Assembly (NCBI GenBank): GCA_009841635.1
Contig: VXLJ01000037.1
Coordinates: 1 to 63,278 of the forward strand
Reading direction: 5' to 3'
Source of the DNA: Gammaproteobacteria bacterium
Lineage (GTDB): Bacteria > Pseudomonadota > Gammaproteobacteria > Pseudomonadales > Azotimanducaceae
Length of the DNA: 63,278 nt
Both the position numbers and the translations under genes were made by a program. Below the pieces are notes generated by a model. The model was given only the letters and a program-made list of their open reading frames with translations, had not been told where the DNA came from and made no database searches. Below are positions 1 through 63,278 of the stretch, one piece after another. Position 1 is the stretch's first letter; each line of letters begins with the position of its first letter.

Positions 1-95
1 AGCAGCAATATCTGCATTAGGAACAGAATATACGATAGTATGTTTTCAAAGTATGTAGTAACCCTGAGAATTAATAATTAATCTATCTGTCGTTA

Positions 96-881
96 TCACA
101 TAAGATCTGAATTTAACCTTTGGTCTGCAAACTGAAAGTACTCTTTGACGATTTCAAAACCCAGGTACTTTCGGGAACATAACTTTGCTACGACGGCCAC
201 TTGACCGGATCCGATAAAGGGATCCAAGACCAAATCATTTTCTTTCGAAGCGTACTCTATGATTTTCTTTACCAATTCAGAAGGTAGTTTAGTCGGTGTT
301 TTGAATTCACCGGTCCAGTACTCTCGTTTGATTTCCCATACGTCCTCCATGTCCCGATAGCGCTTGCTTCGACCCTCCGCAGTTCGTTCGTCTGGCTTGA
401 ATCGGGCATTGGCATAAAAGTTTCGTACCGAATCGTCTTTGGCGACGAACAGGCAGTGATAGTGCGACGTGACAAACTTTCGTTTGGTTGCAACGCCAAA
501 CTGGTATTTCCAAATGATGTGATTGATCGTCTCAAATCCAATGTCATCCAATGCGATGAGGATGTCCTTGAGATTGTTCCAACCTGAAAATACGAAAGCG
601 GACCCGCTTGGCTTAAGGGTGCGGTGGACTTCCCCTAGCCAGCTTTTTGAAAATGCAAGGTAATCCTCAACGGCGACCTCCTGATAACCCTCAAGCACGC
701 GAGCGGCCGTGCGGTTGTAGTTTGGCCGCTTTGCCTTGAATTCGATACCAAAGGGTGGATCGGTAATAACGAGATCGACAATCTCATCAGGGAGTTTCTG
801 CATCCCAGCGATGCAATCTTCATTGAAGATGACGTTGGTGGGGATTGACTGATCTACTTTGCTACCAGCTTCATTGCTCAT
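96..881 (-). CDS. Beta-class DNA methyltransferase (N6-adenine or N4-cytosine)
   Basis: SAM-dependent DNA methyltransferase of 261 aa. The catalytic motif DPPF (residues 41-44) comes before the SAM-binding motif DPFIGSG (220-226), with a probable target-recognition stretch between them (about 130-200). This IV-TRD-I order defines the beta class. The ATG overlaps the TGA of cca by 4 bp (ATGA), so translation is probably coupled to cca, and it is the last gene seen in the lptD-surA-rsmA-apaH-cca run. No restriction endonuclease is visible, but only 95 bp of AT-rich, apparently non-coding sequence lies downstream inside the window, so a partner could lie outside. An orphan regulatory or maintenance enzyme and half of a type II system are both possible. 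The target sequence cannot be predicted from this alone. Confidence 0.9.
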
Positions 882-1942
882 GAGCGGAGCTCTCGCAAGC
901 GTTCCAAGCGTTTCTTTCGTAACGAGCGTCCGTAATCTGGACCAGGTTGACCATCAATAGTCACGTTTCGAAGCACTTCACGAAGCTGGTATAACGAGGA
1001 CGTATCAATATCAATGACGCATGCGAGTGCTTCGAGAAAGGTTGCAAAACGTGTATCACCGTGCATAGCGCCTGTGTTCTCGAGCAAATCTAGCAATGCG
1101 GTATCGCTTAGCTGTAACACATTGAGAAAAGCTCTACCGTAACGATGGACGTTTAGAGACATGACTAGTGCTTTATTAGGTGCTTTAAGACGAGCAAATA
1201 ACGTCTCAATCGCTCGTTCACTGTGAAGCCAGCCAACTACGGCGAATGCACCTTGCAACGTGACTTTTCTTTCTCGATGTTGATCTGCAAGCGCATTCAA
1301 ATCCAGCTCTTTGAACCACGCTGCGCCTAATTCAGCTGCCTGACATACCTCATAAAAACGATATGGCGCTACCCCTTGTAGTGCTTTGACCCATTCATTC
1401 CACACGCGCTCAGCCGAGAGTTCCGAAAGCTGTTCTGCCATCGAGCGCATGAGTGCAACAGTGGTTTCATGCACTGTGAAATCAGGCAGTGTCGCGGCAA
1501 ATCTTGCTACCCGATAGCACCGTAACGGATCTTCATTGAACGCTTTAGAGACATGGCGAAGAATCTTGGCCCGAAGATCGGCTTGACCACCGAATGGATC
1601 GATGATCTCATGAGTTTCAGATTTCGCGAGCGCGTTTATGGTTAAATCGCGACGACCAAGGTCTTCCTCAAGCGTAACGCGGATCCCAGTGGCAAACGTA
1701 AAACCACCATGACCCGGTCCAACTTTGGTTTCAGTCCGTGCGAGTGCGTATTCCTCATGAGTTTCTGGATGTAGGAACACTGGATAGGCCTTGCCGACTT
1801 GTAGAAAACCTGCTTCCAGCATGGCTTCGGCTGTGGTCCCGGTGACCACCCAATCTCGTTCTTTAATCGGGATACCGAGCAATTCATCCCGAACCGCGCC
1901 ACCAACTAAAAAACGCGTGCCTGGAATGGTTACTGAAGGCAA
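878..1942 (-). CDS. cca: CCA-adding tRNA nucleotidyltransferase
   Basis: Adds or repairs the 3' CCA end of tRNAs in the cytoplasm, using CTP and ATP. This is a class II nucleotidyltransferase of the polymerase beta superfamily. The GGAVRD motif is at residues 14-19, the RRDLTINA motif at about 97-104, and the RVARFAA helix at about 144-150. At 354 aa it is shorter than E. coli Cca (about 412 aa with an HD domain), so the C-terminal phosphohydrolase part is reduced or missing. The start is TTG (1942), inside the last codons of apaH (13 bp overlap); no ATG lies between it and the GGAVRD motif. Oddity: the first carboxylate of the usual metal-binding DxD is Glu28 (E-R-D), a conservative change. 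Confidence 0.93.
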
Positions 1943-2748
1943 TTCACCTTACCGTCTAGCCACTGAAAACGACAACCATCCTCCAGACGGGCGGCCGTTA
2001 AGCCTCGCCCCCAGACGCAACCGGTGTCGGTTGCAACATATCCTGCATTGGGCACCTCACCTTCCAGGGCAGCCCAATGACCGAAAACGATCGTCTCCGC
2101 TCGTGGCAGTGTATATTCAAACCAGCCTTTGAACCCTGGCGGTGCTGTGTCTAAGGTGGTCTTGTGCGCGAACTCAAGCTGACCATCCGCAGCAATGAAG
2201 CGCATCCGGGTCAAATAGTTGGTAATGATGCGCCAACGGTCCATACCTTCAAGAGAGTCATCCCAGACGGCTGGATATTTCCCATACATGCGTTCGAAAT
2301 AATCGACGTAACGTGGGCCAGCAATCACGTCCTCCACTTCCTGCGCGTAGGCGAACGCTTGTGGCACGGTCCAAATATGTGGAATCCCAGCGTGAACCAT
2401 GACCCAGGCTTCATGTTGGCTAAGCAGCGGCAGCGAGCGCAACCAGTGCGCTAGTTCCTCGCATCGTGCCGACTCAAGCACATCTTGAAATGTGTCGCCG
2501 TGTTGCAATGACTTGCCACCGAAGACGATGGCGAGCATGTGTAAATCATGATTGCCTAAGACGGTCGTAGCGCGAGGTCCAAGAGCTTTTACAAAGCTCA
2601 AAGTTTCGAGGTTTTGCGGTCCGCGATTGACTAAGTCACCGACAAACCACAGACGATCAACGCTTGCGTCGTAGGGGATACCGGCCAGTAGCTCTCGCAA
2701 CGGCTCGTAGCAGCCCTGCACATCGCCAATCGCATACGTGAAGCTCAT
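1930..2748 (-). CDS. apaH: Symmetrical bis(5'-nucleosyl)-tetraphosphatase
   Basis: Hydrolyses diadenosine tetraphosphate to two ADP. Members of this family can also remove Np4 caps from RNA. The metallophosphatase motifs are GDVQG (8-12), GDLVNRG (37-43) and GNHD (65-68), followed by a later HAG metal-ligand motif. The length of 272 aa is close to the E. coli enzyme (about 280). The ATG overlaps the rsmA stop (ATGA) and the 3' end overlaps the cca TTG start, so rsmA, apaH and cca are probably read as one coupled message. apaG, which normally sits between rsmA and apaH, is absent here. Confidence 0.95.
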
Positions 2749-3491
2749 TGTTGGTATACGTGATTAGCGATGTTGACGTAATCTCGCACGCTTATATGGT
2801 CTGCGCGCATGCGCGAATCCAAATCCAACGAGTCCCAAGCTATCCGAAACTCTCGTAGGCTGTTTTCGAGAGTCTTACGTCGTTGCGAGAATGCAGTTTT
2901 GACGATATTTTTGAATAGTTCGGTGTCGGCGGCTTCAAATTCATTGACGTTTGGACGCAGGCGTATGAACATAGATTCAACCTTTGGTACGGGATGAAAG
3001 GATTCTGCTACCACCGGGAACAAGGCTTCAACGTGATAGCGATATTGGACGATGACAGACAAGCGACCCCATGCTTTTTCACCAGGCACGGCAGCTAGTC
3101 GCAACGCAACTTCACGCTGCAACATCAGGTGCATGTCAACTATCGATTCGGCATCGAACATACGCACTAGCAGCGGCGTAGAGATGTTGTACGGGAGATT
3201 GCCGACGATTCTTCGATGGGTGAATTCTTCCAAGCTAACGGTAAGCACATCATGAGTTAGCAGATTTGCTTGTGGGAATCGGTTGGCAAGTTGCGCGCCA
3301 AGGTCTCGATCGATTTCTATGAGGGTGAGCTGTTCAGGCGATGCCTCGACCAAACCTGCGGTTAGAGCACCCCGACCTGGACCAATTTCTACGACTTTGT
3401 CGTCAGCTTGGATCGCTAATGTTGCGTGAATGCGCTCGACGATGTCTCGATCGACTAGAAAATGCTGTCCGAAACGCTTTCTTGCTCTGAT
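2745..3491 (-). CDS. rsmA: 16S rRNA dimethyladenosine transferase, probable AUC start
   Basis: Dimethylates the two adjacent adenosines in the 3' hairpin of 16S rRNA (A1518/A1519 in E. coli numbering). Reading beyond the first canonical start (TTG at 3353) recovers the family N-terminus: the ARKRFGQ motif, then the SAM-binding EIGPGRGALT, the acidic loop IEID and the catalytic NLPYN. The open frame runs up to an in-frame TAA at 3540-3542, yet holds no ATG, GTG or TTG upstream of 3353. Starting at 3353 would delete the SAM motif. The best start is ATC at 3491, with AGGA eight bases upstream, giving 248 aa (the family is about 250-275). An ATT at 3521 is the other option. The gene overlaps the end of surA by 37 bp. 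A sequencing frameshift remains possible but is not needed to explain the frame. Confidence 0.85.
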   Translation of the reverse strand: MRARKRFGQHFLVDRDIVERIHATLAIQADDKVVEIGPGRGALTAGLVEASPEQLTLIEIDRDLGAQLANRFPQANLLTHDVLTVSLEEFTHRRIVGNLPYNISTPLLVRMFDAESIVDMHLMLQREVALRLAAVPGEKAWGRLSVIVQYRYHVEALFPVVAESFHPVPKVESMFIRLRPNVNEFEAADTELFKNIVKTAFSQRRKTLENSLREFRIAWDSLDLDSRMRADHISVRDYVNIANHVYQQ

Positions 3492-4792
3492 GCCGACTTT
3501 CCTGCCACGACTTGTACAAATGCTTCGTCGCGAACTTCTTTAATCCAACCTTGCAGCAACTCGTCGAAGCGACGCTCGTAAATCGCCCGTAACGCCAATT
3601 CGTTTAAGGCATCCTCACTTAAATCGTCAATGCGTCGTTCTTGGACCTCAAGCACATGCCAACCGTATTCGGTCTCGAACGGCTCGGTAACGACGCCGAT
3701 TTCAGCTTCGGCCATGGCGGTCTGAAATTCAGCGACGAAGTTTTCACCGCTGTTCCAACCTAAATCGCCACCTGCTAACGCGGACGAGGGATCGTCCGAA
3801 TACTGCTCGGCCAATTCGGCGAATTCATCGCCTTCATCCAAGCGGCGCTTGATGTCATGGATCAACTCTTCAACCTCTTCGTCAGTGCGAATCGCCGAAG
3901 GTGACACTAGGATATGACGCACTAAGGAACTCTCGCCCGTGGTGGTGGATGCGCCGCGCTTTTCGAGTAGCTGCACGATGTGAATGCCGAGCGAGTTTTG
4001 AATTGGTTCAGCGACGTCGCCGACTTCCATTTCGAGAATCTGGTCGCTAAACAAACTTGGTATCTGCGACGCTTTGCGCCAACCCAGATCACCACCTTCT
4101 AGAGCGGTATTTGATGCAGAGTAATTCACGGCCAGGCCTGACAGATCCGAACCCTCGCGCAATTGCGAAACGAGCATTTGGGCGGTGTCCTTCGCGCGTG
4201 CCTCTGCGTCGCCACCGGCATTAGAGTCAATTTCTAACAAGATGTGACCAATGCGATACTCTTCTGAAGCAAGCTCTTGAAAGTATGGCGATTTCCGGAA
4301 ATCCTCAATATCGCGTTGCGAAACATATAACCGCCGATTGACCATGATTTGCTGCACGCGAGCCAATGTCAATTGCCGCCGGATCTCGCCTAGAAACTGT
4401 TCGTAGGTGACTTCTTCTTGCTCAAGCGCGGCTTGGAGTTGCTCGAGCGTCATGTTTTGCTCGGATGCGTACTGCCTTGCTGTTTGGTTCACTTCCTCAT
4501 CATCAATCACGATGCCACGCCGTTCAGCTTCCTGCAGCTGAATCGACTCGACGATCAAGCGTTCCAAGATTTGATTGATGATGGCGTTTTGATCAGGGAC
4601 CTGCCTTAGTTGCTCTGGGGTTAGCTGCGCCCGGAAGCTATCGAAACGTTCGTTGAGCTCGGAAAGCAATACGACATCGTCATTGACAACAGCAGCGATG
4701 CCGTCAAGACGTTCAACTTCGGCTGATGTCACCCACGGCACTGCCAAGACGAATACGACGAGCGTGCGAAAATGAAGCAGCAAGGATTTCAA
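3455..4792 (-). CDS. surA: Periplasmic peptidyl-prolyl isomerase/chaperone SurA
   Basis: Periplasmic chaperone that escorts outer-membrane beta-barrel proteins, including LptD, to the Bam complex. An N-terminal signal peptide (about residues 1-24, ending near TSA) is followed by the SurA N domain, two parvulin-type rotamase domains (roughly 175-275 and 290-385) and a C-terminal helix. The 445 aa compare with 428 in E. coli. The start is TTG at 4792, 33 bp after lptD; no ATG gives an intact signal peptide. The conserved pairing with lptD fits its role in LptD assembly. The 3' end overlaps rsmA, and pdxA, commonly found between surA and rsmA, is missing. Confidence 0.95.
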   Translation of the reverse strand: MKSLLLHFRTLVVFVLAVPWVTSAEVERLDGIAAVVNDDVVLLSELNERFDSFRAQLTPEQLRQVPDQNAIINQILERLIVESIQLQEAERRGIVIDDEEVNQTARQYASEQNMTLEQLQAALEQEEVTYEQFLGEIRRQLTLARVQQIMVNRRLYVSQRDIEDFRKSPYFQELASEEYRIGHILLEIDSNAGGDAEARAKDTAQMLVSQLREGSDLSGLAVNYSASNTALEGGDLGWRKASQIPSLFSDQILEMEVGDVAEPIQNSLGIHIVQLLEKRGASTTTGESSLVRHILVSPSAIRTDEEVEELIHDIKRRLDEGDEFAELAEQYSDDPSSALAGGDLGWNSGENFVAEFQTAMAEAEIGVVTEPFETEYGWHVLEVQERRIDDLSEDALNELALRAIYERRFDELLQGWIKEVRDEAFVQVVAGKSASEQESVSDSIF

Positions 4793-4825
4793 CTTTGCAA
4801 CAACCTGTGATTTAAAAAAGAGAGC

Positions 4826-7021
4826 TTAACGAAAGCCAAAGCGTTTGCGCTCGACAAGCGATTCTATGCGATTGCGTCCAATCGCGCCGAGCCCACCAAG
4901 CTGAAAACTCAACATAACACGGTTATCCAGGTCGATGCGATACTGCCCTAGATCGTAATCCCAATCGATTGCGCGTTGCACAAACAACATCGTGCGATAA
5001 CAGCAACCGGTAAACCCTAAACCTAAATGGGTATCGGTTATTTCTTTGCTTTCTGGATTAAAACCGTATGCGCCGATCATTTCCCAGCGTGCGGACATCG
5101 GCCAACGGAACCCGACTTCGGCTTGATGCATGAAATCTCGTGAGCGTTTGCCAATGGATGCATAGACCGCTTTAGTGGCGGTAGGTTCATAGAGAAGCAA
5201 GGTGGCGAATTCGTTGGCGTCCGGTGCTTCTTCGCTTCGGAACTGGCGGTGTGCGATGGTCAATCCGCGCGTGGTTTGCACGCCTAGGGACGCGGCCCAC
5301 CCTCGGTCCCTCTCCCCGTGACCTTGAATCCCGTCGAAGTGAACGACCCGAGCGAATTCTGATTTGACCTTGTGAGAAGGCTGGGTTCTCGACGTGCTGG
5401 CAAAGCGAAAGCCAGTCGACAAGCGGTGTTCGCCTGGAATGTTGTCCAAGCCGCTAATCCGATTTTCGCCAAAAATGTGTGGAGTTTGAAGCACTCGTTC
5501 TGCTTGATCAAAAGGTGTTGTTAACGGCGCATCTGTGAATGTGCGATCGATGTAGAACAGTCGCGGCTCAATGGTCAGCCGTTGCGAAGACGTGAACTTG
5601 TCGAAGTATGTGCCGGCGGCGATATGAAACGTGTCGATAGCCCGCGTATGGGTACGCGAAATATCGCCGTCATCGATGTCGAACCGTGTCGACGCTCGCG
5701 CTAGACCGATACCGAGGTCACCCCAAGCAGCCCGCAAGTCGGTCTGAATCGCCTGTTCCACATGATGCCGGTGCGACTTTAACGCTGGGTCGCGATAGCT
5801 CGCGAAGTTGACGTTGGTGGTTGCACTAAATGCGCGCCACCGCGGGTGCCAACGCATGTCAAATTCTGGAAAGCGCTCACCCAACAAGCGATCAGCTGAG
5901 GTGGAATTGAAGCGTTGGCTCGTAAGTGCAAGGTCCCAATCTCTGGAGGTATGGCGCAAGGCAGCTGTGTTGTTGGTGGCATATTGGGGTTGCGTCAGCG
6001 AATCGAACTCAAAATCATGCTGGTAAGCGAAATCGCTCGTTTGCGTGAAGTCAATCTCTGTGTCGATATGGCGCCACTGCCGTTGGTGATTTACTAAGAC
6101 GCGCCAGCGCTCAGGGTCGATGGTGGCTTCTGGCACGTCGTCAAAACGTCTGTCCTCCGGCAACCAATCCACCATCGCCGTGATGGTTGGCAACTTAGCC
6201 TGAGCGCGAAGTTGCAAGCCATTTTTAAGTAAATAGCGGGGTGAGAGCTCAAGCTCATTTTTTGCACCGAAGAAGGTGAATGGTTGTGAGATGATGAGAC
6301 CATTGTCTGAGCGGTATGACACACGGGTTGTTGAAAGGCCGTCGGTCTCGGTGGGAGGCTTGAAGGCAAAAAACGGCAAGTAGAACACAGGCAGTTTGCC
6401 CACATAGAAGGCGACGCCGCGCACGGTCACCCAATCCGATTCGCGGTTGATTTTGATACGCTTGATTCGAAAACCCCACCGTTCGTAACGGGGGTCACAA
6501 CCACTGAGCTTGAGCCTGGATGCCAAAAATTTCGTGTTGTCAGCTTCCAAGCTTTCAAGCGATGCTTGCAACGGGAAGTCGAATAGAACCAGCGAAAAGT
6601 CTTGCAGTTTCGCCGATTGTTTAGTTGATTCGAGATCGATCGTCGCTGATTCGATTCCCAGCGCGGCTAAATCGTGATACAGGGCGAGTCCTTCGTCGAA
6701 TTGCAAAGGACCTTCTTCAAGCCATTCGAGCGACGGTGCGGTCAATAGGAGATCGTCTCGTTGTACTTTGACATTCCCGGTGAAGAAACGACCACCTGTC
6801 GCAGTCTCACGATAAGCGTCGCTACGGACTACCGATTTGCCTTTTGGATCCGTTGTCGGGACAAAGCGAGGTGCTGCAAGTGGCGTGAATTGGGTGGGGC
6901 AAGTTGCATGAGCAGGACTAGGTTGCCAGTATTCCGCCGTAAAATCACTGGCAGTCGCATGGTGGCTCCAACTTAAACAAAAACACAGTAAAACGCCACC
7001 TATTACGCCATACTGCGTCAT
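4826..7021 (-). CDS. lptD: LPS-assembly outer-membrane protein LptD
   Basis: Outer-membrane barrel that inserts lipopolysaccharide into the outer leaflet together with LptE. The ATG at 7021 was chosen because a signal peptide follows directly (hydrophobic residues about 5-17); an upstream start at 7117 would bury it behind 32 polar residues. The 731 aa are slightly shorter than E. coli LptD (784). An OstA/LptA-like N-terminal domain precedes the large C-terminal barrel. Four cysteines match the family pattern: one near residue 41, one in an SGCDPR motif near 174 and an adjacent CC pair close to the C-terminus, consistent with the two inter-domain disulfides. Its start codon interlocks with that of divergent amgK within CATG (7019-7022). 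Confidence 0.94.
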   Translation of the reverse strand: MTQYGVIGGVLLCFCLSWSHHATASDFTAEYWQPSPAHATCPTQFTPLAAPRFVPTTDPKGKSVVRSDAYRETATGGRFFTGNVKVQRDDLLLTAPSLEWLEEGPLQFDEGLALYHDLAALGIESATIDLESTKQSAKLQDFSLVLFDFPLQASLESLEADNTKFLASRLKLSGCDPRYERWGFRIKRIKINRESDWVTVRGVAFYVGKLPVFYLPFFAFKPPTETDGLSTTRVSYRSDNGLIISQPFTFFGAKNELELSPRYLLKNGLQLRAQAKLPTITAMVDWLPEDRRFDDVPEATIDPERWRVLVNHQRQWRHIDTEIDFTQTSDFAYQHDFEFDSLTQPQYATNNTAALRHTSRDWDLALTSQRFNSTSADRLLGERFPEFDMRWHPRWRAFSATTNVNFASYRDPALKSHRHHVEQAIQTDLRAAWGDLGIGLARASTRFDIDDGDISRTHTRAIDTFHIAAGTYFDKFTSSQRLTIEPRLFYIDRTFTDAPLTTPFDQAERVLQTPHIFGENRISGLDNIPGEHRLSTGFRFASTSRTQPSHKVKSEFARVVHFDGIQGHGERDRGWAASLGVQTTRGLTIAHRQFRSEEAPDANEFATLLLYEPTATKAVYASIGKRSRDFMHQAEVGFRWPMSARWEMIGAYGFNPESKEITDTHLGLGFTGCCYRTMLFVQRAIDWDYDLGQYRIDLDNRVMLSFQLGGLGAIGRNRIESLVERKRFGFR

Positions 7022-8012
7022 GCCTGATGATTCTCTACTCGCCTTGCAAGCGTGGCTCACGACCACGTTGCCGTTCGACAATTTCCAAGTCGATCCGTTG
7101 CAGCCTGAAGCTAGCACGCGACGGTTCTACCGAGTAACGGCTGACACTGGCTCATCATGGATGGCGATACATTCGCCTCCAGAAACTGAGAAAAACGAGC
7201 TGTTCGTTGCGATGGCAGAGATATTTAGTCGTAACCATGTGCCCGTCCCGAAGATTCATGCGTACGAACCGAAACGCGGATTCCTATTGGTGCAGGATTT
7301 TGGTACGGTTGAATTTCTGCACATTTACAACGACCCTGATTCACTTGGCCAGGCAATCGATTTGGCACTCGAAGGACTAATAGCCGTTCAAAGAACGCGC
7401 GATCCGAGCATTGAGGTATACACGCGCGAAAGACTAATCGATGAGTTGGGAATCTTCACGGAATGGGTATGTGGCGAGATGCTTGGCTGCGCCGCGACAC
7501 CGTTGAACGACATAGCTGATGTGCTAACTTCGGAAATAGACAGTCACCCCAAGGTCACTGTACATCGTGACTATCACAGTCGCAACCTACTCTTGCATGG
7601 CGAGCATCTTGGGATTGTAGATTTTCAGGATGCGCTGGTGGGATCTTGCGTTTACGACATCGCGTCATTGTTGTACGACTGTTATTTTGAACATAACAAT
7701 AAGCACATCGATACCTGGATCGACGCTTATCGAGACAAGATAGGGGGTATCAGCTTGCCTCTGATTGAACCTAGATCTAAGTTCGTTCGTGCCATGGAGA
7801 TTACGGCGATGCAACGCATGATGAAGGCGATTGGTATTTTTTGTCGCTTGTGGTTCAAACAGCGCAAAGGTACCCACCTTGCTTATGCGATGCCTGTGCT
7901 AGGTCGGGTCATAACCATTGCGAACCGCAATGAATTCACCACGCTTGCGAATTGGCTTGAGCAAACAGTTGGTCCTCGTCTGCAACAAGCATTGGCGCGC
8001 TTGACTCCATGA
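7020..8012 (+). CDS. amgK: N-acetylmuramate/N-acetylglucosamine anomeric kinase
   Basis: Phosphorylates the anomeric carbon of MurNAc (and GlcNAc) in the Pseudomonas-type peptidoglycan recycling route. It belongs to the aminoglycoside phosphotransferase fold: the catalytic loop HRDYHSRN is at 182-189 and the metal-binding DFQDA at 201-205. Its product is the substrate of the next gene, murU, which it overlaps by ATGA. The ATG at 7020 overlaps the lptD start on the other strand, so its promoter must lie inside lptD. No clear Shine-Dalgarno precedes it. The 330 aa length is normal. Confidence 0.92.
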   Translation: MPDDSLLALQAWLTTTLPFDNFQVDPLQPEASTRRFYRVTADTGSSWMAIHSPPETEKNELFVAMAEIFSRNHVPVPKIHAYEPKRGFLLVQDFGTVEFLHIYNDPDSLGQAIDLALEGLIAVQRTRDPSIEVYTRERLIDELGIFTEWVCGEMLGCAATPLNDIADVLTSEIDSHPKVTVHRDYHSRNLLLHGEHLGIVDFQDALVGSCVYDIASLLYDCYFEHNNKHIDTWIDAYRDKIGGISLPLIEPRSKFVRAMEITAMQRMMKAIGIFCRLWFKQRKGTHLAYAMPVLGRVITIANRNEFTTLANWLEQTVGPRLQQALARLTP

Positions 8013-8674
8013 AAGCGATGATTTTGGCGGCGGGTCGCGGCACGCGTTTACGGCCATTGACCGAAAAAATCCCCAAACCGATGATTCCGATCTCGAGCGA
8101 ACCTTTAATCGTGCATCAGTTGCGTTGGTTGAAACGTGCCGGCATTGTCGACGTGGTGATCAATCTGCACCACTTCGCTGACCAAATTCGTGGACATTTG
8201 GGGAGCGGTAGACAGTTTGGCGTGCGCATCTCCTATAGCGAAGAAGAGGCATTGCTAGAGACCGGTGGAGGCATCGTCAATGCTTTGGAGCTACTTGGCG
8301 ATGAGGAGTTCGTGGTCCTGAATGGCGATATTTGGACCGCCTATCGCTTCCAACGTACCGTTCAAGATTTAGCCGCAACCATGCATTTGATTCTGGTGCC
8401 AAAACCGCCGCATCGCGACCACGGCGACTTCGCGCTAGCGGGTGTACATGCGCTACGTCATGAAGACCCGCTCGAGCGCCCGTACGTATACAGCGGCATT
8501 GCGTTTGTCAAGCCAGAGGTATTGCGCGACGAACCGCTCCGCGCCTTTTCGTTGAACGAGGTCATGTTTAGAGAGAGTGCCGCGCGGCGTGTGACTGGTG
8601 AGCTTTTTGATGGCATCTGGCATGACATTGGTACCCATGAACAGCTAAAAGTCGTTCGCCGACTCATGTTGTGA
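8009..8674 (+). CDS. murU: MurNAc alpha-1-phosphate uridylyltransferase
   Basis: Converts MurNAc-1-phosphate plus UTP into UDP-MurNAc, feeding recycled wall sugar into peptidoglycan synthesis and by-passing the fosfomycin-sensitive MurA step. It has a nucleotidyltransferase fold: AAGRGTRLRP at about 7-16, GGGI at 86-89 and the metal-binding NGD at 105-107. The length of 221 aa is typical. It overlaps amgK by ATGA, so the two recycling enzymes should be made together. Confidence 0.93.
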   Translation: MKAMILAAGRGTRLRPLTEKIPKPMIPISSEPLIVHQLRWLKRAGIVDVVINLHHFADQIRGHLGSGRQFGVRISYSEEEALLETGGGIVNALELLGDEEFVVLNGDIWTAYRFQRTVQDLAATMHLILVPKPPHRDHGDFALAGVHALRHEDPLERPYVYSGIAFVKPEVLRDEPLRAFSLNEVMFRESAARRVTGELFDGIWHDIGTHEQLKVVRRLML

Positions 8675-8696
8675 TCGTTTCCCTAAACTTCGCGCC

Positions 8697-9356
8697 GTGA
8701 ACGTCAAGATAGCCCCCTCCATCCTCGCCGCTGACTTCACGCAGCTTGGCGACGAGGTGCAATCCGTGCTGGATGCTGGCGCCGATCTCATCCATTTCGA
8801 CGTTATGGACAATCACTTTGTGCCGAATTTGACATTCGGACCTCCGGTGTTGAAAGCACTGCGAAAACGTTTTCCGGAAACGGCGTTTGATGTTCATTTG
8901 ATGGTTGAACCCGCGGAACGGTTAGTTGAAGAATTCGGCGATGTGGGTGCGTCCATGATCTCGGTGCATCCCGAGACTTGTGAGGACGTGCACGCTACAC
9001 TGGCTAGCGTTCGCGCACGAGGTATCCAAGCTGGCATCGTGCTTAATCCTGATGTCAGCGATGACGTCGTAAGTACCTTATGGGACGAATTGGATTACGT
9101 ACTCGTCATGTCCGTCAAACCAGGTTTTGGCGGTCAAGCCTTTATGCCAGAAGTGTTACCTAAATTAACGCGTCTTCGTGACCGGATACGCAGCGATGCG
9201 CGTGATGTCATGCTTGAAATTGACGGCGGCATAGGTGCCACGACCATACGCCAGGCTGCGCAAGCTGGTGCCGAGGTATTCGTGGCTGGCTCAGCCATCT
9301 TCAATGCAACGGACTACGGTGCGACCATAGCTGAATTACGGTCATTGGCAGCTTAA
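8697..9356 (+). CDS. rpe: Ribulose-phosphate 3-epimerase
   Basis: Interconverts ribulose-5-phosphate and xylulose-5-phosphate in the pentose phosphate pathway. It is a TIM barrel with metal-binding HFDVMD near residue 34, the MSVKPGFGGQ phosphate loop, and EIDGGIG near 177. The length of 219 aa is typical. The GTG start at 8697 places the family N-terminal IAPSILAADF at residue 5. Only 2 bp separate it from gph; rpe-gph-trpE is a familiar gammaproteobacterial order. Confidence 0.96.
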   Translation: MNVKIAPSILAADFTQLGDEVQSVLDAGADLIHFDVMDNHFVPNLTFGPPVLKALRKRFPETAFDVHLMVEPAERLVEEFGDVGASMISVHPETCEDVHATLASVRARGIQAGIVLNPDVSDDVVSTLWDELDYVLVMSVKPGFGGQAFMPEVLPKLTRLRDRIRSDARDVMLEIDGGIGATTIRQAAQAGAEVFVAGSAIFNATDYGATIAELRSLAA

Positions 9357-9358
9357 CG

Positions 9359-10021
9359 GTGGTTGCGATCCCGCCATACGAGGCGTATTTGTTCGATCTT
9401 GATGGCACGCTCATTGATACTGCGCCAGATTTGATGCATGCGCTCAATGCAACTTTAAGTCATGCAGGCTATGAGCAAGTTGATCTTGCACTGACGCGAC
9501 ATTGGGTTGGCCACGGCGCAAAGGTCATGTTGGCTCAAGCACTCGATCATCAGAATGCGCAAGCTCTCGCCGATGCCGAGCTCGAGATTCTTTTTCAGTT
9601 TTTCCTGGAACGGTATGGCGAGCGAATTGCCGACGCTAGCGTGCCTTATGCAGGGGTTGTCGAATCTCTACAAGCCTTACGGGCCCGGACATGGAAACTA
9701 GGCGTTGTGACCAATAAACGGCAAGATTTGTCCATGCAGCTGTTGCGCGAGCTGGATCTCTACCAGTATTTCAATATTGTGGTAGGTGGCGACACGCTGC
9801 AGGTTCGAAAGCCTGAACCACAACCAGTTCTTTATGCCTGCAATGAACTAGAGGCTGCTGCTGAGGAGACCTTGTTCGTCGGTGATTCGACGACCGATGT
9901 TGCCGCCGCTCGAGCGGCAGGCTGCCCTGTTGTTTGCGTACGGGATGGCTATAACCAAGGTGCGCCTGCAAGCTCGCTAGGAGCTGACCACGTCATCGAT
10001 TCATTTTGTCAATTGGTGTGA
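9359..10021 (+). CDS. gph: Phosphoglycolate phosphatase (HAD family)
   Basis: HAD-superfamily phosphatase. In this setting (after rpe, before trpE) the usual role is removal of 2-phosphoglycolate produced during DNA repair. Motif I FDLDGTLIDT lies near residue 12, a motif II threonine in VVTNK, and the motif III/IV lysine and acidic residues in RKPEP and FVGDSTTD. Length 220 aa. The start is GTG at 9359, 2 bp after rpe. Substrate specificity rests on gene order, since closely related HAD enzymes share these motifs. Confidence 0.88.
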   Translation: MVAIPPYEAYLFDLDGTLIDTAPDLMHALNATLSHAGYEQVDLALTRHWVGHGAKVMLAQALDHQNAQALADAELEILFQFFLERYGERIADASVPYAGVVESLQALRARTWKLGVVTNKRQDLSMQLLRELDLYQYFNIVVGGDTLQVRKPEPQPVLYACNELEAAAEETLFVGDSTTDVAAARAAGCPVVCVRDGYNQGAPASSLGADHVIDSFCQLV

Positions 10022-10043
10022 GCTACATACGTCCACGCCCACG

Positions 10044-10088
10044 TTGGCGACAGTCATTCTGAGCACTTAAACCATTTAGTTTGGCGAC
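10044..10088 (+). repeat. Short direct repeat TTGGCGAC ahead of trpE
   Basis: The octamer TTGGCGAC occurs at 10044-10051 and 10081-10088, 37 bp apart. Each copy is followed by a related sequence (AGTCA and GTCAGTC). Both copies lie in the 98 bp between gph and the trpE ATG, where a trp regulator could bind. No leader peptide rich in Trp codons and no attenuator hairpin was found. Operator function is inference, and a repeat this short can arise by chance. Confidence 0.25.
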
Positions 10089-10119
10089 GTCAGTCGAACA
10101 AAACGCACGCGAGCACATC

Positions 10120-11598
10120 ATGAATCGGCAGGACTTTCAAGCCTTAGTAGAGCAGGGATACAACCGCATTCCGCTCACGAAAACGGTTTTCGGCGATATG
10201 GATACGCCGTTATCTGTGTATCGAAAACTAGCGGACAAACCGTTCTCTTACTTGCTGGAGTCCGCCGCGCGCGGCGGCGATCGATGGTCCCGCTACTCGA
10301 TCATTGGTTTGCCATCCGAGAAAGTGCTACGCGTTGTGGGTCACACGTTGACTGTTGAATTGAATGGCGTGGTTGTGGATCGCGTCGTGTGCGACGACCC
10401 TTTGACGTTTGTCGAGGAGTTTCAGACGAAATTCAAAGTGCCGGATATACCTGACATGCCGCGTTTTTATGGTGGTTTGGTGGGCTACTTTGGCTACGAC
10501 ACGATTCGCTATATAGAGAAACGGCTGGCTGACTCAACGCCCCCAGACATCGTGCATACACCTGATGTGCTTCTGATGGTCTCGACTGAAGTCGTGGTCT
10601 TTGATAACTTGACTAGCAAATTAACAGTGGTTGTGCTTGTGGACCCGAGCGAAGTCGACGCGCTGGAGCGTGGCCTGCGCCGACTCGACGAAATCTCTGC
10701 AGCCATGCACGAACCCATCGAACCCATTGTGCCGTCGCGAGTTCAGCAACCCATAACCGAAGAAGCTTTCGCATCAGAATTTGGACGCGAGCCATATATG
10801 GCAGCCGTCGAGCGAACTAGAGAGTACATACGAGCAGGTGATGTCATGCAAGTTGTCTTGGCGCAACGCATGGCCATTGAATTTCACGTTCCGCCGCTTC
10901 AGATGTACCGCGCCTTGCGTAGTCTGAATCCTTCCCCTTACATGTATTTCATGCGCTTGGACGATTTTCATATCGTAGGTTCTTCACCGGAAATCCTGGC
11001 GCAAGTCGAGTATGGCAAGGTTGTGAATCGACCATTGGCGGGAACCAGGCGCCGGGGCCGAGACGAAGCAGAAGATCTCGCGATGGAGCAAGAGTTGCTT
11101 GCGGATCCCAAAGAGCTAGCAGAACATTTGATGCTTATCGATCTCGGCCGTAATGACATCGGCCGGGTATGCAAGATAGGCTCGGTGCAGGTCACTGAGC
11201 AATTTCAAATCGAGCGATACGCTCATGTTCTACATATTGCATCTCACGTCGAAGGCGAACTAGCGGACGATAAAACGGCCATCGATGTGCTGCGCGCAAC
11301 CTTGCCAGTCGGTACGTTAAGTGGTGCACCAAAAATTAGAGCGATGGAAATCATTGATGAGCTCGAACCCGTAAAGCGCGGCGTTTACGGCGGGTCGGTT
11401 GGTTATCTTGCTTGGAACGGCAATATGGATATGGCTATCGCCATTCGCACTTGCGTCATTAAGGACGACATGCTTTACATAGAAACAGGCGCAGGAATTG
11501 TCGCGGACTCGATTCCAGAACTTGAATGGAAGGAGTGCATGAACAAGGCTAGGTCAATATTTCAAGCGGCGATCATCGCGCAACAAGGCATGCAATGA
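10120..11598 (+). CDS. trpE: Anthranilate synthase component I
   Basis: Makes anthranilate from chorismate and the ammonia supplied by TrpG, the first committed step of tryptophan synthesis. The N-terminal LLES motif is the tryptophan feedback site. The C-terminal chorismate-binding domain carries GSSPEIL, the PLAGTRRRG loop and GTLSGAPK. The ATG at 10120 was preferred to an in-frame TTG at 10081 because it gives the family start MNRQDF and 492 aa, close to Pseudomonas-type TrpE. Its partner trpG lies 6.7 kb downstream. The 3' end overlaps the channel gene by ATGA. Confidence 0.95.
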   Translation: MNRQDFQALVEQGYNRIPLTKTVFGDMDTPLSVYRKLADKPFSYLLESAARGGDRWSRYSIIGLPSEKVLRVVGHTLTVELNGVVVDRVVCDDPLTFVEEFQTKFKVPDIPDMPRFYGGLVGYFGYDTIRYIEKRLADSTPPDIVHTPDVLLMVSTEVVVFDNLTSKLTVVVLVDPSEVDALERGLRRLDEISAAMHEPIEPIVPSRVQQPITEEAFASEFGREPYMAAVERTREYIRAGDVMQVVLAQRMAIEFHVPPLQMYRALRSLNPSPYMYFMRLDDFHIVGSSPEILAQVEYGKVVNRPLAGTRRRGRDEAEDLAMEQELLADPKELAEHLMLIDLGRNDIGRVCKIGSVQVTEQFQIERYAHVLHIASHVEGELADDKTAIDVLRATLPVGTLSGAPKIRAMEIIDELEPVKRGVYGGSVGYLAWNGNMDMAIAIRTCVIKDDMLYIETGAGIVADSIPELEWKECMNKARSIFQAAIIAQQGMQ

Positions 11599-12431
11599 AA
11601 TCCCGACTCATTGAGTTCGCGCAGCGAATCGTTGCTTCGAGGTGGTTTTTGAATGGCATCACCACGGTCATTCTTGTCAATGGCGTGATCATAGGACTAG
11701 AGACCGTGGACACCTTGAACGATGCGTTTGGGTTCTGGTTTTTGTTGTTCAATCAAGTCGCGGTAGGCATTTTTGTCGTGGAGGCGATCATAAAAATCGT
11801 TGCGCACCACCCTCGCATGCTCAACTACTTCAAAGACGGTTGGAACGTGTTTGACTTTACGGTGGTCGTCCTATGCCTGATTCCCTCGTCGGGATATTTG
11901 CCTATGTTGGCGCGCGTATTGCGATTGCTTCGTATTCTCTCGGTCATTCCGTCGTTGAAGGTGCTCGTGACCGTGCTAGTGCGTTCATTGCCTGGCATGT
12001 TCAACATCGTTTTACTGACGGTGGTGATTTTTTATGTGTATGCCGTCGCCGGTCACCACTTGTTCGCCGATATCGACCCAACACATTGGCGTTCGCTAGG
12101 CATTTCTTTGTTGTCGCTCTTCCGAATCGTCACGCTAGAGGATTGGACTGACATCATGTACGCGGCCATGGAAGCCCATTGGTGGGCGTGGATGTTTTTT
12201 GTTTCACTGGTCTTGGTGGGAACGTTTGTGGTGTTCAACTTGATTATTGCAGTGGTCATTTCAAACCATGACCGAGCGACGCAAGAGACACTGCTCGACC
12301 GCTATGAGAAGCTTCACGACTCATTGGATCAAGCATCTCGTGAGGAGGTGCTGTTAATGGAGATACAGCAAATCCGTGAAGCGCTGAACCGCGTGGAACA
12401 GCAAGTTAGCGCGAATAAAGCCTCGCCATGA
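11595..12431 (+). CDS. Voltage-gated cation channel, BacNav-type, acidic filter
   Basis: One-repeat, six-helix channel subunit (278 aa) expected to form homotetramers in the inner membrane. It shows an S3 motif WNVFDF (about 83-88), an S4 sensor with arginines at 107, 110 and 113, a pore loop with filter TLEDWTD (180-186), S6 at about 200-223, and a C-terminal stretch with heptad-like spacing (about 230-272) as in BacNav coiled coils. Characterised sodium channels carry TLESW filters. Here acidic residues occupy positions 183 and 186, as in calcium-selective engineered filters, so Ca2+ permeation is plausible but untested. The gene overlaps trpE upstream and the amidohydrolase downstream by ATGA each, so it is probably translated with them. 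Confidence 0.88.
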   Translation: MKSRLIEFAQRIVASRWFLNGITTVILVNGVIIGLETVDTLNDAFGFWFLLFNQVAVGIFVVEAIIKIVAHHPRMLNYFKDGWNVFDFTVVVLCLIPSSGYLPMLARVLRLLRILSVIPSLKVLVTVLVRSLPGMFNIVLLTVVIFYVYAVAGHHLFADIDPTHWRSLGISLLSLFRIVTLEDWTDIMYAAMEAHWWAWMFFVSLVLVGTFVVFNLIIAVVISNHDRATQETLLDRYEKLHDSLDQASREEVLLMEIQQIREALNRVEQQVSANKASP

Positions 12432-15400
12432 CGAATGATGCTGCGAGGCGCAGGATATGGACCCGATGCTTGGCGATTGCCTTCGTGTTTCTAGCCACCT
12501 TGTGTGCGCAAGCCGAATTGCCGCTCAAGCGCAACGCCTCATTTGAACTAAACGTATCGACCGTCACCTGGCTTAGTTTTGACATTGCCCCGAACGGTCG
12601 TTATTTCGTGCTTGAGGTGCTCGGGGATCTTTACACGCTACCTGTTGAAGGTGGAACTGCGGAACGTTTGACGAGCGGCTTGGGATTCGATTCTCAACCT
12701 GTGTATTCCCCTGACGGTTCGATGATCGCGTTTATTTCTGACCGATCTGGTTCAGAAAATGTTTGGGTTATGCATTCTGACGGCTCAGGTGCGCGCGAGT
12801 TGTCAGATGCTGCGAAAGATGCCGAACTGATGTCACCTTCGTGGTCGCCAGATGGCTCGCATGTGATTGCATCGGTTGGCGACTGGAAATCGCGGGTCTA
12901 CCGGGTTTGGGCGTACCACTTGGCAGGTGGTAAAGGCGTGCGACTGGCGCCACGGCGAGTTAGTTCATCGACGGAATCCCACAACTACACGGGCGCGACG
13001 TACTCACCAGACGGGCGCTATCTCTATCACGCCTTTAAAACGGGTGGCTTTGGTTACAACCAGCAATTGCCGCTGTGGCAGGTTCGCCGTTTAGAGCTTG
13101 TTTCGAATGAGCATGTGACGCTAACGACGGCGGTTGGTAGTGCTTTTAGGCCTGTGCTATCGCCAGACGGCTCTAAATTGGTGTACGGCACTCGCTTCGA
13201 CACTCAAACTGGCTTGCGCATGCGGGATCTGCCGTCTGGCAAGGATGAATGGCTGGTGTACCCAGTACAGCGCGACGATCAGGAATCCCGCTACACGCGG
13301 GATCTGCTGCCAAAACCAGTGTTTTCGCCAGAAGGCGACGTCATCTTTTACACAGTGGATGGCAAATTGTTCGGGATGACGCTAGCTAGCCGCGACACGT
13401 TCAACATTCCTTTCGAGGTACCACTTAATGTGGATCGAGTTGAGCGAATCGAGTTCCCTTATCGCGTCGGCTTAGGACCGGTTAAAGCGCAGCTTGTGCG
13501 TGGTTTGGAACCTTCGCCAGATGGCTCTCGGGTCGCGTTTGCAGCACTTGCGCAGATTTATGTCTACGACTTCGAAACCACTGAACTCATTGAACTGACG
13601 AGCCCATCGAGGTTCGCCGCGCACCCAACTTGGTCACCCGATGGGCGTGAGCTAGCCTTTGTAGATTGGCGTGCAAAAGGCGGTCACATTTGGCGCATTC
13701 GAGCGCGCGCCAACGCGAAACCAGAACGCGTCTCGAAAGAAGCAGGTTTTTACTTTGATCCGCTTTGGCGTCGCGATGGCGAAGCGGTTATTGCGCTACG
13801 GGCATCTGCCCATGAGCGCGCAGTTCGAGCGTCAGATTTTTACGTTGGCGTCGCAACCGATTTGGTGCAGGTGCCATTGAACACCGGTATTCCGCGCTTG
13901 ATAACACATGCGCCCAAGCTGTACGATCCACATTACGGTCCGGAGTCTGATCGCATATACGTGTACGAGTGGCCTGGCATGTTCGCCGCAGGCGATTCAG
14001 GCTTGTTTTCGCTGCGCTTGGACGGTACGGATCGCCGTAAACATCTAGAGATGACAGGGCCAGGCATCTACAACAGCGTAGATGGCTTACCTGCGTTTCG
14101 GGCGCGGATTTCACCCGATGGTCGGCATACCTTGCTTAGACAAGCGAGCCAGCTTTATGTCGTGAAGATGCTTGGGTCTGGTGCCGCGTCAGTTGAAATC
14201 AAAGTTACTGATTGTTCGTTACCCTGTGAGCGGCTGACCGATGTTGGCGTCGACGACTTTGCATGGGATGCGAGTGGGAAGCGCGCGCTTTGGTCCATCG
14301 GTCACACGGTATTCGTTCGCGATGTTGAGTCGGCCTTTGTGACTGCCGCCAGCAATGACGAACCTAAGGAATCGAAGCGACTCGCCGAGGAACATGAAAG
14401 CGTTAGGCGCTACGAAATAGCCGTATACGCGCCGCGACATGAGCCATCCGGCAGTGTTGTGCTTCGCAACGCAACCGTGTTACCTGTAGCCGCCGACTAT
14501 GCAGAACCACTCGCTGCTACTGATGTCTTGATTTTGGGTGATCGGATCGAAACCATTGGACCTGCTTTGCAAGTACCTGACGGTAGCCATGAAATCGACC
14601 TTACTGGGAAGTTCCTCGTGCCAGGTTTTGTCGATACCCATGCACACGTGCCGATTTATCGAGGCGTGGTAAGTGGTGAAGCTTGGTCTTTGCTTGCGAA
14701 CCTTGCGTACGGCATGACGACCATCATTGATGTGCAACCGAGCACCGTAGACGTCATCGAGTACGAAAATCTCGTCGAGGCGGGTCGCATGATTGGTCCG
14801 CGCGTGCTTTCGACCGGACCTGGCATTTTCAGTGACACCACATTCAAATCAGAAGAAGATGCGCTGGGTGTTTTGCAGCGCTACAAAGACCACTACGGCG
14901 TACGCAATTTAAAGTCATATCTGCCTGGCAATCGAAAACAACGTCAATGGTTGTTGAACGCTGCACGTGAACTGCAACTTAACCCCACCACCGAAGGTGC
15001 GCTTGACTTAAAAGTCGATCTCACCCATGCGTTAGATGGCTTCACCGGGCAGGAACACAATCTGCCAATCATTGGCATTTACGATGATGTGATCGGGTTA
15101 ATGGCCCGCACTCGCATGGCGTATACCCCGACGTTGCTGGTTTCGTATGGTGGTCCTTTTGGCGAGAGTCACTTTTACACCCATGAGAACCCGCGCGGCG
15201 ATCAAAAACTAGCGCGCTTCACACCGCCAGCGATGTTGGAAGCGAGGTTATTGCGGCACCCTTGGTTTCATCCGGATACGCACGTGTTTACACGGCACGC
15301 AGAAACTGCTCATGACATTCTGCAAGCAGGCGGTCGAGTTGGCGTAGGTTCACACGGTCAGTTACAAGGCTTAGGGTTCCACTGGGAGCTATGGGCTCTT

Positions 15401-15682
15401 AGCACCGGTGGTTTTAGCGGCTTTGAAGCATTGCGAGCGGCGACCCGACATGGCGCGGAAATGATTGGTATCGCGCAAGACGTCGGCTCCATTGAAGTTG
15501 GCAAACTCGCGGATTTAGTGGTTCTAAACACCAACCCATACGAAGATATTCGTGCGACGAACGACATCGCCATGGTAATCGCCAATGGGTTTGTGCGACG
15601 CGGTGACGATTTAGCGGAGCTCTGGCCGCAACAAAGGGCAGCCAACCTACCAGTATGGGAAACGACCTCAGCCAAGAATTAA
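12428..15682 (+). CDS. Secreted beta-propeller plus amidohydrolase protein
   Basis: A protein of 1084 aa with a signal peptide (about 1-30). The first half (about 40-650) holds repeated WD40/PD40 TolB-like blades, seen as recurring SPDG motifs. The C-terminal part (about 680-1060) is an amidohydrolase of the imidazolonepropionase type: PGFVDTHAHVP with the HxH metal ligands near residue 738, a later GSHGQ histidine, and a terminal VGKLADLVVL segment typical of the superfamily. Probably a periplasmic or secreted metal-dependent hydrolase, perhaps acting on peptides or cyclic amides; the substrate is unknown. It overlaps the channel gene by ATGA. The same propeller-amidohydrolase architecture occurs in other bacteria, so the fusion itself is not new. 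Confidence 0.85.
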   Translation: MTNDAARRRIWTRCLAIAFVFLATLCAQAELPLKRNASFELNVSTVTWLSFDIAPNGRYFVLEVLGDLYTLPVEGGTAERLTSGLGFDSQPVYSPDGSMIAFISDRSGSENVWVMHSDGSGARELSDAAKDAELMSPSWSPDGSHVIASVGDWKSRVYRVWAYHLAGGKGVRLAPRRVSSSTESHNYTGATYSPDGRYLYHAFKTGGFGYNQQLPLWQVRRLELVSNEHVTLTTAVGSAFRPVLSPDGSKLVYGTRFDTQTGLRMRDLPSGKDEWLVYPVQRDDQESRYTRDLLPKPVFSPEGDVIFYTVDGKLFGMTLASRDTFNIPFEVPLNVDRVERIEFPYRVGLGPVKAQLVRGLEPSPDGSRVAFAALAQIYVYDFETTELIELTSPSRFAAHPTWSPDGRELAFVDWRAKGGHIWRIRARANAKPERVSKEAGFYFDPLWRRDGEAVIALRASAHERAVRASDFYVGVATDLVQVPLNTGIPRLITHAPKLYDPHYGPESDRIYVYEWPGMFAAGDSGLFSLRLDGTDRRKHLEMTGPGIYNSVDGLPAFRARISPDGRHTLLRQASQLYVVKMLGSGAASVEIKVTDCSLPCERLTDVGVDDFAWDASGKRALWSIGHTVFVRDVESAFVTAASNDEPKESKRLAEEHESVRRYEIAVYAPRHEPSGSVVLRNATVLPVAADYAEPLAATDVLILGDRIETIGPALQVPDGSHEIDLTGKFLVPGFVDTHAHVPIYRGVVSGEAWSLLANLAYGMTTIIDVQPSTVDVIEYENLVEAGRMIGPRVLSTGPGIFSDTTFKSEEDALGVLQRYKDHYGVRNLKSYLPGNRKQRQWLLNAARELQLNPTTEGALDLKVDLTHALDGFTGQEHNLPIIGIYDDVIGLMARTRMAYTPTLLVSYGGPFGESHFYTHENPRGDQKLARFTPPAMLEARLLRHPWFHPDTHVFTRHAETAHDILQAGGRVGVGSHGQLQGLGFHWELWALSTGGFSGFEALRAATRHGAEMIGIAQDVGSIEVGKLADLVVLNTNPYEDIRATNDIAMVIANGFVRRGDDLAELWPQQRAANLPVWETTSAKN

Positions 15683-15774
15683 TGCTTCGTAGCGTTGTTT
15701 CCCTGCTGGCATGACATTTTTCACGCATTGCGCTACACATAATCCCCTCAATCTAATGCTTTTAGGATCGTACC

Positions 15775-16923
15775 GTGTCTTTTCGCGCTGAAATCCGTGA
15801 TTGGCTAGATTCGAATTGTCCTGCTAGTTGTCGTGGACCGGGTGAGGTTCCCGGCGGTGGTACTAAAGCACCCATGAATGATGACCAGCGGTTATGGCTG
15901 GACCGCTGTGCTGCAGAAGGGCTGACGGTGCCTAATTGGGACACGAAATATGGCGGCGCTGGCTTTTCTAAAGATCAATGGGTCGTCATGCTGGAAGAAA
16001 TGCGTGACCTTGGCATTCGGTCGCCCGTATCTGGCATGGGAGTATCCATGCTGGGCCCAACGCTGCTGGAATTTGGCACCGAAGACCAAAAATTGCGACA
16101 CCTGCCGCGGATTGCGCGTGGCGAGGTTTGGTGGTGTCAAGGCTATTCTGAACCAGGTTCGGGTTCGGATCTCGCATCGCTGCAAACCAGAGCTGAGCAA
16201 CAAGGCGACCACTATGTCATAAACGGGCAGAAGATCTGGACCTCCGGCGCAAATTTCGCGGACTGGATTTTTTGCTTGGTTCGAACGAATCCAGATGCAC
16301 CCAAACACGAAGGTATCAGTTTCGTGTTATTCAGTATGAATCAACCAGGCGTTAGCGTTCGGCCCATTCGCTTGATTTCTGGCGCATCCCCGTTTTGTGA
16401 GACGTTTTTTGATAACGCCATCGCGGACCGTGATGATCTGGTTAGCAACGAAAACGAAGGCTGGACGGTTGCCAAACGCTTGTTGCAGCACGAACGTTCA
16501 GGGATGTTGTCCCTGGCGTCAGGCGGCAATCGGGAAGTGGGTATTGATTTGCCTGATCTGGCAACGAGCTATGCAAGCCAAAGCGATCCAGCTTTGCATC
16601 AGAGAATGCTGAAGAATCTCATCGACACGGAAAGCATGAACCTGACTCAGCGCCGGACGGTCGAAGAATCGGAAGGCAATACGCCCGGTCCCGCCACATC
16701 GATCTTCAAGTACTACGGTGCCAATCTTGCAAAAGAGCGCTCAGAACTTCAAATCGCGATGCTCGGCACGCAAGGCTTGGGTGAATCTGGCAAGGAGTTT
16801 TCGCCAGTAGAACACGCGATGACGCGCACATGGCTTGCTGGCAAAGCTCGTTCGATTGCAGGCGGTAGCAATGAAGTGCAATTGAACATCATTGCTAAAC
16901 GTGTGCTAGGTCTGCCAGACTGA
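15775..16923 (+). CDS. Acyl-CoA dehydrogenase family protein
   Basis: FAD-dependent acyl-CoA dehydrogenase, 382 aa. The family pattern is visible: an alpha-helical N-terminus, the FAD-contacting YSEPGSGSDLAS and WTSGA segments in the middle beta domain, and a C-terminal LGTQGLG helix followed by the cofactor-binding AGGSNEVQ. It introduces a 2,3 double bond into an unknown acyl-CoA. The GTG start at 15775 has AGGA seven bases upstream. It opens a new unit 92 bp after the amidohydrolase, with the lipase-like gene 2 bp downstream. Confidence 0.9.
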   Translation: MSFRAEIRDWLDSNCPASCRGPGEVPGGGTKAPMNDDQRLWLDRCAAEGLTVPNWDTKYGGAGFSKDQWVVMLEEMRDLGIRSPVSGMGVSMLGPTLLEFGTEDQKLRHLPRIARGEVWWCQGYSEPGSGSDLASLQTRAEQQGDHYVINGQKIWTSGANFADWIFCLVRTNPDAPKHEGISFVLFSMNQPGVSVRPIRLISGASPFCETFFDNAIADRDDLVSNENEGWTVAKRLLQHERSGMLSLASGGNREVGIDLPDLATSYASQSDPALHQRMLKNLIDTESMNLTQRRTVEESEGNTPGPATSIFKYYGANLAKERSELQIAMLGTQGLGESGKEFSPVEHAMTRTWLAGKARSIAGGSNEVQLNIIAKRVLGLPD

Positions 16924-16925
16924 CC

Positions 16926-17675
16926 ATGAAGAAATTCAGCCTGGCGATCGTCTTAGTTTTCGGCTGGTGTAGTGTCACTAACGCCGACGATTTTCCCTGG
17001 CTGGCTTCGCTAGACGCAAATGACGGCGTTCAAGCGTCCGGAGCGCGGCTTGTTGCACTGTCGGAGGGCTTGTATGCGTTAGAACGGGTGAGTCCTCAAA
17101 CCACTGAACTGCTAGTGGCCGTGCATGGTTGGCGATCGCGTGGCTATGAATGGGTTTATCCATTGCAAACCATGAACACGGACCAGCGGCATGTCTTGTT
17201 TTTCAGTTGGGACACCGAGATCGAGCGATGTTTGCTTGAAGTTAAGACTTTGTTGCTGGATGCCATTAAGGTCCAGTTGTCGAACCACGCTGAGATCGAA
17301 GCAGTGACAGTAGTCGGTCACTCGCTTGGCGGCTTGCTCGTTGCGTTGCTTGCAGACGCATGGGATGCCGACGTGCCGTTAACGATCCATACCATCGCAG
17401 CGCCGCTTGCACATTTAGCGAGCGAAGCCCACGATTGTCCTCGTAGCTTGCCCGAACGATCGCGTCATGATGTGCGTTTCATTCAATGGCGCACGCGCTT
17501 TGAGCTCGACAACGCATTCAATCAGTTAGACCATAACCCAATGATCGTGGACGTGCCAGACAGCATTGTCGTTGACCTGCCAGAGAGCTATCGTGATCGA
17601 CGTTTAGGTCACAATTGGTCGGTCAGCTATGTAAGTGAACGAATCGCAGCCGGAGCAGCAAGCGCGATCCCTTAG
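16926..17675 (+). CDS. Exported alpha/beta hydrolase, lipase-like
   Basis: A signal peptide (about 1-20, ending near TNA) precedes an alpha/beta-hydrolase domain. The oxyanion-side motif VAVHGWRSRG lies near residue 60, and the nucleophile elbow GHSLGG (serine near 136) is typical of lipases and esterases. A histidine in LGHNW near the C-terminus could complete the triad. 249 aa. The gene follows the acyl-CoA dehydrogenase by 2 bp, which hints at release of a fatty acid or ester that is then activated and oxidised; that link is inference. It converges on the PEBP gene, leaving only 3 bp between. Confidence 0.8.
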   Translation: MKKFSLAIVLVFGWCSVTNADDFPWLASLDANDGVQASGARLVALSEGLYALERVSPQTTELLVAVHGWRSRGYEWVYPLQTMNTDQRHVLFFSWDTEIERCLLEVKTLLLDAIKVQLSNHAEIEAVTVVGHSLGGLLVALLADAWDADVPLTIHTIAAPLAHLASEAHDCPRSLPERSRHDVRFIQWRTRFELDNAFNQLDHNPMIVDVPDSIVVDLPESYRDRRLGHNWSVSYVSERIAAGAASAIP

Positions 17676-17678
17676 CTG

Positions 17679-18155
17679 CTAGTCGCGGCGATACGTGCCT
17701 ACCAGACGATTCATGCCGAGACAATGGGGTTCGATCTTCTCAAACAACTCAAGCATGCTCAAGCCGCTTGGTAGATCGAGCTCGCTATCTAGCGCAAGCA
17801 CCCAAAAGAAATAGTTGTGAATGCCGTGTCCTTCTGGTGGCATTGGACCACCATAGCCAGCGTTGCCAAAATCGTTATTACCTTGCGTATGAGCGCTTGA
17901 GTCTTCGTCTATGCTGCGTGCATCGCCTGGGATGCCGTACAAAACCCAATGCACAAACCCGTAACCTTTTGGCGTAAGCAACGGTGCATCAGGGTCATGG
18001 CAGACTATTGCGAACGACTTTGTACCCGCAGGCGCGTTTGACCATGCCAGTGCGGGTGAAGTGTCTTCGCCTTCGCCAGTATGTTTTTGCGGAATCGCGC
18101 CTCCCGCAGAAAAGGCCGTGCTCGTGAGTTGCATTTCGGATAGTGCAAAGCCCAT
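17679..18155 (-). CDS. YbhB/YbcL family PEBP-like protein
   Basis: Small protein (158 aa) of the phosphatidylethanolamine-binding/Raf kinase inhibitor family. The ligand-pocket motifs are DPDAP (near 53-57) and the GGPMPPEGHG loop (near 102-111). Bacterial members are cytoplasmic or periplasmic and their ligand is generally unknown. No signal peptide is seen. It diverges from trpG, with 113 bp between the starts, and converges on the lipase-like gene. Confidence 0.9.
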   Translation of the reverse strand: MGFALSEMQLTSTAFSAGGAIPQKHTGEGEDTSPALAWSNAPAGTKSFAIVCHDPDAPLLTPKGYGFVHWVLYGIPGDARSIDEDSSAHTQGNNDFGNAGYGGPMPPEGHGIHNYFFWVLALDSELDLPSGLSMLELFEKIEPHCLGMNRLVGTYRRD

Positions 18156-18268
18156 ACGGTGTTTTCAACCTCAAACTAGAATTTCAGAAAAATCCGGTTT
18201 ATCTTAGTCGTGCGGCTAGAGGTTCCTTTGCCTAGTCGCAGGTGTCGCTTCGCCGCTCAGGTTCATTC

Positions 18269-18856
18269 ATGCTCTTGATGATCGATAACTACGACTCGTT
18301 TACGTACAACCTCGTGCAGTACCTAGGTGAATTGGGAGAGGAGGTTGTTGTACATAGAAACGATGAAATTACGTTGGCCGAAATCGACGCTATGGAACCC
18401 GAGCGCATTGTCCTGTCACCGGGGCCATGCACGCCAGATCAAGCAGGCGTTTCTGTCGATGTAGTTCGTCGTTTTGGTCCTCGAACGCCGTTGCTTGGCG
18501 TTTGTTTAGGCCACCAGTGCATAGGGCAAGCGTTCGGCGGCGTCATCGACCGCGCTCACGAGGTTATGCATGGCAAACTTTCTTCGATTCATCATCAATG
18601 CGATGGCTTGTTCGCCGGGTTAGACGATGGCTTTACGGCAACGCGGTATCACTCGCTTGTGATAACCCGAGAATCATTGCCCGACGAATTAATGATGACG
18701 GCGTGGAGTGCGACAGAGGATGGAGAGTTCGATGAAATCATGGCGGTACAACATAAGGAATACCCCATCGTAGGCCTGCAATTCCACCCTGAATCCATCA
18801 AAACCGAACCTGGCCATGCGCTTTTGCAGAACTTTTTAAGGATCCCGACGACGTGA
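18269..18856 (+). CDS. trpG: Anthranilate synthase component II (glutamine amidotransferase)
   Basis: Class I glutamine amidotransferase that supplies ammonia to TrpE. In some bacteria it also serves PabB. The catalytic Cys79 is in GVCLGHQ, and the triad His173 and Glu175 in FHPES. The ATG at 18269 was chosen over a GTG at 18242 because it gives the family start MLLMIDNYDSFTYN, with AGG seven bases upstream; this yields 195 aa. It overlaps trpD by GTGA. No dedicated pabA/pabB pair is seen in the window. Confidence 0.94.
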   Translation: MLLMIDNYDSFTYNLVQYLGELGEEVVVHRNDEITLAEIDAMEPERIVLSPGPCTPDQAGVSVDVVRRFGPRTPLLGVCLGHQCIGQAFGGVIDRAHEVMHGKLSSIHHQCDGLFAGLDDGFTATRYHSLVITRESLPDELMMTAWSATEDGEFDEIMAVQHKEYPIVGLQFHPESIKTEPGHALLQNFLRIPTT

Positions 18857-19881
18857 ATATCACGGAAGCGTTGACTGCGCTCACGAATGGCGAGGACCTT
18901 TCGCGCCATCAAACCAAAGCGGTTTTCGATTTGATCATGACAGGCGAGGCAACGCCTGCGCAAATCGGTGGGGTCTTAATGGCGCTTCGTACGAAAGGTG
19001 AATCGGTTGCGGAGATTGCGGGCGCAGCGATGGCGATGCGCGAAGCATCGTTGAAGGTTTCCGTGGAGGTAGAGCATCTAGTCGACACCTGTGGAACGGG
19101 AGGATCTGGCGCGCACAAATTGTTCAATGTTTCAACGGCTGCCGCTTTTGTTGCCGCTGCGGGTGGTGCCCACGTTGCCAAGCACGGCAATCGCGCTGCA
19201 ACAAGTAAGAGCGGTAGTGCAGACGTGCTTGAAGAAGCGGGTGTGAACTTAGATTTGAGCGCAGCGCAAGTGGGTAGATGCATTGAAGAAGTGGGTATCG
19301 GCTTCTTATTTGCGATGGCGCACCATCCGGCGATGCGATTCGCAGGGCCGGTGCGGCGCGAACTTGGCGTGCGAACCGTATTCAATGTACTTGGTCCTTT
19401 GACGAATCCAGCATCAGCTAAACGTCAAGTGCTCGGCGTGTTCACAACCGAATTGCAGCGACCGCTTGCACAGGTGCTGGCACAACTGGGCGCGGAGCAC
19501 GTGTTAGTCGTTCACGCGAACGGTTTGGATGAGCTAACGATCGGTGGTACGAGCCATATCGTAGAGCTGCGCGATGACCGAATCGAAGAGTACACCGTGG
19601 TGCCTGCGGACTTCGGTATGGACGAACAGGACGTAACTGCATTAAAGTGCGATTCGCCCGAAGCAAGTCTCCGGTTAATTCGAAGTGCGCTTGCTGGCGA
19701 TGACAATCAAGCGGCCTCAGATTTGGTTGCAATGAACGCTGGCGCTGCGCTCTATGCTGCGGGTGTGGCTGGCAGCCTGGCGAACGGCGTGGCCATGGCG
19801 CAAGATTTGATCATAACTGGCCAAGCCGCTGAGAAATTCAAAGAGTTTGTTGCGCTAACGAAAGCCATGGCCGCAACATGA
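18853..19881 (+). CDS. trpD: Anthranilate phosphoribosyltransferase
   Basis: Joins anthranilate and PRPP to form phosphoribosylanthranilate. Motifs: DTCGTGGSG (near 77-85), the KHGNRAATSKSGSADVLE stretch that binds PRPP and anthranilate, and the acidic metal site near GLDELT. 342 aa, typical. The GTG start at 18853 overlaps the trpG stop (GTGA), and the 3' end overlaps trpC (ATGA), so trpGDC is a tightly coupled unit. Confidence 0.96.
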   Translation: MNITEALTALTNGEDLSRHQTKAVFDLIMTGEATPAQIGGVLMALRTKGESVAEIAGAAMAMREASLKVSVEVEHLVDTCGTGGSGAHKLFNVSTAAAFVAAAGGAHVAKHGNRAATSKSGSADVLEEAGVNLDLSAAQVGRCIEEVGIGFLFAMAHHPAMRFAGPVRRELGVRTVFNVLGPLTNPASAKRQVLGVFTTELQRPLAQVLAQLGAEHVLVVHANGLDELTIGGTSHIVELRDDRIEEYTVVPADFGMDEQDVTALKCDSPEASLRLIRSALAGDDNQAASDLVAMNAGAALYAAGVAGSLANGVAMAQDLIITGQAAEKFKEFVALTKAMAAT

Positions 19882-20717
19882 AAGCGAGTGAATCAACGAT
19901 TCTTGACGAAATCGTTGCGCACAAGCGGTTGGAGATCGAATCTCTAAAACGAACCACCCCCATGCATGAGTTGAAATCGCTGAGTTCAGTGATGGCACCA
20001 TTGCGTGGCTTCGGTGCCGCATTGGCGAACAAACAACCTGCGGTCATTGCTGAAATAAAAAAGGCCTCGCCAAGCAAAGGCGTTATACGCGATGTTTTTG
20101 AGCCGCGGGAGATTGCGCAAAGTTATGCAAAACATGGTGCAGCATGCATGTCGGTCTTGACCGATGAACGTTTCTTCCAAGGAAGTACGGCAGCTCTGCG
20201 TGATGCCCGTAACGCGACACATTTACCTGTTCTTCGTAAGGACTTTATTGTCGACGAGTATCAGATATATGAAACGCGCATCTTGCCCGCCGATTGCCTT
20301 TTACTGATTCTGGCCATCCTTGACGCTGAGGAGTTGCGTGGTTTTTATGACTTAGCCGTTGCAGTCGGTTTAGATGTGGTTGTTGAAGTTCATAACGAGG
20401 TGGAACTTGACCGGGCACTAGCGCTAGACGCGCAGATCATCGGCATTAACAACCGAAATTTGAAGACATTTGAGACCGATCTAGCCAATACAGAACGCTT
20501 AGCTGCCAAGATACCGTCCTCAACGTTGGTCGTATCGGAAAGCGGTATTCACTCAAGGGGCGACGTCGAACGTTTACGAGCGTGCGGCGTGCACACATAT
20601 CTAGTCGGTGAGGCTTTTATGAAAGCGCCAGATCCGGGTGCGGCGATGGCTGAGATTTTTAAACCGCCTGCGCCGACTCCAGCCAGACAGGCAGGATTGA
20701 ATACGCATGCGAGTTGA
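19878..20717 (+). CDS. trpC: Indole-3-glycerol-phosphate synthase
   Basis: Closes the indole ring from carboxyphenylamino-deoxyribulose-5-phosphate. TIM-barrel motifs: EIKKASPSKG (near 58-67), the catalytic lysine in LRKDF, INNRNL, and SESGI near 216. It is monofunctional at 279 aa, with no TrpF domain attached. It overlaps trpD by 4 bp, and the OsmC gene starts 11 bp before its end. trpF, trpB and trpA are not in the window. Confidence 0.95.
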   Translation: MKASESTILDEIVAHKRLEIESLKRTTPMHELKSLSSVMAPLRGFGAALANKQPAVIAEIKKASPSKGVIRDVFEPREIAQSYAKHGAACMSVLTDERFFQGSTAALRDARNATHLPVLRKDFIVDEYQIYETRILPADCLLLILAILDAEELRGFYDLAVAVGLDVVVEVHNEVELDRALALDAQIIGINNRNLKTFETDLANTERLAAKIPSSTLVVSESGIHSRGDVERLRACGVHTYLVGEAFMKAPDPGAAMAEIFKPPAPTPARQAGLNTHAS

Positions 20718-21126
20718 CATCGCTTGGAAAAATGCCGTGCATTTCTCTGCGCAAGCGGACAGTGGTCACGATGTAGCAATCGATGGTCCGCCTGACCTAG
20801 GCGGCGAAAACCGAGGCACACGACCTATGGAAATGTTGCTCATGGGGATTGGCGGGTGCGCGGCGACCGATGTTGTTCACATCTTGCGCAAAGGCAGGAT
20901 CAACGTGCAGCAGTGTGATGTCAGTGTAGACGCGGAACGCGCGCCGGAGCACCCGCAGGTGTTCACCGACATACATCTTCAGTTTCGCGTTGCGGGTGAA
21001 TCCCTAACAGAGAAACGGCTCGCTCGGGCAGTTGCGCTGAGCGCGGAAAAGTACTGTTCGGCTTCCATCCTGATGCATCGCGCGGGTGTTAATGTCACGC
21101 ATGATTACGAACTAATAGAGATTTGA
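20707..21126 (+). CDS. OsmC/Ohr family protein
   Basis: Peroxidase-like OsmC family protein of 139 aa. The two family cysteines are present, in GIGGCAATD (near 57) and KYCSAS (near 118), so thiol-based reduction of organic peroxides is likely. It overlaps the end of trpC by 11 bp and the VOC gene by TTGA. An OsmC-type gene close to trpC and coq7 is also found in Pseudomonas, as I recall, so this is inherited gene order rather than a trp function. Confidence 0.88.
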   Translation: MRVDIAWKNAVHFSAQADSGHDVAIDGPPDLGGENRGTRPMEMLLMGIGGCAATDVVHILRKGRINVQQCDVSVDAERAPEHPQVFTDIHLQFRVAGESLTEKRLARAVALSAEKYCSASILMHRAGVNVTHDYELIEI

Positions 21127-21533
21127 GCAGCGTCGCAAACAGACCAAACTACCTTGGTCTTCATCATGTTGCCATTCAAACCATGCATTACGAGGCAACT
21201 CGCAGCTTCTATGTCGATGTGTTCGGCATGGCCGTTGAATGGGAGCCCGACCAAGACAATGTATACCTCACCTCTGGATCGGACAACTTAGCGATACACC
21301 GTTGCCAGGCGCAGGCTGATGCAAGGCAGACCGTCGATCACATCGGTTTTATCGTAGCTCAACCGGCCGAAGTTGACGCCTGGCATGAGTATCTGTTAGC
21401 TCACGACGTTGTGGTGGTGGCAGAACCACGCACTCATCGCGATGGCGCAAGAAGTTTGTACTGTCGCGATCCTGCTGGTTTGCAGGTGCAGGTTATTTAC
21501 CACCCACCGTTAAGCGATTCCAAAACGGACTAG
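21123..21533 (+). CDS. VOC (glyoxalase/dioxygenase) superfamily protein
   Basis: Small vicinal-oxygen-chelate protein, 136 aa, with paired beta-alpha-beta-beta-beta modules. Probable metal ligands are His15 (GLHHVAI), His near 58 and His near 72 (VDHIGF), and a glutamate- or glutamine-bearing final strand (DPAGLQVQV). The reaction is unknown. The TTG start overlaps the OsmC stop. The 3' end overlaps coq7 on the other strand through a shared CTAG. Confidence 0.82.
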   Translation: MSSVANRPNYLGLHHVAIQTMHYEATRSFYVDVFGMAVEWEPDQDNVYLTSGSDNLAIHRCQAQADARQTVDHIGFIVAQPAEVDAWHEYLLAHDVVVVAEPRTHRDGARSLYCRDPAGLQVQVIYHPPLSDSKTD

Positions 21534-22159
21534 ATTTGCGCTGTCGAGCGTGTCATGACTTTTGCAGCTAAAGCCATGATGGACTTGATGGGCGATGCAA
21601 ATATTCGGCCACCACGATCCACTGCGGTCGCTTGGTGTTGCGCTTCGTCATCACGGATAGATTCGAGCATCGCAAGCGTGCGCGTGTCGCTAGGATCGAG
21701 TTCATGGATGTGCCGTTCAAGATGATTGCAAACCTCATCTTCTGTCGCTTCGACAAAACCTAGACTGGTGCGGTCGCCTAAGCCACCGACTAGCGCACCC
21801 ATGGTGACCGATGCTGCATAGAACAACGGTTCAAGCAGGCTCGGCCGCGCATCTAGTTCTTTCAATCTCGTTTCGCAAATGGCTAAGTGCTGTCGCTCTT
21901 CGGTAGCCGCAGCTTTTAGTTGCTTGCGCACAGCGTCTGATCGAGCGGTTAAAGCTTGTCCTTCATACAGCGCTTGAGCGCATATTTCTCCGCAATGATT
22001 GATGCGCATCAATTTGGCTGCAGTCCGTCGGTTTTTTTCCGTTAGCTTGGTCGCTTGTGGAAATTTGTTCGTGTCGATTTGGCGTTCATGATTGCCTGAC
22101 AACACCCTCAAGCCGTTGTCCGCTACCAAAATGACTTCGTCTAAAAAATCGCGCAACAT
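21530..22159 (-). CDS. coq7: 3-demethoxyubiquinol 3-hydroxylase
   Basis: Di-iron hydroxylase of the ubiquinone pathway that adds the last ring hydroxyl. The six carboxylate/histidine ligands of the ferritin-like fold are recognisable in NHCGEICAQ, EERQH, EATEDEV and DEAQH. 209 aa, close to the Pseudomonas-type Coq7; enterobacteria use UbiF instead. This indicates aerobic respiration with ubiquinone. It is monocistronic or first in its unit, and its stop shares CTAG with the VOC gene on the opposite strand. Confidence 0.94.
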   Translation of the reverse strand: MLRDFLDEVILVADNGLRVLSGNHERQIDTNKFPQATKLTEKNRRTAAKLMRINHCGEICAQALYEGQALTARSDAVRKQLKAAATEERQHLAICETRLKELDARPSLLEPLFYAASVTMGALVGGLGDRTSLGFVEATEDEVCNHLERHIHELDPSDTRTLAMLESIRDDEAQHQATAVDRGGRIFASPIKSIMALAAKVMTRSTAQI

Positions 22160-22170
22160 AGGGGTTTAGA

Positions 22171-23175
22171 TCAATTGAGGATCGTCAATAGCGACTTGAG
22201 CTCATCGGCATTTTGAATCGAACCACCTAGGCTGGTACGAGTCACCACACCGCCGAACCGTCGTTTCATTTCACTCACGACTTCTTTCGGCTTCCCGACG
22301 ACACCAATGGTATGAAGAATCTCATCGTCAATGAGACTGACCATGTCTGCGCGACGATGTGCTCGATTAAGCGGTATCAGTTCGTCCTGTAGAGCACCCC
22401 AACCGTGCAAATCAAGCACGGGTCGATATGCGACCGTGCATCCATAGAACGCAATGCGATCCTTGACGGCAGCGATTGCGCGCGCCAGCTGTTCATCGTT
22501 CGAACCCATCGCTAGCATGGGCGCGTAGTCGATTTGAAACGATTCGAGCGATTGACCGCGTTTTTCCAAGCCTTGTTGAACCGCGGGAACTGTCACTTCC
22601 TTTAAGTAGCGCTCTGTCGAAAATGGGTGCGTTATCAGGCCGTCAGCGACCTCTCCCGCCACTTGCGTCATCAAGGGACCAGTCGCCGATAGCAAAATGG
22701 CCGGTCGAAAAGCGGGGTCGCGGTCCGGTGGCGTGAATGTCGTTGGCATCAAGTTGTGCCGGTAGTACTCGCCGTCGAATTCCAGCCTTTCGCCTTCGTA
22801 CCAACATGCGAAAATCGCTTGCATTGCACCAATGAACTCACGCATTTGCCGCGCTGGTTTATGCCATGGCATGCTGAATCGGCGCTCGATGTGTGGTTTT
22901 ACTTGCGAACCAACGCCAAGCACGAAGCGACCGTTCGCAAGCCGATTGAGCTCGTGAGCTTGGTAGGCCAACGACAGAGGATTCCGCGCGAAAGCAACAA
23001 CCACGGATGTCAGGAGTTGGATGGTTTTGGTATTAGCGGCCGCCAAGGTAAGAGGAATAAAAGGATCGCGGTTGGTTTCAGACACGCGAATACCGTCATA
23101 GCCTAGCTGTTCCATGGCTTGGCTGCTTGCTGCGATGGTGAGTGGGTCGCTATTGATGCCGACGTCGACTTTCAT
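22171..23175 (-). CDS. LLM-class F420/flavin-dependent oxidoreductase
   Basis: Luciferase-like monooxygenase fold, 334 aa, of the branch usually annotated as F420-dependent oxidoreductases. Characteristic segments are the ANGRFVLGVGSQ strand-loop (near 81-92), the FDGEYY motif (near 136) and ATGPLM near the substrate pocket. The true cofactor could be F420 or FMN and cannot be read from the sequence. It lies between coq7 and purD on the same strand, 15 bp after purD in genome order. No F420 biosynthesis gene (cofC, cofD, cofE, fbiC) is in the window. Confidence 0.82.
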   Translation of the reverse strand: MKVDVGINSDPLTIAASSQAMEQLGYDGIRVSETNRDPFIPLTLAAANTKTIQLLTSVVVAFARNPLSLAYQAHELNRLANGRFVLGVGSQVKPHIERRFSMPWHKPARQMREFIGAMQAIFACWYEGERLEFDGEYYRHNLMPTTFTPPDRDPAFRPAILLSATGPLMTQVAGEVADGLITHPFSTERYLKEVTVPAVQQGLEKRGQSLESFQIDYAPMLAMGSNDEQLARAIAAVKDRIAFYGCTVAYRPVLDLHGWGALQDELIPLNRAHRRADMVSLIDDEILHTIGVVGKPKEVVSEMKRRFGGVVTRTSLGGSIQNADELKSLLTILN

Positions 23176-23190
23176 GTGGCTTGCGATTTG

Positions 23191-24474
23191 TTATGCACCT
23201 AGTCGTTCAAGGGCGCGATAACCAATATCAGTTCGGTAATGGCGATCTTTGAATTCGATGCCTTCAACAACGCTATATACCGTTTGACGCGCTTGTACGA
23301 AATCTCCGTCCGCACCAACCACACAAAGCACGCGGCCGCCTGCAGTTTCAACTTGGCTTTCGCGTTGGCTGGTGCCAGCGTGAAAGATTTTTGACCCCGG
23401 CAAGGATCGATCAAGTCCGGAGATGGCATACCCCGTTTCGTACGCATTTGGATAACCGCCGGATGCCAATACCACACCAATGGCCTTTCGGTCGTCGAAC
23501 TTGAGCTCTTTGCCTGTTAGGTCGATGTTTATTGCCGCCAAACAGAGTCGCGCCAAATCTGATTGCATGCGAAAAAGCACGGGTTGTGCTTCGGGATCGC
23601 CAAAGCGACAGTTGAACTCGACAACCTTTACGGCTTGGTCCCTTCCAACCATCAAACCAGCGTATAAAAATCCTTGAAATGGCATGCCCTCGGCACGCAT
23701 ACCAGCGATCGTCGGATTGATCACTTGCGTCATGATTTTTTCTTGCACAGCATCGCTAACGACCGGTGCAGGTGAATACGCCCCCATGCCTCCTGTATTG
23801 GGTCCTCGTCCGCCATCGAATACAGGTTTATGGTCTTGTGAGCTGGCAAACGGCAATGCGGTCTTACCGTCTGCGATGACGATAAAGCTTGCTTCTTCGC
23901 CTTCAAGAAAGTCTTCGATTACGATCTCATGCCCAGCCGCCCCAAACCGTTCCTCCGACAACATGGCAGTGGCAGCTTCAATGGCTTCTGATTTAGTTTG
24001 CGCGACAATGACGCCCTTGCCTGCCGCAAGTCCATTTGCTTTTACAACAATAGGCGCACCGTGGGATTCGATGTGAGCAACTGCCTCGTCGAGTTCCGTC
24101 GTTGCGATGAATTCAGCAGTAGGTATGCCGTGGCGCTGCATGAACTTTTTGGCGAATTGCTTTGAACCTTCTAACTGTGCGGCCAAGCTTGTAGGTGCGA
24201 AACACTTGAGGCCCGCATTGTCGAAGTGTTCGCGAACACCGTTAACCAGAGGATCCTCAGGACCCACCACAGTTAGTTCAATGCCGTGTTTCTTGCATAA
24301 ATTGATTTGATCGTCGAAATCACCAACGCCTATAGCCACATTGGTGCACTTAGCTTCACTTAGCGTACCGGCGTTGCCTGGCGCAACAAAGACCTGCTCG
24401 ACGTCGTCTGAACGCGCCAAAGCCCACGCTAACGCATGTTCTCGTCCACCAGAACCGATGACTAGGACTTTCAT
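23191..24474 (-). CDS. purD: Phosphoribosylamine-glycine ligase (GAR synthetase)
   Basis: ATP-grasp ligase of purine synthesis that makes glycinamide ribonucleotide. The ATG at 24474 was chosen because it gives the family start MKVLVIGSGGREHALAWAL; an in-frame start at 24573 would add 33 unrelated residues and run into purH. The 427 residues match the usual length. GGMGAYSPAP and the EFNCRFGDPEAQ metal site are intact. It starts 7 bp after the purH stop, the usual purHD operon. Confidence 0.95.
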   Translation of the reverse strand: MKVLVIGSGGREHALAWALARSDDVEQVFVAPGNAGTLSEAKCTNVAIGVGDFDDQINLCKKHGIELTVVGPEDPLVNGVREHFDNAGLKCFAPTSLAAQLEGSKQFAKKFMQRHGIPTAEFIATTELDEAVAHIESHGAPIVVKANGLAAGKGVIVAQTKSEAIEAATAMLSEERFGAAGHEIVIEDFLEGEEASFIVIADGKTALPFASSQDHKPVFDGGRGPNTGGMGAYSPAPVVSDAVQEKIMTQVINPTIAGMRAEGMPFQGFLYAGLMVGRDQAVKVVEFNCRFGDPEAQPVLFRMQSDLARLCLAAINIDLTGKELKFDDRKAIGVVLASGGYPNAYETGYAISGLDRSLPGSKIFHAGTSQRESQVETAGGRVLCVVGADGDFVQARQTVYSVVEGIEFKDRHYRTDIGYRALERLGA

Positions 24475-24481
24475 GGGAGTT

Positions 24482-25999
24482 TCAATGCAAGAAGTGCCGA
24501 ATCCCGGTTGCGACCATGGCCATACCATGTTCGTCACAAGCCTGAATGACTTCACCGTCGCGGATGGATCCACCCGGTTGGATCACGGCCGTAATGCCAG
24601 CTTCTGCAGCACGGTCAATGCCGTCACGAAATGGAAAGAAAGCATCTGATGCCAAGACGCAAGGATGCGAATCCAAACCTTCTTCCTGCATGCGCATAGC
24701 AGCAATTCGCACGCTAATCATGCGATTAGGCTGCCCAGCACCAATACCAGTCGTCGCGCCGTCTCTTGCAAATACGATTGCGTTAGATTTGACGTGCTTT
24801 ACAACATGCCACGCGAATCGCAGATCCGCTTCTTCTTGTCGCGTCGGAGTTCGTTTAGTTTTCACGTCCCATGAACCCTCGCTCAAAGCGGCGAGATCGC
24901 TCTCTTGTACGAGTGCGCCATTTGCAACGCTTGAGATTCTGAGACCGGGCGCGCTGTTTGTATCGCTGATTGTCAATAATCGCAGCGATTTTTTGCGTTT
25001 AGCGCTTGCTAGAGCACCATCACCAAGCTTTGGCGCGACGATCACCTCAGCGAATTGGTTCGCCAGTACGTGCTCAAGTGTTTCACCGTCAAGCTCACGA
25101 TTGAATGCGATGATGCCGCCAAAAGCTGAGGTTGGATCGGTCCGAAATGCTTTGTCGTAAGCGGCTTGGATATGGTCGGCGATGCCGAAGCCACAAGGAT
25201 TCGCGTGTTTTACGATCGCGCATGCCGGCTCTACTACACCAATCAATGAACGCCACGCTGCATGCGTGTCGGCAATGTTGTTGAATGAGAGCGTTTTGCC
25301 TTGAATTTGGTGAAAGCTGACGGCTTTTTGGGTTGGATCAAGGTAAAAGGCTGCTTCCTGATGAGGGTTTTCGCCGTAACGCATAGCCTGTTCGTGCTTG
25401 TACGAGACCGTTAAACGCTCAGGAAACTTCTCATCTTTACTGAGGTAGTTTGCGATAGCCGCGTCATATGCCGCCGTATGTCGGAATGCCTTTGCCGCCA
25501 TGCGGTGGCGGAACTCAAGATCAAGGTCGTTGCGCTGGATGCGCGAGCGAACTTCTGCGTAATCTGCCGGGTCTACAACCACGAGGACATGCTCGCTGTT
25601 TTTGGCGGCGGCTCGAATCAAGGCAACGCCGCCGATATCAATAGCTTCAATGGCGGCATCGTGTGTCACATTGGGCATGCCGATAGTCTCTTCAAACGCG
25701 TAAAGATTCACGACGACCAATGCGATCGGGTCCAGGTTGTGGGTTTGTAATGCTTGGGCGTCTTGGTCGGGTCGTCCCAGAATGCCGCCAAACACGCGTG
25801 GATGTAGGGTCTTAACCCGGCCGTTGAGCATTTCGGGCGAGCCGGTGAAGCTTGAAATATCGGTCACCTCGATGGCGTTGGCGCGCATGAGCGAAGCGGT
25901 GCCACCGGTACTCAGAATCTCGAAGTTGTGGCTAATCAGTTCGCGCGCGAGAGCGGCGATGCCACTTTTGTTTGTAACGCTGATTAGCGCTTTGCGCAC
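24482..25999 (-). CDS. purH: Bifunctional AICAR transformylase/IMP cyclohydrolase
   Basis: Catalyses the last two steps of IMP synthesis. The N-terminal MGS-like cyclohydrolase domain (STGGTA near 31-36, then LHPRVFGG) is followed by the transformylase domain (KHANPCGFG motif, lysine and histidine near 260). 505 aa, slightly shorter than E. coli (529). It is the first gene of purHD. The 102 bp separating it from prmA upstream, where dusB and fis often sit, contain no recognisable gene or PurR-like site. Confidence 0.96.
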   Translation of the reverse strand: MRKALISVTNKSGIAALARELISHNFEILSTGGTASLMRANAIEVTDISSFTGSPEMLNGRVKTLHPRVFGGILGRPDQDAQALQTHNLDPIALVVVNLYAFEETIGMPNVTHDAAIEAIDIGGVALIRAAAKNSEHVLVVVDPADYAEVRSRIQRNDLDLEFRHRMAAKAFRHTAAYDAAIANYLSKDEKFPERLTVSYKHEQAMRYGENPHQEAAFYLDPTQKAVSFHQIQGKTLSFNNIADTHAAWRSLIGVVEPACAIVKHANPCGFGIADHIQAAYDKAFRTDPTSAFGGIIAFNRELDGETLEHVLANQFAEVIVAPKLGDGALASAKRKKSLRLLTISDTNSAPGLRISSVANGALVQESDLAALSEGSWDVKTKRTPTRQEEADLRFAWHVVKHVKSNAIVFARDGATTGIGAGQPNRMISVRIAAMRMQEEGLDSHPCVLASDAFFPFRDGIDRAAEAGITAVIQPGGSIRDGEVIQACDEHGMAMVATGIRHFLH

Positions 26000-26101
26000 T
26001 TAGAAATGGTTGTCTAGCTGAAGCACATCAGGGCCCGCCAAAACGAAGCGAATGCCCACAGCAGGACAGGTACGAACACGAGAGCGCGGCAATTATCTTT
26101 G

Positions 26102-26950
26102 TTAGTTAGGTGCTCGCGTACCGGTTAGCAATGCCCACTCATCGCAAATCTCTGGTGGTTCGAAGCGAATGCGCGAATATGCCTTAGCGACTTCGGTGCA
26201 TTGTCCTGCCAAAATCCCAGATAGAGCAAGTCGCCCGTTAGGACGCATGACCCTTTCGATTTGCGCCGCGAAGTCAATCAAGGTACCGGCGAATATGTTG
26301 GCACAAATAACATCAAACCTTCGTTCGATGGGAATGTCCGCGTGGATATTTATGTCAACCTGATTGCGTTTGGCATTCGCCTTAGAAGCCTGTTGAGCTT
26401 CGTTGTCGTTATCGACTGCATCGACCGTTCGTGCGCCACGTTTTTTGGCGGCAATCGCCAGTATGCCGCTGCCGCAACCCACGTCCAACACATCTCGCTC
26501 GTGCAGGTCAAGGTTGCCAAGCCACGTAAGGCACATTGCCGTAGTAGGGTGTTCACCAGTCCCAAACGCCATCGCGGGGGAGATCAGCAACGGAATACCA
26601 TCATGGGGTGCCGATTCGGCGTTTGCGCTTATGCTGAACGGTCCAATCGTCAATAACGGTTGGGGTTGCGTCACGTTACGCATTTTTGATGCTGATTCAA
26701 CGAAATCGATACGCAAGTCGTCGTACGCAAAGTCAGCAAGGTGTCGCCTAAGGTCTTGCATCTTTGCATTCAATGGCAGCCACGCCGTTATTCGTGTGCT
26801 GGGCCAATTCCCCTCATGGGACAACAACTCATAGACGGTGTCGCCATTTCGACGCATCACCGCTTGCGCCCCTGTTTTGATTAGCAAGTTCTCGATAGGT
26901 GCGACGTTCTTTAAAACGCATCGCAGAGAAAGTTCTAAATAGTGCGTCAT
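26102..26950 (-). CDS. prmA: Ribosomal protein L11 methyltransferase
   Basis: Trimethylates lysines and the N-terminus of ribosomal protein L11. It has the two-domain layout of the family: an N-terminal L11-binding domain (1-60), a linker, and the SAM-binding domain with AFGTGEHPTT (near 128-137), DVGCGSGILA (near 156-165) and ANIFAG. 282 aa versus 293 in E. coli. On the same strand as purHD, it keeps the prmA-(dusB-fis)-purHD order with the two middle genes missing. Confidence 0.95.
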   Translation of the reverse strand: MTHYLELSLRCVLKNVAPIENLLIKTGAQAVMRRNGDTVYELLSHEGNWPSTRITAWLPLNAKMQDLRRHLADFAYDDLRIDFVESASKMRNVTQPQPLLTIGPFSISANAESAPHDGIPLLISPAMAFGTGEHPTTAMCLTWLGNLDLHERDVLDVGCGSGILAIAAKKRGARTVDAVDNDNEAQQASKANAKRNQVDINIHADIPIERRFDVICANIFAGTLIDFAAQIERVMRPNGRLALSGILAGQCTEVAKAYSRIRFEPPEICDEWALLTGTRAPN

Positions 26951-26977
26951 ATACCGAAACGCGCCATCCGACTCAGT

Positions 26978-27835
26978 TCAGTCCGTATCTCGTGGTTCAG
27001 GCTCTGGGCAAGTTTGTGGTTGCAAAACCTCAGGACAACTAAAGTCGTAAATACGCGCGCTTAAATAGAAGTTACGCCTAACCACGACGAATTTCACGTC
27101 GGCATTCATATCAAGCTCGGTCAGAATCACCTCGCCAACTTCAGGTACGAACGAGTAATTAAGCGACTGCTTGAAGGCGTACACCTTCATGAACGCATTC
27201 GGCCTCACTTCGCTGTCAAGCGCTGTGCTTACCTGCTCTAAACGACGCGTGTCGCTGTTTATGACGATGCGGGTCACGACGTGCTCGTCTAACTGTTTTG
27301 CTCGATTCTCTTCAAGAAATTGACTGAGCGGCTTCGTTTGGAAGATCACGCGATGCGGCTCTCGTTCAATGACTTTTAACGCGCTAAAGTCGACCAACTC
27401 ATCCAACGTAGATTCTGGATATAGCGTGCCGCCGCGGTGTTCATAGCGGGACAACTCTCTCGCTTTTGGCTCGCGCCCTTCGATGCTCAGCAAGCGCCAA
27501 CCAACTTGATCTTGATCTTTCGGGTCAGGTGCGATTTCATCGGACGGAATGTACTGTTCAATCCAATCCTTGTTGCGGTTCGAGTTGCTGTGTGCGTAAA
27601 AGGCGCATACTGGAAACAGCTGCGTAGCGTCTAGATTGAGAGCTTCGCGGACGAGCGCTTGATCGGCTGCGTCCAGCAATGGCATGTCGACTTCGAACGG
27701 CAGAACCGATGGGCAGCCTCGAGGTGCTGACGCTTGCACGGTCTCGTTATTTAGGTCATTGGATTGCTCTTGTGCGCCAAGAGTGACGGACGCGACCAGC
27801 AAAGTCGCGATAACTGCGTGTCGAATAACGTTCAA
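26978..27835 (-). CDS. Exported protein of unknown function
   Basis: Not recognised. 285 aa with a clear signal peptide (about 1-20, ending near LGA) and no lipobox, so probably periplasmic. The mature part is hydrophilic and mixed alpha/beta. It has two cysteines in the N-terminal 80 residues (near 41 and 78) and two near the C-terminus (near 265 and 274), which could form disulfides after export, and a low-complexity proline/acidic tail. The start is TTG at 27835 without a convincing Shine-Dalgarno; it is the only start that keeps the signal peptide. It lies upstream of prmA on the same strand (27 bp gap) and divergent from the dehydrogenase gene. Confidence 0.7.
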   Translation of the reverse strand: MNVIRHAVIATLLVASVTLGAQEQSNDLNNETVQASAPRGCPSVLPFEVDMPLLDAADQALVREALNLDATQLFPVCAFYAHSNSNRNKDWIEQYIPSDEIAPDPKDQDQVGWRLLSIEGREPKARELSRYEHRGGTLYPESTLDELVDFSALKVIEREPHRVIFQTKPLSQFLEENRAKQLDEHVVTRIVINSDTRRLEQVSTALDSEVRPNAFMKVYAFKQSLNYSFVPEVGEVILTELDMNADVKFVVVRRNFYLSARIYDFSCPEVLQPQTCPEPEPRDTD

Positions 27836-28022
27836 GATCGGAGAATTAGGACGAGGTGAGCGAGCTCAATGCATGGACATGAATTTGCGCCCAAGGTTCG
27901 CGCGTCGCGCTCGAAATTGATTTTAATGCGACTTCGACGACGCAGGTGTCCCGTAAACTTGCGATTTTCTCGTCGCCACCCGCATTTGGTCGACGGATAG
28001 AGTGGTCTACGCAAGGTCTTCA

Positions 28023-29081
28023 ATGGCAATGAAACGGATAGCAGTGATTGAAGGAGACGACGCCGCACCCGAGGCGATGCGACCGGTGCTAGAGCTTTTG
28101 CACAATCTTAATTTACCTTTGACCTTTGAATATCCGATCGTCGGACAACCAGCCATTGACACGGTTGGGAGTCCTTTTCCTGACGCGGCACGGGACATGA
28201 TCGATGCTGCGGACGCAACTTTTTTCGGATCCACCAGTGGCCCCTCAGGTGCAAGTTTGATGTATTTGCGATGGGGCAAACAGACCTATGCGAATATTCG
28301 GCCTTGTCGATATTTTCAAGGTATTGCGAGCCCCTTAGCCAACCCAGTAGGCATTGACTTCGTAATTGTTCGCGAGAATCTAGAAGATCTCTATGTCGCT
28401 GTCGAAGGCGATTTGGCCGAGTTGGCATTCCTGGATCGACCGGGTCGCACGACGCGCAAACCATTACGTGAGTTGGGTCAAGGTCGTTATGCGATAAAAG
28501 CTATCACTCGTGAAGGTACGGAACGCATCGTGCGGTTTGCGTTTGAACTTGCTAAGAAACGAGCGAAGCAAAACAAAGTGACCTGCGTTACGAAGTACAA
28601 CATGCTGCGTGAGAGCGATGGTTACTTTCTCGAAGTGGCACGCGAAGTCGCGGAGGCCAATCCAGAAATAGAGTTCGACTCGTTTATTGTGGATGATTTT
28701 GCCTGTCGTCTGATCCGCGAACCTCAACGGTTTGATGTGGTTGTCATGCCGAACTTGTATGGGGATCTGCTATCGGATGCCGCGGGCGGCTTGTTGGGCA
28801 GTTTAGGTCTGGCGGCAAGTGGTTGCTATGGCGACGACTATGCCTATTTCGAACCTGCGCATGGCACTGCACCGGATATTGCTGGACAGAACATCATCAA
28901 TCCCACGGCCACGTTGCTCACGGCAAGCATGATGCTTGAATACATCGGCTTCGACGAGCAAGCGAAGCGTTTAGAGTCCGCCATTGAACAAATTTACGCC
29001 GATGGCAAGGTGCTGACGCCTGACCAAGGTGGCGACGCAACCACGCCTGCGATGGTTCAGGCTATCGCGGCAGCGATGTGA
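28023..29081 (+). CDS. Isocitrate/isopropylmalate dehydrogenase family protein
   Basis: NAD(P)-dependent beta-decarboxylating dehydrogenase, 352 aa. The substrate-binding arginines are in NIRPCR and VRENLEDLY, the catalytic metal-binding aspartates in VDDFACRL and DLLSDAAGG, and the nucleotide-binding EPAHGTAPDIAG is close to the C-terminus. The family includes isopropylmalate, homoisocitrate, NAD-isocitrate and tartrate dehydrogenases; which applies is not clear. No leuC/leuD lies nearby, which argues against plain LeuB. The ATG at 28023 has AAGG six bases upstream, better than the GTG at 28002. It overlaps the next gene by GTGA. Confidence 0.85.
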   Translation: MAMKRIAVIEGDDAAPEAMRPVLELLHNLNLPLTFEYPIVGQPAIDTVGSPFPDAARDMIDAADATFFGSTSGPSGASLMYLRWGKQTYANIRPCRYFQGIASPLANPVGIDFVIVRENLEDLYVAVEGDLAELAFLDRPGRTTRKPLRELGQGRYAIKAITREGTERIVRFAFELAKKRAKQNKVTCVTKYNMLRESDGYFLEVAREVAEANPEIEFDSFIVDDFACRLIREPQRFDVVVMPNLYGDLLSDAAGGLLGSLGLAASGCYGDDYAYFEPAHGTAPDIAGQNIINPTATLLTASMMLEYIGFDEQAKRLESAIEQIYADGKVLTPDQGGDATTPAMVQAIAAAM

Positions 29082-29881
29082 AAAGTGAATTGAACGTCGT
29101 CGTGCATGACGGCGACGGTCCACCCATGTTGCTGGTGCACGGCATGTTGGCGAGTCGTTCACAGTGGCTTCTCAATCTTCCCGTGTTGGCGGAATTTGTC
29201 CAGCCGGTCACCATCGAGTTATTCGGACATCATCTCTCACCTTCACCCACCGACCCCGCCAATTACCTGCCCGATAACTATGTCAGTTTGTTCGAAGGTA
29301 TACGCGAAGGGTTAGAAATTGACCAATGGTTTGTAGGTGGCTGTTCATTAGGCGCAGCACTCAGTATGCGCTATGCGCTAACGCACCCGACTCGCGTACT
29401 CGGTCAGTTTTTCACCAACAGCTCTTCAGCATTTGCGGATGCGCAAACCGTTTCAATGTGGCAAGCCAACAGCAAGCGGTCTTACGAGCGCGTCCTACAA
29501 GGTGGGAGACAAGCCATTGACCGCATTCCAGTGCATCCTCGACATGGAAAACACTTACCTGCGCGCATAAAAGCTGCACTCATCGAAGACAGCGTTAGCC
29601 ACGATGTGCAAGGCATCGCGGCAACGATGCGATGGACCAGCCCAGGTGCGTCGGTTCGAGACCGCCTTCACGAGTTATCGATGCCATCCATGCTGCTGTG
29701 TGGTGTATATGAACGCCGTTTTAAACCATTGCGAGAGGTCGCGCGGACCCGTATTGCGCAATTGACAATCCATGATCTCCCGGCGGGCCATGCAGTCAAT
29801 ATGGAAGCGGCGGACGAATTCAACGAACATGTGCGAACCTTCGTTGCCAAGCATGCGAAAGCCAGTTCATATGCCGCTTGA
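29078..29881 (+). CDS. Alpha/beta hydrolase
   Basis: Cytoplasmic alpha/beta-hydrolase, 267 aa. The oxyanion motif LLVHGMLAS is near 17-25, the nucleophile elbow GGCSLGA has its serine near 90, and the histidine is in LPAGHAVNME near the end. The cap region and substrate are unknown. The GTG start at 29078 overlaps the dehydrogenase stop, and the acyltransferase starts 11 bp before its end. With an acyltransferase neighbour, a lipid or ester substrate is plausible. Confidence 0.85.
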   Translation: MKSELNVVVHDGDGPPMLLVHGMLASRSQWLLNLPVLAEFVQPVTIELFGHHLSPSPTDPANYLPDNYVSLFEGIREGLEIDQWFVGGCSLGAALSMRYALTHPTRVLGQFFTNSSSAFADAQTVSMWQANSKRSYERVLQGGRQAIDRIPVHPRHGKHLPARIKAALIEDSVSHDVQGIAATMRWTSPGASVRDRLHELSMPSMLLCGVYERRFKPLREVARTRIAQLTIHDLPAGHAVNMEAADEFNEHVRTFVAKHAKASSYAA

Positions 29882-30728
29882 TGGCAGCGTCGCTCCTAAT
29901 GACGACCAGCACATTGTCGACGTTCTGATTGAAGAGCGCGCCGAACACCTACGTCATCGGCCATATCTGTGGCCAGTCGTGCGCTTCCTTTGCAAAGGGG
30001 TGCTGGGTTACACCAAAGCAGTCGCCATGGTTGATTCAGTTCAAGGCATGAACGGCCGTGAAATTTTTGATCACATGTCCAAAGTGCTGCACTTAAATGT
30101 ACAAACCCACGGTATTGAGCACATACCGAATTCAGGTCCAGCGCTGGTTACGCCAAACCACCCGGCGGGTATTGCAGACGGTATTGCCGTCTATGACGCC
30201 CTTAAAGCGAAACGGGGAGATATGTGTTTCGTTGCGAATCGCGACGCGATTCGAGCCGCTGAGGGTCTCGCCGACGTCATCATTCCGGTTGAGTGGCGCG
30301 TCCACGAGCGTACACCACAGAAAACTCGCGAAACCGTGCGTGCAATTAATCACGCATTTGCGGAAGATCGATTGGTTGTGATTTTTCCTTCAGGCCGACT
30401 CGCTGAGCCGACCGTGCGTGGTTTAAAGGAACGACCTTGGCAAACTACCGCGCTGAGTTTTGCACGGCGCAATGACGTGCCAGTGATACCCATGCACATC
30501 AAAGGTGAAAACACCATCTTTTACTACGCCACGTGGTATATCAATGACGAACTGAAGGACATGACGCTTTTTCGCGAGATCCTTAAAAAAGCCGGCCGAC
30601 CTTACACCATGAGGCTCGGTGAGCCGTTTGCGATCCAAGATCGACGTGATATGAGCGAGTTAACTGAACGCCTACGATCGTTTGTGCTCAACGATTTGCG
30701 TAACGGCACCACACGATTTGAGCCTTGA
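29871..30728 (+). CDS. PlsC-like lysophospholipid acyltransferase
   Basis: Glycerolipid acyltransferase fold, 285 aa. The catalytic HX4D box is NHPAGIAD (near 97-104), and the phosphate-binding FPSGRLAEP motif matches the family block III. The ATG at 29871 is taken because the upstream in-frame codons lie inside the hydrolase gene and look unrelated. A moderately hydrophobic stretch near 40-60 may attach it to the membrane. It ends the hydrolase-acyltransferase pair, which could remodel phospholipid or ornithine-type lipids (inference). Confidence 0.83.
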   Translation: MPLDGSVAPNDDQHIVDVLIEERAEHLRHRPYLWPVVRFLCKGVLGYTKAVAMVDSVQGMNGREIFDHMSKVLHLNVQTHGIEHIPNSGPALVTPNHPAGIADGIAVYDALKAKRGDMCFVANRDAIRAAEGLADVIIPVEWRVHERTPQKTRETVRAINHAFAEDRLVVIFPSGRLAEPTVRGLKERPWQTTALSFARRNDVPVIPMHIKGENTIFYYATWYINDELKDMTLFREILKKAGRPYTMRLGEPFAIQDRRDMSELTERLRSFVLNDLRNGTTRFEP

Positions 30729-31063
30729 TTGACCGCCAATCTAGGCATAGCGTGCTAGATTTCGTCAAATACTGAAGATCATGCGCTGCTCGGTCCAAGG
30801 TTTCGGCGAATCCCCCACTGAGCTTGATTGGCGAACAAACCACGATTCAAGATTGTCTGTGATTTCATAGTTGAGCAATGAAGACGAATCAGGTGTGTAT
30901 TTCGAACATTGGCGCCACCGATGTGCTTATGGCTAGCGGCAATCACGATGAGTGGCGATGAGTACTGAAAAACTGTTAAATTTCGTAGACTGAAAAGGGT
31001 GGCTAACAGGTCATACTTAGCTCAGGTTGCTAAATTCAGCTAAGTCGGAGATACGCAGTTAAA
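30729..31063. other. Intergenic region ahead of the MoxR/VWA pair
   Basis: 335 bp without a supportable gene or tRNA. The last 60 bp should hold the promoter and leader of the MoxR-type gene. The only structure noted is the CTTAGCT/AGCTAAG inverted repeat described separately. No clear sigma-70 promoter was found by eye. Confidence 0.5.
31016..31044 (+). repeat. Inverted repeat upstream of the MoxR-type gene
   Basis: Perfect 7-bp arms CTTAGCT (31016-31022) and AGCTAAG (31038-31044) flank a 15-nt spacer. The repeat ends 19 bp before the TTG start of the ATPase gene, just ahead of a GGAG. It could be an operator or an mRNA hairpin controlling initiation. There is no run of T after it on either strand, so a terminator is unlikely. 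Confidence 0.35.
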
Positions 31064-32464
31064 TTGGTAGAAACACGGCCAACAACGTTCGGTGAACTCA
31101 AAGCGTCGGGTTACGAACCGACGCCGGTTAAACAAGAACTCAGACGCAACCTTATTCGCAAACTGCAAGTCGGCGACGTGCTTTTTCCTGGTGTGATCGG
31201 CTATGACGACTCCGTTGTACCGCAGTTAGTCAATGCACTGCTTAGTTGCCAAGATGTCATTCTTTTAGGGGAGCGCGGACAAGCTAAATCAAAGATTGTT
31301 CGAAGCTTGACATCGTTGTTGGATGACGAGTTACCGGTACTTGCAGAGGCGGAAATTCCCGAATCACCATTCGCCCCAATCACGGGTATCGGCAAATCCA
31401 TACTCGCGGAACAAGGTGATGACGCGACGATTGGTTGGCTTGCGCGAGATGATCGCTATGCAGAAAAACTAGCCACGCCAGATATCACTATTGCAGATTT
31501 AATCGGCGAGATAGATCCTGTAAAAATCGCTGAAGGTCGCTACTTAGCGGACGAGTCGACGTTGCACTTCGGTCTCATTCCCCGTGTAAATCACGGGATT
31601 TTTGCGATTAACGAGTTGCCGGATTTGGCCGAACGCATTCAAGTCGGTCTGCTGAACGTATTGGAAGAACGCGACGTGCAAATTCGAGGTCACAAGATCC
31701 GTCTTCCGCTTGACGTTTTCCTCGTTGTAACCGCGAATCCAGAAGACTACACCAATCGCGGTCGCTTGATTACTCCGCTCAAGGACCGTTTTGGTGCGCA
31801 AGTGAGAACGCATTACCCGCAAACCATCGCGGAAGAACTAGATATTGTTCACCAAGAAGCAACCTCTCTTGGGCTTGATGACGTTAGCCTCGACGTGCCA
31901 GATTACATGGCGTCGATCGCAGTAGAAATCACCCATCTTGCGAGAGCTTCAGCGGACATTAATCAGCGATCGGGTGTGTCGGTTCGCACCTCGATAACTG
32001 TTTACGAAACAATGCTCGCGAATGCATACCGGCGTGCCCTCCTACTATCGGAAAAGACGGTTGTGCCGCGGATATCGGACTTGCAGTTCATCATGCCTGC
32101 GCTTTACGGCAAACTTGAGTTTGAAGTCTTCGATGAAAGTGAAGAGGATAGTGTCGTCACCAAGCTCTTGAATGGCGCGGTAAAGAATGTTTGGAACCGA
32201 TATTACGACGTCGACGAGCTAGAAGGCCTGATTGAATATTTCGAAAACACCGAAGGTCTTGAAGTCGGCTCGGATGTGACGCTCGAAACCTATGCCGCCT
32301 GCATTGCCAGCTCCGACGTGCTTCGTGGGATGCTCAAGAGTGAGTCCCTTGAATCGGCTTCACTGGCCTCCGATCTTGAGTTTTTGCTTGAAGGCATGTA
32401 TTTGCATGACTTGCTTAGCAAAGAGTCCATAGGTAAGCGCGAGCGATACGCATCGCTCAATTAG
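31064..32464 (+). CDS. MoxR/BchI-type AAA+ ATPase
   Basis: AAA+ ATPase of the MoxR/magnesium-chelatase clade, 466 aa. The Walker A is GERGQAKS (69-76), with Ala before the Lys, a variant common in MoxR proteins. The Walker B region is GIFAINELPDL (178-188), and the sensor-1 asparagine lies in VVTANPED (near 225). The C-terminal lid domain extends beyond 330. MoxR ATPases act with VWA-domain partners as chaperones that insert metals or activate enzymes, and here the VWA gene follows 9 bp downstream. The start is TTG at 31064, with GGAG 13 bases upstream (longer than ideal). The client is unknown; no dehydrogenase or nitric-oxide-reductase target is adjacent. Confidence 0.85.
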   Translation: MVETRPTTFGELKASGYEPTPVKQELRRNLIRKLQVGDVLFPGVIGYDDSVVPQLVNALLSCQDVILLGERGQAKSKIVRSLTSLLDDELPVLAEAEIPESPFAPITGIGKSILAEQGDDATIGWLARDDRYAEKLATPDITIADLIGEIDPVKIAEGRYLADESTLHFGLIPRVNHGIFAINELPDLAERIQVGLLNVLEERDVQIRGHKIRLPLDVFLVVTANPEDYTNRGRLITPLKDRFGAQVRTHYPQTIAEELDIVHQEATSLGLDDVSLDVPDYMASIAVEITHLARASADINQRSGVSVRTSITVYETMLANAYRRALLLSEKTVVPRISDLQFIMPALYGKLEFEVFDESEEDSVVTKLLNGAVKNVWNRYYDVDELEGLIEYFENTEGLEVGSDVTLETYAACIASSDVLRGMLKSESLESASLASDLEFLLEGMYLHDLLSKESIGKRERYASLN

Positions 32465-32473
32465 GTATCCATC

Positions 32474-34477
32474 ATGCGTCAAATCCCGACTCGACATCGT
32501 TACTTTAATTGGGATGGCTCACGCGCATCGCGCTTCGATATCGACGAAGTATTGCAGCAACTTGCAGACGATGTCGCTGAATATGGCGATCTAGGCGATG
32601 CCTTGCGACGGCTCATGTCGCGAGGGCTGCGCCCTCCCATGGGTGGGCAACGCCGTGGTTTGAACCAAATGTTGCGTTCGCTGCGCGACAAGCAGAACGA
32701 ACAATTGCGTCGGTTTGATCTCACCGGTGTGATGCGCGACATTGAGCGCCAGCTTGCTGAAATCATCGATATGGAACGCGAAGCCGTTCAAAAGATGCGC
32801 GAACAGATGTCTGACGAGGGCGATGACTTCACGCAAGACACCTTGCGGAATATCGCCGATAAACGCGAAAGTGAACTTCAGCAGCTGCCACCCGACGCGC
32901 CGGGGCGCGTCGATGCGCTTCAAAAGCATGACTTTCTAGATCCAGCTGCGCAACGCAAATTTCAAGATTTGCTGGAGAAACTCCGCAACGCTGTCACGGA
33001 CTCGTTCTTCAAGAATCTTTCAGATCGACTAAACAACATGTCGCCCGAAGACCTTCAGCGCATGAAAGACATGATGAAGGCGTTAAACGACATGTTGGTC
33101 AAAAAGATTGCCGGTGAAGAAGACACCGGATTCGACGAATTCATGAAGGAATTTGGCGATATGTTCGGTGACCAGCCCCCTGAATCCCTTGATGAACTGT
33201 TGCAGCAAATGCAACAACAAATGGCGGCGGCTCAGTCGTTGCTTTGGTCCATGTCCAAATCGCAGCGCGACCAACTTGCCGACTTGCTCAATGATCGGTT
33301 CGACGATCCGGAATTGAACGCCGAAATGAATAAATTGCGCAAGGAGCTCGATTACTTGATGCCGCCGGGCAAATCGTTTGGATTTCGCGGCCAAGAGGAG
33401 TTGGATTTAGAAGCGGCACAGCGCTTGATGGAGCAAATGCATGAGTACGAGCAACTCAAAGAGCAAATCCTCAAGGCGGAACGCTCAGGTGAACTAGAAA
33501 AGATCGATCGCGAGTTAATCAAAGAAATCCTTGGTGACGAAGCTGCCGACGAATTGATTGATTTGAAGCGCATTCGACAGATGCTTGAAGATTCAGGCTT
33601 GATCCGACAGGTCAACGGCAAAGACTGGGAGCTCACGCCAAATGGTGCACGCAAGTTAGGCTTCAAAGCGCTCGCTGAGATCTATGCACGCCTCCGCCAA
33701 GCTCGACTTGGGTCTCATGCGATGCCTGAAGAAGGTCGCTTCGGCGATCGGCAAGCAGAAACTAAACAATACGAGTACGGCGATCCGCTCCATCTAGACC
33801 TACCCAAAACCATCTATAACGCCATCGTCCGGAACGGTCCTGGCACACCGGTGGCTTTAAGCGCTGATGATTTTGAGATTCATCGATCGGAGCTAAAAAC
33901 CTCTACCCACACTGTGATGTGTCTTGATTTGTCGACTTCGATGGCGATGCGGGGTGCGTTTCAACCAGCGAAAAAAGTTGCGTTAGCCTTGCAACACTTG
34001 ATCACTTCGCAGTATCCACACGACTCGTTTTACGTTATCGGATTTGACGTATTGGCGCGCGAGGTAAAACCACACGAATTGCTCTATTTGCAGTGGGACG
34101 AATACATGACCGGCACCAATATGGAACATGCCTTGTTGTTGTCCGAAAAACTGCTAGCTGAGCACAAAGGCGGGACTAAGCAGGTGATTCTCATTTCAGA
34201 TGGCGAGCCTACCGTGCACTTCGCCAACGGGCGAACGCAATTCAACTATCCACCAACGCGAGCGACTTTGCGCGCCACCTATCGCGCGGTGCAACGCTGC
34301 ACAAAACGCAATATATCTATTAACACGTTCATGCTTGATTCCGATGGGTACTTCGCGAACTTCATTGACGAAGTCACGAAGATCAACGGTGGTCGCGTGT
34401 TTTACACAAATCCGCGTCGCTTAGGCGAATACGTGCTAGTCGACTACATAAACGGTAAACGCAGCAAGATACGTTAA
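32474..34477 (+). CDS. VWA-domain partner of the MoxR-type ATPase
   Basis: A protein of 667 aa. The N-terminal three quarters are charged and helix-rich, with many Gln, Glu, Asp and Met residues, as in the linker parts of BchD/CobT-like proteins. A von Willebrand A domain fills the C-terminus (about 475-650). Its MIDAS metal motif DLSTS is near 485-489, with the later conserved threonine in TGTNME and the aspartate in ISDGEP. No signal peptide, so cytoplasmic. With the ATPase it forms a BchI/BchD-like pair that probably remodels a metalloenzyme. It ends 5 bp from the convergent acyl-CoA dehydrogenase. Confidence 0.85.
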   Translation: MRQIPTRHRYFNWDGSRASRFDIDEVLQQLADDVAEYGDLGDALRRLMSRGLRPPMGGQRRGLNQMLRSLRDKQNEQLRRFDLTGVMRDIERQLAEIIDMEREAVQKMREQMSDEGDDFTQDTLRNIADKRESELQQLPPDAPGRVDALQKHDFLDPAAQRKFQDLLEKLRNAVTDSFFKNLSDRLNNMSPEDLQRMKDMMKALNDMLVKKIAGEEDTGFDEFMKEFGDMFGDQPPESLDELLQQMQQQMAAAQSLLWSMSKSQRDQLADLLNDRFDDPELNAEMNKLRKELDYLMPPGKSFGFRGQEELDLEAAQRLMEQMHEYEQLKEQILKAERSGELEKIDRELIKEILGDEAADELIDLKRIRQMLEDSGLIRQVNGKDWELTPNGARKLGFKALAEIYARLRQARLGSHAMPEEGRFGDRQAETKQYEYGDPLHLDLPKTIYNAIVRNGPGTPVALSADDFEIHRSELKTSTHTVMCLDLSTSMAMRGAFQPAKKVALALQHLITSQYPHDSFYVIGFDVLAREVKPHELLYLQWDEYMTGTNMEHALLLSEKLLAEHKGGTKQVILISDGEPTVHFANGRTQFNYPPTRATLRATYRAVQRCTKRNISINTFMLDSDGYFANFIDEVTKINGGRVFYTNPRRLGEYVLVDYINGKRSKIR

Positions 34478-34482
34478 CTCAG

Positions 34483-35649
34483 TTAGTATGAACGTGGCAA
34501 TTCGAGCACGTGTTCGGTGATGTAGTTCAGCACCATTTCCTGTGAAATCGGTGCAATCCGCATCAATCTAGCTTCACGCCAGTAGCGTTCAACATGAAAC
34601 TCCTTGGCATAGCCAAACCCACCGTGAGTCTGCATGGCTTGATCGGCCGTTTGGAAACAGGCGTCCGCGGCGAGCCACTTGGCCATGTTTGCCTCGGCAC
34701 CGCAAGGTTGACCCTGATCGATCAACCAGGACGCTTTGCGAATCATGAGCTCAGCACTATCTAGCCGCATGCGAGCTTCTCCAAGAGGGAACGAAACACC
34801 TTGGTTTTGACCAATGGGTCGACCGAATACGACCCGATCTTTGGCGTAATTCACGGCCCGCCGCAAAGCAGCACGACCAATGCCGAGAGCTTCGGCCGCG
34901 ACTAGGACGCGCTCCGCATTGAGGCCGTCAAGAATGTGCCGAAATCCCTTGCCTTCGTCACCAACTCGATCCGTGACATGCACTGGCAGATCGTCGTATA
35001 CGACTTCACAGGTTGCAACGGCGTTGCGGCCGACTTTGGGGATAGGCGAAATCGTGACTTCTGGTCGTTGTAGTTCGGCGAGCAGCAGGGTCATACCTTC
35101 AGAGCGACGCTGGGCTTTATCCTTCGATTGGGTGCGCGTCAGTAGAAGGACCCGTTCAGAATCCAGCGCTTTGGTCGTCCACACTTTGCGACCTTTTACG
35201 ATGTAGTAGTCGCCGTCACGCGTGGCAGTGGTGGTTATCGATGTTGTATCCGTGCCGGCATTCGGTTCGGTGACCCCGAAGGCAACGTGCAGGTCCCCGT
35301 TCGCTACGCGTGGCAGATATTTCTGTTTCATCGCTTCGCTGCCGTGCTTGACGACAGGGTGCATACCGAAGATAGATAGATGAATGCCACTCGCGCCATT
35401 CATTGCAGCGCCTGACGCAGAAATTTCTTCAAGAATGATGGAAGCTTCAGTAATACCTTTGCCGCTACCGCCGTACTCCTCGGGTATGGCAATGCCTATC
35501 CAACCACCTTCAGCCAGTGCGTTGTAGAAGTCCCACGGAAACTGATGTTCTTCATCACATTTCGCCCAGTATTCGTCTGGAAAATCCTTGCAAATACGCC
35601 GAATGGCGTCGCGGATCAGGTCTTGTTCTTCAGTTAGCGCAAAGTCCAT
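34483..35649 (-). CDS. Acyl-CoA dehydrogenase
   Basis: FAD-dependent acyl-CoA dehydrogenase, 388 aa, the usual length. Conserved parts are the EEYGG loop near 62, FGVTEPNAGTDT near 130, WTTKA at the FAD/substrate interface, the MQTHGGFGYAKE helix, and the C-terminal active-site region. The ATG at 35649 is preferred to a TTG one codon upstream. It diverges from the MaoC-CitE-enoyl-CoA hydratase genes (45 bp between starts), so one control region may serve both. Together they suggest one acyl-CoA route, possibly for a branched or dicarboxylic acid. Confidence 0.92.
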   Translation of the reverse strand: MDFALTEEQDLIRDAIRRICKDFPDEYWAKCDEEHQFPWDFYNALAEGGWIGIAIPEEYGGSGKGITEASIILEEISASGAAMNGASGIHLSIFGMHPVVKHGSEAMKQKYLPRVANGDLHVAFGVTEPNAGTDTTSITTTATRDGDYYIVKGRKVWTTKALDSERVLLLTRTQSKDKAQRRSEGMTLLLAELQRPEVTISPIPKVGRNAVATCEVVYDDLPVHVTDRVGDEGKGFRHILDGLNAERVLVAAEALGIGRAALRRAVNYAKDRVVFGRPIGQNQGVSFPLGEARMRLDSAELMIRKASWLIDQGQPCGAEANMAKWLAADACFQTADQAMQTHGGFGYAKEFHVERYWREARLMRIAPISQEMVLNYITEHVLELPRSY

Positions 35650-35694
35650 CAATCAAAATACGACTCGTCGGAAGGTGCGAAGGGTAAGCCAAAG

Positions 35695-36144
35695 GTGGCG
35701 GGAAAGTACTTTGAAGAGCTGGAGGTTGGTTTTGAAATCCAACACGAACCCAGTCGAACGGTTACTGAAACGGACAATCTTCTATTTACGACACTCACTT
35801 TGAATCCACAGCCACTTCATCTTGATGCCGAGTTTGCGAAGAAATCCATTCACGGTCAGATTCTGGTCAATAGCATCTTTACGTTAGGTTTAGTCGTAGG
35901 TTTGTCCGTTGGTGACACGACGCTTGGCACCACGTTGGGAAATCTAGGGTTTGACAAAACGACGTTTCCTAGTCCGGTTTTTATAGGTGACACGATCACG
36001 GTTTCAACGAAAGTACTCGCGAAACGAGAGAGTCGCACCAAACCGGATCGCGGGATTGTGACGTTTGAACATCGAGGTGTCAATCAGCGTGGCGAGATTG
36101 TTTGCTCGTGCGAGCGCGGCGCGATGATGCAGCGAAAGACGTGA
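35695..36144 (+). CDS. MaoC family (hot-dog) acyl-CoA hydratase
   Basis: Hot-dog fold dehydratase/hydratase, 149 aa. The hydratase-2 motif is degenerate but placed as expected, with the acidic residue in TETDN (near 26) and HLDAEFA (near 42) and the short IHGQIL helix. MaoC proteins next to CitE-like lyases include mesaconyl-CoA, beta-methylmalyl-CoA and itaconyl-CoA hydratases. The GTG start at 35695 gives a normal N-terminus. It overlaps the lyase gene by GTGA, strong evidence for a shared pathway. Confidence 0.87.
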   Translation: MAGKYFEELEVGFEIQHEPSRTVTETDNLLFTTLTLNPQPLHLDAEFAKKSIHGQILVNSIFTLGLVVGLSVGDTTLGTTLGNLGFDKTTFPSPVFIGDTITVSTKVLAKRESRTKPDRGIVTFEHRGVNQRGEIVCSCERGAMMQRKT

Positions 36145-37046
36145 TAGCGCGGAATCCGATCCGGTTGCGACGGTCCATTCACTTTGTGCCGGGACCAAAT
36201 GAAAAGATGCTTCGCAAATCACTCGAAAGCGCAGCAGATTCGATCGTTTTGGATTTGGAAGACGCCGTTGCACCACATGACAAAGCCGATGCCCGCAAAG
36301 TAATCGCGGCTTGGTTGCGAGAGGTAGATTTCGGTGCTAAAGAGGTCGTCGTCCGCCTCAATCCCCTCAATACGCCATGGGGATTGGCTGATCTCGAAAT
36401 GACGCTGGCAGCACCGCCGCATCTGTACATGATTCCTAAAGCCGAACGATTAAGCGAACTTCAAGTGCTTAACACTGAAATTAGCAAGCATGAAATGCGC
36501 GGTCAAGAACAACCTTTTTCTATTGGCTTGCTTCTCATTGGTTCCGAAACCGCTCTTGGCGTGGCGAATCTAAATCTTCTTGCTAATGAACCTCGGGTTG
36601 TGGCTCTAACCTGGGGTGCAGAGGATCTAGCAGCGGATTTAGGCGCGGAAGAAAACCGCACGGCAAATGGCAGGTATGTGAGCATGTTCGCAACCTGCAG
36701 AGATCGAACGGTTTTAGCGGCAAGCGTGGGTGGTGTGCAAGCCGTCGATACAGTGTATGTGGGTTTGAACGATGATGAAGGCTTGCGAGCTGATTGTGAA
36801 AGCGCGACGAACATTGGCTTTACGGGAAAATTGACCATTCATCCAAACCAAATTCCCATCGTTAACGAAGCGTTCACACCAAGTGAGGAGGCGGTTGCGC
36901 GCGCCAAACGATTGGTGGAAGCTTTTGCAACCGCGCGTAACGAAGGTCGCAATGCGTTCCGGTTTGAGGGACAGATGGTGGACGCGCCGCATTTGAGCCG
37001 TGCGCAAGAATTACTTAACCGTGTCGGAGAGCGTGTAACGCAATGA
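36141..37046 (+). CDS. CitE-like CoA-ester lyase (malyl/citramalyl-CoA lyase type)
   Basis: HpcH/HpaI aldolase superfamily, CitE branch, 301 aa. The N-terminal RRSIHFVPG strand, the metal-binding LDLEDAVAP (near 37-45), the arginine in VVVRLNP, and the WGAEDLAADLG motif match malyl-CoA and citramalyl-CoA lyases. The start GTG at 36141 overlaps the MaoC stop; an upstream TTG at 36102 would add 13 unrelated residues. It probably splits a 3-hydroxy-dicarboxyl-CoA into acetyl-CoA and an oxoacid. It overlaps the enoyl-CoA hydratase by ATGA. Confidence 0.88.
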   Translation: MIARNPIRLRRSIHFVPGPNEKMLRKSLESAADSIVLDLEDAVAPHDKADARKVIAAWLREVDFGAKEVVVRLNPLNTPWGLADLEMTLAAPPHLYMIPKAERLSELQVLNTEISKHEMRGQEQPFSIGLLLIGSETALGVANLNLLANEPRVVALTWGAEDLAADLGAEENRTANGRYVSMFATCRDRTVLAASVGGVQAVDTVYVGLNDDEGLRADCESATNIGFTGKLTIHPNQIPIVNEAFTPSEEAVARAKRLVEAFATARNEGRNAFRFEGQMVDAPHLSRAQELLNRVGERVTQ

Positions 37047-37843
37047 ACTTAAATCTCAACACAGATCGAATGCTCGCCCACATTGACGGGCCGGTAGGTT
37101 ACATGACATTCAACAATCCGCCGCGCCACAATGCGTTGTCGTTAGAGATGTGGGGTGGCATTGCCGACATTCTCGATCACTTCGAAGGAAATGACCAAGT
37201 TCGCGTAGTCGTCATGAGCGGTGCCGGCGGCAAGGCGTTCATATCTGGTGCGGACATCACCGAATTCAACAAGACACGCGACAATGCCGCGCAGGCTGAG
37301 ACTTACGGACAAGCTTCGGCACGTGGATCGCGCGCGCTCACCTCGTTAACTAAACCACTCATCGCAAAGGTCACCGGCTACTGTATCGGCGGTGGTCTCG
37401 CGACTGCGCTACAGGCCGACGTGCGTTTTGCAACACCGGACAGCACCTTTGGCATTCCAGCCGCGAAGTTGGGCCTGGGGTATGACTATGAGGGCCTGGC
37501 GAAACTCTCTCGAATTTGCGGTCCTGCGCGTGCACGGGATATTTTGTTTTCGGCACGATTCCTGACGGCCGCCGAAGCATTTGATGCAGGCATCGTGCAA
37601 TTTGTCGTAGAACGAGACGCGATCGATGCCGAGGTTGAAAGTTATTGCGACCGCATAAGCCACAATGCGCCGCTTACGATCAAGGCAGCTAAAGCAGCGG
37701 TCAATGCGTTCGAACGTGACGGTCAAGCTGAAGAAATTCAAGCCGTGCGTGAGATGGTGCGTGCGTGCTTCGATTCCGCGGATTACAAAGAAGGCCGCAC
37801 GGCATTTGCTGAAAAACGGCGCCCCAACTTTACCGGCTCGTAG
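37043..37843 (+). CDS. Enoyl-CoA hydratase/isomerase family protein
   Basis: Crotonase-fold enzyme, 266 aa. The CoA-binding AFISGADITEF (near 71-81) and the IGGGLATALQADVRFA oxyanion helix are intact. At the usual second catalytic glutamate region the sequence is KLGLGYDYEG, so whether it hydrates, isomerises or has another crotonase activity is uncertain. It overlaps CitE by ATGA and is followed 11 bp later by the CinA-like gene. Confidence 0.88.
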   Translation: MNLNLNTDRMLAHIDGPVGYMTFNNPPRHNALSLEMWGGIADILDHFEGNDQVRVVVMSGAGGKAFISGADITEFNKTRDNAAQAETYGQASARGSRALTSLTKPLIAKVTGYCIGGGLATALQADVRFATPDSTFGIPAAKLGLGYDYEGLAKLSRICGPARARDILFSARFLTAAEAFDAGIVQFVVERDAIDAEVESYCDRISHNAPLTIKAAKAAVNAFERDGQAEEIQAVREMVRACFDSADYKEGRTAFAEKRRPNFTGS

Positions 37844-37854
37844 TTGCAGCAATC

Positions 37855-38604
37855 ATGGCATCTCAAAACATTGTTTCGGCATGTGTGCTCATCATTGGCA
37901 ATGAAATTCTGTCAGGCCGAACTCAGGACTTAAATCTTCAGTACATCGCTCAAACACTCGGCGAGCAGGGTGTCTCTGTGCAAGAAGCACGAGTGATTCC
38001 AGATGTCGCTGAGGTGATCGTGGATGCAGTCAATTACGCTAGAAAGACGTATGACTATGTCCTTACGACCGGCGGCATAGGCCCGACCCACGATGACATC
38101 ACCGCGGAATGCATCGCTACAGCTTTTGGGGTTGAATTGGTCATGCATCCAGCAATAGAACAACGTATTCGTGGCCGAGAAGCGCCCGCAGACGTCATGG
38201 CCAGTCGCCTTCTTATGGCACGTGTGCCGGAAGGTGCTTCTTTGATTGACAACTTGACGGGAGGGCCGCAGGGCTTCACTATCGAGAACGTCTACGTCAT
38301 GGCTGGCATACCAGCGGTTTTACAAGCTATGCTGCCAACGATTAAATTTCAAGGCGGGGCTACGGTTAAATCTCGTTCGGTTCGTGCTCACATGGGTGAA
38401 AGCGAGATCGCAACGCAGCTGCGCGAGTTGCAGGATAAGTCACCAGGCGTCGATATCGGTAGTTACCCCTTTCATCGGGAGGGCATTTACGGCACTACCT
38501 TGGTCGTGCGCGGCACAGCTTTAGCTGAGGTTGAAGCAACAGTTGACGCAATTCGCAACATCATTCGTGCCCGTGGATCAGACCCAGTCGAAGTAGCCGA
38601 ATAA
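37855..38604 (+). CDS. CinA/MoaB-like molybdopterin-binding domain protein
   Basis: Competence/damage-inducible CinA N-terminal (MoCF) domain, 249 aa, without the C-terminal nicotinamide-nucleotide amidase domain. Family motifs are IIGNEILSGRTQDLN (near 13-27) and the phosphate-binding TTGGIGPTHDD (near 69-79). Such stand-alone proteins are common in proteobacteria. The function, whether in a nucleotide, FAD or pterin context, is not settled. It lies at the end of the acyl-CoA gene run. Confidence 0.87.
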   Translation: MASQNIVSACVLIIGNEILSGRTQDLNLQYIAQTLGEQGVSVQEARVIPDVAEVIVDAVNYARKTYDYVLTTGGIGPTHDDITAECIATAFGVELVMHPAIEQRIRGREAPADVMASRLLMARVPEGASLIDNLTGGPQGFTIENVYVMAGIPAVLQAMLPTIKFQGGATVKSRSVRAHMGESEIATQLRELQDKSPGVDIGSYPFHREGIYGTTLVVRGTALAEVEATVDAIRNIIRARGSDPVEVAE

Positions 38605-38647
38605 TCATGCTAGCCCTTATAGCATCTGAAATCTACTAGGAGAAAGT

Positions 38648-39364
38648 GTGCATTTCGAAGGTAAGAAAGCAATCGTGCTTGGTGGTACATCTGGCATTGG
38701 TCTCGCGACCACGCAGCAGCTCGACAAAGCTGGAGCTACGGTCGTGGCAGGCAGTCGTAGTTCGACGCATATCGAAACCGCCGCTGCAACGACTTCTGAG
38801 CGTGTCTCGTATCGAGAAATTGATGTGCTCGATCGAGATGGCTTGACAGCGCTTTTTGAAGAAGAGGCCCCGTACGACTTCTTAGTTAACTGCGCAACTG
38901 GTGGCGCTCGCGCATCGGGACCCTTTTTACAAATGGATTTAGATGGATTCCAAGGGTCATTCCGCAAACTATGGGGTTACACGAATTCCGTGCGTCTTGG
39001 CACGCAGTATCTGCCTGACGACGGTGCGATCGTGTTAGTAAGTGGTTTCCCGGCACGCAAATCGAATCCCGGTTCTTCGGCGATTTCGACGGTTGGCAAT
39101 GCCGTAGAAGGCTTTGTGAGGGCGATTGCGCCAGAAATAGCGCCTCGTCGGATCAATGTTGTATGTCCCGGGGTCATAGACACACCCATGTTTGCACAAA
39201 CGGGCGAAGTGCGAGAGCGAATGCTGGCTCAGTCCACTAGTCGAATGCTCATTCCTCGCGCGGGCACGGCAGACGAAGTCGCTTCTGCAATACTTTTTTG
39301 TCTCGAAAACGGGTACATGACAGGTGGCACGATCGACGTTGAAGGTGGCGCGCTATTACCCTAA
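38648..39364 (+). CDS. SDR-fold protein lacking the catalytic Tyr-Lys pair
   Basis: Short-chain dehydrogenase fold, 238 aa. The cofactor motif GGTSGIG (12-18), the NCA motif near 81 and a structural serine (Ser132) are in place. Where YxxxK is expected, residues 146 and 150 are Ile and Gly (AISTVGNAVEGF), so the usual catalytic pair is missing. The C-terminal GGTIDVEGG strand is normal. It may bind NAD(P) and act as a sensor or structural partner, or use different chemistry. The GTG start at 38648 has AGGAG upstream. Confidence 0.85.
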   Translation: MHFEGKKAIVLGGTSGIGLATTQQLDKAGATVVAGSRSSTHIETAAATTSERVSYREIDVLDRDGLTALFEEEAPYDFLVNCATGGARASGPFLQMDLDGFQGSFRKLWGYTNSVRLGTQYLPDDGAIVLVSGFPARKSNPGSSAISTVGNAVEGFVRAIAPEIAPRRINVVCPGVIDTPMFAQTGEVRERMLAQSTSRMLIPRAGTADEVASAILFCLENGYMTGGTIDVEGGALLP

Positions 39365-39393
39365 ATGCGTTCACGTGGAAGAATGGCCGGCAG

Positions 39394-39408
39394 CTGTTCA
39401 TATAACAG
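39394..39408. repeat. Short inverted repeat ahead of the BCCT gene
   Basis: Arms CTGTT (39394-39398) and AACAG (39404-39408) around CATAT, 46 bp before the transporter start. The size and position would suit a small dimeric repressor, and it overlaps a TATAAC that could serve as a -10 element. The arms are only 5 bp, so chance is a real alternative. Confidence 0.2.
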
Positions 39409-39454
39409 TGTGCGAAAATCCAAAAGATTGCGACCTAAGGTGAGGTAACCAAGC

Positions 39455-41044
39455 GTGGCAGAAATTGCGGAACCCACCCGTATTCGGCAAACAGGCATTA
39501 GTCCTTCCGGACCACCGGCTATCGACTGGACGCTGTTCACTATTGCAGTTGGCACCATTCTTGTCGCATGCATACCGATGCTTCTATATCGCGATGCGGC
39601 TATTCAAGTTACATCCGACTTATTTAGCTGGCTTACCAGCGAGCTAGGCCTGCTCTATCAATGGGCTGCGATCGGTTGCGTCGTGGTGCTCGCAGTCATC
39701 GCGTTCGGTAAATACGGCAAGCTCCGTCTAGGTGGTCAAGATACGCCACGCGAGTACTCGTTGTTGGCGTGGATGGGCATGTTGTTCTGTAGTGGCATAG
39801 GCGCTGGTTTGCTCTATTGGACGCCTATTGAATGGGCGTATTACTTGGCTACACCACCACTCGGGGCGGCCACTGACAGTCCGATGGCCGTTGAGTTAGC
39901 AGCAACCTATGGCATATTTCATTGGGGGTTTTCAGCCTGGGCGATTTATGCGTTGCCTGCGGTCGCGATAGCGGTTCCGTACTACCAGCGCAAAATCCCT
40001 TACTTGCGTTTGTCCACGGCGCTTTGCGGCATCGCTGGCGACGACATCGCGATTCGCCCTATGGGCCGTGTTGTGGATTTGTGCTTTATCGTCGCGATGG
40101 TTGCTGGCACCGGCACTTCACTCGGTCTTGCGACGCCGGCCATCGCAGCATGCATCGGTGCACTGTTCAACTTAGAACTGAGCATGGCATTGGATGCCGC
40201 AGTTGCCATGATCGCGATGTCCTTATTTGCGTTGAGCGTGTACCTTGGCTTGGATGCAGGAATCAAACGGTTAAGCATGATCAATTTAGCGATTGGCATG
40301 ATGTTTTTGCTTTTCATTCTTGCAGTCGGCCCTACCGTTTTCATTCTTGAGACCGGTAGCAATAGCATTGGTCTGCTCGTGCAAGATTTCATTCGCATGA
40401 ACACCTGGACGGACCCAGCAGCCAACGCTGGATTTGTTGAAGATTGGACGATCTTCTACTGGGCTTGGTGGTTGGCGTACGCGCCGTTCATGGGCATATT
40501 CGTATCGCGCATTTCGCGAGGCCGAACGTTGCGCGAAGTCATATTCGGCATGCTCGGTTTAGGCACTGCTGGTTGTGCGGTGTTCTTCATCATCATCGGC
40601 AACACGGCGATGTGGTTCGATCTCAATGACGTGGTCGCCCTGAAAGACATGATCGTAGGTGGCGATGGCGCTAATGCGATTGCAACATTCGTCGGCACGC
40701 TGTCGTATCACCCGATTCCAATGATCATGTATTTAGTGCTTGCTTTCATTTTTACCGCGACAACATACGACTCCGCGAGCTATGTGATTGCTGGCATGGC
40801 GACTCAACGATTAAGAGCGGGAGAGCACCCCGTTAGATGGCATCGCGTCTTTTGGGCGTTCATGCTGATCGTGCTCCCGATTACGCTAATGTATATGGAC
40901 GATTTGACAGCTGTGAAGAACGCGTCGATCATCGCGTCACTGCCATTGTTGGTGATTTTCGTACTGATCACGATCGCTTTATTCAAAGAACTCAAGGAAG
41001 ATGAGGCGAAGCGTGTGGGCGTTGCAAGTCCTGCGCGAGTGTAA
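39455..41044 (+). CDS. BCCT family betaine/carnitine/choline transporter
   Basis: Twelve-helix secondary transporter of quaternary ammonium compounds in the inner membrane, 529 aa. Family hallmarks are the glycine-rich CSGIGAGLLYW in TM3 and the aromatic substrate-box region FYWAWWLAYAPFMGIF in TM8. The C-terminal tail is short, unlike the long osmosensing tails of BetP, so it is more likely a nutrient or constitutive importer. The GTG start at 39455 has GAGG nine bases upstream. The dioxygenase gene starts 34 bp after it, which hints at transport and oxidation of the same methylamine compound. Confidence 0.92.
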   Translation: MAEIAEPTRIRQTGISPSGPPAIDWTLFTIAVGTILVACIPMLLYRDAAIQVTSDLFSWLTSELGLLYQWAAIGCVVVLAVIAFGKYGKLRLGGQDTPREYSLLAWMGMLFCSGIGAGLLYWTPIEWAYYLATPPLGAATDSPMAVELAATYGIFHWGFSAWAIYALPAVAIAVPYYQRKIPYLRLSTALCGIAGDDIAIRPMGRVVDLCFIVAMVAGTGTSLGLATPAIAACIGALFNLELSMALDAAVAMIAMSLFALSVYLGLDAGIKRLSMINLAIGMMFLLFILAVGPTVFILETGSNSIGLLVQDFIRMNTWTDPAANAGFVEDWTIFYWAWWLAYAPFMGIFVSRISRGRTLREVIFGMLGLGTAGCAVFFIIIGNTAMWFDLNDVVALKDMIVGGDGANAIATFVGTLSYHPIPMIMYLVLAFIFTATTYDSASYVIAGMATQRLRAGEHPVRWHRVFWAFMLIVLPITLMYMDDLTAVKNASIIASLPLLVIFVLITIALFKELKEDEAKRVGVASPARV

Positions 41045-41078
41045 ACTATTTCGGTTGCGTCAACTAGCGGTAAGCACG

Positions 41079-41939
41079 GTGCAAAAACTAACAGCTGAAC
41101 AACGCGAACAGTGGGAAAACGAAGGTTATCTCATCATTCGCGGTGCACTCGCTGCCGATGAAGTCGAGTTCTTTAGTGAAGAACTTGATCGAATCAGAAA
41201 GGTGCCTGGGTACGAGCCGATTCGTGGGGAAAACATGCCGATCGGCCACTATGGCTGGCTACCGCATGCTTCTAGTCTAGCCGACGATGATTTCATGGAC
41301 CGGCGTGATTTGTTGCCGTACGGCAAACATTTCGTGGAGCTCATTGACCGGCCCAACATATTCGATCTCGTGGTCGACATCATGGGACCATACATATCGC
41401 TGAGCATGTCGCAAGCGATCGTCCGCGCTGCGTCGGACAAATTTCCGGGTTACACGCACACAGATGGCGGTGAAGCGCTCCGGCGTATCAGAGTCTCTGA
41501 CAACTGCCCACCGCTGGCCATGAAAGCTCTTTATTTTCTAACCGATACACCTGACCGGGAGATGGGTAATCTGACGATTTTCCCTGGTAGCCATAAGCGG
41601 CAAATCCCATATAGCGCAGAAGCGCCGGTGAATCCGTACTCAGACGGTTCGATGCAGATCATTGCGGAAGCAGGCGACTGCGTGCTATTTCCGCATGCCA
41701 TGTGGCATGGCCCGTGTCGCAATACATCGCCGCAAGCGCGCAAGACATTGCTGTACAACTATTGCCAGTTGTTCATGCGTCAGTATGACTTTCAAGTGAC
41801 ATCGAACATCGCTGAGTGGTGCACGCCTCGCCAACGCCGTTTGCTTGGTGACTTAGGTTATGACTTCAGGCCAGGCTCTTACTTTTACGTACCGGTCGAC
41901 CAAGAAGCAGTCGTGTTAGAACAGGAAGCAGCGAACTAA
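41079..41939 (+). CDS. Phytanoyl-CoA dioxygenase (PhyH) family enzyme
   Basis: Fe(II)/2-oxoglutarate-dependent oxygenase, 286 aa. The iron-binding HxD is HTD in GYTHTDGG (His127, Asp129), the distal histidine lies in AMWHGP (near 209), and the 2-oxoglutarate-binding arginine follows in QARKTLL (near 222). The GTG at 41079 was chosen because it gives a normal N-terminus right after the BCCT gene; an earlier start would lie inside that gene. The substrate may be a compound imported by the BCCT transporter (inference). The 3' end overlaps the GGT gene by 4 bp. Confidence 0.88.
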   Translation: MQKLTAEQREQWENEGYLIIRGALAADEVEFFSEELDRIRKVPGYEPIRGENMPIGHYGWLPHASSLADDDFMDRRDLLPYGKHFVELIDRPNIFDLVVDIMGPYISLSMSQAIVRAASDKFPGYTHTDGGEALRRIRVSDNCPPLAMKALYFLTDTPDREMGNLTIFPGSHKRQIPYSAEAPVNPYSDGSMQIIAEAGDCVLFPHAMWHGPCRNTSPQARKTLLYNYCQLFMRQYDFQVTSNIAEWCTPRQRRLLGDLGYDFRPGSYFYVPVDQEAVVLEQEAAN

Positions 41940-43519
41940 CGGGAAGCAGCCATTGCGGCGGCATGTGGTGAAGGTACGTAGCACCCGCCCTCAAATTGCC
42001 CGTCAGGTAGTGCCGCGACGATTTGCGGCACGGCAAACTGATTGCCACCTAAACCATTGGGGCGAATTTTGAGTGTATCGTATTTGGCACCTAAAGCGTC
42101 AAGCACATCGCTATCGAAATGAGCCATCGCCCATACATTGTCGTTACCTGAAACATCAACTCGTGCTTGATGTACTGCATCGTCCACGGACATGCCAAAA
42201 TCCAACACGAACGATGTGAGCTGAAGCACCGACGGAAATATCTTGCGGCCGCCGCACGCGCCGAGGGCGAATCTAGTGCCATCGTCGCGAAAAATGACCG
42301 TCGGACACATATTGCACAGCGGATGGCGGCCACCAACAAGTGAATTTGGTCGGTCCGGCATAGGATCGAACCACATCATGCCGTTATTCATGGTAAGACC
42401 AGTTTGCGGCAGCACCACATGCGAACCGAACGGCGACATAACGGTTTGAGTAAGTGCTACGAGATTGCCGAAGCGGTCCGCAACGGAAAGGTGAGACGTA
42501 TGCGAATCCGCGCCTTGTCCTTTGCCTTCACCAAGGTGCTCAAGGCGATACTCGTAAGTTTCTCGTAGCGCTTCTACGTAGGCAATGGCATCTTGAGGGT
42601 TCGGCTTAGCGTTTGAAAACGAGTGCCGATACAAGATATGCAGTGCTTGTTGCATGCTTGGTCCGGCCGTCATATTGCCTGGCGTTTGGACCATTGCCCC
42701 GCGGTATTGACTGCTGATCGGTTGCCGAATGAATGGCTCGTATTCATGCAGGTCTTTCAAACTGATTTTGCTGCCAAACTCATTCAAATCAGCGACGATG
42801 CGGTGTGCCAACGAGCCGGTGTAATACGCTTCCGCACCCTCGTGTTGCAGGGTGCGATAGGTCTCAGCGAGCTGTTTAAGAGGTAGGTGGCCTACAAATC
42901 CTTCCCCCGCACCAAGAGGAGGATAACCATCAGGCAGATAAACCGCTCGCGAACTTTTAAAGCGAGCGAGGCTCCGCGCGAAGTAAGTGATGTGCTGTGT
43001 AGCGAACCAGTCGATCGGTAATCCTTCTTCTGCAAGTTGGCAAGCCGGCTCAATGGAACTTTCCCAAGACTTTGTGCCGAATGTCTCAAGTGCCAATGCG
43101 GCTCCGCGGATATAGCCTGGTACGGCGATGGATAAAGGACCACTTACGTTCACGTGATCCTTCACGGCCGGCCAGTTGAACGATCCTGCACCAGTACGAC
43201 CTTGGTCGGGGTCTAGGGGATAGTCATCGCGCGAGGCTTCAAACGGCGCGCGCATCCCGAACTCCACTACGTTGGTTTGCTGGTTATCTGCTTTGTGTAT
43301 GACCATGTAGCCGCCACCGCCGATGCCACTAGACCAAGGTTCAACGACGCCGATTGCGAGGCCAGCTGCCACGGCGGCATCGACAGCGTTACCGCCATCG
43401 CGCAGTACGTTTGCGCCTACTTCAGAAGCAAGATAGTGTTGGGTTGAAATCATGCCGTCGCGTCCAACGATTGCTGGCTTGCGAATGGTCCAGTGTTCTT
43501 GAGCTAGTTTTTGGGGCAT
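41936..43519 (-). CDS. Gamma-glutamyltransferase family protein (Ntn hydrolase)
   Basis: Gamma-glutamyltranspeptidase fold, 527 aa. It should self-cleave before Thr341 (in HTSHLSVAD), creating a large N-terminal and small C-terminal subunit. The glycine-rich IGGGGYM near 66-72 and the GACGGRKI region match the family. There is no signal peptide, unlike E. coli Ggt, which suggests a cytoplasmic enzyme, perhaps acting on gamma-glutamyl intermediates or cephalosporin-like amides. It converges on the dioxygenase gene; the shared CTAA contains both stops. Confidence 0.9.
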   Translation of the reverse strand: MPQKLAQEHWTIRKPAIVGRDGMISTQHYLASEVGANVLRDGGNAVDAAVAAGLAIGVVEPWSSGIGGGGYMVIHKADNQQTNVVEFGMRAPFEASRDDYPLDPDQGRTGAGSFNWPAVKDHVNVSGPLSIAVPGYIRGAALALETFGTKSWESSIEPACQLAEEGLPIDWFATQHITYFARSLARFKSSRAVYLPDGYPPLGAGEGFVGHLPLKQLAETYRTLQHEGAEAYYTGSLAHRIVADLNEFGSKISLKDLHEYEPFIRQPISSQYRGAMVQTPGNMTAGPSMQQALHILYRHSFSNAKPNPQDAIAYVEALRETYEYRLEHLGEGKGQGADSHTSHLSVADRFGNLVALTQTVMSPFGSHVVLPQTGLTMNNGMMWFDPMPDRPNSLVGGRHPLCNMCPTVIFRDDGTRFALGACGGRKIFPSVLQLTSFVLDFGMSVDDAVHQARVDVSGNDNVWAMAHFDSDVLDALGAKYDTLKIRPNGLGGNQFAVPQIVAALPDGQFEGGCYVPSPHAAAMAASR

Positions 43520-44090
43520 ATCCGGATCAGTTTCAAAAATGGTTGCTTGTAAGTCGTTTGGACGGGATTACGCACTAAATCGAGAGCTCGCTTGTGGCTA
43601 CTGCTCAGCACTTACAGCACTGTAGTACATAAAAACGCAGAAAATTTCGAGCACAAGTATTTCGCATTCAGCGCCTCAACGGTTTAGACTGTCTAACTCA
43701 TTTAAAAGATTAGCACGATGAGCGATTCATGATGACTCGCCTTGCCAGTTTCTTAGCTCACTCTACCACAAGACTTTTCAATTTTTGCTTCTGCTCGTGG
43801 CTGTCAAGCGGTCGTTGCTTGCTAGCTTGGGTAACCCGTTAAAGACCAATATCCTGCCAAGCAGATCGGCATCGGGCCATTTCAGTGGCAAGTGAGATCA
43901 CGGAAAAGTATGGATTGTGTTACACCTTTCGCCACAGTGACTGAAACCGGTTTGCAGTTAGAAGCAATAGAAGGATGGTTAGGTACATTACGCCGATCGC
44001 ACTTGTTCCAAGTAGGCTTTGCTTACCTATTTTGGTCTCGGCCAATATTCTGGTCGTGTTTTTGATACGCCTTCTGATTGAGCGTCCAAC
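43520..44090. other. Gene-poor region with a 13-bp palindrome
   Basis: 571 bp between the divergent GGT and TPR-like genes, with no supportable gene of usual size and no tRNA. It contains the 43684-43696 palindrome and, close to the TPR gene, a 43-codon frame (43975-44106) with one hydrophobic stretch, too weak to call as a gene. Confidence 0.5.
43684..43696. promoter_or_regulatory. Candidate operator palindrome TTAGACTGTCTAA
   Basis: A perfect 13-bp inverted repeat (six-base arms and a central T), 165 bp upstream of the GGT start and about 395 bp upstream of the TPR-like gene. Its form suits a TetR-, MarR- or GntR-like dimer. No regulator gene adjoins it, so the assignment is by shape only. 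Confidence 0.35.
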
Positions 44091-44663
44091 GTGTCACGCG
44101 CGATAGAGTTAGCAAATCAAGCTTGGCGAGTTCGAGCAAGCGCCATAGGGCGGAAATTAACGCAGAGCGAAGAGCACAAGTCTGCTCGCCAAGTGCTGAC
44201 TTTGCTAGAGCAAGCGGCACAGACTGGTGAAGACGATTCAGATCACTACGGACGTGCTTACGCGCTAAGCAAACTTGCGCAGATTCGCGGTTATATAGAG
44301 GGCAACGCTATCGCGATTGAGTTACTAAAAGAGGCGATAGACTGTGCAAAAAAGGCATCTAGCGCGTTGCTTGAAGGCGAAGCTCTGCGGCGTTGGGCGG
44401 ATTACCTGCGTCACGACGGTAAACTCAGTGAGGCAGAGCCTCTATATTGGGAAGCCCTACATTGCCTTCAGGCCGATGAGGCCACAACCGCGCTATCAAT
44501 TGGTAACGCATACCGTCCTATTGCGATACTGTATGAAGAACTCGGGGATAAAACAAAAGCAACGACCTACTGGCGTCAATCTCGAACCTATTACCAGAAA
44601 GCAGACATTCAAGCAGGCATCGACGAATGTGATGCCCACTTAAAGAAATTACAGGCGAGCTAG
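44091..44663 (+). CDS. TPR-like helical protein, function unknown
   Basis: 190 aa, all-helical, with tetratricopeptide-like spacing: alternating Ala, Leu, Tyr and Gly residues in segments such as GRAYALSKLAQIRGYI, GEALRRWADYL and SIGNAYRPIAILYEELGD. Probably a protein-interaction scaffold. No signal peptide. The start is GTG at 44091; an in-frame stop at 44079-44081 excludes a longer form. It could be the remaining part of a larger multi-TPR protein. It converges on the serine hydrolase gene through CTAG. Confidence 0.65.
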   Translation: MSRAIELANQAWRVRASAIGRKLTQSEEHKSARQVLTLLEQAAQTGEDDSDHYGRAYALSKLAQIRGYIEGNAIAIELLKEAIDCAKKASSALLEGEALRRWADYLRHDGKLSEAEPLYWEALHCLQADEATTALSIGNAYRPIAILYEELGDKTKATTYWRQSRTYYQKADIQAGIDECDAHLKKLQAS

Positions 44664-45808
44664 TGCTCGATGAGCGATGCTGCGCGATTTGAGAGAGACA
44701 CGCCACGCGCGCCCATGCGTATAGGGTTGCGGTCGTGACAATTGGTCAAATAACAAAATGACAAACCTGTCGCTGGGTCAGCCCAAGCGACTTGTCCACC
44801 GGCACCCCCGTGACCAAACGCCTGTGGCGAATTAGTGTGGCCAAAACCGCGAAGATTGCGTTTTTCATCGCCGGCGATGACAACGCCTAACGCACGATTT
44901 ATCGGGTGACCCATGAGAGGGTCGACGTAGTCGCCACTGATTACATTAAGCGCGTAGTCCAAAGTATCGCGTGTCCAAACTGTCTCGCCGCCTTTGGCGG
45001 ATCCATGCAATAGACCTTGATAGAACAGCGTCATGGCGGCCGCTGTCATGATGCCACCCCCTCCTGGGACGCCCACGGCTCGAACCGCTGGATGGTTGAA
45101 GGCGAGAATCGCTTCTTCGGTAACTTCGGTCACAGGGGGTTCAGGCATGCCGAGTCGTGCATAGTCTTCGCTAGTCAATCCTTCCCCAACGTGCTCGAGT
45201 TGTGTAACACGATGGTTTTCTTTATCGGGCAAACCTACATAAAAGTCTTTTAGACCAAGAGGTTCACTTATCCGCTGCCGAATAAAGTCACGGAAGTCCA
45301 TGCCTGTCTTACGTTCAACGATTTCCGCGATAACCCACATGCTCGAAGTAGGGTGGTACTCGAATTTAGAACCTGGTTCCCAATTCAATCGCCACTTTGC
45401 AAAGCGACCTAGTCGTGAAGGACGATCGTTCCATTCAATCGGCCTAAATGGCGCCATAGGGAATCCGGAAGTGTGTAGAAATAGCTGAACGACTTTAATC
45501 GTCTCTTTATCGTTCGTCGCAAATTCCGGCACAATGTCCGCGACAACTTCCTCTATATCAAGTTGGCCGTCTTGGATGACCAACCATGCAGCAGCTGACA
45601 TGATGGCTTTTGTCGAAGAAAAAACGGGAAACAGCGAATTGTTAGTCGCATCACCGAAGCTCTCATGCCAAATAACTTCACCATCTTTTGCGACGGCACA
45701 TTGAGCAGCACGCAACAGTCCTTCGTCGACTTCCTTGTGCGCTCGTTCTCGTAGGGCACGAAACTTCTCGACGCTTACGTTTGCTTTTTCTATCTTTTTA
45801 AAGTCCAT
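44660..45808 (-). CDS. Serine hydrolase, class C beta-lactamase family
   Basis: Penicillin-binding-protein/beta-lactamase fold (EstB-like esterase or peptidase), 382 aa. The SxxK motif is SSTK (near 65-68), the tyrosine motif lies in YHPTSS (near 150) and the third-box HGGAGG near the end. There is no signal peptide, so it is probably a cytoplasmic esterase rather than a resistance enzyme. The ATG at 45808 is preferred to a TTG two codons upstream. The stop shares CTAG with the TPR-like gene. Confidence 0.87.
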   Translation of the reverse strand: MDFKKIEKANVSVEKFRALRERAHKEVDEGLLRAAQCAVAKDGEVIWHESFGDATNNSLFPVFSSTKAIMSAAAWLVIQDGQLDIEEVVADIVPEFATNDKETIKVVQLFLHTSGFPMAPFRPIEWNDRPSRLGRFAKWRLNWEPGSKFEYHPTSSMWVIAEIVERKTGMDFRDFIRQRISEPLGLKDFYVGLPDKENHRVTQLEHVGEGLTSEDYARLGMPEPPVTEVTEEAILAFNHPAVRAVGVPGGGGIMTAAAMTLFYQGLLHGSAKGGETVWTRDTLDYALNVISGDYVDPLMGHPINRALGVVIAGDEKRNLRGFGHTNSPQAFGHGGAGGQVAWADPATGLSFCYLTNCHDRNPIRMGARGVSLSNRAASLIEH

Positions 45809-46048
45809 CGCCAAATCTACAGTATTTCAAAGCACGGTGCATTATCCAAGTGAGATTGTTGGTGGTAATGAATACCAATCGACTGAATTCAAGGACAGGT
45901 GAAAACTACCACTTCTCACGTTCAGCCATATTCAAAAGCCCCATCGATCGAGATTGTTGTAAAACACACTTGTTATTAGTGGCATACAAACCGGTTAGCG
46001 TCGATTGTCTAGGCCATGCTTCGGACTGGCCAGCCGCTGGAGCCGAGT

Positions 46049-46408
46049 CTAGTCGCGCGTTAATACTTCTAACAAATGACCATCGACGTCTCGCCAGTAA
46101 AACCCTCGACCGCCATTGCGCCGATTAATTTCACCATTCTCGGTCGAAAACGGACCAGAGCCATAAACGATCTCCTTCGCCTGTATGCGTTCGAAGATGC
46201 CATCAAATTCGTCGTCGCTAACCTTGAAAGCATAGTGATGACTTTGAAAGCTATCTGCGTTATCGAAATCCATCGTCAGAGCATCGTTGACAACCACTGG
46301 CGCAAAGTGACCGACGCTGCCTTCATAAGTTAAACCCATGATTTCCGCAAAAAATTCTGCCGCTTTTACTTTGTCCTTGGACGGTACGATCGTGTGATTT
46401 AGTTCCAT
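46049..46408 (-). CDS. VOC (glyoxalase-like) family protein
   Basis: One compact vicinal-oxygen-chelate unit, 119 aa. The first metal ligand is His5 (LNHTIV), the second probably a histidine in SHHYAFKV (near 57), and the last Glu in HLLEVLTRD at the end. Substrate unknown. The gene is isolated: 234 bp of non-coding sequence follows it, and a small hairpin (arms AGAGCC/GGCTCT, 46433-46451) lies just upstream, in its leader. Confidence 0.82.
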   Translation of the reverse strand: MELNHTIVPSKDKVKAAEFFAEIMGLTYEGSVGHFAPVVVNDALTMDFDNADSFQSHHYAFKVSDDEFDGIFERIQAKEIVYGSGPFSTENGEINRRNGGRGFYWRDVDGHLLEVLTRD

Positions 46409-47341
46409 GGTAAGTGACCCGATTCGCAGAGTAGAGCCTGTGACTGGCTCTTCAAATTGTAATTGGAACAGACACTATTTTCTCGCATTTCGCGAACGTT
46501 AGCTAAATCTATGAACAGTGATTCATACCAATCTTCGTCTCTTTGTTTTATTGATGTTGCGCTTTTGAGCAAATCCCACTGTTGGCAAAGACCAGGTTGG
46601 TGATGAATTTAAAATTTAACTTCGATAGCTCCCTTTCCTCAACCTCTGGCAGGATGCCCACGTGGTCAATATGGGTTATTTTCCAATTAAGTATGAATAA
46701 TTTCGCATCATAAGTACTCAATCTGAAAGTGAAATTGACACATTTGGGAGTTTACTTCATACGGTCGAACCTTATGTTGCTTCAGATGACGATGGTTCGG
46801 ATATAGAAATTATCTTATTAAGAGAGAAATATCACCAGGAAGCACGTTTACAGAAATATTTGCTGCGATGGAAGAAAAACCAAGTTATACAACGAAATTA
46901 GAGGATTTAACGGCGATGGTTTTGACGAACTCCTAATACGTATTCTTGATGGTCGTTGATTTTATTGCCCTATGGAAGGTCAAGAGTTATTCGGACGCAT
47001 GATGTTTTGTCGTGATCACACAAGTTTTAAAACTATGGGTTAGTTGCGATTTGGAATTTAGACTAAGAAATAAAAGACGAACTTCTTAGGCGTCAACTAG
47101 GTGGGTTATTTGTTTATATTTTATGTCCACAAGAGAGTTGTCGATCGTTTAGTCGCCAAATGATCTAGGGTAGAAATTTCGACCTTTCTATAAAAAAGAG
47201 AGGTAAGGTTCGCTACAAGTATATCGTTGGCGCACAGACGACTTCATATGTAAAGTCGCGGTTATGAGTGATTTTGATAGTAGCGGTGTAGATGATATAT
47301 TTATTGAACGTTAATTTCGATACTGAAGAATAAACCAATTC
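46409..47341. other. AT-rich region without an intact gene
   Basis: About 930 bp, clearly more AT-rich than its neighbours and full of stops in all frames. No intact gene, tRNA or transposon end was recognised. The later part (46761-47314) may be the remains of an FG-GAP/VCBS repeat gene, described separately. The last 30-60 bp should hold the ppc promoter; no clear one was seen. Confidence 0.5.
46761..47314 (+). pseudogene. Possible decayed FG-GAP/VCBS-like repeat sequence
   Basis: Three short stretches resemble the calcium-loop core of FG-GAP/VCBS repeats (DxNGDGxxDLL). At 46779 it reads ASDDDGSDIEIILLR, at 46903 GFNGDGFDELLIRIL, and at 47267 SDFDSSGVDDIFIER. Each lies in a different forward frame and ends in stops, as expected if a repeat protein decayed by frameshifts. 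The matches are short and the region is AT-rich, so chance is possible. Confidence 0.3.
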
Positions 47342-49945
47342 GTGGGAAGTTTAGACGAATCAGCGACCTCATATGACGCATTACCGGCACGACTGCGCAG
47401 TGATGTTCGTACGCTAGGCGTCATTCTCGGTGAAGTAATAGCAGCAGATCGCGGAGCGAAATTCGTATCGACCATTGAAGAGATTCGATCAGTCGCTAAA
47501 CAGGCTCGAGACCCCAGTAGGGGTTCATTACGAGAACTTGGCGACCTCGTTAGATCGCTTAAGGATGATGAGCTCGTAGACATAACTCGAGCATTTAACC
47601 AATTCTTAAATCTGGCGAATCTTGCCGAGCAAAGGTATCAAACGAAGGACCTGCAACGTAATTTCAAGGAGGAATTTCGGTCGGTTCGTTCGAAATTCGG
47701 TAATCCTTTCCGCCAGATGCTTGATCAGATCAAAATTGAGTTGGTGCTTACTGCGCATCCCACGGAAGTCCTACGTAGAACTTTGATTCAAAAATATGAT
47801 GAGCTTGCGCGTGAACTAGACTCTTTTGAGATCTCTCAAGACGACCAAAAACTTCGTGAATTAATTACCGAAGCTTGGCACACTGACGAGATCCGACACC
47901 ATCGTCCTTCCCCACGCGACGAAGCAACGTGGGGATTCGCAGTTGTCGAGAATTCGCTTTGGCATGCGGTGCCTGCGATCTATCGATTCATCGACGATGA
48001 ACTAGAAGCAGTAGGCGAAGAGCCTCTTTCGCTTGAACACCGTATATTCACGTTTTCATCGTGGATGGGTGGTGATCGTGACGGCAATCCAAATGTAACT
48101 GCTACAACAAGCACAGCTGTATTGCGCTTGGCGCGACGGGCGGCTATTGACCTATTTTTAGGTGATGTCAATGAATTGATTCGCTCGCTGTCGATGGGTA
48201 AGTGCAACGCGAATTTGCGCCAGCTTGTTGGCGAATCTACCGAACCATACCGCGAAATCTTGCGCGAACTTAGAGATCGACTAGAAGCAACGCGTGACCA
48301 GACCGCCACGGCGCAAATTTCTAGCGATCCATTGGCGATACAGCATGCTGGCGAGCTGATAGAACCATTGACGACTTGCTATGAGTCGTTGCTGGAGTGC
48401 AATCTTGAGGTCATCGCACGTGGCAGACTGCTTGACACGATTCGCCGCGCTTTCTGCTTTGGCACCAACTTGCTTACCCTTGATATTCGCCAAGCTGCAG
48501 CACAGCATGCGCGATTTTTCAATGCGTTGATCGCACATTACGATCAGGACGAGGAACCATTTGAGAGCTGGTCGGAAGCGAAGAAGATGGGCTTTTTACG
48601 TCGTGAACTTAATTCCAGACGGCCTCTGTTACCGCAAGGCTGGCGACCAGACGACGCGGTTGCTGAGGTTCTAGCGACGTTTCAAATGATCGGTTCGGAG
48701 GACGCAGCAGGTTTTGGGAATTACGTGATTTCCATGGCGTCGAATCCCAGCGATATCTTGCAAGTATGTCTTCTGATGAAAGAAATTGCAGGCTATCAAA
48801 AGATGCCTGTGGTGCCACTGTTTGAAACCCAACAAGATCTAAACCGCGCCCCGCAAATGCTAGAAGCGTTATTAGATGAGCCTTGGTATCGTCGCTGCTT
48901 AGAAAGTCAAAGCAATCGACTTCAAATCATGATTGGTTATTCAGATTCTGCAAAGGATGCGGGGCAGTTCTCGGCCGCGTGGGCTCAATATCGAGCGCAA
49001 GCAGAACTGGCAAGCATTGCGCAAGCTCGCGGTATTGAGTTGACCTTCTTCCATGGTCGTGGCGGTGCGATAGGTAGAGGAGGAGGACCTACTCACGAAG
49101 CGATTATGTCGCAACCGGCGGGAAGCGTTAACGGTCGGCTCCGTGCAACTGAACAAGGGGAAATGATTCGTTTCAAGTTAGGCAACCCCAAAATCGCATT
49201 CAGCACGTTAATGCGTTATCTACTTTCAACTATTGAAGCTAGCTCGTTGCGGTCTGATACATTAGTCGCTGAAGACATTGCAGATATAGAGCGACTTGCA
49301 TCTCTATCTCGCGATACCTATCGAGCACAAGTAGGGTCGCCAAATTTCGTTAAAACATTTAACGATCTGACGCCTGAAAAAGAACTTGCTGAACTAGCTA
49401 TTGGGAGCCGTCCCAATCGTCGTAAAACCGCCTCAGACGTATTCGCACTTCGTGCGATTCCTTGGGTTTTTGCTTGGTCGCAGGTCCGCTTGATGCTGCC
49501 TGCCTGGCTGGGTTTTACCGCGGTCGTCGATGACTTACTCGAGCGGCCGGCACGATTCCAAGCGTTACAAAAGGTGCCGTTCTTCAAGACACAGCTCGAG
49601 TTGCTTGAGATGATGCTGGCCAAGGCTGAACCCGATTTAACCAAGCAGTACGCAACTCGATTGGTTCAGGGAGAACAGCGACAGCTAGCCGATCATTTGA
49701 TGGCTGAACTTAAGAAATTACAAGCTGCTTTCTTGCAACTTACGGGTAAAGGCGAACTGCTTGAGGATGAGCATGAACTCCGTGAGTCGCTGCAGGTTCG
49801 AAATACCTACGTAGACCCGTTGCACCTGTTACAAGCCGAGCTTTTGTATCGTCGACGCATTCAGAACGATGAATCTGAGACCATTAATCGAAGCTTGAAA
49901 GTCACTATGGCAGGCATAGCAAGTGGATTACGAAACACTGGGTGA
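47342..49945 (+). CDS. ppc: Phosphoenolpyruvate carboxylase
   Basis: Replenishes oxaloacetate from PEP and bicarbonate. 867 aa (E. coli 883). The catalytic His139 lies in LTAHPTE (136-142). The second active-site histidine is in FFHGRGGAIGRGGGP, and the GYSDSAKDAG motif and the C-terminal GLRNTG end are intact. The GTG start at 47342 follows a long AT-rich region and has no strong Shine-Dalgarno. Being the only gene of this size in the region, it is presumably transcribed alone. Confidence 0.96.
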   Translation: MGSLDESATSYDALPARLRSDVRTLGVILGEVIAADRGAKFVSTIEEIRSVAKQARDPSRGSLRELGDLVRSLKDDELVDITRAFNQFLNLANLAEQRYQTKDLQRNFKEEFRSVRSKFGNPFRQMLDQIKIELVLTAHPTEVLRRTLIQKYDELARELDSFEISQDDQKLRELITEAWHTDEIRHHRPSPRDEATWGFAVVENSLWHAVPAIYRFIDDELEAVGEEPLSLEHRIFTFSSWMGGDRDGNPNVTATTSTAVLRLARRAAIDLFLGDVNELIRSLSMGKCNANLRQLVGESTEPYREILRELRDRLEATRDQTATAQISSDPLAIQHAGELIEPLTTCYESLLECNLEVIARGRLLDTIRRAFCFGTNLLTLDIRQAAAQHARFFNALIAHYDQDEEPFESWSEAKKMGFLRRELNSRRPLLPQGWRPDDAVAEVLATFQMIGSEDAAGFGNYVISMASNPSDILQVCLLMKEIAGYQKMPVVPLFETQQDLNRAPQMLEALLDEPWYRRCLESQSNRLQIMIGYSDSAKDAGQFSAAWAQYRAQAELASIAQARGIELTFFHGRGGAIGRGGGPTHEAIMSQPAGSVNGRLRATEQGEMIRFKLGNPKIAFSTLMRYLLSTIEASSLRSDTLVAEDIADIERLASLSRDTYRAQVGSPNFVKTFNDLTPEKELAELAIGSRPNRRKTASDVFALRAIPWVFAWSQVRLMLPAWLGFTAVVDDLLERPARFQALQKVPFFKTQLELLEMMLAKAEPDLTKQYATRLVQGEQRQLADHLMAELKKLQAAFLQLTGKGELLEDEHELRESLQVRNTYVDPLHLLQAELLYRRRIQNDESETINRSLKVTMAGIASGLRNTG

Positions 49946-49967
49946 GTACCAACCGGTCGAAATAACC

Positions 49968-50057
49968 GTAGGCCTTCAATCAAGCAGTTTGCCGGTCTGA
50001 TCGACCCGGAGTTAGCCAATTTCGCATCGTTAGACCTCCATATAGAAAAAGGCCTAC
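49968..50057 (+). ncRNA. Candidate structured RNA between ppc and the cysteine-synthase-like gene
   Basis: Perfect 9-nt arms GTAGGCCTT (49968-49976) and AAGGCCTAC (50049-50057) would close a fold. Inside it are a GGTC-TGATC-GACC hairpin (49994-50006) and a GGAG/CTCC pairing (about 50008-50039), giving a three-way-junction shape of about 90 nt. There is no T-run after it, so an intrinsic terminator is unlikely. It lies 22 bp after ppc and 60 bp before the cysteine-synthase-like gene, a position suited to a leader element. Found by eye, no folding energy calculated. Confidence 0.35.
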
Positions 50058-50117
50058 CCGACTTAGCGTCTGTCTAGCGTTTCTAAAATCCGTCGCCTAT
50101 TCGTTTCCGCAGAAGAA

Positions 50118-51101
50118 GTGTCCGAATTCAAGGCAGGCTTCGTCGAGTCGATCGGCAATACCCCACTCATTCGACTAAATGCCGCATCGGCCAGTACCGG
50201 ATGCGAGATTTTCGGGAAAGCTGAATTTCTAAACCCAGGCGGTTCGGTAAAGGATCGCGCAGCTTGGTGGATGATCCGCGAGGCTGAAAAAAAAGGCGAG
50301 CTGCGACCCGGTGGCACGGTGGTCGAAGGTACGGCGGGTAATACGGGTATTGGGTTAGCCCACATATGCAATGCGCGTGGCTATCAATGCGTCATCTACA
50401 TGCCGGACAATCAATCGCGCGAAAAGGTCGACATACTGCGTACGCTCGGTGCGGAAGTGCGCGTGGTTCCAACCGTGCCTTACAAGGACGACAACAACTA
50501 TCAAAAGCAAGCGGGTCGTTATGCAGCAACGCTAGATCATGCGATTTGGGCAAACCAATTCGACAACACTGCTAATCTGCTCGCTCACTACCAATCGACA
50601 GGGCCAGAGATATGGCGCGATACGGATCAGACGATTTCTGCGTTTGTCACTTCGGTTGGCACCGGCGGCACGCTCGCTGGGGTGTCGCAGTATTTGAAAG
50701 AACAAAACCAAGATGTGCAGATTGTGCTCGCAGACTGCATGGGTAGCGCTTTGTATAGCTATGTTTCTACTGGCGAAGCAATCATGAGCGAAGGCCCTTC
50801 GATTACTGAGGGGATTGGCAATAGTCGCGTCACCGATAACTTTGCGGAGGCACAAGTGGACTGGGCGGTGCAAGTACCGGATCAGGCGATGGTAGATGTC
50901 ATTTACCATCTGCTCCGAGACGAAGGATGGTTTTTAGGATCGAGTAGCGGGATCAATGTCTGCGGAGCCATCCAAGTTGCCAACAGGTTAGGGCCTGGAC
51001 ACACCATCGTGACGATCTTGAGCGATACGGGTAGCAAGTACCAATCGCGACTATTCAATCGCGAGTGGATGGCCGCACAGAATTTGTCGATTCCGAGCTA
51101 A
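50118..51101 (+). CDS. Cysteine synthase family PLP enzyme
   Basis: Fold-type II PLP enzyme, 327 aa. The cofactor lysine is in NPGGSVKDRAA, the substrate loop is GTAGNTGIGLA, the phosphate-binding motif is GTGGTLAG, and the C-terminal SSSGIN segment is present. Its sequence is somewhat off the typical CysK/CysM consensus, so it could make cysteine, or act as a cystathionine-beta-synthase-like or related enzyme. The GTG start at 50118 fits. It converges on the ABC-propeller fusion gene through a 4-bp overlap. Confidence 0.87.
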   Translation: MSEFKAGFVESIGNTPLIRLNAASASTGCEIFGKAEFLNPGGSVKDRAAWWMIREAEKKGELRPGGTVVEGTAGNTGIGLAHICNARGYQCVIYMPDNQSREKVDILRTLGAEVRVVPTVPYKDDNNYQKQAGRYAATLDHAIWANQFDNTANLLAHYQSTGPEIWRDTDQTISAFVTSVGTGGTLAGVSQYLKEQNQDVQIVLADCMGSALYSYVSTGEAIMSEGPSITEGIGNSRVTDNFAEAQVDWAVQVPDQAMVDVIYHLLRDEGWFLGSSSGINVCGAIQVANRLGPGHTIVTILSDTGSKYQSRLFNREWMAAQNLSIPS

Positions 51102-52852
51102 TTTAGGCGTGGTTGCACGGCGGCTGGTGTCAATTTAAGTCCGCTTATCGGTGCTTCATAGCGGTATACGCCGCCGCGGCGATCGCCATCGACGCCATTC
51201 GAACCTGAAACAATATAAAGCGTTCGCAAACCAGCTCCACCAAAACATACGCTCGTACACATCGGCACTGGAATCTCTATGGCAGTGCGTTCAGATCCGT
51301 TTGGGTTTATCACCAACACGCGACCTGGGAGAAATTGCGATGCTGTTTCATCGTGCGGTGAATCACCATTCACGCGTTCGCGCATCACATTGGCAACCCA
51401 TAGCGAACCATCTTCGGCGATCGCCAAACCGTCAGGTGAGCCGCTGTCAAACTCGAAGAAAACTTCGCGCGGTTTCAACTCCCCTGCTTTGTCAATTTCA
51501 TAGCGATAAATCTGCCTGCGTCTAGAGTCGGCGTGGTATAGCGCTTTGCCATCTGGCGAGAATCCCAAGCCATTGGTCAGTTGGATATCCTCGGCAACGA
51601 TCCGACTGGAACCATCGAGATCGATGACATACAGATCGCCAGCGCGAGGTTCTAACCCGTCATCAAATACTGGACTTGAGCCAAGCGACCCGGCGTAGAT
51701 TCGACCATGTACGTCCGTCGTTATGTCGTTGTACCCAACGTTGCCATTGTCGGGATCGCGATCTAGCAATAGCACGCTTTCAGTTTCACCGAAGCGCTTC
51801 AAAGAGACGTTCTTGCCACTGACAACCAAGCCGCCATCGACATGGTCGACCATGCCGCCAATGCCCCGTCGATGCTCGAATACTGGTGTAACTTGCCGGG
51901 CGTTGTCCACAGCGTATACGCCGCCATAAAGCACATCGCTAAACAGCAGTCCGTAATCGTCATGCCATACAGGCCCTTCTACAAGACCATAACCTTCTAC
52001 CACAGGTTCAGCGTGATCCAGAATAGAGCGTTCCGCGGGTTGCATACGAATGTCGGGGTCTGGCGACGGGATCGCAGAAAGCAACAGCTTGGTGTAGTTC
52101 CGTTGCGGTTTGTCGAATACATCGTCTACGTCACCACGCTCAACAACTACGCCGTTGTGCATGACTAATACATTGTTGCAGATGTGGCGCACAACTGCGA
52201 GATCATGCGCGACAAAGATGTACGTCAGGTGCAACGTTTTCTGAAGATCTTCAAGCAAATTGATGATTTGTGCCTGTACAGAGACGTCCAATGCGGATAC
52301 GGTCTCGTCACAAACGACTAGATTAGGGCGGAGAATCAATGCCCTGGCAATGCCGATTCGTTGTCGTTGCCCACCGGAAAACGCATGTGGGTATCGAGTC
52401 AGCGAGTCTTGGCTGAGTTGCACTAAATCAAGCATTTCACGCACGCGTTCTAAGCGTTCGTCACGGTCGCGTTCACCATGCACGATCAATGGTTCTTCGA
52501 TGATCTGCCGAACGGTCATGCGAGGATTTAGTGATGAATAAGGATCCTGAAAGACCATCTGCATCTCTTTTCGCAAAGGCACCAGTTCACGGTGCTTCAA
52601 CGTCGAAAGCGTGACCCAGTCGCCGGTCTCCTCACTCATAAATTCGACGCTGCCGCCTAGGTCCGGATCAATCGCGCGTAGGATGCAACGCGCTAGCGTT
52701 GTTTTACCTGAACCTGACTCACCCACGACGCCTAGTGTGTCGGCACGTGCAAGATCGAAAGAGACATCCTGCAATGCGACATGTCCGTCAAAGGTCTTGC
52801 TTAGATGCCGAACTTTGAGGATGCGCCCGTCGTCGCCAGCCTTTGTGTTCAT
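51098..52852 (-). CDS. Oligopeptide-type ABC ATPase fused to SMP-30/gluconolactonase propeller
   Basis: Single 584-aa protein of two parts. Residues 1-270 are a DppF/OppF-type importer ATPase with Walker A GESGSGKT (44-51), signature SGGQR (159-163), Walker B LVVCDE and switch His216. Residues about 285-584 are an SMP-30/gluconolactonase/LRE propeller whose metal and substrate residues are all present: Glu292, Asn375, Asn427 and Asp474, spaced almost as in the human SMP30 residues Glu18, Asn103, Asn154 and Asp204. No stop or frame change lies between the parts. It follows the DppD-type ATPase with no gap, so it is the F component of the importer. A lactonase tethered to the inner face of the transporter could open an imported lactone (inference). 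Confidence 0.88.
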   Translation of the reverse strand: MNTKAGDDGRILKVRHLSKTFDGHVALQDVSFDLARADTLGVVGESGSGKTTLARCILRAIDPDLGGSVEFMSEETGDWVTLSTLKHRELVPLRKEMQMVFQDPYSSLNPRMTVRQIIEEPLIVHGERDRDERLERVREMLDLVQLSQDSLTRYPHAFSGGQRQRIGIARALILRPNLVVCDETVSALDVSVQAQIINLLEDLQKTLHLTYIFVAHDLAVVRHICNNVLVMHNGVVVERGDVDDVFDKPQRNYTKLLLSAIPSPDPDIRMQPAERSILDHAEPVVEGYGLVEGPVWHDDYGLLFSDVLYGGVYAVDNARQVTPVFEHRRGIGGMVDHVDGGLVVSGKNVSLKRFGETESVLLLDRDPDNGNVGYNDITTDVHGRIYAGSLGSSPVFDDGLEPRAGDLYVIDLDGSSRIVAEDIQLTNGLGFSPDGKALYHADSRRRQIYRYEIDKAGELKPREVFFEFDSGSPDGLAIAEDGSLWVANVMRERVNGDSPHDETASQFLPGRVLVINPNGSERTAIEIPVPMCTSVCFGGAGLRTLYIVSGSNGVDGDRRGGVYRYEAPISGLKLTPAAVQPRLN

Positions 52853-53773
52853 TTATGGTTGACTCACCATACGCCCGTCGCCAACGTCTTTCAGTGGATA
52901 CGGGGTGGTAATGTCTGCATCGCCGACAGAGGTTGCGATGGTTGCCAAACGCTGATTCTTGGGAACAATGCCTGGTATGGCAGCTAGCAGGCCTTTCGTG
53001 TAAGGGTGCAATGGATCTTTTAGCACTTGACGCACAGTGCCGATTTCGAGCACCCGACCCTGGTACATGACAACGACATAGTCGGCAATCTGGGCAACAA
53101 TGCCGATATCGTGTGTGATGAAGATGATGGAGTTGTGCAGTTCTGCTTGCAGGTCCTTGATCAATGTCAAGATCTCAGCTTGAATCGTGACATCCAAGGC
53201 GGTCGTTGGCTCGTCACAGATCAATACCTCAGGATGGCAGACGAGCGCCATCGCGATCACCACGCGTTGGCGCATGCCACCAGAGAACTCGAAGGGATAC
53301 ATGTTTATTCGCGTGTCGACATCCGGGATGCCTACGCGTTGCAGCATGTCATGTGCTTCCGCTAAAGCTGCTTCTTTGCTTACCTGGCGGTGGCACAAAA
53401 TGGCTTCAGCCACTTGATTCCCTACTCGATACACTGGCGATAACGCTGTCATGGGTTCTTGAAACACCATGCTAATCAAACCGCCATGCAATTCATAGAT
53501 GCGGGGATCGCGATCTGCTACTTGCACTACGTCGAACGCTTCCCGTTCTGACGGTTCGAACATAATCGAGCCGCTCACGATTTCGCCTGGAGGCTGTAAT
53601 AAACGCATGATGCAATTAGCAGTCACAGACTTGCCAGAGCCCGATTCGCCAACGATGGCGGTCACTTTGCCTCGCGGTACGTCGAAATTCACGTCATTCA
53701 ACGCGTTCGTTATGCCCGTATCGGTGCGGAAGCGCACGCCTAAATTTCGAATTTCGAGGATGTTGTCGGTCAT
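52853..53773 (-). CDS. Peptide-type ABC importer ATPase (DppD/OppD-like)
   Basis: ABC ATPase of the oligopeptide/dipeptide family. Start ATG at 53773, giving 306 aa; the longer frame upstream lies inside the permease gene. Walker A GESGSGKS near 37-44, signature SGGMRQR, Walker B LICDEPT, and the C-terminal PLHPYTKGLL segment typical of DppD/OppD. The ATG overlaps the permease stop by one base. It pairs with the ATPase-propeller protein to power the importer. Confidence 0.93.
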   Translation of the reverse strand: MTDNILEIRNLGVRFRTDTGITNALNDVNFDVPRGKVTAIVGESGSGKSVTANCIMRLLQPPGEIVSGSIMFEPSEREAFDVVQVADRDPRIYELHGGLISMVFQEPMTALSPVYRVGNQVAEAILCHRQVSKEAALAEAHDMLQRVGIPDVDTRINMYPFEFSGGMRQRVVIAMALVCHPEVLICDEPTTALDVTIQAEILTLIKDLQAELHNSIIFITHDIGIVAQIADYVVVMYQGRVLEIGTVRQVLKDPLHPYTKGLLAAIPGIVPKNQRLATIATSVGDADITTPYPLKDVGDGRMVSQP

Positions 53774-54939
53774 CACAGACCGCCTGTGTTGTACGGATCT
53801 GCCGCGTCGCGCAGACCATCGCCGAGCACGTTGAATGCCATGACCGCGATGACCACGAACAAGCCAGGGTAGAGGATCCAAGGGGTCATCGAGATCACTT
53901 GATAGTTTTGCGCTTGTTCCATCAATACGCCCCAGCTAACAATCGGCGGCCGAATACCGATGCCCAGGAAGCTCAACGCTGTCTCACCCAATATCACCCC
54001 AGGTACAGCTAGCGTAGCCGTTGTGATCGTGTGACTCATGAAACTAGGCATCATGTGCTTGAAAATGATGCGATTCTGACCACTGCCGATCAGACGCGCC
54101 GCAATCACGAAGTCCTCATTGCGTAACGCTAGAAAGCGACCGCGCACCTGGCGTGCCAACGCTGTCCAGCCGAATAGCGACAGAATGATCGTGACCCCGA
54201 AGTAAATGCGCAATGAACTCCAGTGAGCCGGCAATGCTGCGGTTAATGCCATCCACAGTGGCAAGGTCGGCAATGATTGCAGCACCTCGATCATGCGTTG
54301 CACGATGCGGTCCACCCAGCCGCCTAAATAACCTGCAAACCCACCGAAAAAGACCCCAAGAATCAACGTCAAACCGATACCGAGCATGCCAATCGACAGC
54401 GAAATCCGCCCGCCATAAATGACGCGTGAGAGGACGTCGCGGCCTAGTTGGTCGGTACCAAGAAAATGGATATAGCCGGCACCAGTTTCGTCTTCCGCGA
54501 TGAATAGGTGGAGATTGCCATCGAACAGATTCCATAGTTCATATGGATCGCCGCGCGCGAAAAAGCGAAGCGGATATAGCTTCTCGGGATTCTCGCTGTA
54601 TTCGCGCGCCCAGGTTTCTTCATTGATGTGCAGGTCGTAGCCGTACACGAATGGGCGGAAATGAAAGGTCCCGTCGTGCTCAAAGAAGCGCACATCCATT
54701 GGCGGCGCATTGATTGCTGTTACGTTCCGATAGGTCGTGGCGTAGGGCGCAAAGAACTCGGCGAAACCTGCCACAAAATACATAAAAATCAGCACGCCGC
54801 CACTGACCAAGGCTAGTCGATGTCGTTTAAATCGCCGCCAAGCTAGCTGTTTAGGCGTGAGTAAATCGAGTTCTTCTGGCGCGACCTGCGCGATGGGATC
54901 TTGACTGTCTGGTGGTCTTTCGAGAACTGCTTCACTCAT
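53773..54939 (-). CDS. Peptide-type ABC importer permease (DppC/OppC-like)
   Basis: Inner-membrane permease, 388 aa. An N-terminal cytoplasmic tail and TM1 (near 40-60) are followed by a periplasmic insertion of about 100 residues, longer than in E. coli DppC (300 aa), then the binding-protein-dependent transport domain. The EAA loop with conserved glycine lies near 295 (AARLIGSGQNRI). LGTDQLGRDVLSRVIYG marks the start of the conserved half. It overlaps the DppB-like gene by 8 bp. Confidence 0.93.
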   Translation of the reverse strand: MSEAVLERPPDSQDPIAQVAPEELDLLTPKQLAWRRFKRHRLALVSGGVLIFMYFVAGFAEFFAPYATTYRNVTAINAPPMDVRFFEHDGTFHFRPFVYGYDLHINEETWAREYSENPEKLYPLRFFARGDPYELWNLFDGNLHLFIAEDETGAGYIHFLGTDQLGRDVLSRVIYGGRISLSIGMLGIGLTLILGVFFGGFAGYLGGWVDRIVQRMIEVLQSLPTLPLWMALTAALPAHWSSLRIYFGVTIILSLFGWTALARQVRGRFLALRNEDFVIAARLIGSGQNRIIFKHMMPSFMSHTITTATLAVPGVILGETALSFLGIGIRPPIVSWGVLMEQAQNYQVISMTPWILYPGLFVVIAVMAFNVLGDGLRDAADPYNTGGL

Positions 54940-55915
54940 AGCGAATCCTCGGGTCTGACCACGCTAAAACGAGGTCTGAAATAAGCATCCCAACAACTGT
55001 GAGGATGGCGAGCAGCATCAAGAAGCTACCCGCTAGGTACATATCCTGAGCAAGCAGTGCTTGCAATAGCATCCGCCCGGTCGTGGGCAAGTTCAAAACC
55101 ATGGATACGATCGCTTCGCCCGATATCAAGGTTGGCAGGAGCAAACCGAGCGTACTGATGAACGGATTGATGGCGATGCGTAATGGGTATTTAAAAATCA
55201 ACTTGACGGGTCGTACACCCTTGGCGCGAGCGGTGACCACATAAGGTTTATTGAGCTCGTCCAGGAGGTTCGCGCGCAATATGCGCATCGTCACCGCCGT
55301 ACCACCCATGCCGACGACGCTAGCTGGAATAGTCAGGCGGGTTAGCAAATCAAGCAACTTTGGCAACGACATCGCTTGATCTCGAAACTCAACGGAATAC
55401 AGTCCACCAATCGATACGCCAAACCACTCCCAGGCGAAGAACATCACCAGCAATGCGAGCAGGAAGTTTGGCGTTGCTAAACCAATGAGAGCGACAACGG
55501 TGATCGAGTAGTCGCCAATGGAATATTGACGAACGGCGGAGTAAATGCCGAAAGGCACTGCAACGATCCATGTGAATAGCACCGCCGAGACGGTTATGAG
55601 CAATGTATAGCCCAACCGCTCCCATACTAATTCGTTGACTGGTTTTGAAAAGATGTAGGAATACCCTAAATCTCCCTGCACAAAGTTGTAAATCCAACTC
55701 AGGTATTGCAAATACGGCGGTTTGTCCAGGTTGTAACGCGCGCGCAGGTTTTGGACGTACTCATCTGACGCCTGCATCCCTGACGCTTCCATCCGTTCGA
55801 GCGTGGAGGTGACGATATCGCCAGGCGGCAACTGAATGACGACGAACACGATAACGGATATGAACGCGAGGGTCAGCACCATGCCGCCTAAACGTTTTAT
55901 GACGTAACGAAGCAT
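54932..55915 (-). CDS. Peptide-type ABC importer permease (DppB/OppB-like)
   Basis: Inner-membrane permease, 327 aa. The N-terminal RYVIKRLGGMVLTL helix, the periplasmic GDLGYSY segment and the EAA-type loop near 225 (ARAKGVRPVKLIFKYPLR) match DppB/OppB. Six predicted membrane helices. It pairs with the DppC-like permease to form the pore. It starts 30 bp after the substrate-binding protein gene. Confidence 0.93.
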   Translation of the reverse strand: MLRYVIKRLGGMVLTLAFISVIVFVVIQLPPGDIVTSTLERMEASGMQASDEYVQNLRARYNLDKPPYLQYLSWIYNFVQGDLGYSYIFSKPVNELVWERLGYTLLITVSAVLFTWIVAVPFGIYSAVRQYSIGDYSITVVALIGLATPNFLLALLVMFFAWEWFGVSIGGLYSVEFRDQAMSLPKLLDLLTRLTIPASVVGMGGTAVTMRILRANLLDELNKPYVVTARAKGVRPVKLIFKYPLRIAINPFISTLGLLLPTLISGEAIVSMVLNLPTTGRMLLQALLAQDMYLAGSFLMLLAILTVVGMLISDLVLAWSDPRIRYE

Positions 55916-55945
55916 CTATTAGTGTTGCTAATTAACGGCGTGCGC

Positions 55946-57907
55946 CTAGCGTGCTCCCTCGTCGATATACCAAGTTGCGGGATGGTTGGCGAGCGTCCAT
56001 CGATTGTCCCACCCCCAAATACCTTTTTCGGGTACGCCTTTCAAGCGCGATGAAACAACCACTGGGTGTGGGGCCAGACCTACTGTGCCGATCACCCATA
56101 AATTCTCAGAGCCGATCGCGAGCATTTTTTGACCAATCCGGTGCCGCTCGGCTTCATCCATCGCAACCCACATGTTGTCGACCGATTGTTGCAGGTCGCG
56201 CATAACCGGTGGCGGTTCAACACCTGCTTCACCTTCCTTCATGTACCACCGAGACCAATCGTTCCACATACCCCGGTCCCAGCTAATGGACCTTGCCACC
56301 CACCAGTCAGGGAACAACGGGAATAGGATGTCAGTGACTCGATCGGCATGCCAGAGGGTCATCTGCATTTCACCAGCGACGGCACGTTCACGCTGCAGAT
56401 TACCGTCCACCAGTTTCAACCTCAAATCGATGCCAATTTGTCGCCAGTATTCCTGCACCAGTTCCATCGTGATGCCTTTGGGCGTTTCAAAGTCGTAAAA
56501 CTCCAAAGTGATGGTGAGTCGTGAACCGTCTGGGAATTCCCGATAGCCATCGCCATCCAAATCCACCGCGCCAATCTCGTCTAGCAATTCCTTCGAATAT
56601 TCAGGCTTGTATTCAAGATATCGTTTTTCCCACTCTTCTTTGAAGAATGAGCTAGAAGGATGGACGGTTACCTGACGTGGGAATCCTCGCCCGAAATAGA
56701 TGATTTCATTCAACTCGTCGCGGTTGATCGCATGCGATAGTGCGGCGCGAAAACGAATATCCCAGTAGAGCTCTCGGTAGCGTTCGTCTTCGTAGTTGTA
56801 ATTTGGTTGGATGGCGACATCACTAGAGTGCAAACGTTGCCATATATGCACTTTGATTGCACCGTTGCGCTCACCTAATTTGAGTAGCGGAATATCCTGT
56901 GTACGCAATGCGAACGCCGCGAAATCCACCTGGGCAGTGGAAGCCATTGCGGCCATGATTTCGGCATTTTCGACCGTTTCCATATTGATTTGATCAATGT
57001 AAGGTAGCTGCCGCCCCTCAGGATCAACTTTTGGGTAATACGGATTGCGGAGGTACTTGCGCTTCATCGAGGAGCGCTCAACGAGCTTGAAGGCCCGCAG
57101 TGTTGGCACTTCAACGCTATCGTCTGAACCTTCACGCCGAATGTCATTGACTAGCTGCGTCCAATTCAGCGCCTCGTAGTCCTTGATCCGTTGGTCGAGC
57201 TCATCTTTATCGGTGTAGTACGGGTGAAAATCTTTCATGAAGTGCTTCGCATCGATCATGAAATCCCCGTACTGTGCGACGAAATTGATGAATAGAGGTC
57301 GTGGGGTTGGGAATTCATAGCGGAACAGCAAGTCGTCGACGACAACGACTTTAGATCCTTCGACGATGCGATAGGTCTCCGGGCTGTACTCGTCGTTATT
57401 CCATAAATCATTGAAGGTGAAGGCGAAATCGTGACTTGTCAGTGGCACGCCATCGGACCATTTAATACCGTCGCGCAACTTGATGGTGAGCGTCAAGCCG
57501 TCTTCACTTAACTCGAACCATTCAGCTAGGTTCGGAAAGAACGTCCGCATATCGGCCGAGATCGTAAACGCGGCTTCCCATTGAAAAAACTGCCAAAGAT
57601 CGTGTTGCGTTAGCCGCGCGATGCCCCCGTGATGGCCTGTTTCACGCAAGGGGTATACAACGATCGGGTCTTTAGGCAGGCGTTCCTCTAGCGGTGGTAG
57701 ATTTTGGAAATTTGGATGATCGATATCGCCCACGTAAAGTCGCGGGCTGTCACTGAATGTGGTGAGCCCGATTTCGCTCGCAGTGCGAAAAGGCGCGTAC
57801 CACTCCTCAGGCCACTCTTGCTCTTCAGCACTGATGTTGTGCACGAGCAATGTTGCTAACAGGACGGCATTGAGTAAGGAATGCGGATAGCGTTTGTGAC
57901 CGCGCAC
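55946..57907 (-). CDS. Family 5 extracellular solute-binding protein
   Basis: Periplasmic substrate-binding protein of the peptide/nickel/opine importer class, 653 aa. The signal peptide is about 1-27 (AVLLATLLVHNISA), with no lipobox. The mature part is rich in Trp, Asp and Glu, as in the larger YejA-like members (about 600 aa). The GTG start at 57907 has AGGGG seven bases upstream. First gene of the five-gene importer operon, divergent from the Ldh2-type gene. The ligand is unknown; the propeller and Ldh2 neighbours make a sugar acid or lactone as likely as a peptide (inference). Confidence 0.9.
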   Translation of the reverse strand: MRGHKRYPHSLLNAVLLATLLVHNISAEEQEWPEEWYAPFRTASEIGLTTFSDSPRLYVGDIDHPNFQNLPPLEERLPKDPIVVYPLRETGHHGGIARLTQHDLWQFFQWEAAFTISADMRTFFPNLAEWFELSEDGLTLTIKLRDGIKWSDGVPLTSHDFAFTFNDLWNNDEYSPETYRIVEGSKVVVVDDLLFRYEFPTPRPLFINFVAQYGDFMIDAKHFMKDFHPYYTDKDELDQRIKDYEALNWTQLVNDIRREGSDDSVEVPTLRAFKLVERSSMKRKYLRNPYYPKVDPEGRQLPYIDQINMETVENAEIMAAMASTAQVDFAAFALRTQDIPLLKLGERNGAIKVHIWQRLHSSDVAIQPNYNYEDERYRELYWDIRFRAALSHAINRDELNEIIYFGRGFPRQVTVHPSSSFFKEEWEKRYLEYKPEYSKELLDEIGAVDLDGDGYREFPDGSRLTITLEFYDFETPKGITMELVQEYWRQIGIDLRLKLVDGNLQRERAVAGEMQMTLWHADRVTDILFPLFPDWWVARSISWDRGMWNDWSRWYMKEGEAGVEPPPVMRDLQQSVDNMWVAMDEAERHRIGQKMLAIGSENLWVIGTVGLAPHPVVVSSRLKGVPEKGIWGWDNRWTLANHPATWYIDEGAR

Positions 57908-58065
57908 CGTTATGCCCCTAGCCTTCCATTTTGATATACATGGTCATATTAACTACGCCTTTGCGTACTGCGGTCGTCGATGGTTGCCTAACAAGCAGCG
58001 CATACCGCACCAAGACATTAATAAGCTCACCATAATTCGCGCCGATTTTTTCACGAGCTCGACGC

Positions 58066-59130
58066 ATGCAACTTGCGGCCAGCCAATTAGAGGCGTTTGT
58101 TACCGAGATCTTCGTTGCCGCAGGTGCGGTGGAAAACGTCGCCCGACAGACGGCTGGGCATCTTGCGCTCGCGAATCTCAAAGGGCATGACTCCCACGGT
58201 GTTGTCATGGCGCCGTCTTATGTGACAAACATCAAGCGCGGTTTTTTAAACCCACATGCTCATATGAGCGTTGTCAAAGATTCAGGCGGCGTGGTGTTAA
58301 TTGACGGCGGGACTGGTTTTGGACAAGTTGTTGGTGCGGAATCGACTGCTTTTGCGATCGACCGTGCTCGCGACAACGGAATCGCTTGCGTGGGTCTGCG
58401 TAACGCTCATCATCTTGGGCGCATTGGAACGTACGGTGAAATGTGCGCGGACGCAGGGATGGTGTCGGTACATTTTGTCAATGTGGTTGGTCACGAACCA
58501 CTCGTTGCACCCTTCGGCGGCGCCGAAGCTCGCCTGCAAACAAATCCTTTTTGCACCGTCGTGCCTCGTGTGAACGGACCACCGATCGTATTGGATATGG
58601 CGACTAGCTTTATTGCATTTGGGAAAGTCAAGGTTGCATATAACGCTGGTAAGACCATTCGCAACGGCGCGCTGGTTGACCACGAAGGGGTTCCAACCAA
58701 TGATCCGAATGTGATGTTCACTCGTCCTGGCGGTTCTGTACAACCATTTGGACTTTACAAGGGATATGGCCTCGCATTGATGTGCGAATTGTTAGGCGGC
58801 GCACTAGTAGGCGAATGGACGATGCAACCGGCGCACGAGCGAACTGGCACGGTCATAAACAACATGCTCATGCTGGTTTTGAATCCAGAGGCGTTTGGTG
58901 GTACTGAACGTTTTCAGCAAGAAATCGACGGGATGGTCGACTATCTCTATGCCACGAAGCCAGCCAAAGGCGTCGACAAGGTGCGCATACCCGGTGAACC
59001 GGAGCGTGAGACGTTCGCTGACCGCTCTGTTAATGGCGTGCCAGTCGACGAGCGGTCCTGGCAGGAACTAGCAGGCGCGGCGAAATTAGCGGGTTTGGCC
59101 GAGGATGCGGTGGCGAAATACGCCGCCTGA
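58066..59130 (+). CDS. Ldh2/malate-L-lactate dehydrogenase family protein
   Basis: NAD(P)-dependent oxidoreductase of the Ldh2 family (sulfolactate, ureidoglycolate, 2,3-diketogulonate and related 2-hydroxy acid dehydrogenases), 354 aa. Conserved are KGHDSHGV (near 39-46) and NAHHLGRIGTY (near 109-119, with the catalytic histidine), and the LDMATS cofactor region near 177. It diverges from the solute-binding protein gene (158 bp between starts), so it may be co-regulated with the importer. Substrate cannot be read from sequence. Confidence 0.9.
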   Translation: MQLAASQLEAFVTEIFVAAGAVENVARQTAGHLALANLKGHDSHGVVMAPSYVTNIKRGFLNPHAHMSVVKDSGGVVLIDGGTGFGQVVGAESTAFAIDRARDNGIACVGLRNAHHLGRIGTYGEMCADAGMVSVHFVNVVGHEPLVAPFGGAEARLQTNPFCTVVPRVNGPPIVLDMATSFIAFGKVKVAYNAGKTIRNGALVDHEGVPTNDPNVMFTRPGGSVQPFGLYKGYGLALMCELLGGALVGEWTMQPAHERTGTVINNMLMLVLNPEAFGGTERFQQEIDGMVDYLYATKPAKGVDKVRIPGEPERETFADRSVNGVPVDERSWQELAGAAKLAGLAEDAVAKYAA

Positions 59131-59148
59131 GTGCGTATAGCCCACGAG

Positions 59149-60756
59149 TTACTGACGCACGACCACTTCGTCGGCTTTCATATCTAAGGCAGCATCCAAT
59201 AGGGCTTGGGTGTACTCAGTTTCAGGCGCTTCGAAAATCTTTTTCGAGTCACCTTGTTCCAAGATCACGCCGTCCCGCATGACAATAACCCAGTTCGCCA
59301 ACGCGCGCACAACTTTTAAATCGTGACTGACGAATAAGTAAGCGAGATCGTGGTCTCGTTGCAATTTGCGCAGCAGATCGACGATTTGTGCTTGCACAGA
59401 CATGTCCAACGCGGAGGTGGGTTCGTCGAGCACCACGAATTTCGGCTTTAACACCATCGCTCGTGCGATGGATATCCGTTGCCTTTGTCCACCTGAAAAC
59501 TCGTGCGGATAGCGAATCATCATGTCCGGATCGAGATCCACCTCGCGCATCACTTCGGCCACGCTTGCACGGCGCTCTGTTTTTGACATATGTGGATGAT
59601 GGACGCCAAGGCCTTCTTCAATAATGTTTTGCACCGACATACGCGGCGATAGACTGCCATAGGGATCTTGGAAGACAATCTGCATGTCCCGCCGCAGTTT
59701 CGTCAAATCTTTGCGCTTCAAGCCCTGAAGATTGGTGCCGTTAAAGGTCAATTCCCCTTCACTGGGGAGCATCCGCAGCATGGCGAGTCCTAGGGTCGTT
59801 TTACCTGAACCTGATTCACCGACGACGCCAACGGTTTGGCCTGCGCGGACAACGACGTCCACGTTGTCGACCGCGGTCAGAAAGTCGCTCTTCCCAAACC
59901 ATCCTTTGCCGAGCTGATAGCGCACGGTGAAGTTTGTTGCGGACGCCGTAACAGGTGCTTCTTGATTGGATTCGACTGGATCGCCAGAGGGTTCGGCTGC
60001 CAGCAGTGCTTGGGTGTATGCGTGCTTTGGCGCACCGAAGATTTGTTGGTTTTCACCATGTTCGACGATTTCGCCATTGTTCATCACGCAAACTCGATTT
60101 GCAGTGTGGCGGACGATGCCAAGATCATGCGTAATTAATAGGATCGCCATGTTGAGCTGATCTTGCAGATCTTGAAGGAGTTTCAGAATTTGCGCTTGAA
60201 TCGTCACATCTAAAGCGGTGGTAGGTTCATCCGCAATGAGCAGCTGTGGTTCGTTAGCCAACGCCATGGCGATCATCACGCGTTGCCGTTGTCCGCCAGA
60301 TAGTTCATGGGGGTAAGCGTTCAGGCGTTCTTCTGCGTTTTGCAAACCGACGAGTTCGAGCAATTCAAGCGTTCGTTCCCGTGCATCCCGTTTGGTCATA
60401 CCTCGATGGACGATGAGCGATTCCCCGACTTGCTTGGAAATCTTGTGCAGAGGGTTCAATGAGGTCATCGGCTCTTGGAAAATCATGCTGACCTTGACCC
60501 CGCGAATGTCCAAAAGCGCGTGGTTGGGTGCGCCCATGACCTCCGTGCCATCGACTTTAATACTGCCGGATGGATGTGAAGCTTGGGGGTACGGTAGTAG
60601 CTGCAATACCGATAGAGCGGTTACAGACTTGCCGGAGCCTGATTCGCCTACCAAGGCTACGGTTTCGCCCTGCTGAATGTCGAAGGAGACGCCGCGCACG
60701 GCTTCGTTCTCGCCGAAATTTACGCGCAGATCGTCGACTTCAAGGATTGCTCCCAA
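59149..60756 (-). CDS. YejF-like double ABC ATPase
   Basis: Two full ABC ATPase domains in one chain of 535 aa, as in YejF of the microcin C/peptide importer. First Walker A GESGSGKS (37-44), second GESGSGKT (313-320); each half has its SGGQRQR signature, Walker B and D-loop. This is a second set of importer ATPases near a transporter that already has two. No permease genes (YejB/E) accompany it, so it may serve the 51-58 kb importer, or an importer elsewhere. Confidence 0.92.
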   Translation of the reverse strand: MGAILEVDDLRVNFGENEAVRGVSFDIQQGETVALVGESGSGKSVTALSVLQLLPYPQASHPSGSIKVDGTEVMGAPNHALLDIRGVKVSMIFQEPMTSLNPLHKISKQVGESLIVHRGMTKRDARERTLELLELVGLQNAEERLNAYPHELSGGQRQRVMIAMALANEPQLLIADEPTTALDVTIQAQILKLLQDLQDQLNMAILLITHDLGIVRHTANRVCVMNNGEIVEHGENQQIFGAPKHAYTQALLAAEPSGDPVESNQEAPVTASATNFTVRYQLGKGWFGKSDFLTAVDNVDVVVRAGQTVGVVGESGSGKTTLGLAMLRMLPSEGELTFNGTNLQGLKRKDLTKLRRDMQIVFQDPYGSLSPRMSVQNIIEEGLGVHHPHMSKTERRASVAEVMREVDLDPDMMIRYPHEFSGGQRQRISIARAMVLKPKFVVLDEPTSALDMSVQAQIVDLLRKLQRDHDLAYLFVSHDLKVVRALANWVIVMRDGVILEQGDSKKIFEAPETEYTQALLDAALDMKADEVVVRQ

Positions 60757-60842
60757 CCTATCTCTCCTTCAGCGACCGGATGGTCGCGAATAGCGTGCGA
60801 ATCGCTACAAACTAGCGTCGTTAGCGAAGCCGCAATTTTGCA

Positions 60843-61571
60843 TTAACGAACGTTGCGCTCGAACATTGCGAACAATCGTGACCAGTGTCGTTCAGCAGAC
60901 TCCTTAGAGAACATGCCGTCACGTTGCGGAAATACAAATCCGTGCTGGGCTGCTGGGTACCACTCAATCCGGTAATTGATCCCTGTTTCTTTCAAGTGAG
61001 CATCTAAAGGATCTATCATCGATGGTGGCGCAAGTTGATCCAGTTCAGCGCACGCGAAATACATCTCACCCTGTATCTTGTCCGCGTTCAGATGTGGGGA
61101 ATCAGCTGCGTCGGTGTACAACTTGACGCCATGCACGGACGCGGCAGCCTTGATGCGATCAGGAAATGCTGCTGCCGCAGCGAATACGAAGGGTCCGCTC
61201 ATGCAGTAGCCAGTGATGCCGACGGGTCCACCACGAGCGTCCGGTTCCTGCGCCATGTGGTCGAACATCGCTTGCGTATCCTCGCACACCATTGCATTCG
61301 ATAGGTGATCCATGAGCTCGAACATGCGTTCCCGAGTCGCATCCGCCATCCCGAGATGGAACTCACGCACGTCCCGGTAGTAGAGATTCGGCAACATGAC
61401 GTAATAGCCGGCGGTCGCGATACGCCGCGCCATGTCGTGCAATTCTTCGCGCTTGCCTGGTGCGTCCATATAGAACAACACGGCTGGAAAAGGCCCACCT
61501 TCATCGGGTCGTGTGATAAAGGTGTTCATTGCACCGTCTTGGGTTTGAATGTCGATATGCTCTTCTTTCAC
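60843..61571 (-). CDS. Dienelactone hydrolase family protein
   Basis: Alpha/beta hydrolase of the DLH family, 242 aa. The nucleophile elbow is GYCMSG (cysteine near 118), the acid is in ELDQLAPP (near 178), and the histidine in QHGFVFPQRD (near 206). It likely hydrolyses a lactone or ester inside the cell. The GTG start at 61571 has AGGA seven bases upstream. It lies 86 bp upstream of the double ATPase on the same strand, so a shared lactone/sugar-acid theme with the importer is plausible but unproven. Confidence 0.88.
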   Translation of the reverse strand: MKEEHIDIQTQDGAMNTFITRPDEGGPFPAVLFYMDAPGKREELHDMARRIATAGYYVMLPNLYYRDVREFHLGMADATRERMFELMDHLSNAMVCEDTQAMFDHMAQEPDARGGPVGITGYCMSGPFVFAAAAAFPDRIKAAASVHGVKLYTDAADSPHLNADKIQGEMYFACAELDQLAPPSMIDPLDAHLKETGINYRIEWYPAAQHGFVFPQRDGMFSKESAERHWSRLFAMFERNVR

Positions 61572-61715
61572 GAGTCGTTCCTTTGCAAAGCGACGCCAAG
61601 CATATTCACGCGAGAAATGACATGAAAAGCAGGAGGTGCTAAGTCGTGCCGAATTATTGATTTAAACGGGGCTTAGTGGTCTAACTGAGTAGAAGGCGTG
61701 CTTGGTGTTTGGGTC

Positions 61716-62531
61716 ATGCCAAATACTCTTTGGCTGAGCTGTGTTTTCGTTCTACTCGCGGCGGGGTGTGCAAATTTTGAGCACCCGCTACCTTGGAAGG
61801 AAAGCGCGGATTCGAAACAGTTAGTTGGAAATTGGCGTTCAATCGACGATGCGGTGACACCTTATGACGTGAGCATCGAACAGAGCCCTAATGGTTCTTT
61901 GGTCTTTGACATTGATCTGAGAATGCACGATGCTGCAGAAATCGAAAGACCGTCATTTGTGCGATCCGACGATGCTCAACGAGTTTCATTTGAAGGTCGT
62001 TTATTAGCCATGGATGACGTTCATCTATTAGAGGTGGCCATGGATACCTATCAAGAGATGGATGCTATGGACGACAGTATTAGCAGTGCATCAGAGCGAG
62101 GCTTTCAATTTGTACAGGTCATCAGTGATGGCGCGATCGCAGAGTTTCGCATGCTTGACATTTCATCGCTCGGATTCGTTGCTGAGGCGGACCTTGCCGA
62201 GGCAATGATTCAGCTTGCAGCGCCTAAGTATGTGGCTTGCCTTAACGACGAAGTGATTAACGGTCATATCGCGTCGGTGTTTAAGGCCTTGATAGCAGAC
62301 GGCGAGATGCCGGATACAGCGTTTTCAGATACCAGTTTAGCTGAGCTTGAGCAAGCAGTTGCGGACTACCAATCGCTGCAAGTCGACCCCTTCGAGGAAT
62401 TGGCATCGTTACGAACATGCGTTACGTTGAAGCTTCCGGGTGAACGTGTCGGTGAACTCTTTTATGATCACTCACAAGCGGTGTTTACAGGTCCGGTCGA
62501 GCGGATTGTCAGAGTGCCGGCGTTAGATTGA
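61716..62531 (+). CDS. Lipoprotein of unknown function
   Basis: Not recognised. 271 aa with an N-terminal hydrophobic segment ending in a lipobox (LAAGC), so it should be lipidated and anchored to a membrane. The mature part is acidic, probably mixed alpha/beta, with no repeats. The ATG at 61716 puts the lipobox at the right distance; a TTG at 61698 is an alternative. On the same strand as fur, but separated from it by 253 bp of AT-rich sequence. Confidence 0.7.
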   Translation: MPNTLWLSCVFVLLAAGCANFEHPLPWKESADSKQLVGNWRSIDDAVTPYDVSIEQSPNGSLVFDIDLRMHDAAEIERPSFVRSDDAQRVSFEGRLLAMDDVHLLEVAMDTYQEMDAMDDSISSASERGFQFVQVISDGAIAEFRMLDISSLGFVAEADLAEAMIQLAAPKYVACLNDEVINGHIASVFKALIADGEMPDTAFSDTSLAELEQAVADYQSLQVDPFEELASLRTCVTLKLPGERVGELFYDHSQAVFTGPVERIVRVPALD

Positions 62532-62784
62532 CTTGTTTTAGCGCCAAGCAACTTTAGGATCGAATACAACTATTTTTAATATGATTTGGTGAATATTTAC
62601 ACTAGAAATACTATTTTTTATCAAGAAAACACACTTTTTCAGTCATTTTCTACTGTTTTCTAGGTATCGAATCACTTTTTTATTGTCTTTAGGGCAGCGC
62701 GCCGATCGGTGCGAAGAAGGCAATTGGTTATACATTGGCTTGCCGCGATGTGCTACACTTCAACTTGGACGAATTCGGTGCGCC
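62532..62784 (+). promoter_or_regulatory. AT-rich region upstream of fur
   Basis: 253 bp; the first 150 are very AT-rich with T-tracts and a repeated ACTATTTTT (near 62568 and 62611), typical of an upstream activating or curved region. A TACACT at 62754-62759 could be a -10 element, but no convincing -35 lies at normal distance. Presumably the fur control region; a Fur box could not be identified by eye. Confidence 0.35.
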
Positions 62785-63186
62785 ATGGGCCAAAAAGATA
62801 TCCGAAATGCGGGTCTTCGCGTTACATTACCAAGGCTGCTTGTATTGCAGGTTTTAGAGGAAGCCGAGCCGCATCACCTGTCAGCGGAAGCGATATACAA
62901 GAAGCTCCTTGAACTGGATGAGTCCATAGGTCATGCGACCGTTTATCGCGTGCTTATGCAGTTTGAAAACGCCCAAATCGTCAAGCGGCACAACTTTGAG
63001 GAAGGTCATGCCGTCTATGAACTTGCAAGCGGCGAACATCACGATCATATGGTGGACGTGGTAACAGGTGAGATTACCGAATTTGTCAATGACAGGCTTG
63101 AAGAGATTCAATTAGAAATCGCAAAAGAACACGGTGTCGAATTAGTCGACCACGAGCTCGTACTGTACGTTAAAGCCGCGTCGTAG
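62785..63186 (+). CDS. fur: Ferric uptake regulator Fur, cysteine-free
   Basis: Iron-responsive repressor, 133 aa from the ATG at 62785; an upstream frame adds 34 residues with no match to the family. The N-terminal winged helix (AGLRVTLPRLLVLQVLEE, GHATVYRVLMQFE) and the metal-binding HHDH (85-88) are intact. The CxxC that holds the structural zinc in E. coli Fur is D91-V-V-T94, and the protein has no cysteine at all, as in some alphaproteobacterial Fur proteins. It should bind DNA with Fe2+ at the remaining site. Confidence 0.92.
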   Translation: MGQKDIRNAGLRVTLPRLLVLQVLEEAEPHHLSAEAIYKKLLELDESIGHATVYRVLMQFENAQIVKRHNFEEGHAVYELASGEHHDHMVDVVTGEITEFVNDRLEEIQLEIAKEHGVELVDHELVLYVKAAS

Positions 63187-63278
63187 CGACCTGGTATCTC
63201 AGGAAGTCGCAACTTGCGAACTTTGGTTAAGGACCGCCGAAGTCTCTGACTTTTTGCTTAAAACGCGGCGGCCAGTGT

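Follow-up and report, generated by a model that had tools for sequence, protein, structure and literature searches.

A single gene at positions 51,098 to 52,852 on the minus strand of the window (the whole stretch of 63,278 nucleotides analyzed here) truly joins two known parts, an ABC importer ATPase of the F type and a propeller of the SMP-30/gluconolactonase family, in a clade-specific fusion carried by a few uncultured bacteria. Its frame runs for 584 codons from an ATG with zero internal stops and contains Pfam domains of both kinds, as expected from the original prediction of one uninterrupted frame. At a probability of roughly 65%, we read the product as a two-domain protein in which an Opp/Dpp-like F-type ATPase carries a C-terminal, cytoplasmic metal hydrolase of the SMP-30 (lactonase) kind, the result of a merger of overlapping neighbors in which both halves work. 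The gene, its parts, and its main neighbors, with the evidence for each, are:

51098..52852, minus strand: fused gene encoding 584 aa, an F-type importer ATPase joined to an SMP-30/gluconolactonase propeller (frame, Pfam; recurs in five other genomes)
52043..52852, minus strand: ATPase half, residues 1-270, nucleotide-binding motifs present (Pfam, motif patterns, nearest solved chains)
52001..52042, minus strand: linker, about residues 271-284; the matching site in the two-gene relative L044 is a TAATG stop/start overlap (junction comparison)
51101..52000, minus strand: SMP-30 propeller half, residues 285-584, with Glu292, Asn375, Asn427, and Asp474 (Pfam, alignments, predicted model)
52853..53881, minus strand: D-type importer ATPase, listed from a TTG; the likelier start is the ATG at 53773, overlapping the end of the C gene (Pfam, NCBIfam)
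53773..54939, minus strand: importer permease C (Pfam, NCBIfam)
54932..55915, minus strand: importer permease B (Pfam, NCBIfam)
55946..57907, minus strand: substrate-binding protein of the importer (SBP_bac_5), similar overall to SPH1118 (Pfam, similarity)
58066..59130, plus strand: Ldh_2 family dehydrogenase, matched in 24/80 propeller loci (Pfam, tblastn)
50118..51101, plus strand: CysK-like PLP enzyme, matched in 30/80 propeller loci (Pfam, tblastn)

The ATPase half contains a complete set of motifs recognizable by pattern, with Walker A at residue 44, the Q-loop at 102, the signature FSGGQRQR at 158, Walker B (VVCDE) at 179, SALD at 186, and the H-loop at 216. Pfam places ABC_tran at residues 27 to 185 of the fused protein (101 bits) and oligo_HPY at residues 237 to 269, where the match covers 33 of 65 profile positions and scores 27.7 against a gathering score of 27.1; the second half of the oligo_HPY region is absent. 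None of the best 25 of 186 NCBIfam families reached its cut-off for a named transporter subunit (best PRK11308, 288 of 408 bits), and we therefore call this half F type rather than OppF or DppF. Its nearest solved chains are Opp/Dpp-type ATPases (Rv1281c 8j5q_D, DppD 8wd9_D, OppF 8z21_D, and DppF 8z1v_D), which it resembles in motifs, ABC_tran, the start of oligo_HPY, and operon place, and from which it differs in its short C-terminus followed by a propeller. That place is the F-subunit position, as foreseen: upstream on the same strand lie the D ATPase, the two permeases (C, then B), and the binding protein of family 5, the fused ATG follows immediately after the end of the D-type ATPase gene, and the fused gene is the second ATPase gene of an A-B-C-D-F operon.

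The propeller half is whole and carries the four active-site positions that had been predicted for it. The SGL match (PF08450) spans residues 292 to 550 and profile positions 3 to 245 of 246, at 168.4 bits against a curated cut-off of 26.3. Glu292, Asn375, Asn427, and Asp474 align with Glu18, Asn101, Asn146, and Asp196 of Caulobacter crescentus xylonolactonase (7plb_A) and with the Glu, Asn, Asn, and Asp of human regucalcin (3g4e_A), positions that we take to be the metal and substrate residues of SMP-30 enzymes. From residue 281 onward, 27 of the 31 blocks of the predicted model have a pLDDT of 84 to 97; Foldseek returns human SMP30 and the xylonolactonase as best matches (24 to 27% identity), and the half is modeled as a six-bladed propeller fold. 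Up to residue 280, pLDDT falls below 60 in 27 of 28 blocks of this model from a shallow alignment, probably because alignment depth was too small for the ATPase half. Fold and the four aligned residues are thus common to the window protein and the SMP-30/gluconolactonase family (PF08450; 7plb, 3g4e), but here the propeller is carried on a transport ATPase. According to the accessible text of PMC8529709, solved SMP30 members are six-bladed propellers that bind a divalent metal through Asn, Asp, or Glu, and the metal reported for the C. crescentus xylonolactonase is iron. Judged by these residues, the propeller is likely to be catalytically active. It also bears an 18-residue insert (window 51,329 to 51,382, minus strand; residues about 491 to 508) found in the window copy only among 81 aligned rows and modeled at pLDDT 54 to 63.

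The fusion recurs within the genus. A search with the propeller half at E ≤ 1e-20 found matches in 55 of 146 related genomes (own included). Among the 17 other same-genus genomes listed, four have a separate propeller gene (G003, G004, G006, and G014), eight have no match, and in five the two halves are joined, which answers the check originally proposed on related genomes. The five fused frames, of 565 to 573 residues, are in G001, G009, G015, G016, and G017 (loci L042, L043, L040, L039, and L041, respectively); all align over their full length to the window copy at 81 to 83% identity, making six fused genes with the window's. In a tree of 81 propellers, these six form one clade (support 100/99), with the propeller of the two-gene locus L044 (genome G004) as its sister at weaker support (88/64).

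Comparison with L044 suggests how the gene arose. There, the ATPase ends in ...TLGL and its TAA overlaps the propeller ATG as TAATG, in a different frame. Between the SAIPSPDPD and GYGLVEGP codons, which all of them share, L044 has 115 bases whereas every one of the six fused genes has 107, and this net difference of 8 bases yields a single frame without a stop. Overlapping operon neighbors were thus probably merged by a small net deletion, a single event that would have made one gene of two, and the observations are best explained by one origin of the fusion within one genus. Beyond that genus, gene content was read by tblastn because longest-frame lists miss genes in G+C-rich loci. G023, of another genus, has a free relative of the ATPase (68%, 271 residues, with the same short end) together with a D gene, and matches to B, C, and A are absent in the 19 kb read; G053, also of another genus, has relatives of B, C, D, and F at 67 to 74%. 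No propeller match lies next to the importer genes of either genome in the 19 kb read: the G053 propeller is ∼313 kb from the importer genes, and that of G023 is on another contig. Behind the free importer ATPase of G023 are two proteins (L136, 9311 to 11561) with no Pfam match at E ≤ 0.001.

We also searched more widely for the same domain pair. The whole protein or a six-row profile served as query against overlapping sets of 390 genomes of the order, 369 of the class, and 398 of the phylum; three best candidates per genome were scored in the order search, and the class and phylum searches used E ≤ 1e-85. No fused gene beyond the window's own and that of G009 appeared among the matches listed, which, given overlapping sets and strict thresholds, argues against close fused kin rather than against every distant ATPase–propeller pair. 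PF08450 at E ≤ 1e-30 gave 113 matches in 41 of 150 sampled phylum genomes, and the genome of the window accounts for four of these matches. Leaving aside the window propeller, 13 of the 113 lie in frames of at least 499 residues; for 12 of these, comparison with the ATPase half (phmmer and motif) matched no ATPase upstream of the propeller, although in two of the 12, L154 and L155, the upstream part is only 31 to 33 residues and the extra length lies downstream. In both, the propeller continues C-terminally into a second domain, which by eye looks like an isochorismatase-type hydrolase. The 13th long frame, G940 (604), was rejected by eye as a long open frame without an ATPase, as were G082 (745) and G027 (641) from their open reading frame lists. 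In a plasmid search that covered 5,000 records, at least 32 matched 80% or more of the query at one place (23 of the best 25 rows reach this coverage); none of these best 25 rows is a fused gene, since in each the matched region spans at least two annotated features. The samples searched therefore yielded no second lineage of ATPase–propeller fusions. Nor did the domain pair appear in the titles and abstract openings of the literature searched, a body of text that mostly excludes subscription papers; this agrees with the original remark that the design was not known as a described system, and is short of proof that the pair is undescribed.

In both halves, dN/dS is low where it could be computed. 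In Nei–Gojobori comparisons of the six fused genes (15 pairs), dN/dS was 0.007 to 0.044 for the ATPase (9/15 pairs computable) and 0.019 to 0.066 for the propeller (8/15 pairs), apart from L039–L040, where a propeller value of 0.49 is uninformative since it rests on too few changes (dN 0.005, dS 0.010). For pairs that include the window, the ratio was computable in 0/5 (ATPase) and 1/5 (propeller), the remainder being saturated at silent sites. Between the fused genes of L039 and L040, dS is 0.010 in the propeller and 0.343 in the ATPase, a pattern that exchange of the propeller part between lineages could produce. We judge a working two-domain protein probable from these sequence comparisons, and most likely both halves work and the fusion followed from the overlap of operon genes. 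Besides the fused gene, no second F gene was found in the window's importer operon, so the ATPase half would drive the importer together with the D subunit. The propeller half would act in the cytoplasm on a lactone or a similar ester, hydrolyzing it in the way presumed for its free-standing relatives. Through the fusion, the amount and location of the enzyme would follow those of the transporter; co-localization is a possible benefit. The fusion can be explained without any direct coupling of hydrolysis to transport.

Such coupling had been proposed from the start, and vectorial metabolism, in which a lactone, or a compound that forms one, enters through the importer and is opened by the tethered propeller on leaving the transporter, is the strongest alternative, one that we consider possible but unlikely. 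It draws on the single chain and single operon, on the low dN/dS of both halves among fused relatives, and on SMP-30 genes beside importers elsewhere: on Rhizobium phaseoli pBS3b an Opp-type operon is followed by VOC and then SMP-30, on a Roseibium aggregatum plasmid SMP-30 adjoins a sugar importer (both, unlike the window, with separate genes), and a third case is actinobacterial L109. Against it stand G053 (B, C, D, and F) and G023 (D and F), whose importer genes have no propeller in 19 kb, as well as the neighborhoods of 80 named propeller loci, many of them cut by contig ends, which we searched by tblastn with the window genes. A beta-lactamase-like gene was matched in 28 loci, DLH in 21, Fur in 21, YejF or other ATPases in 23, and PEP carboxylase in 0 of 80. 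Directly upstream of the propeller we found an F ATPase in six loci (five fused, one separate), a same-strand YejF-type double ATPase in 10, a divergent Ldh_2 in 19, no tested window gene in 40, and a contig end in five. In three loci of the same genus (L045, L046, and L048), a YejF-type ATPase precedes the propeller and no importer stands between the two. The window has its own YejF-type double ATPase (59,149 to 60,756, minus strand), and no permease gene was seen between it and the window end. (Four of the 44 rows in one alignment, namely YejF halves and an ATPase of L109, were misaligned and were dropped.) Permeases like those of the window occur in 7 of the 80 loci, namely the five fused ones, L044, and L109. 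Flanks of 3 kb or more on either side are available for 53 loci; five of these are fused, and only L044 and L109 of the 48 unfused ones have such permeases, in a test that is blind to importers of other families. The enzyme family thus does not depend on a window-type importer, which in turn weighs against the view that the fusion proves a coupled pathway. The propeller gene seems to be older at the locus and the importer a later arrival, and the proposed coupling of import to lactone opening is accordingly not supported.

The binding protein of the importer offers vectorial metabolism no further help. It is similar over its whole length (241 bits) to SPH1118, the pectin-binding protein of Sphingomonas sp. 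A1 according to the accessible text of PMC9314435, although 5ipw scores better. In one pairwise alignment, just 1 of the 16 ligand contacts named in that text is kept (Trp594), and none of the four pocket arginines (Arg57, Arg438, Arg466, and Arg496). An acidic-sugar cargo (pectin or uronate), suggested by kinship with SPH1118, is thus not supported as far as these named contacts go. That the protein is a clade-specific importer whose ATPase bears an active lactonase processing cargo at the transporter exit, a form of enzymatic trapping, we likewise consider possible but unlikely.

It is improbable that the gene makes two products, with an internal start at Met270 or proteolysis freeing the propeller and the fusion amounting to shifted gene borders only. 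Met270 is present in 6/6 fused rows and is Leu in L044, and the linker evolves more loosely than its flanks (dN/dS 0.02 to 0.32 in 13 pairs; dN above that of both halves in 14/15 pairs), but no Shine–Dalgarno-like run was seen by eye in the window just ahead of the Met270 ATG. We give slightly less weight to the idea that the propeller has lost catalysis and now replaces the usual F-subunit C-terminus in a regulatory or scaffolding role. The missing half of the oligo_HPY region, the insert peculiar to the window copy, and a propeller dN above ATPase dN in 14/15 pairs would fit this reading, but the four active-site residues are kept in 81/81 aligned propellers, fused rows included, and the ATPase is just as short where it is a free gene (L044 and G023). 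Removal of a stop by assembly or sequencing error, with separate genes in relatives, had been named as a possible refutation: relative L044 does have two genes, but the error itself is not credible, since in-frame fusions with different junction letters are present in six assemblies, five of them other than the window's.

A working ATPase–hydrolase fusion thus remains our preferred reading. Within one genus, the fused gene occurs alongside a free propeller gene and an overlapping gene pair; these bracket the fusion well and allow the attachment of an enzyme to a transport ATPase to be followed. Should the enzyme act on something other than the imported compound, this would be an instructive yet modest operon fusion; if it acts on the imported compound, import and the first metabolic step would be united in one complex.
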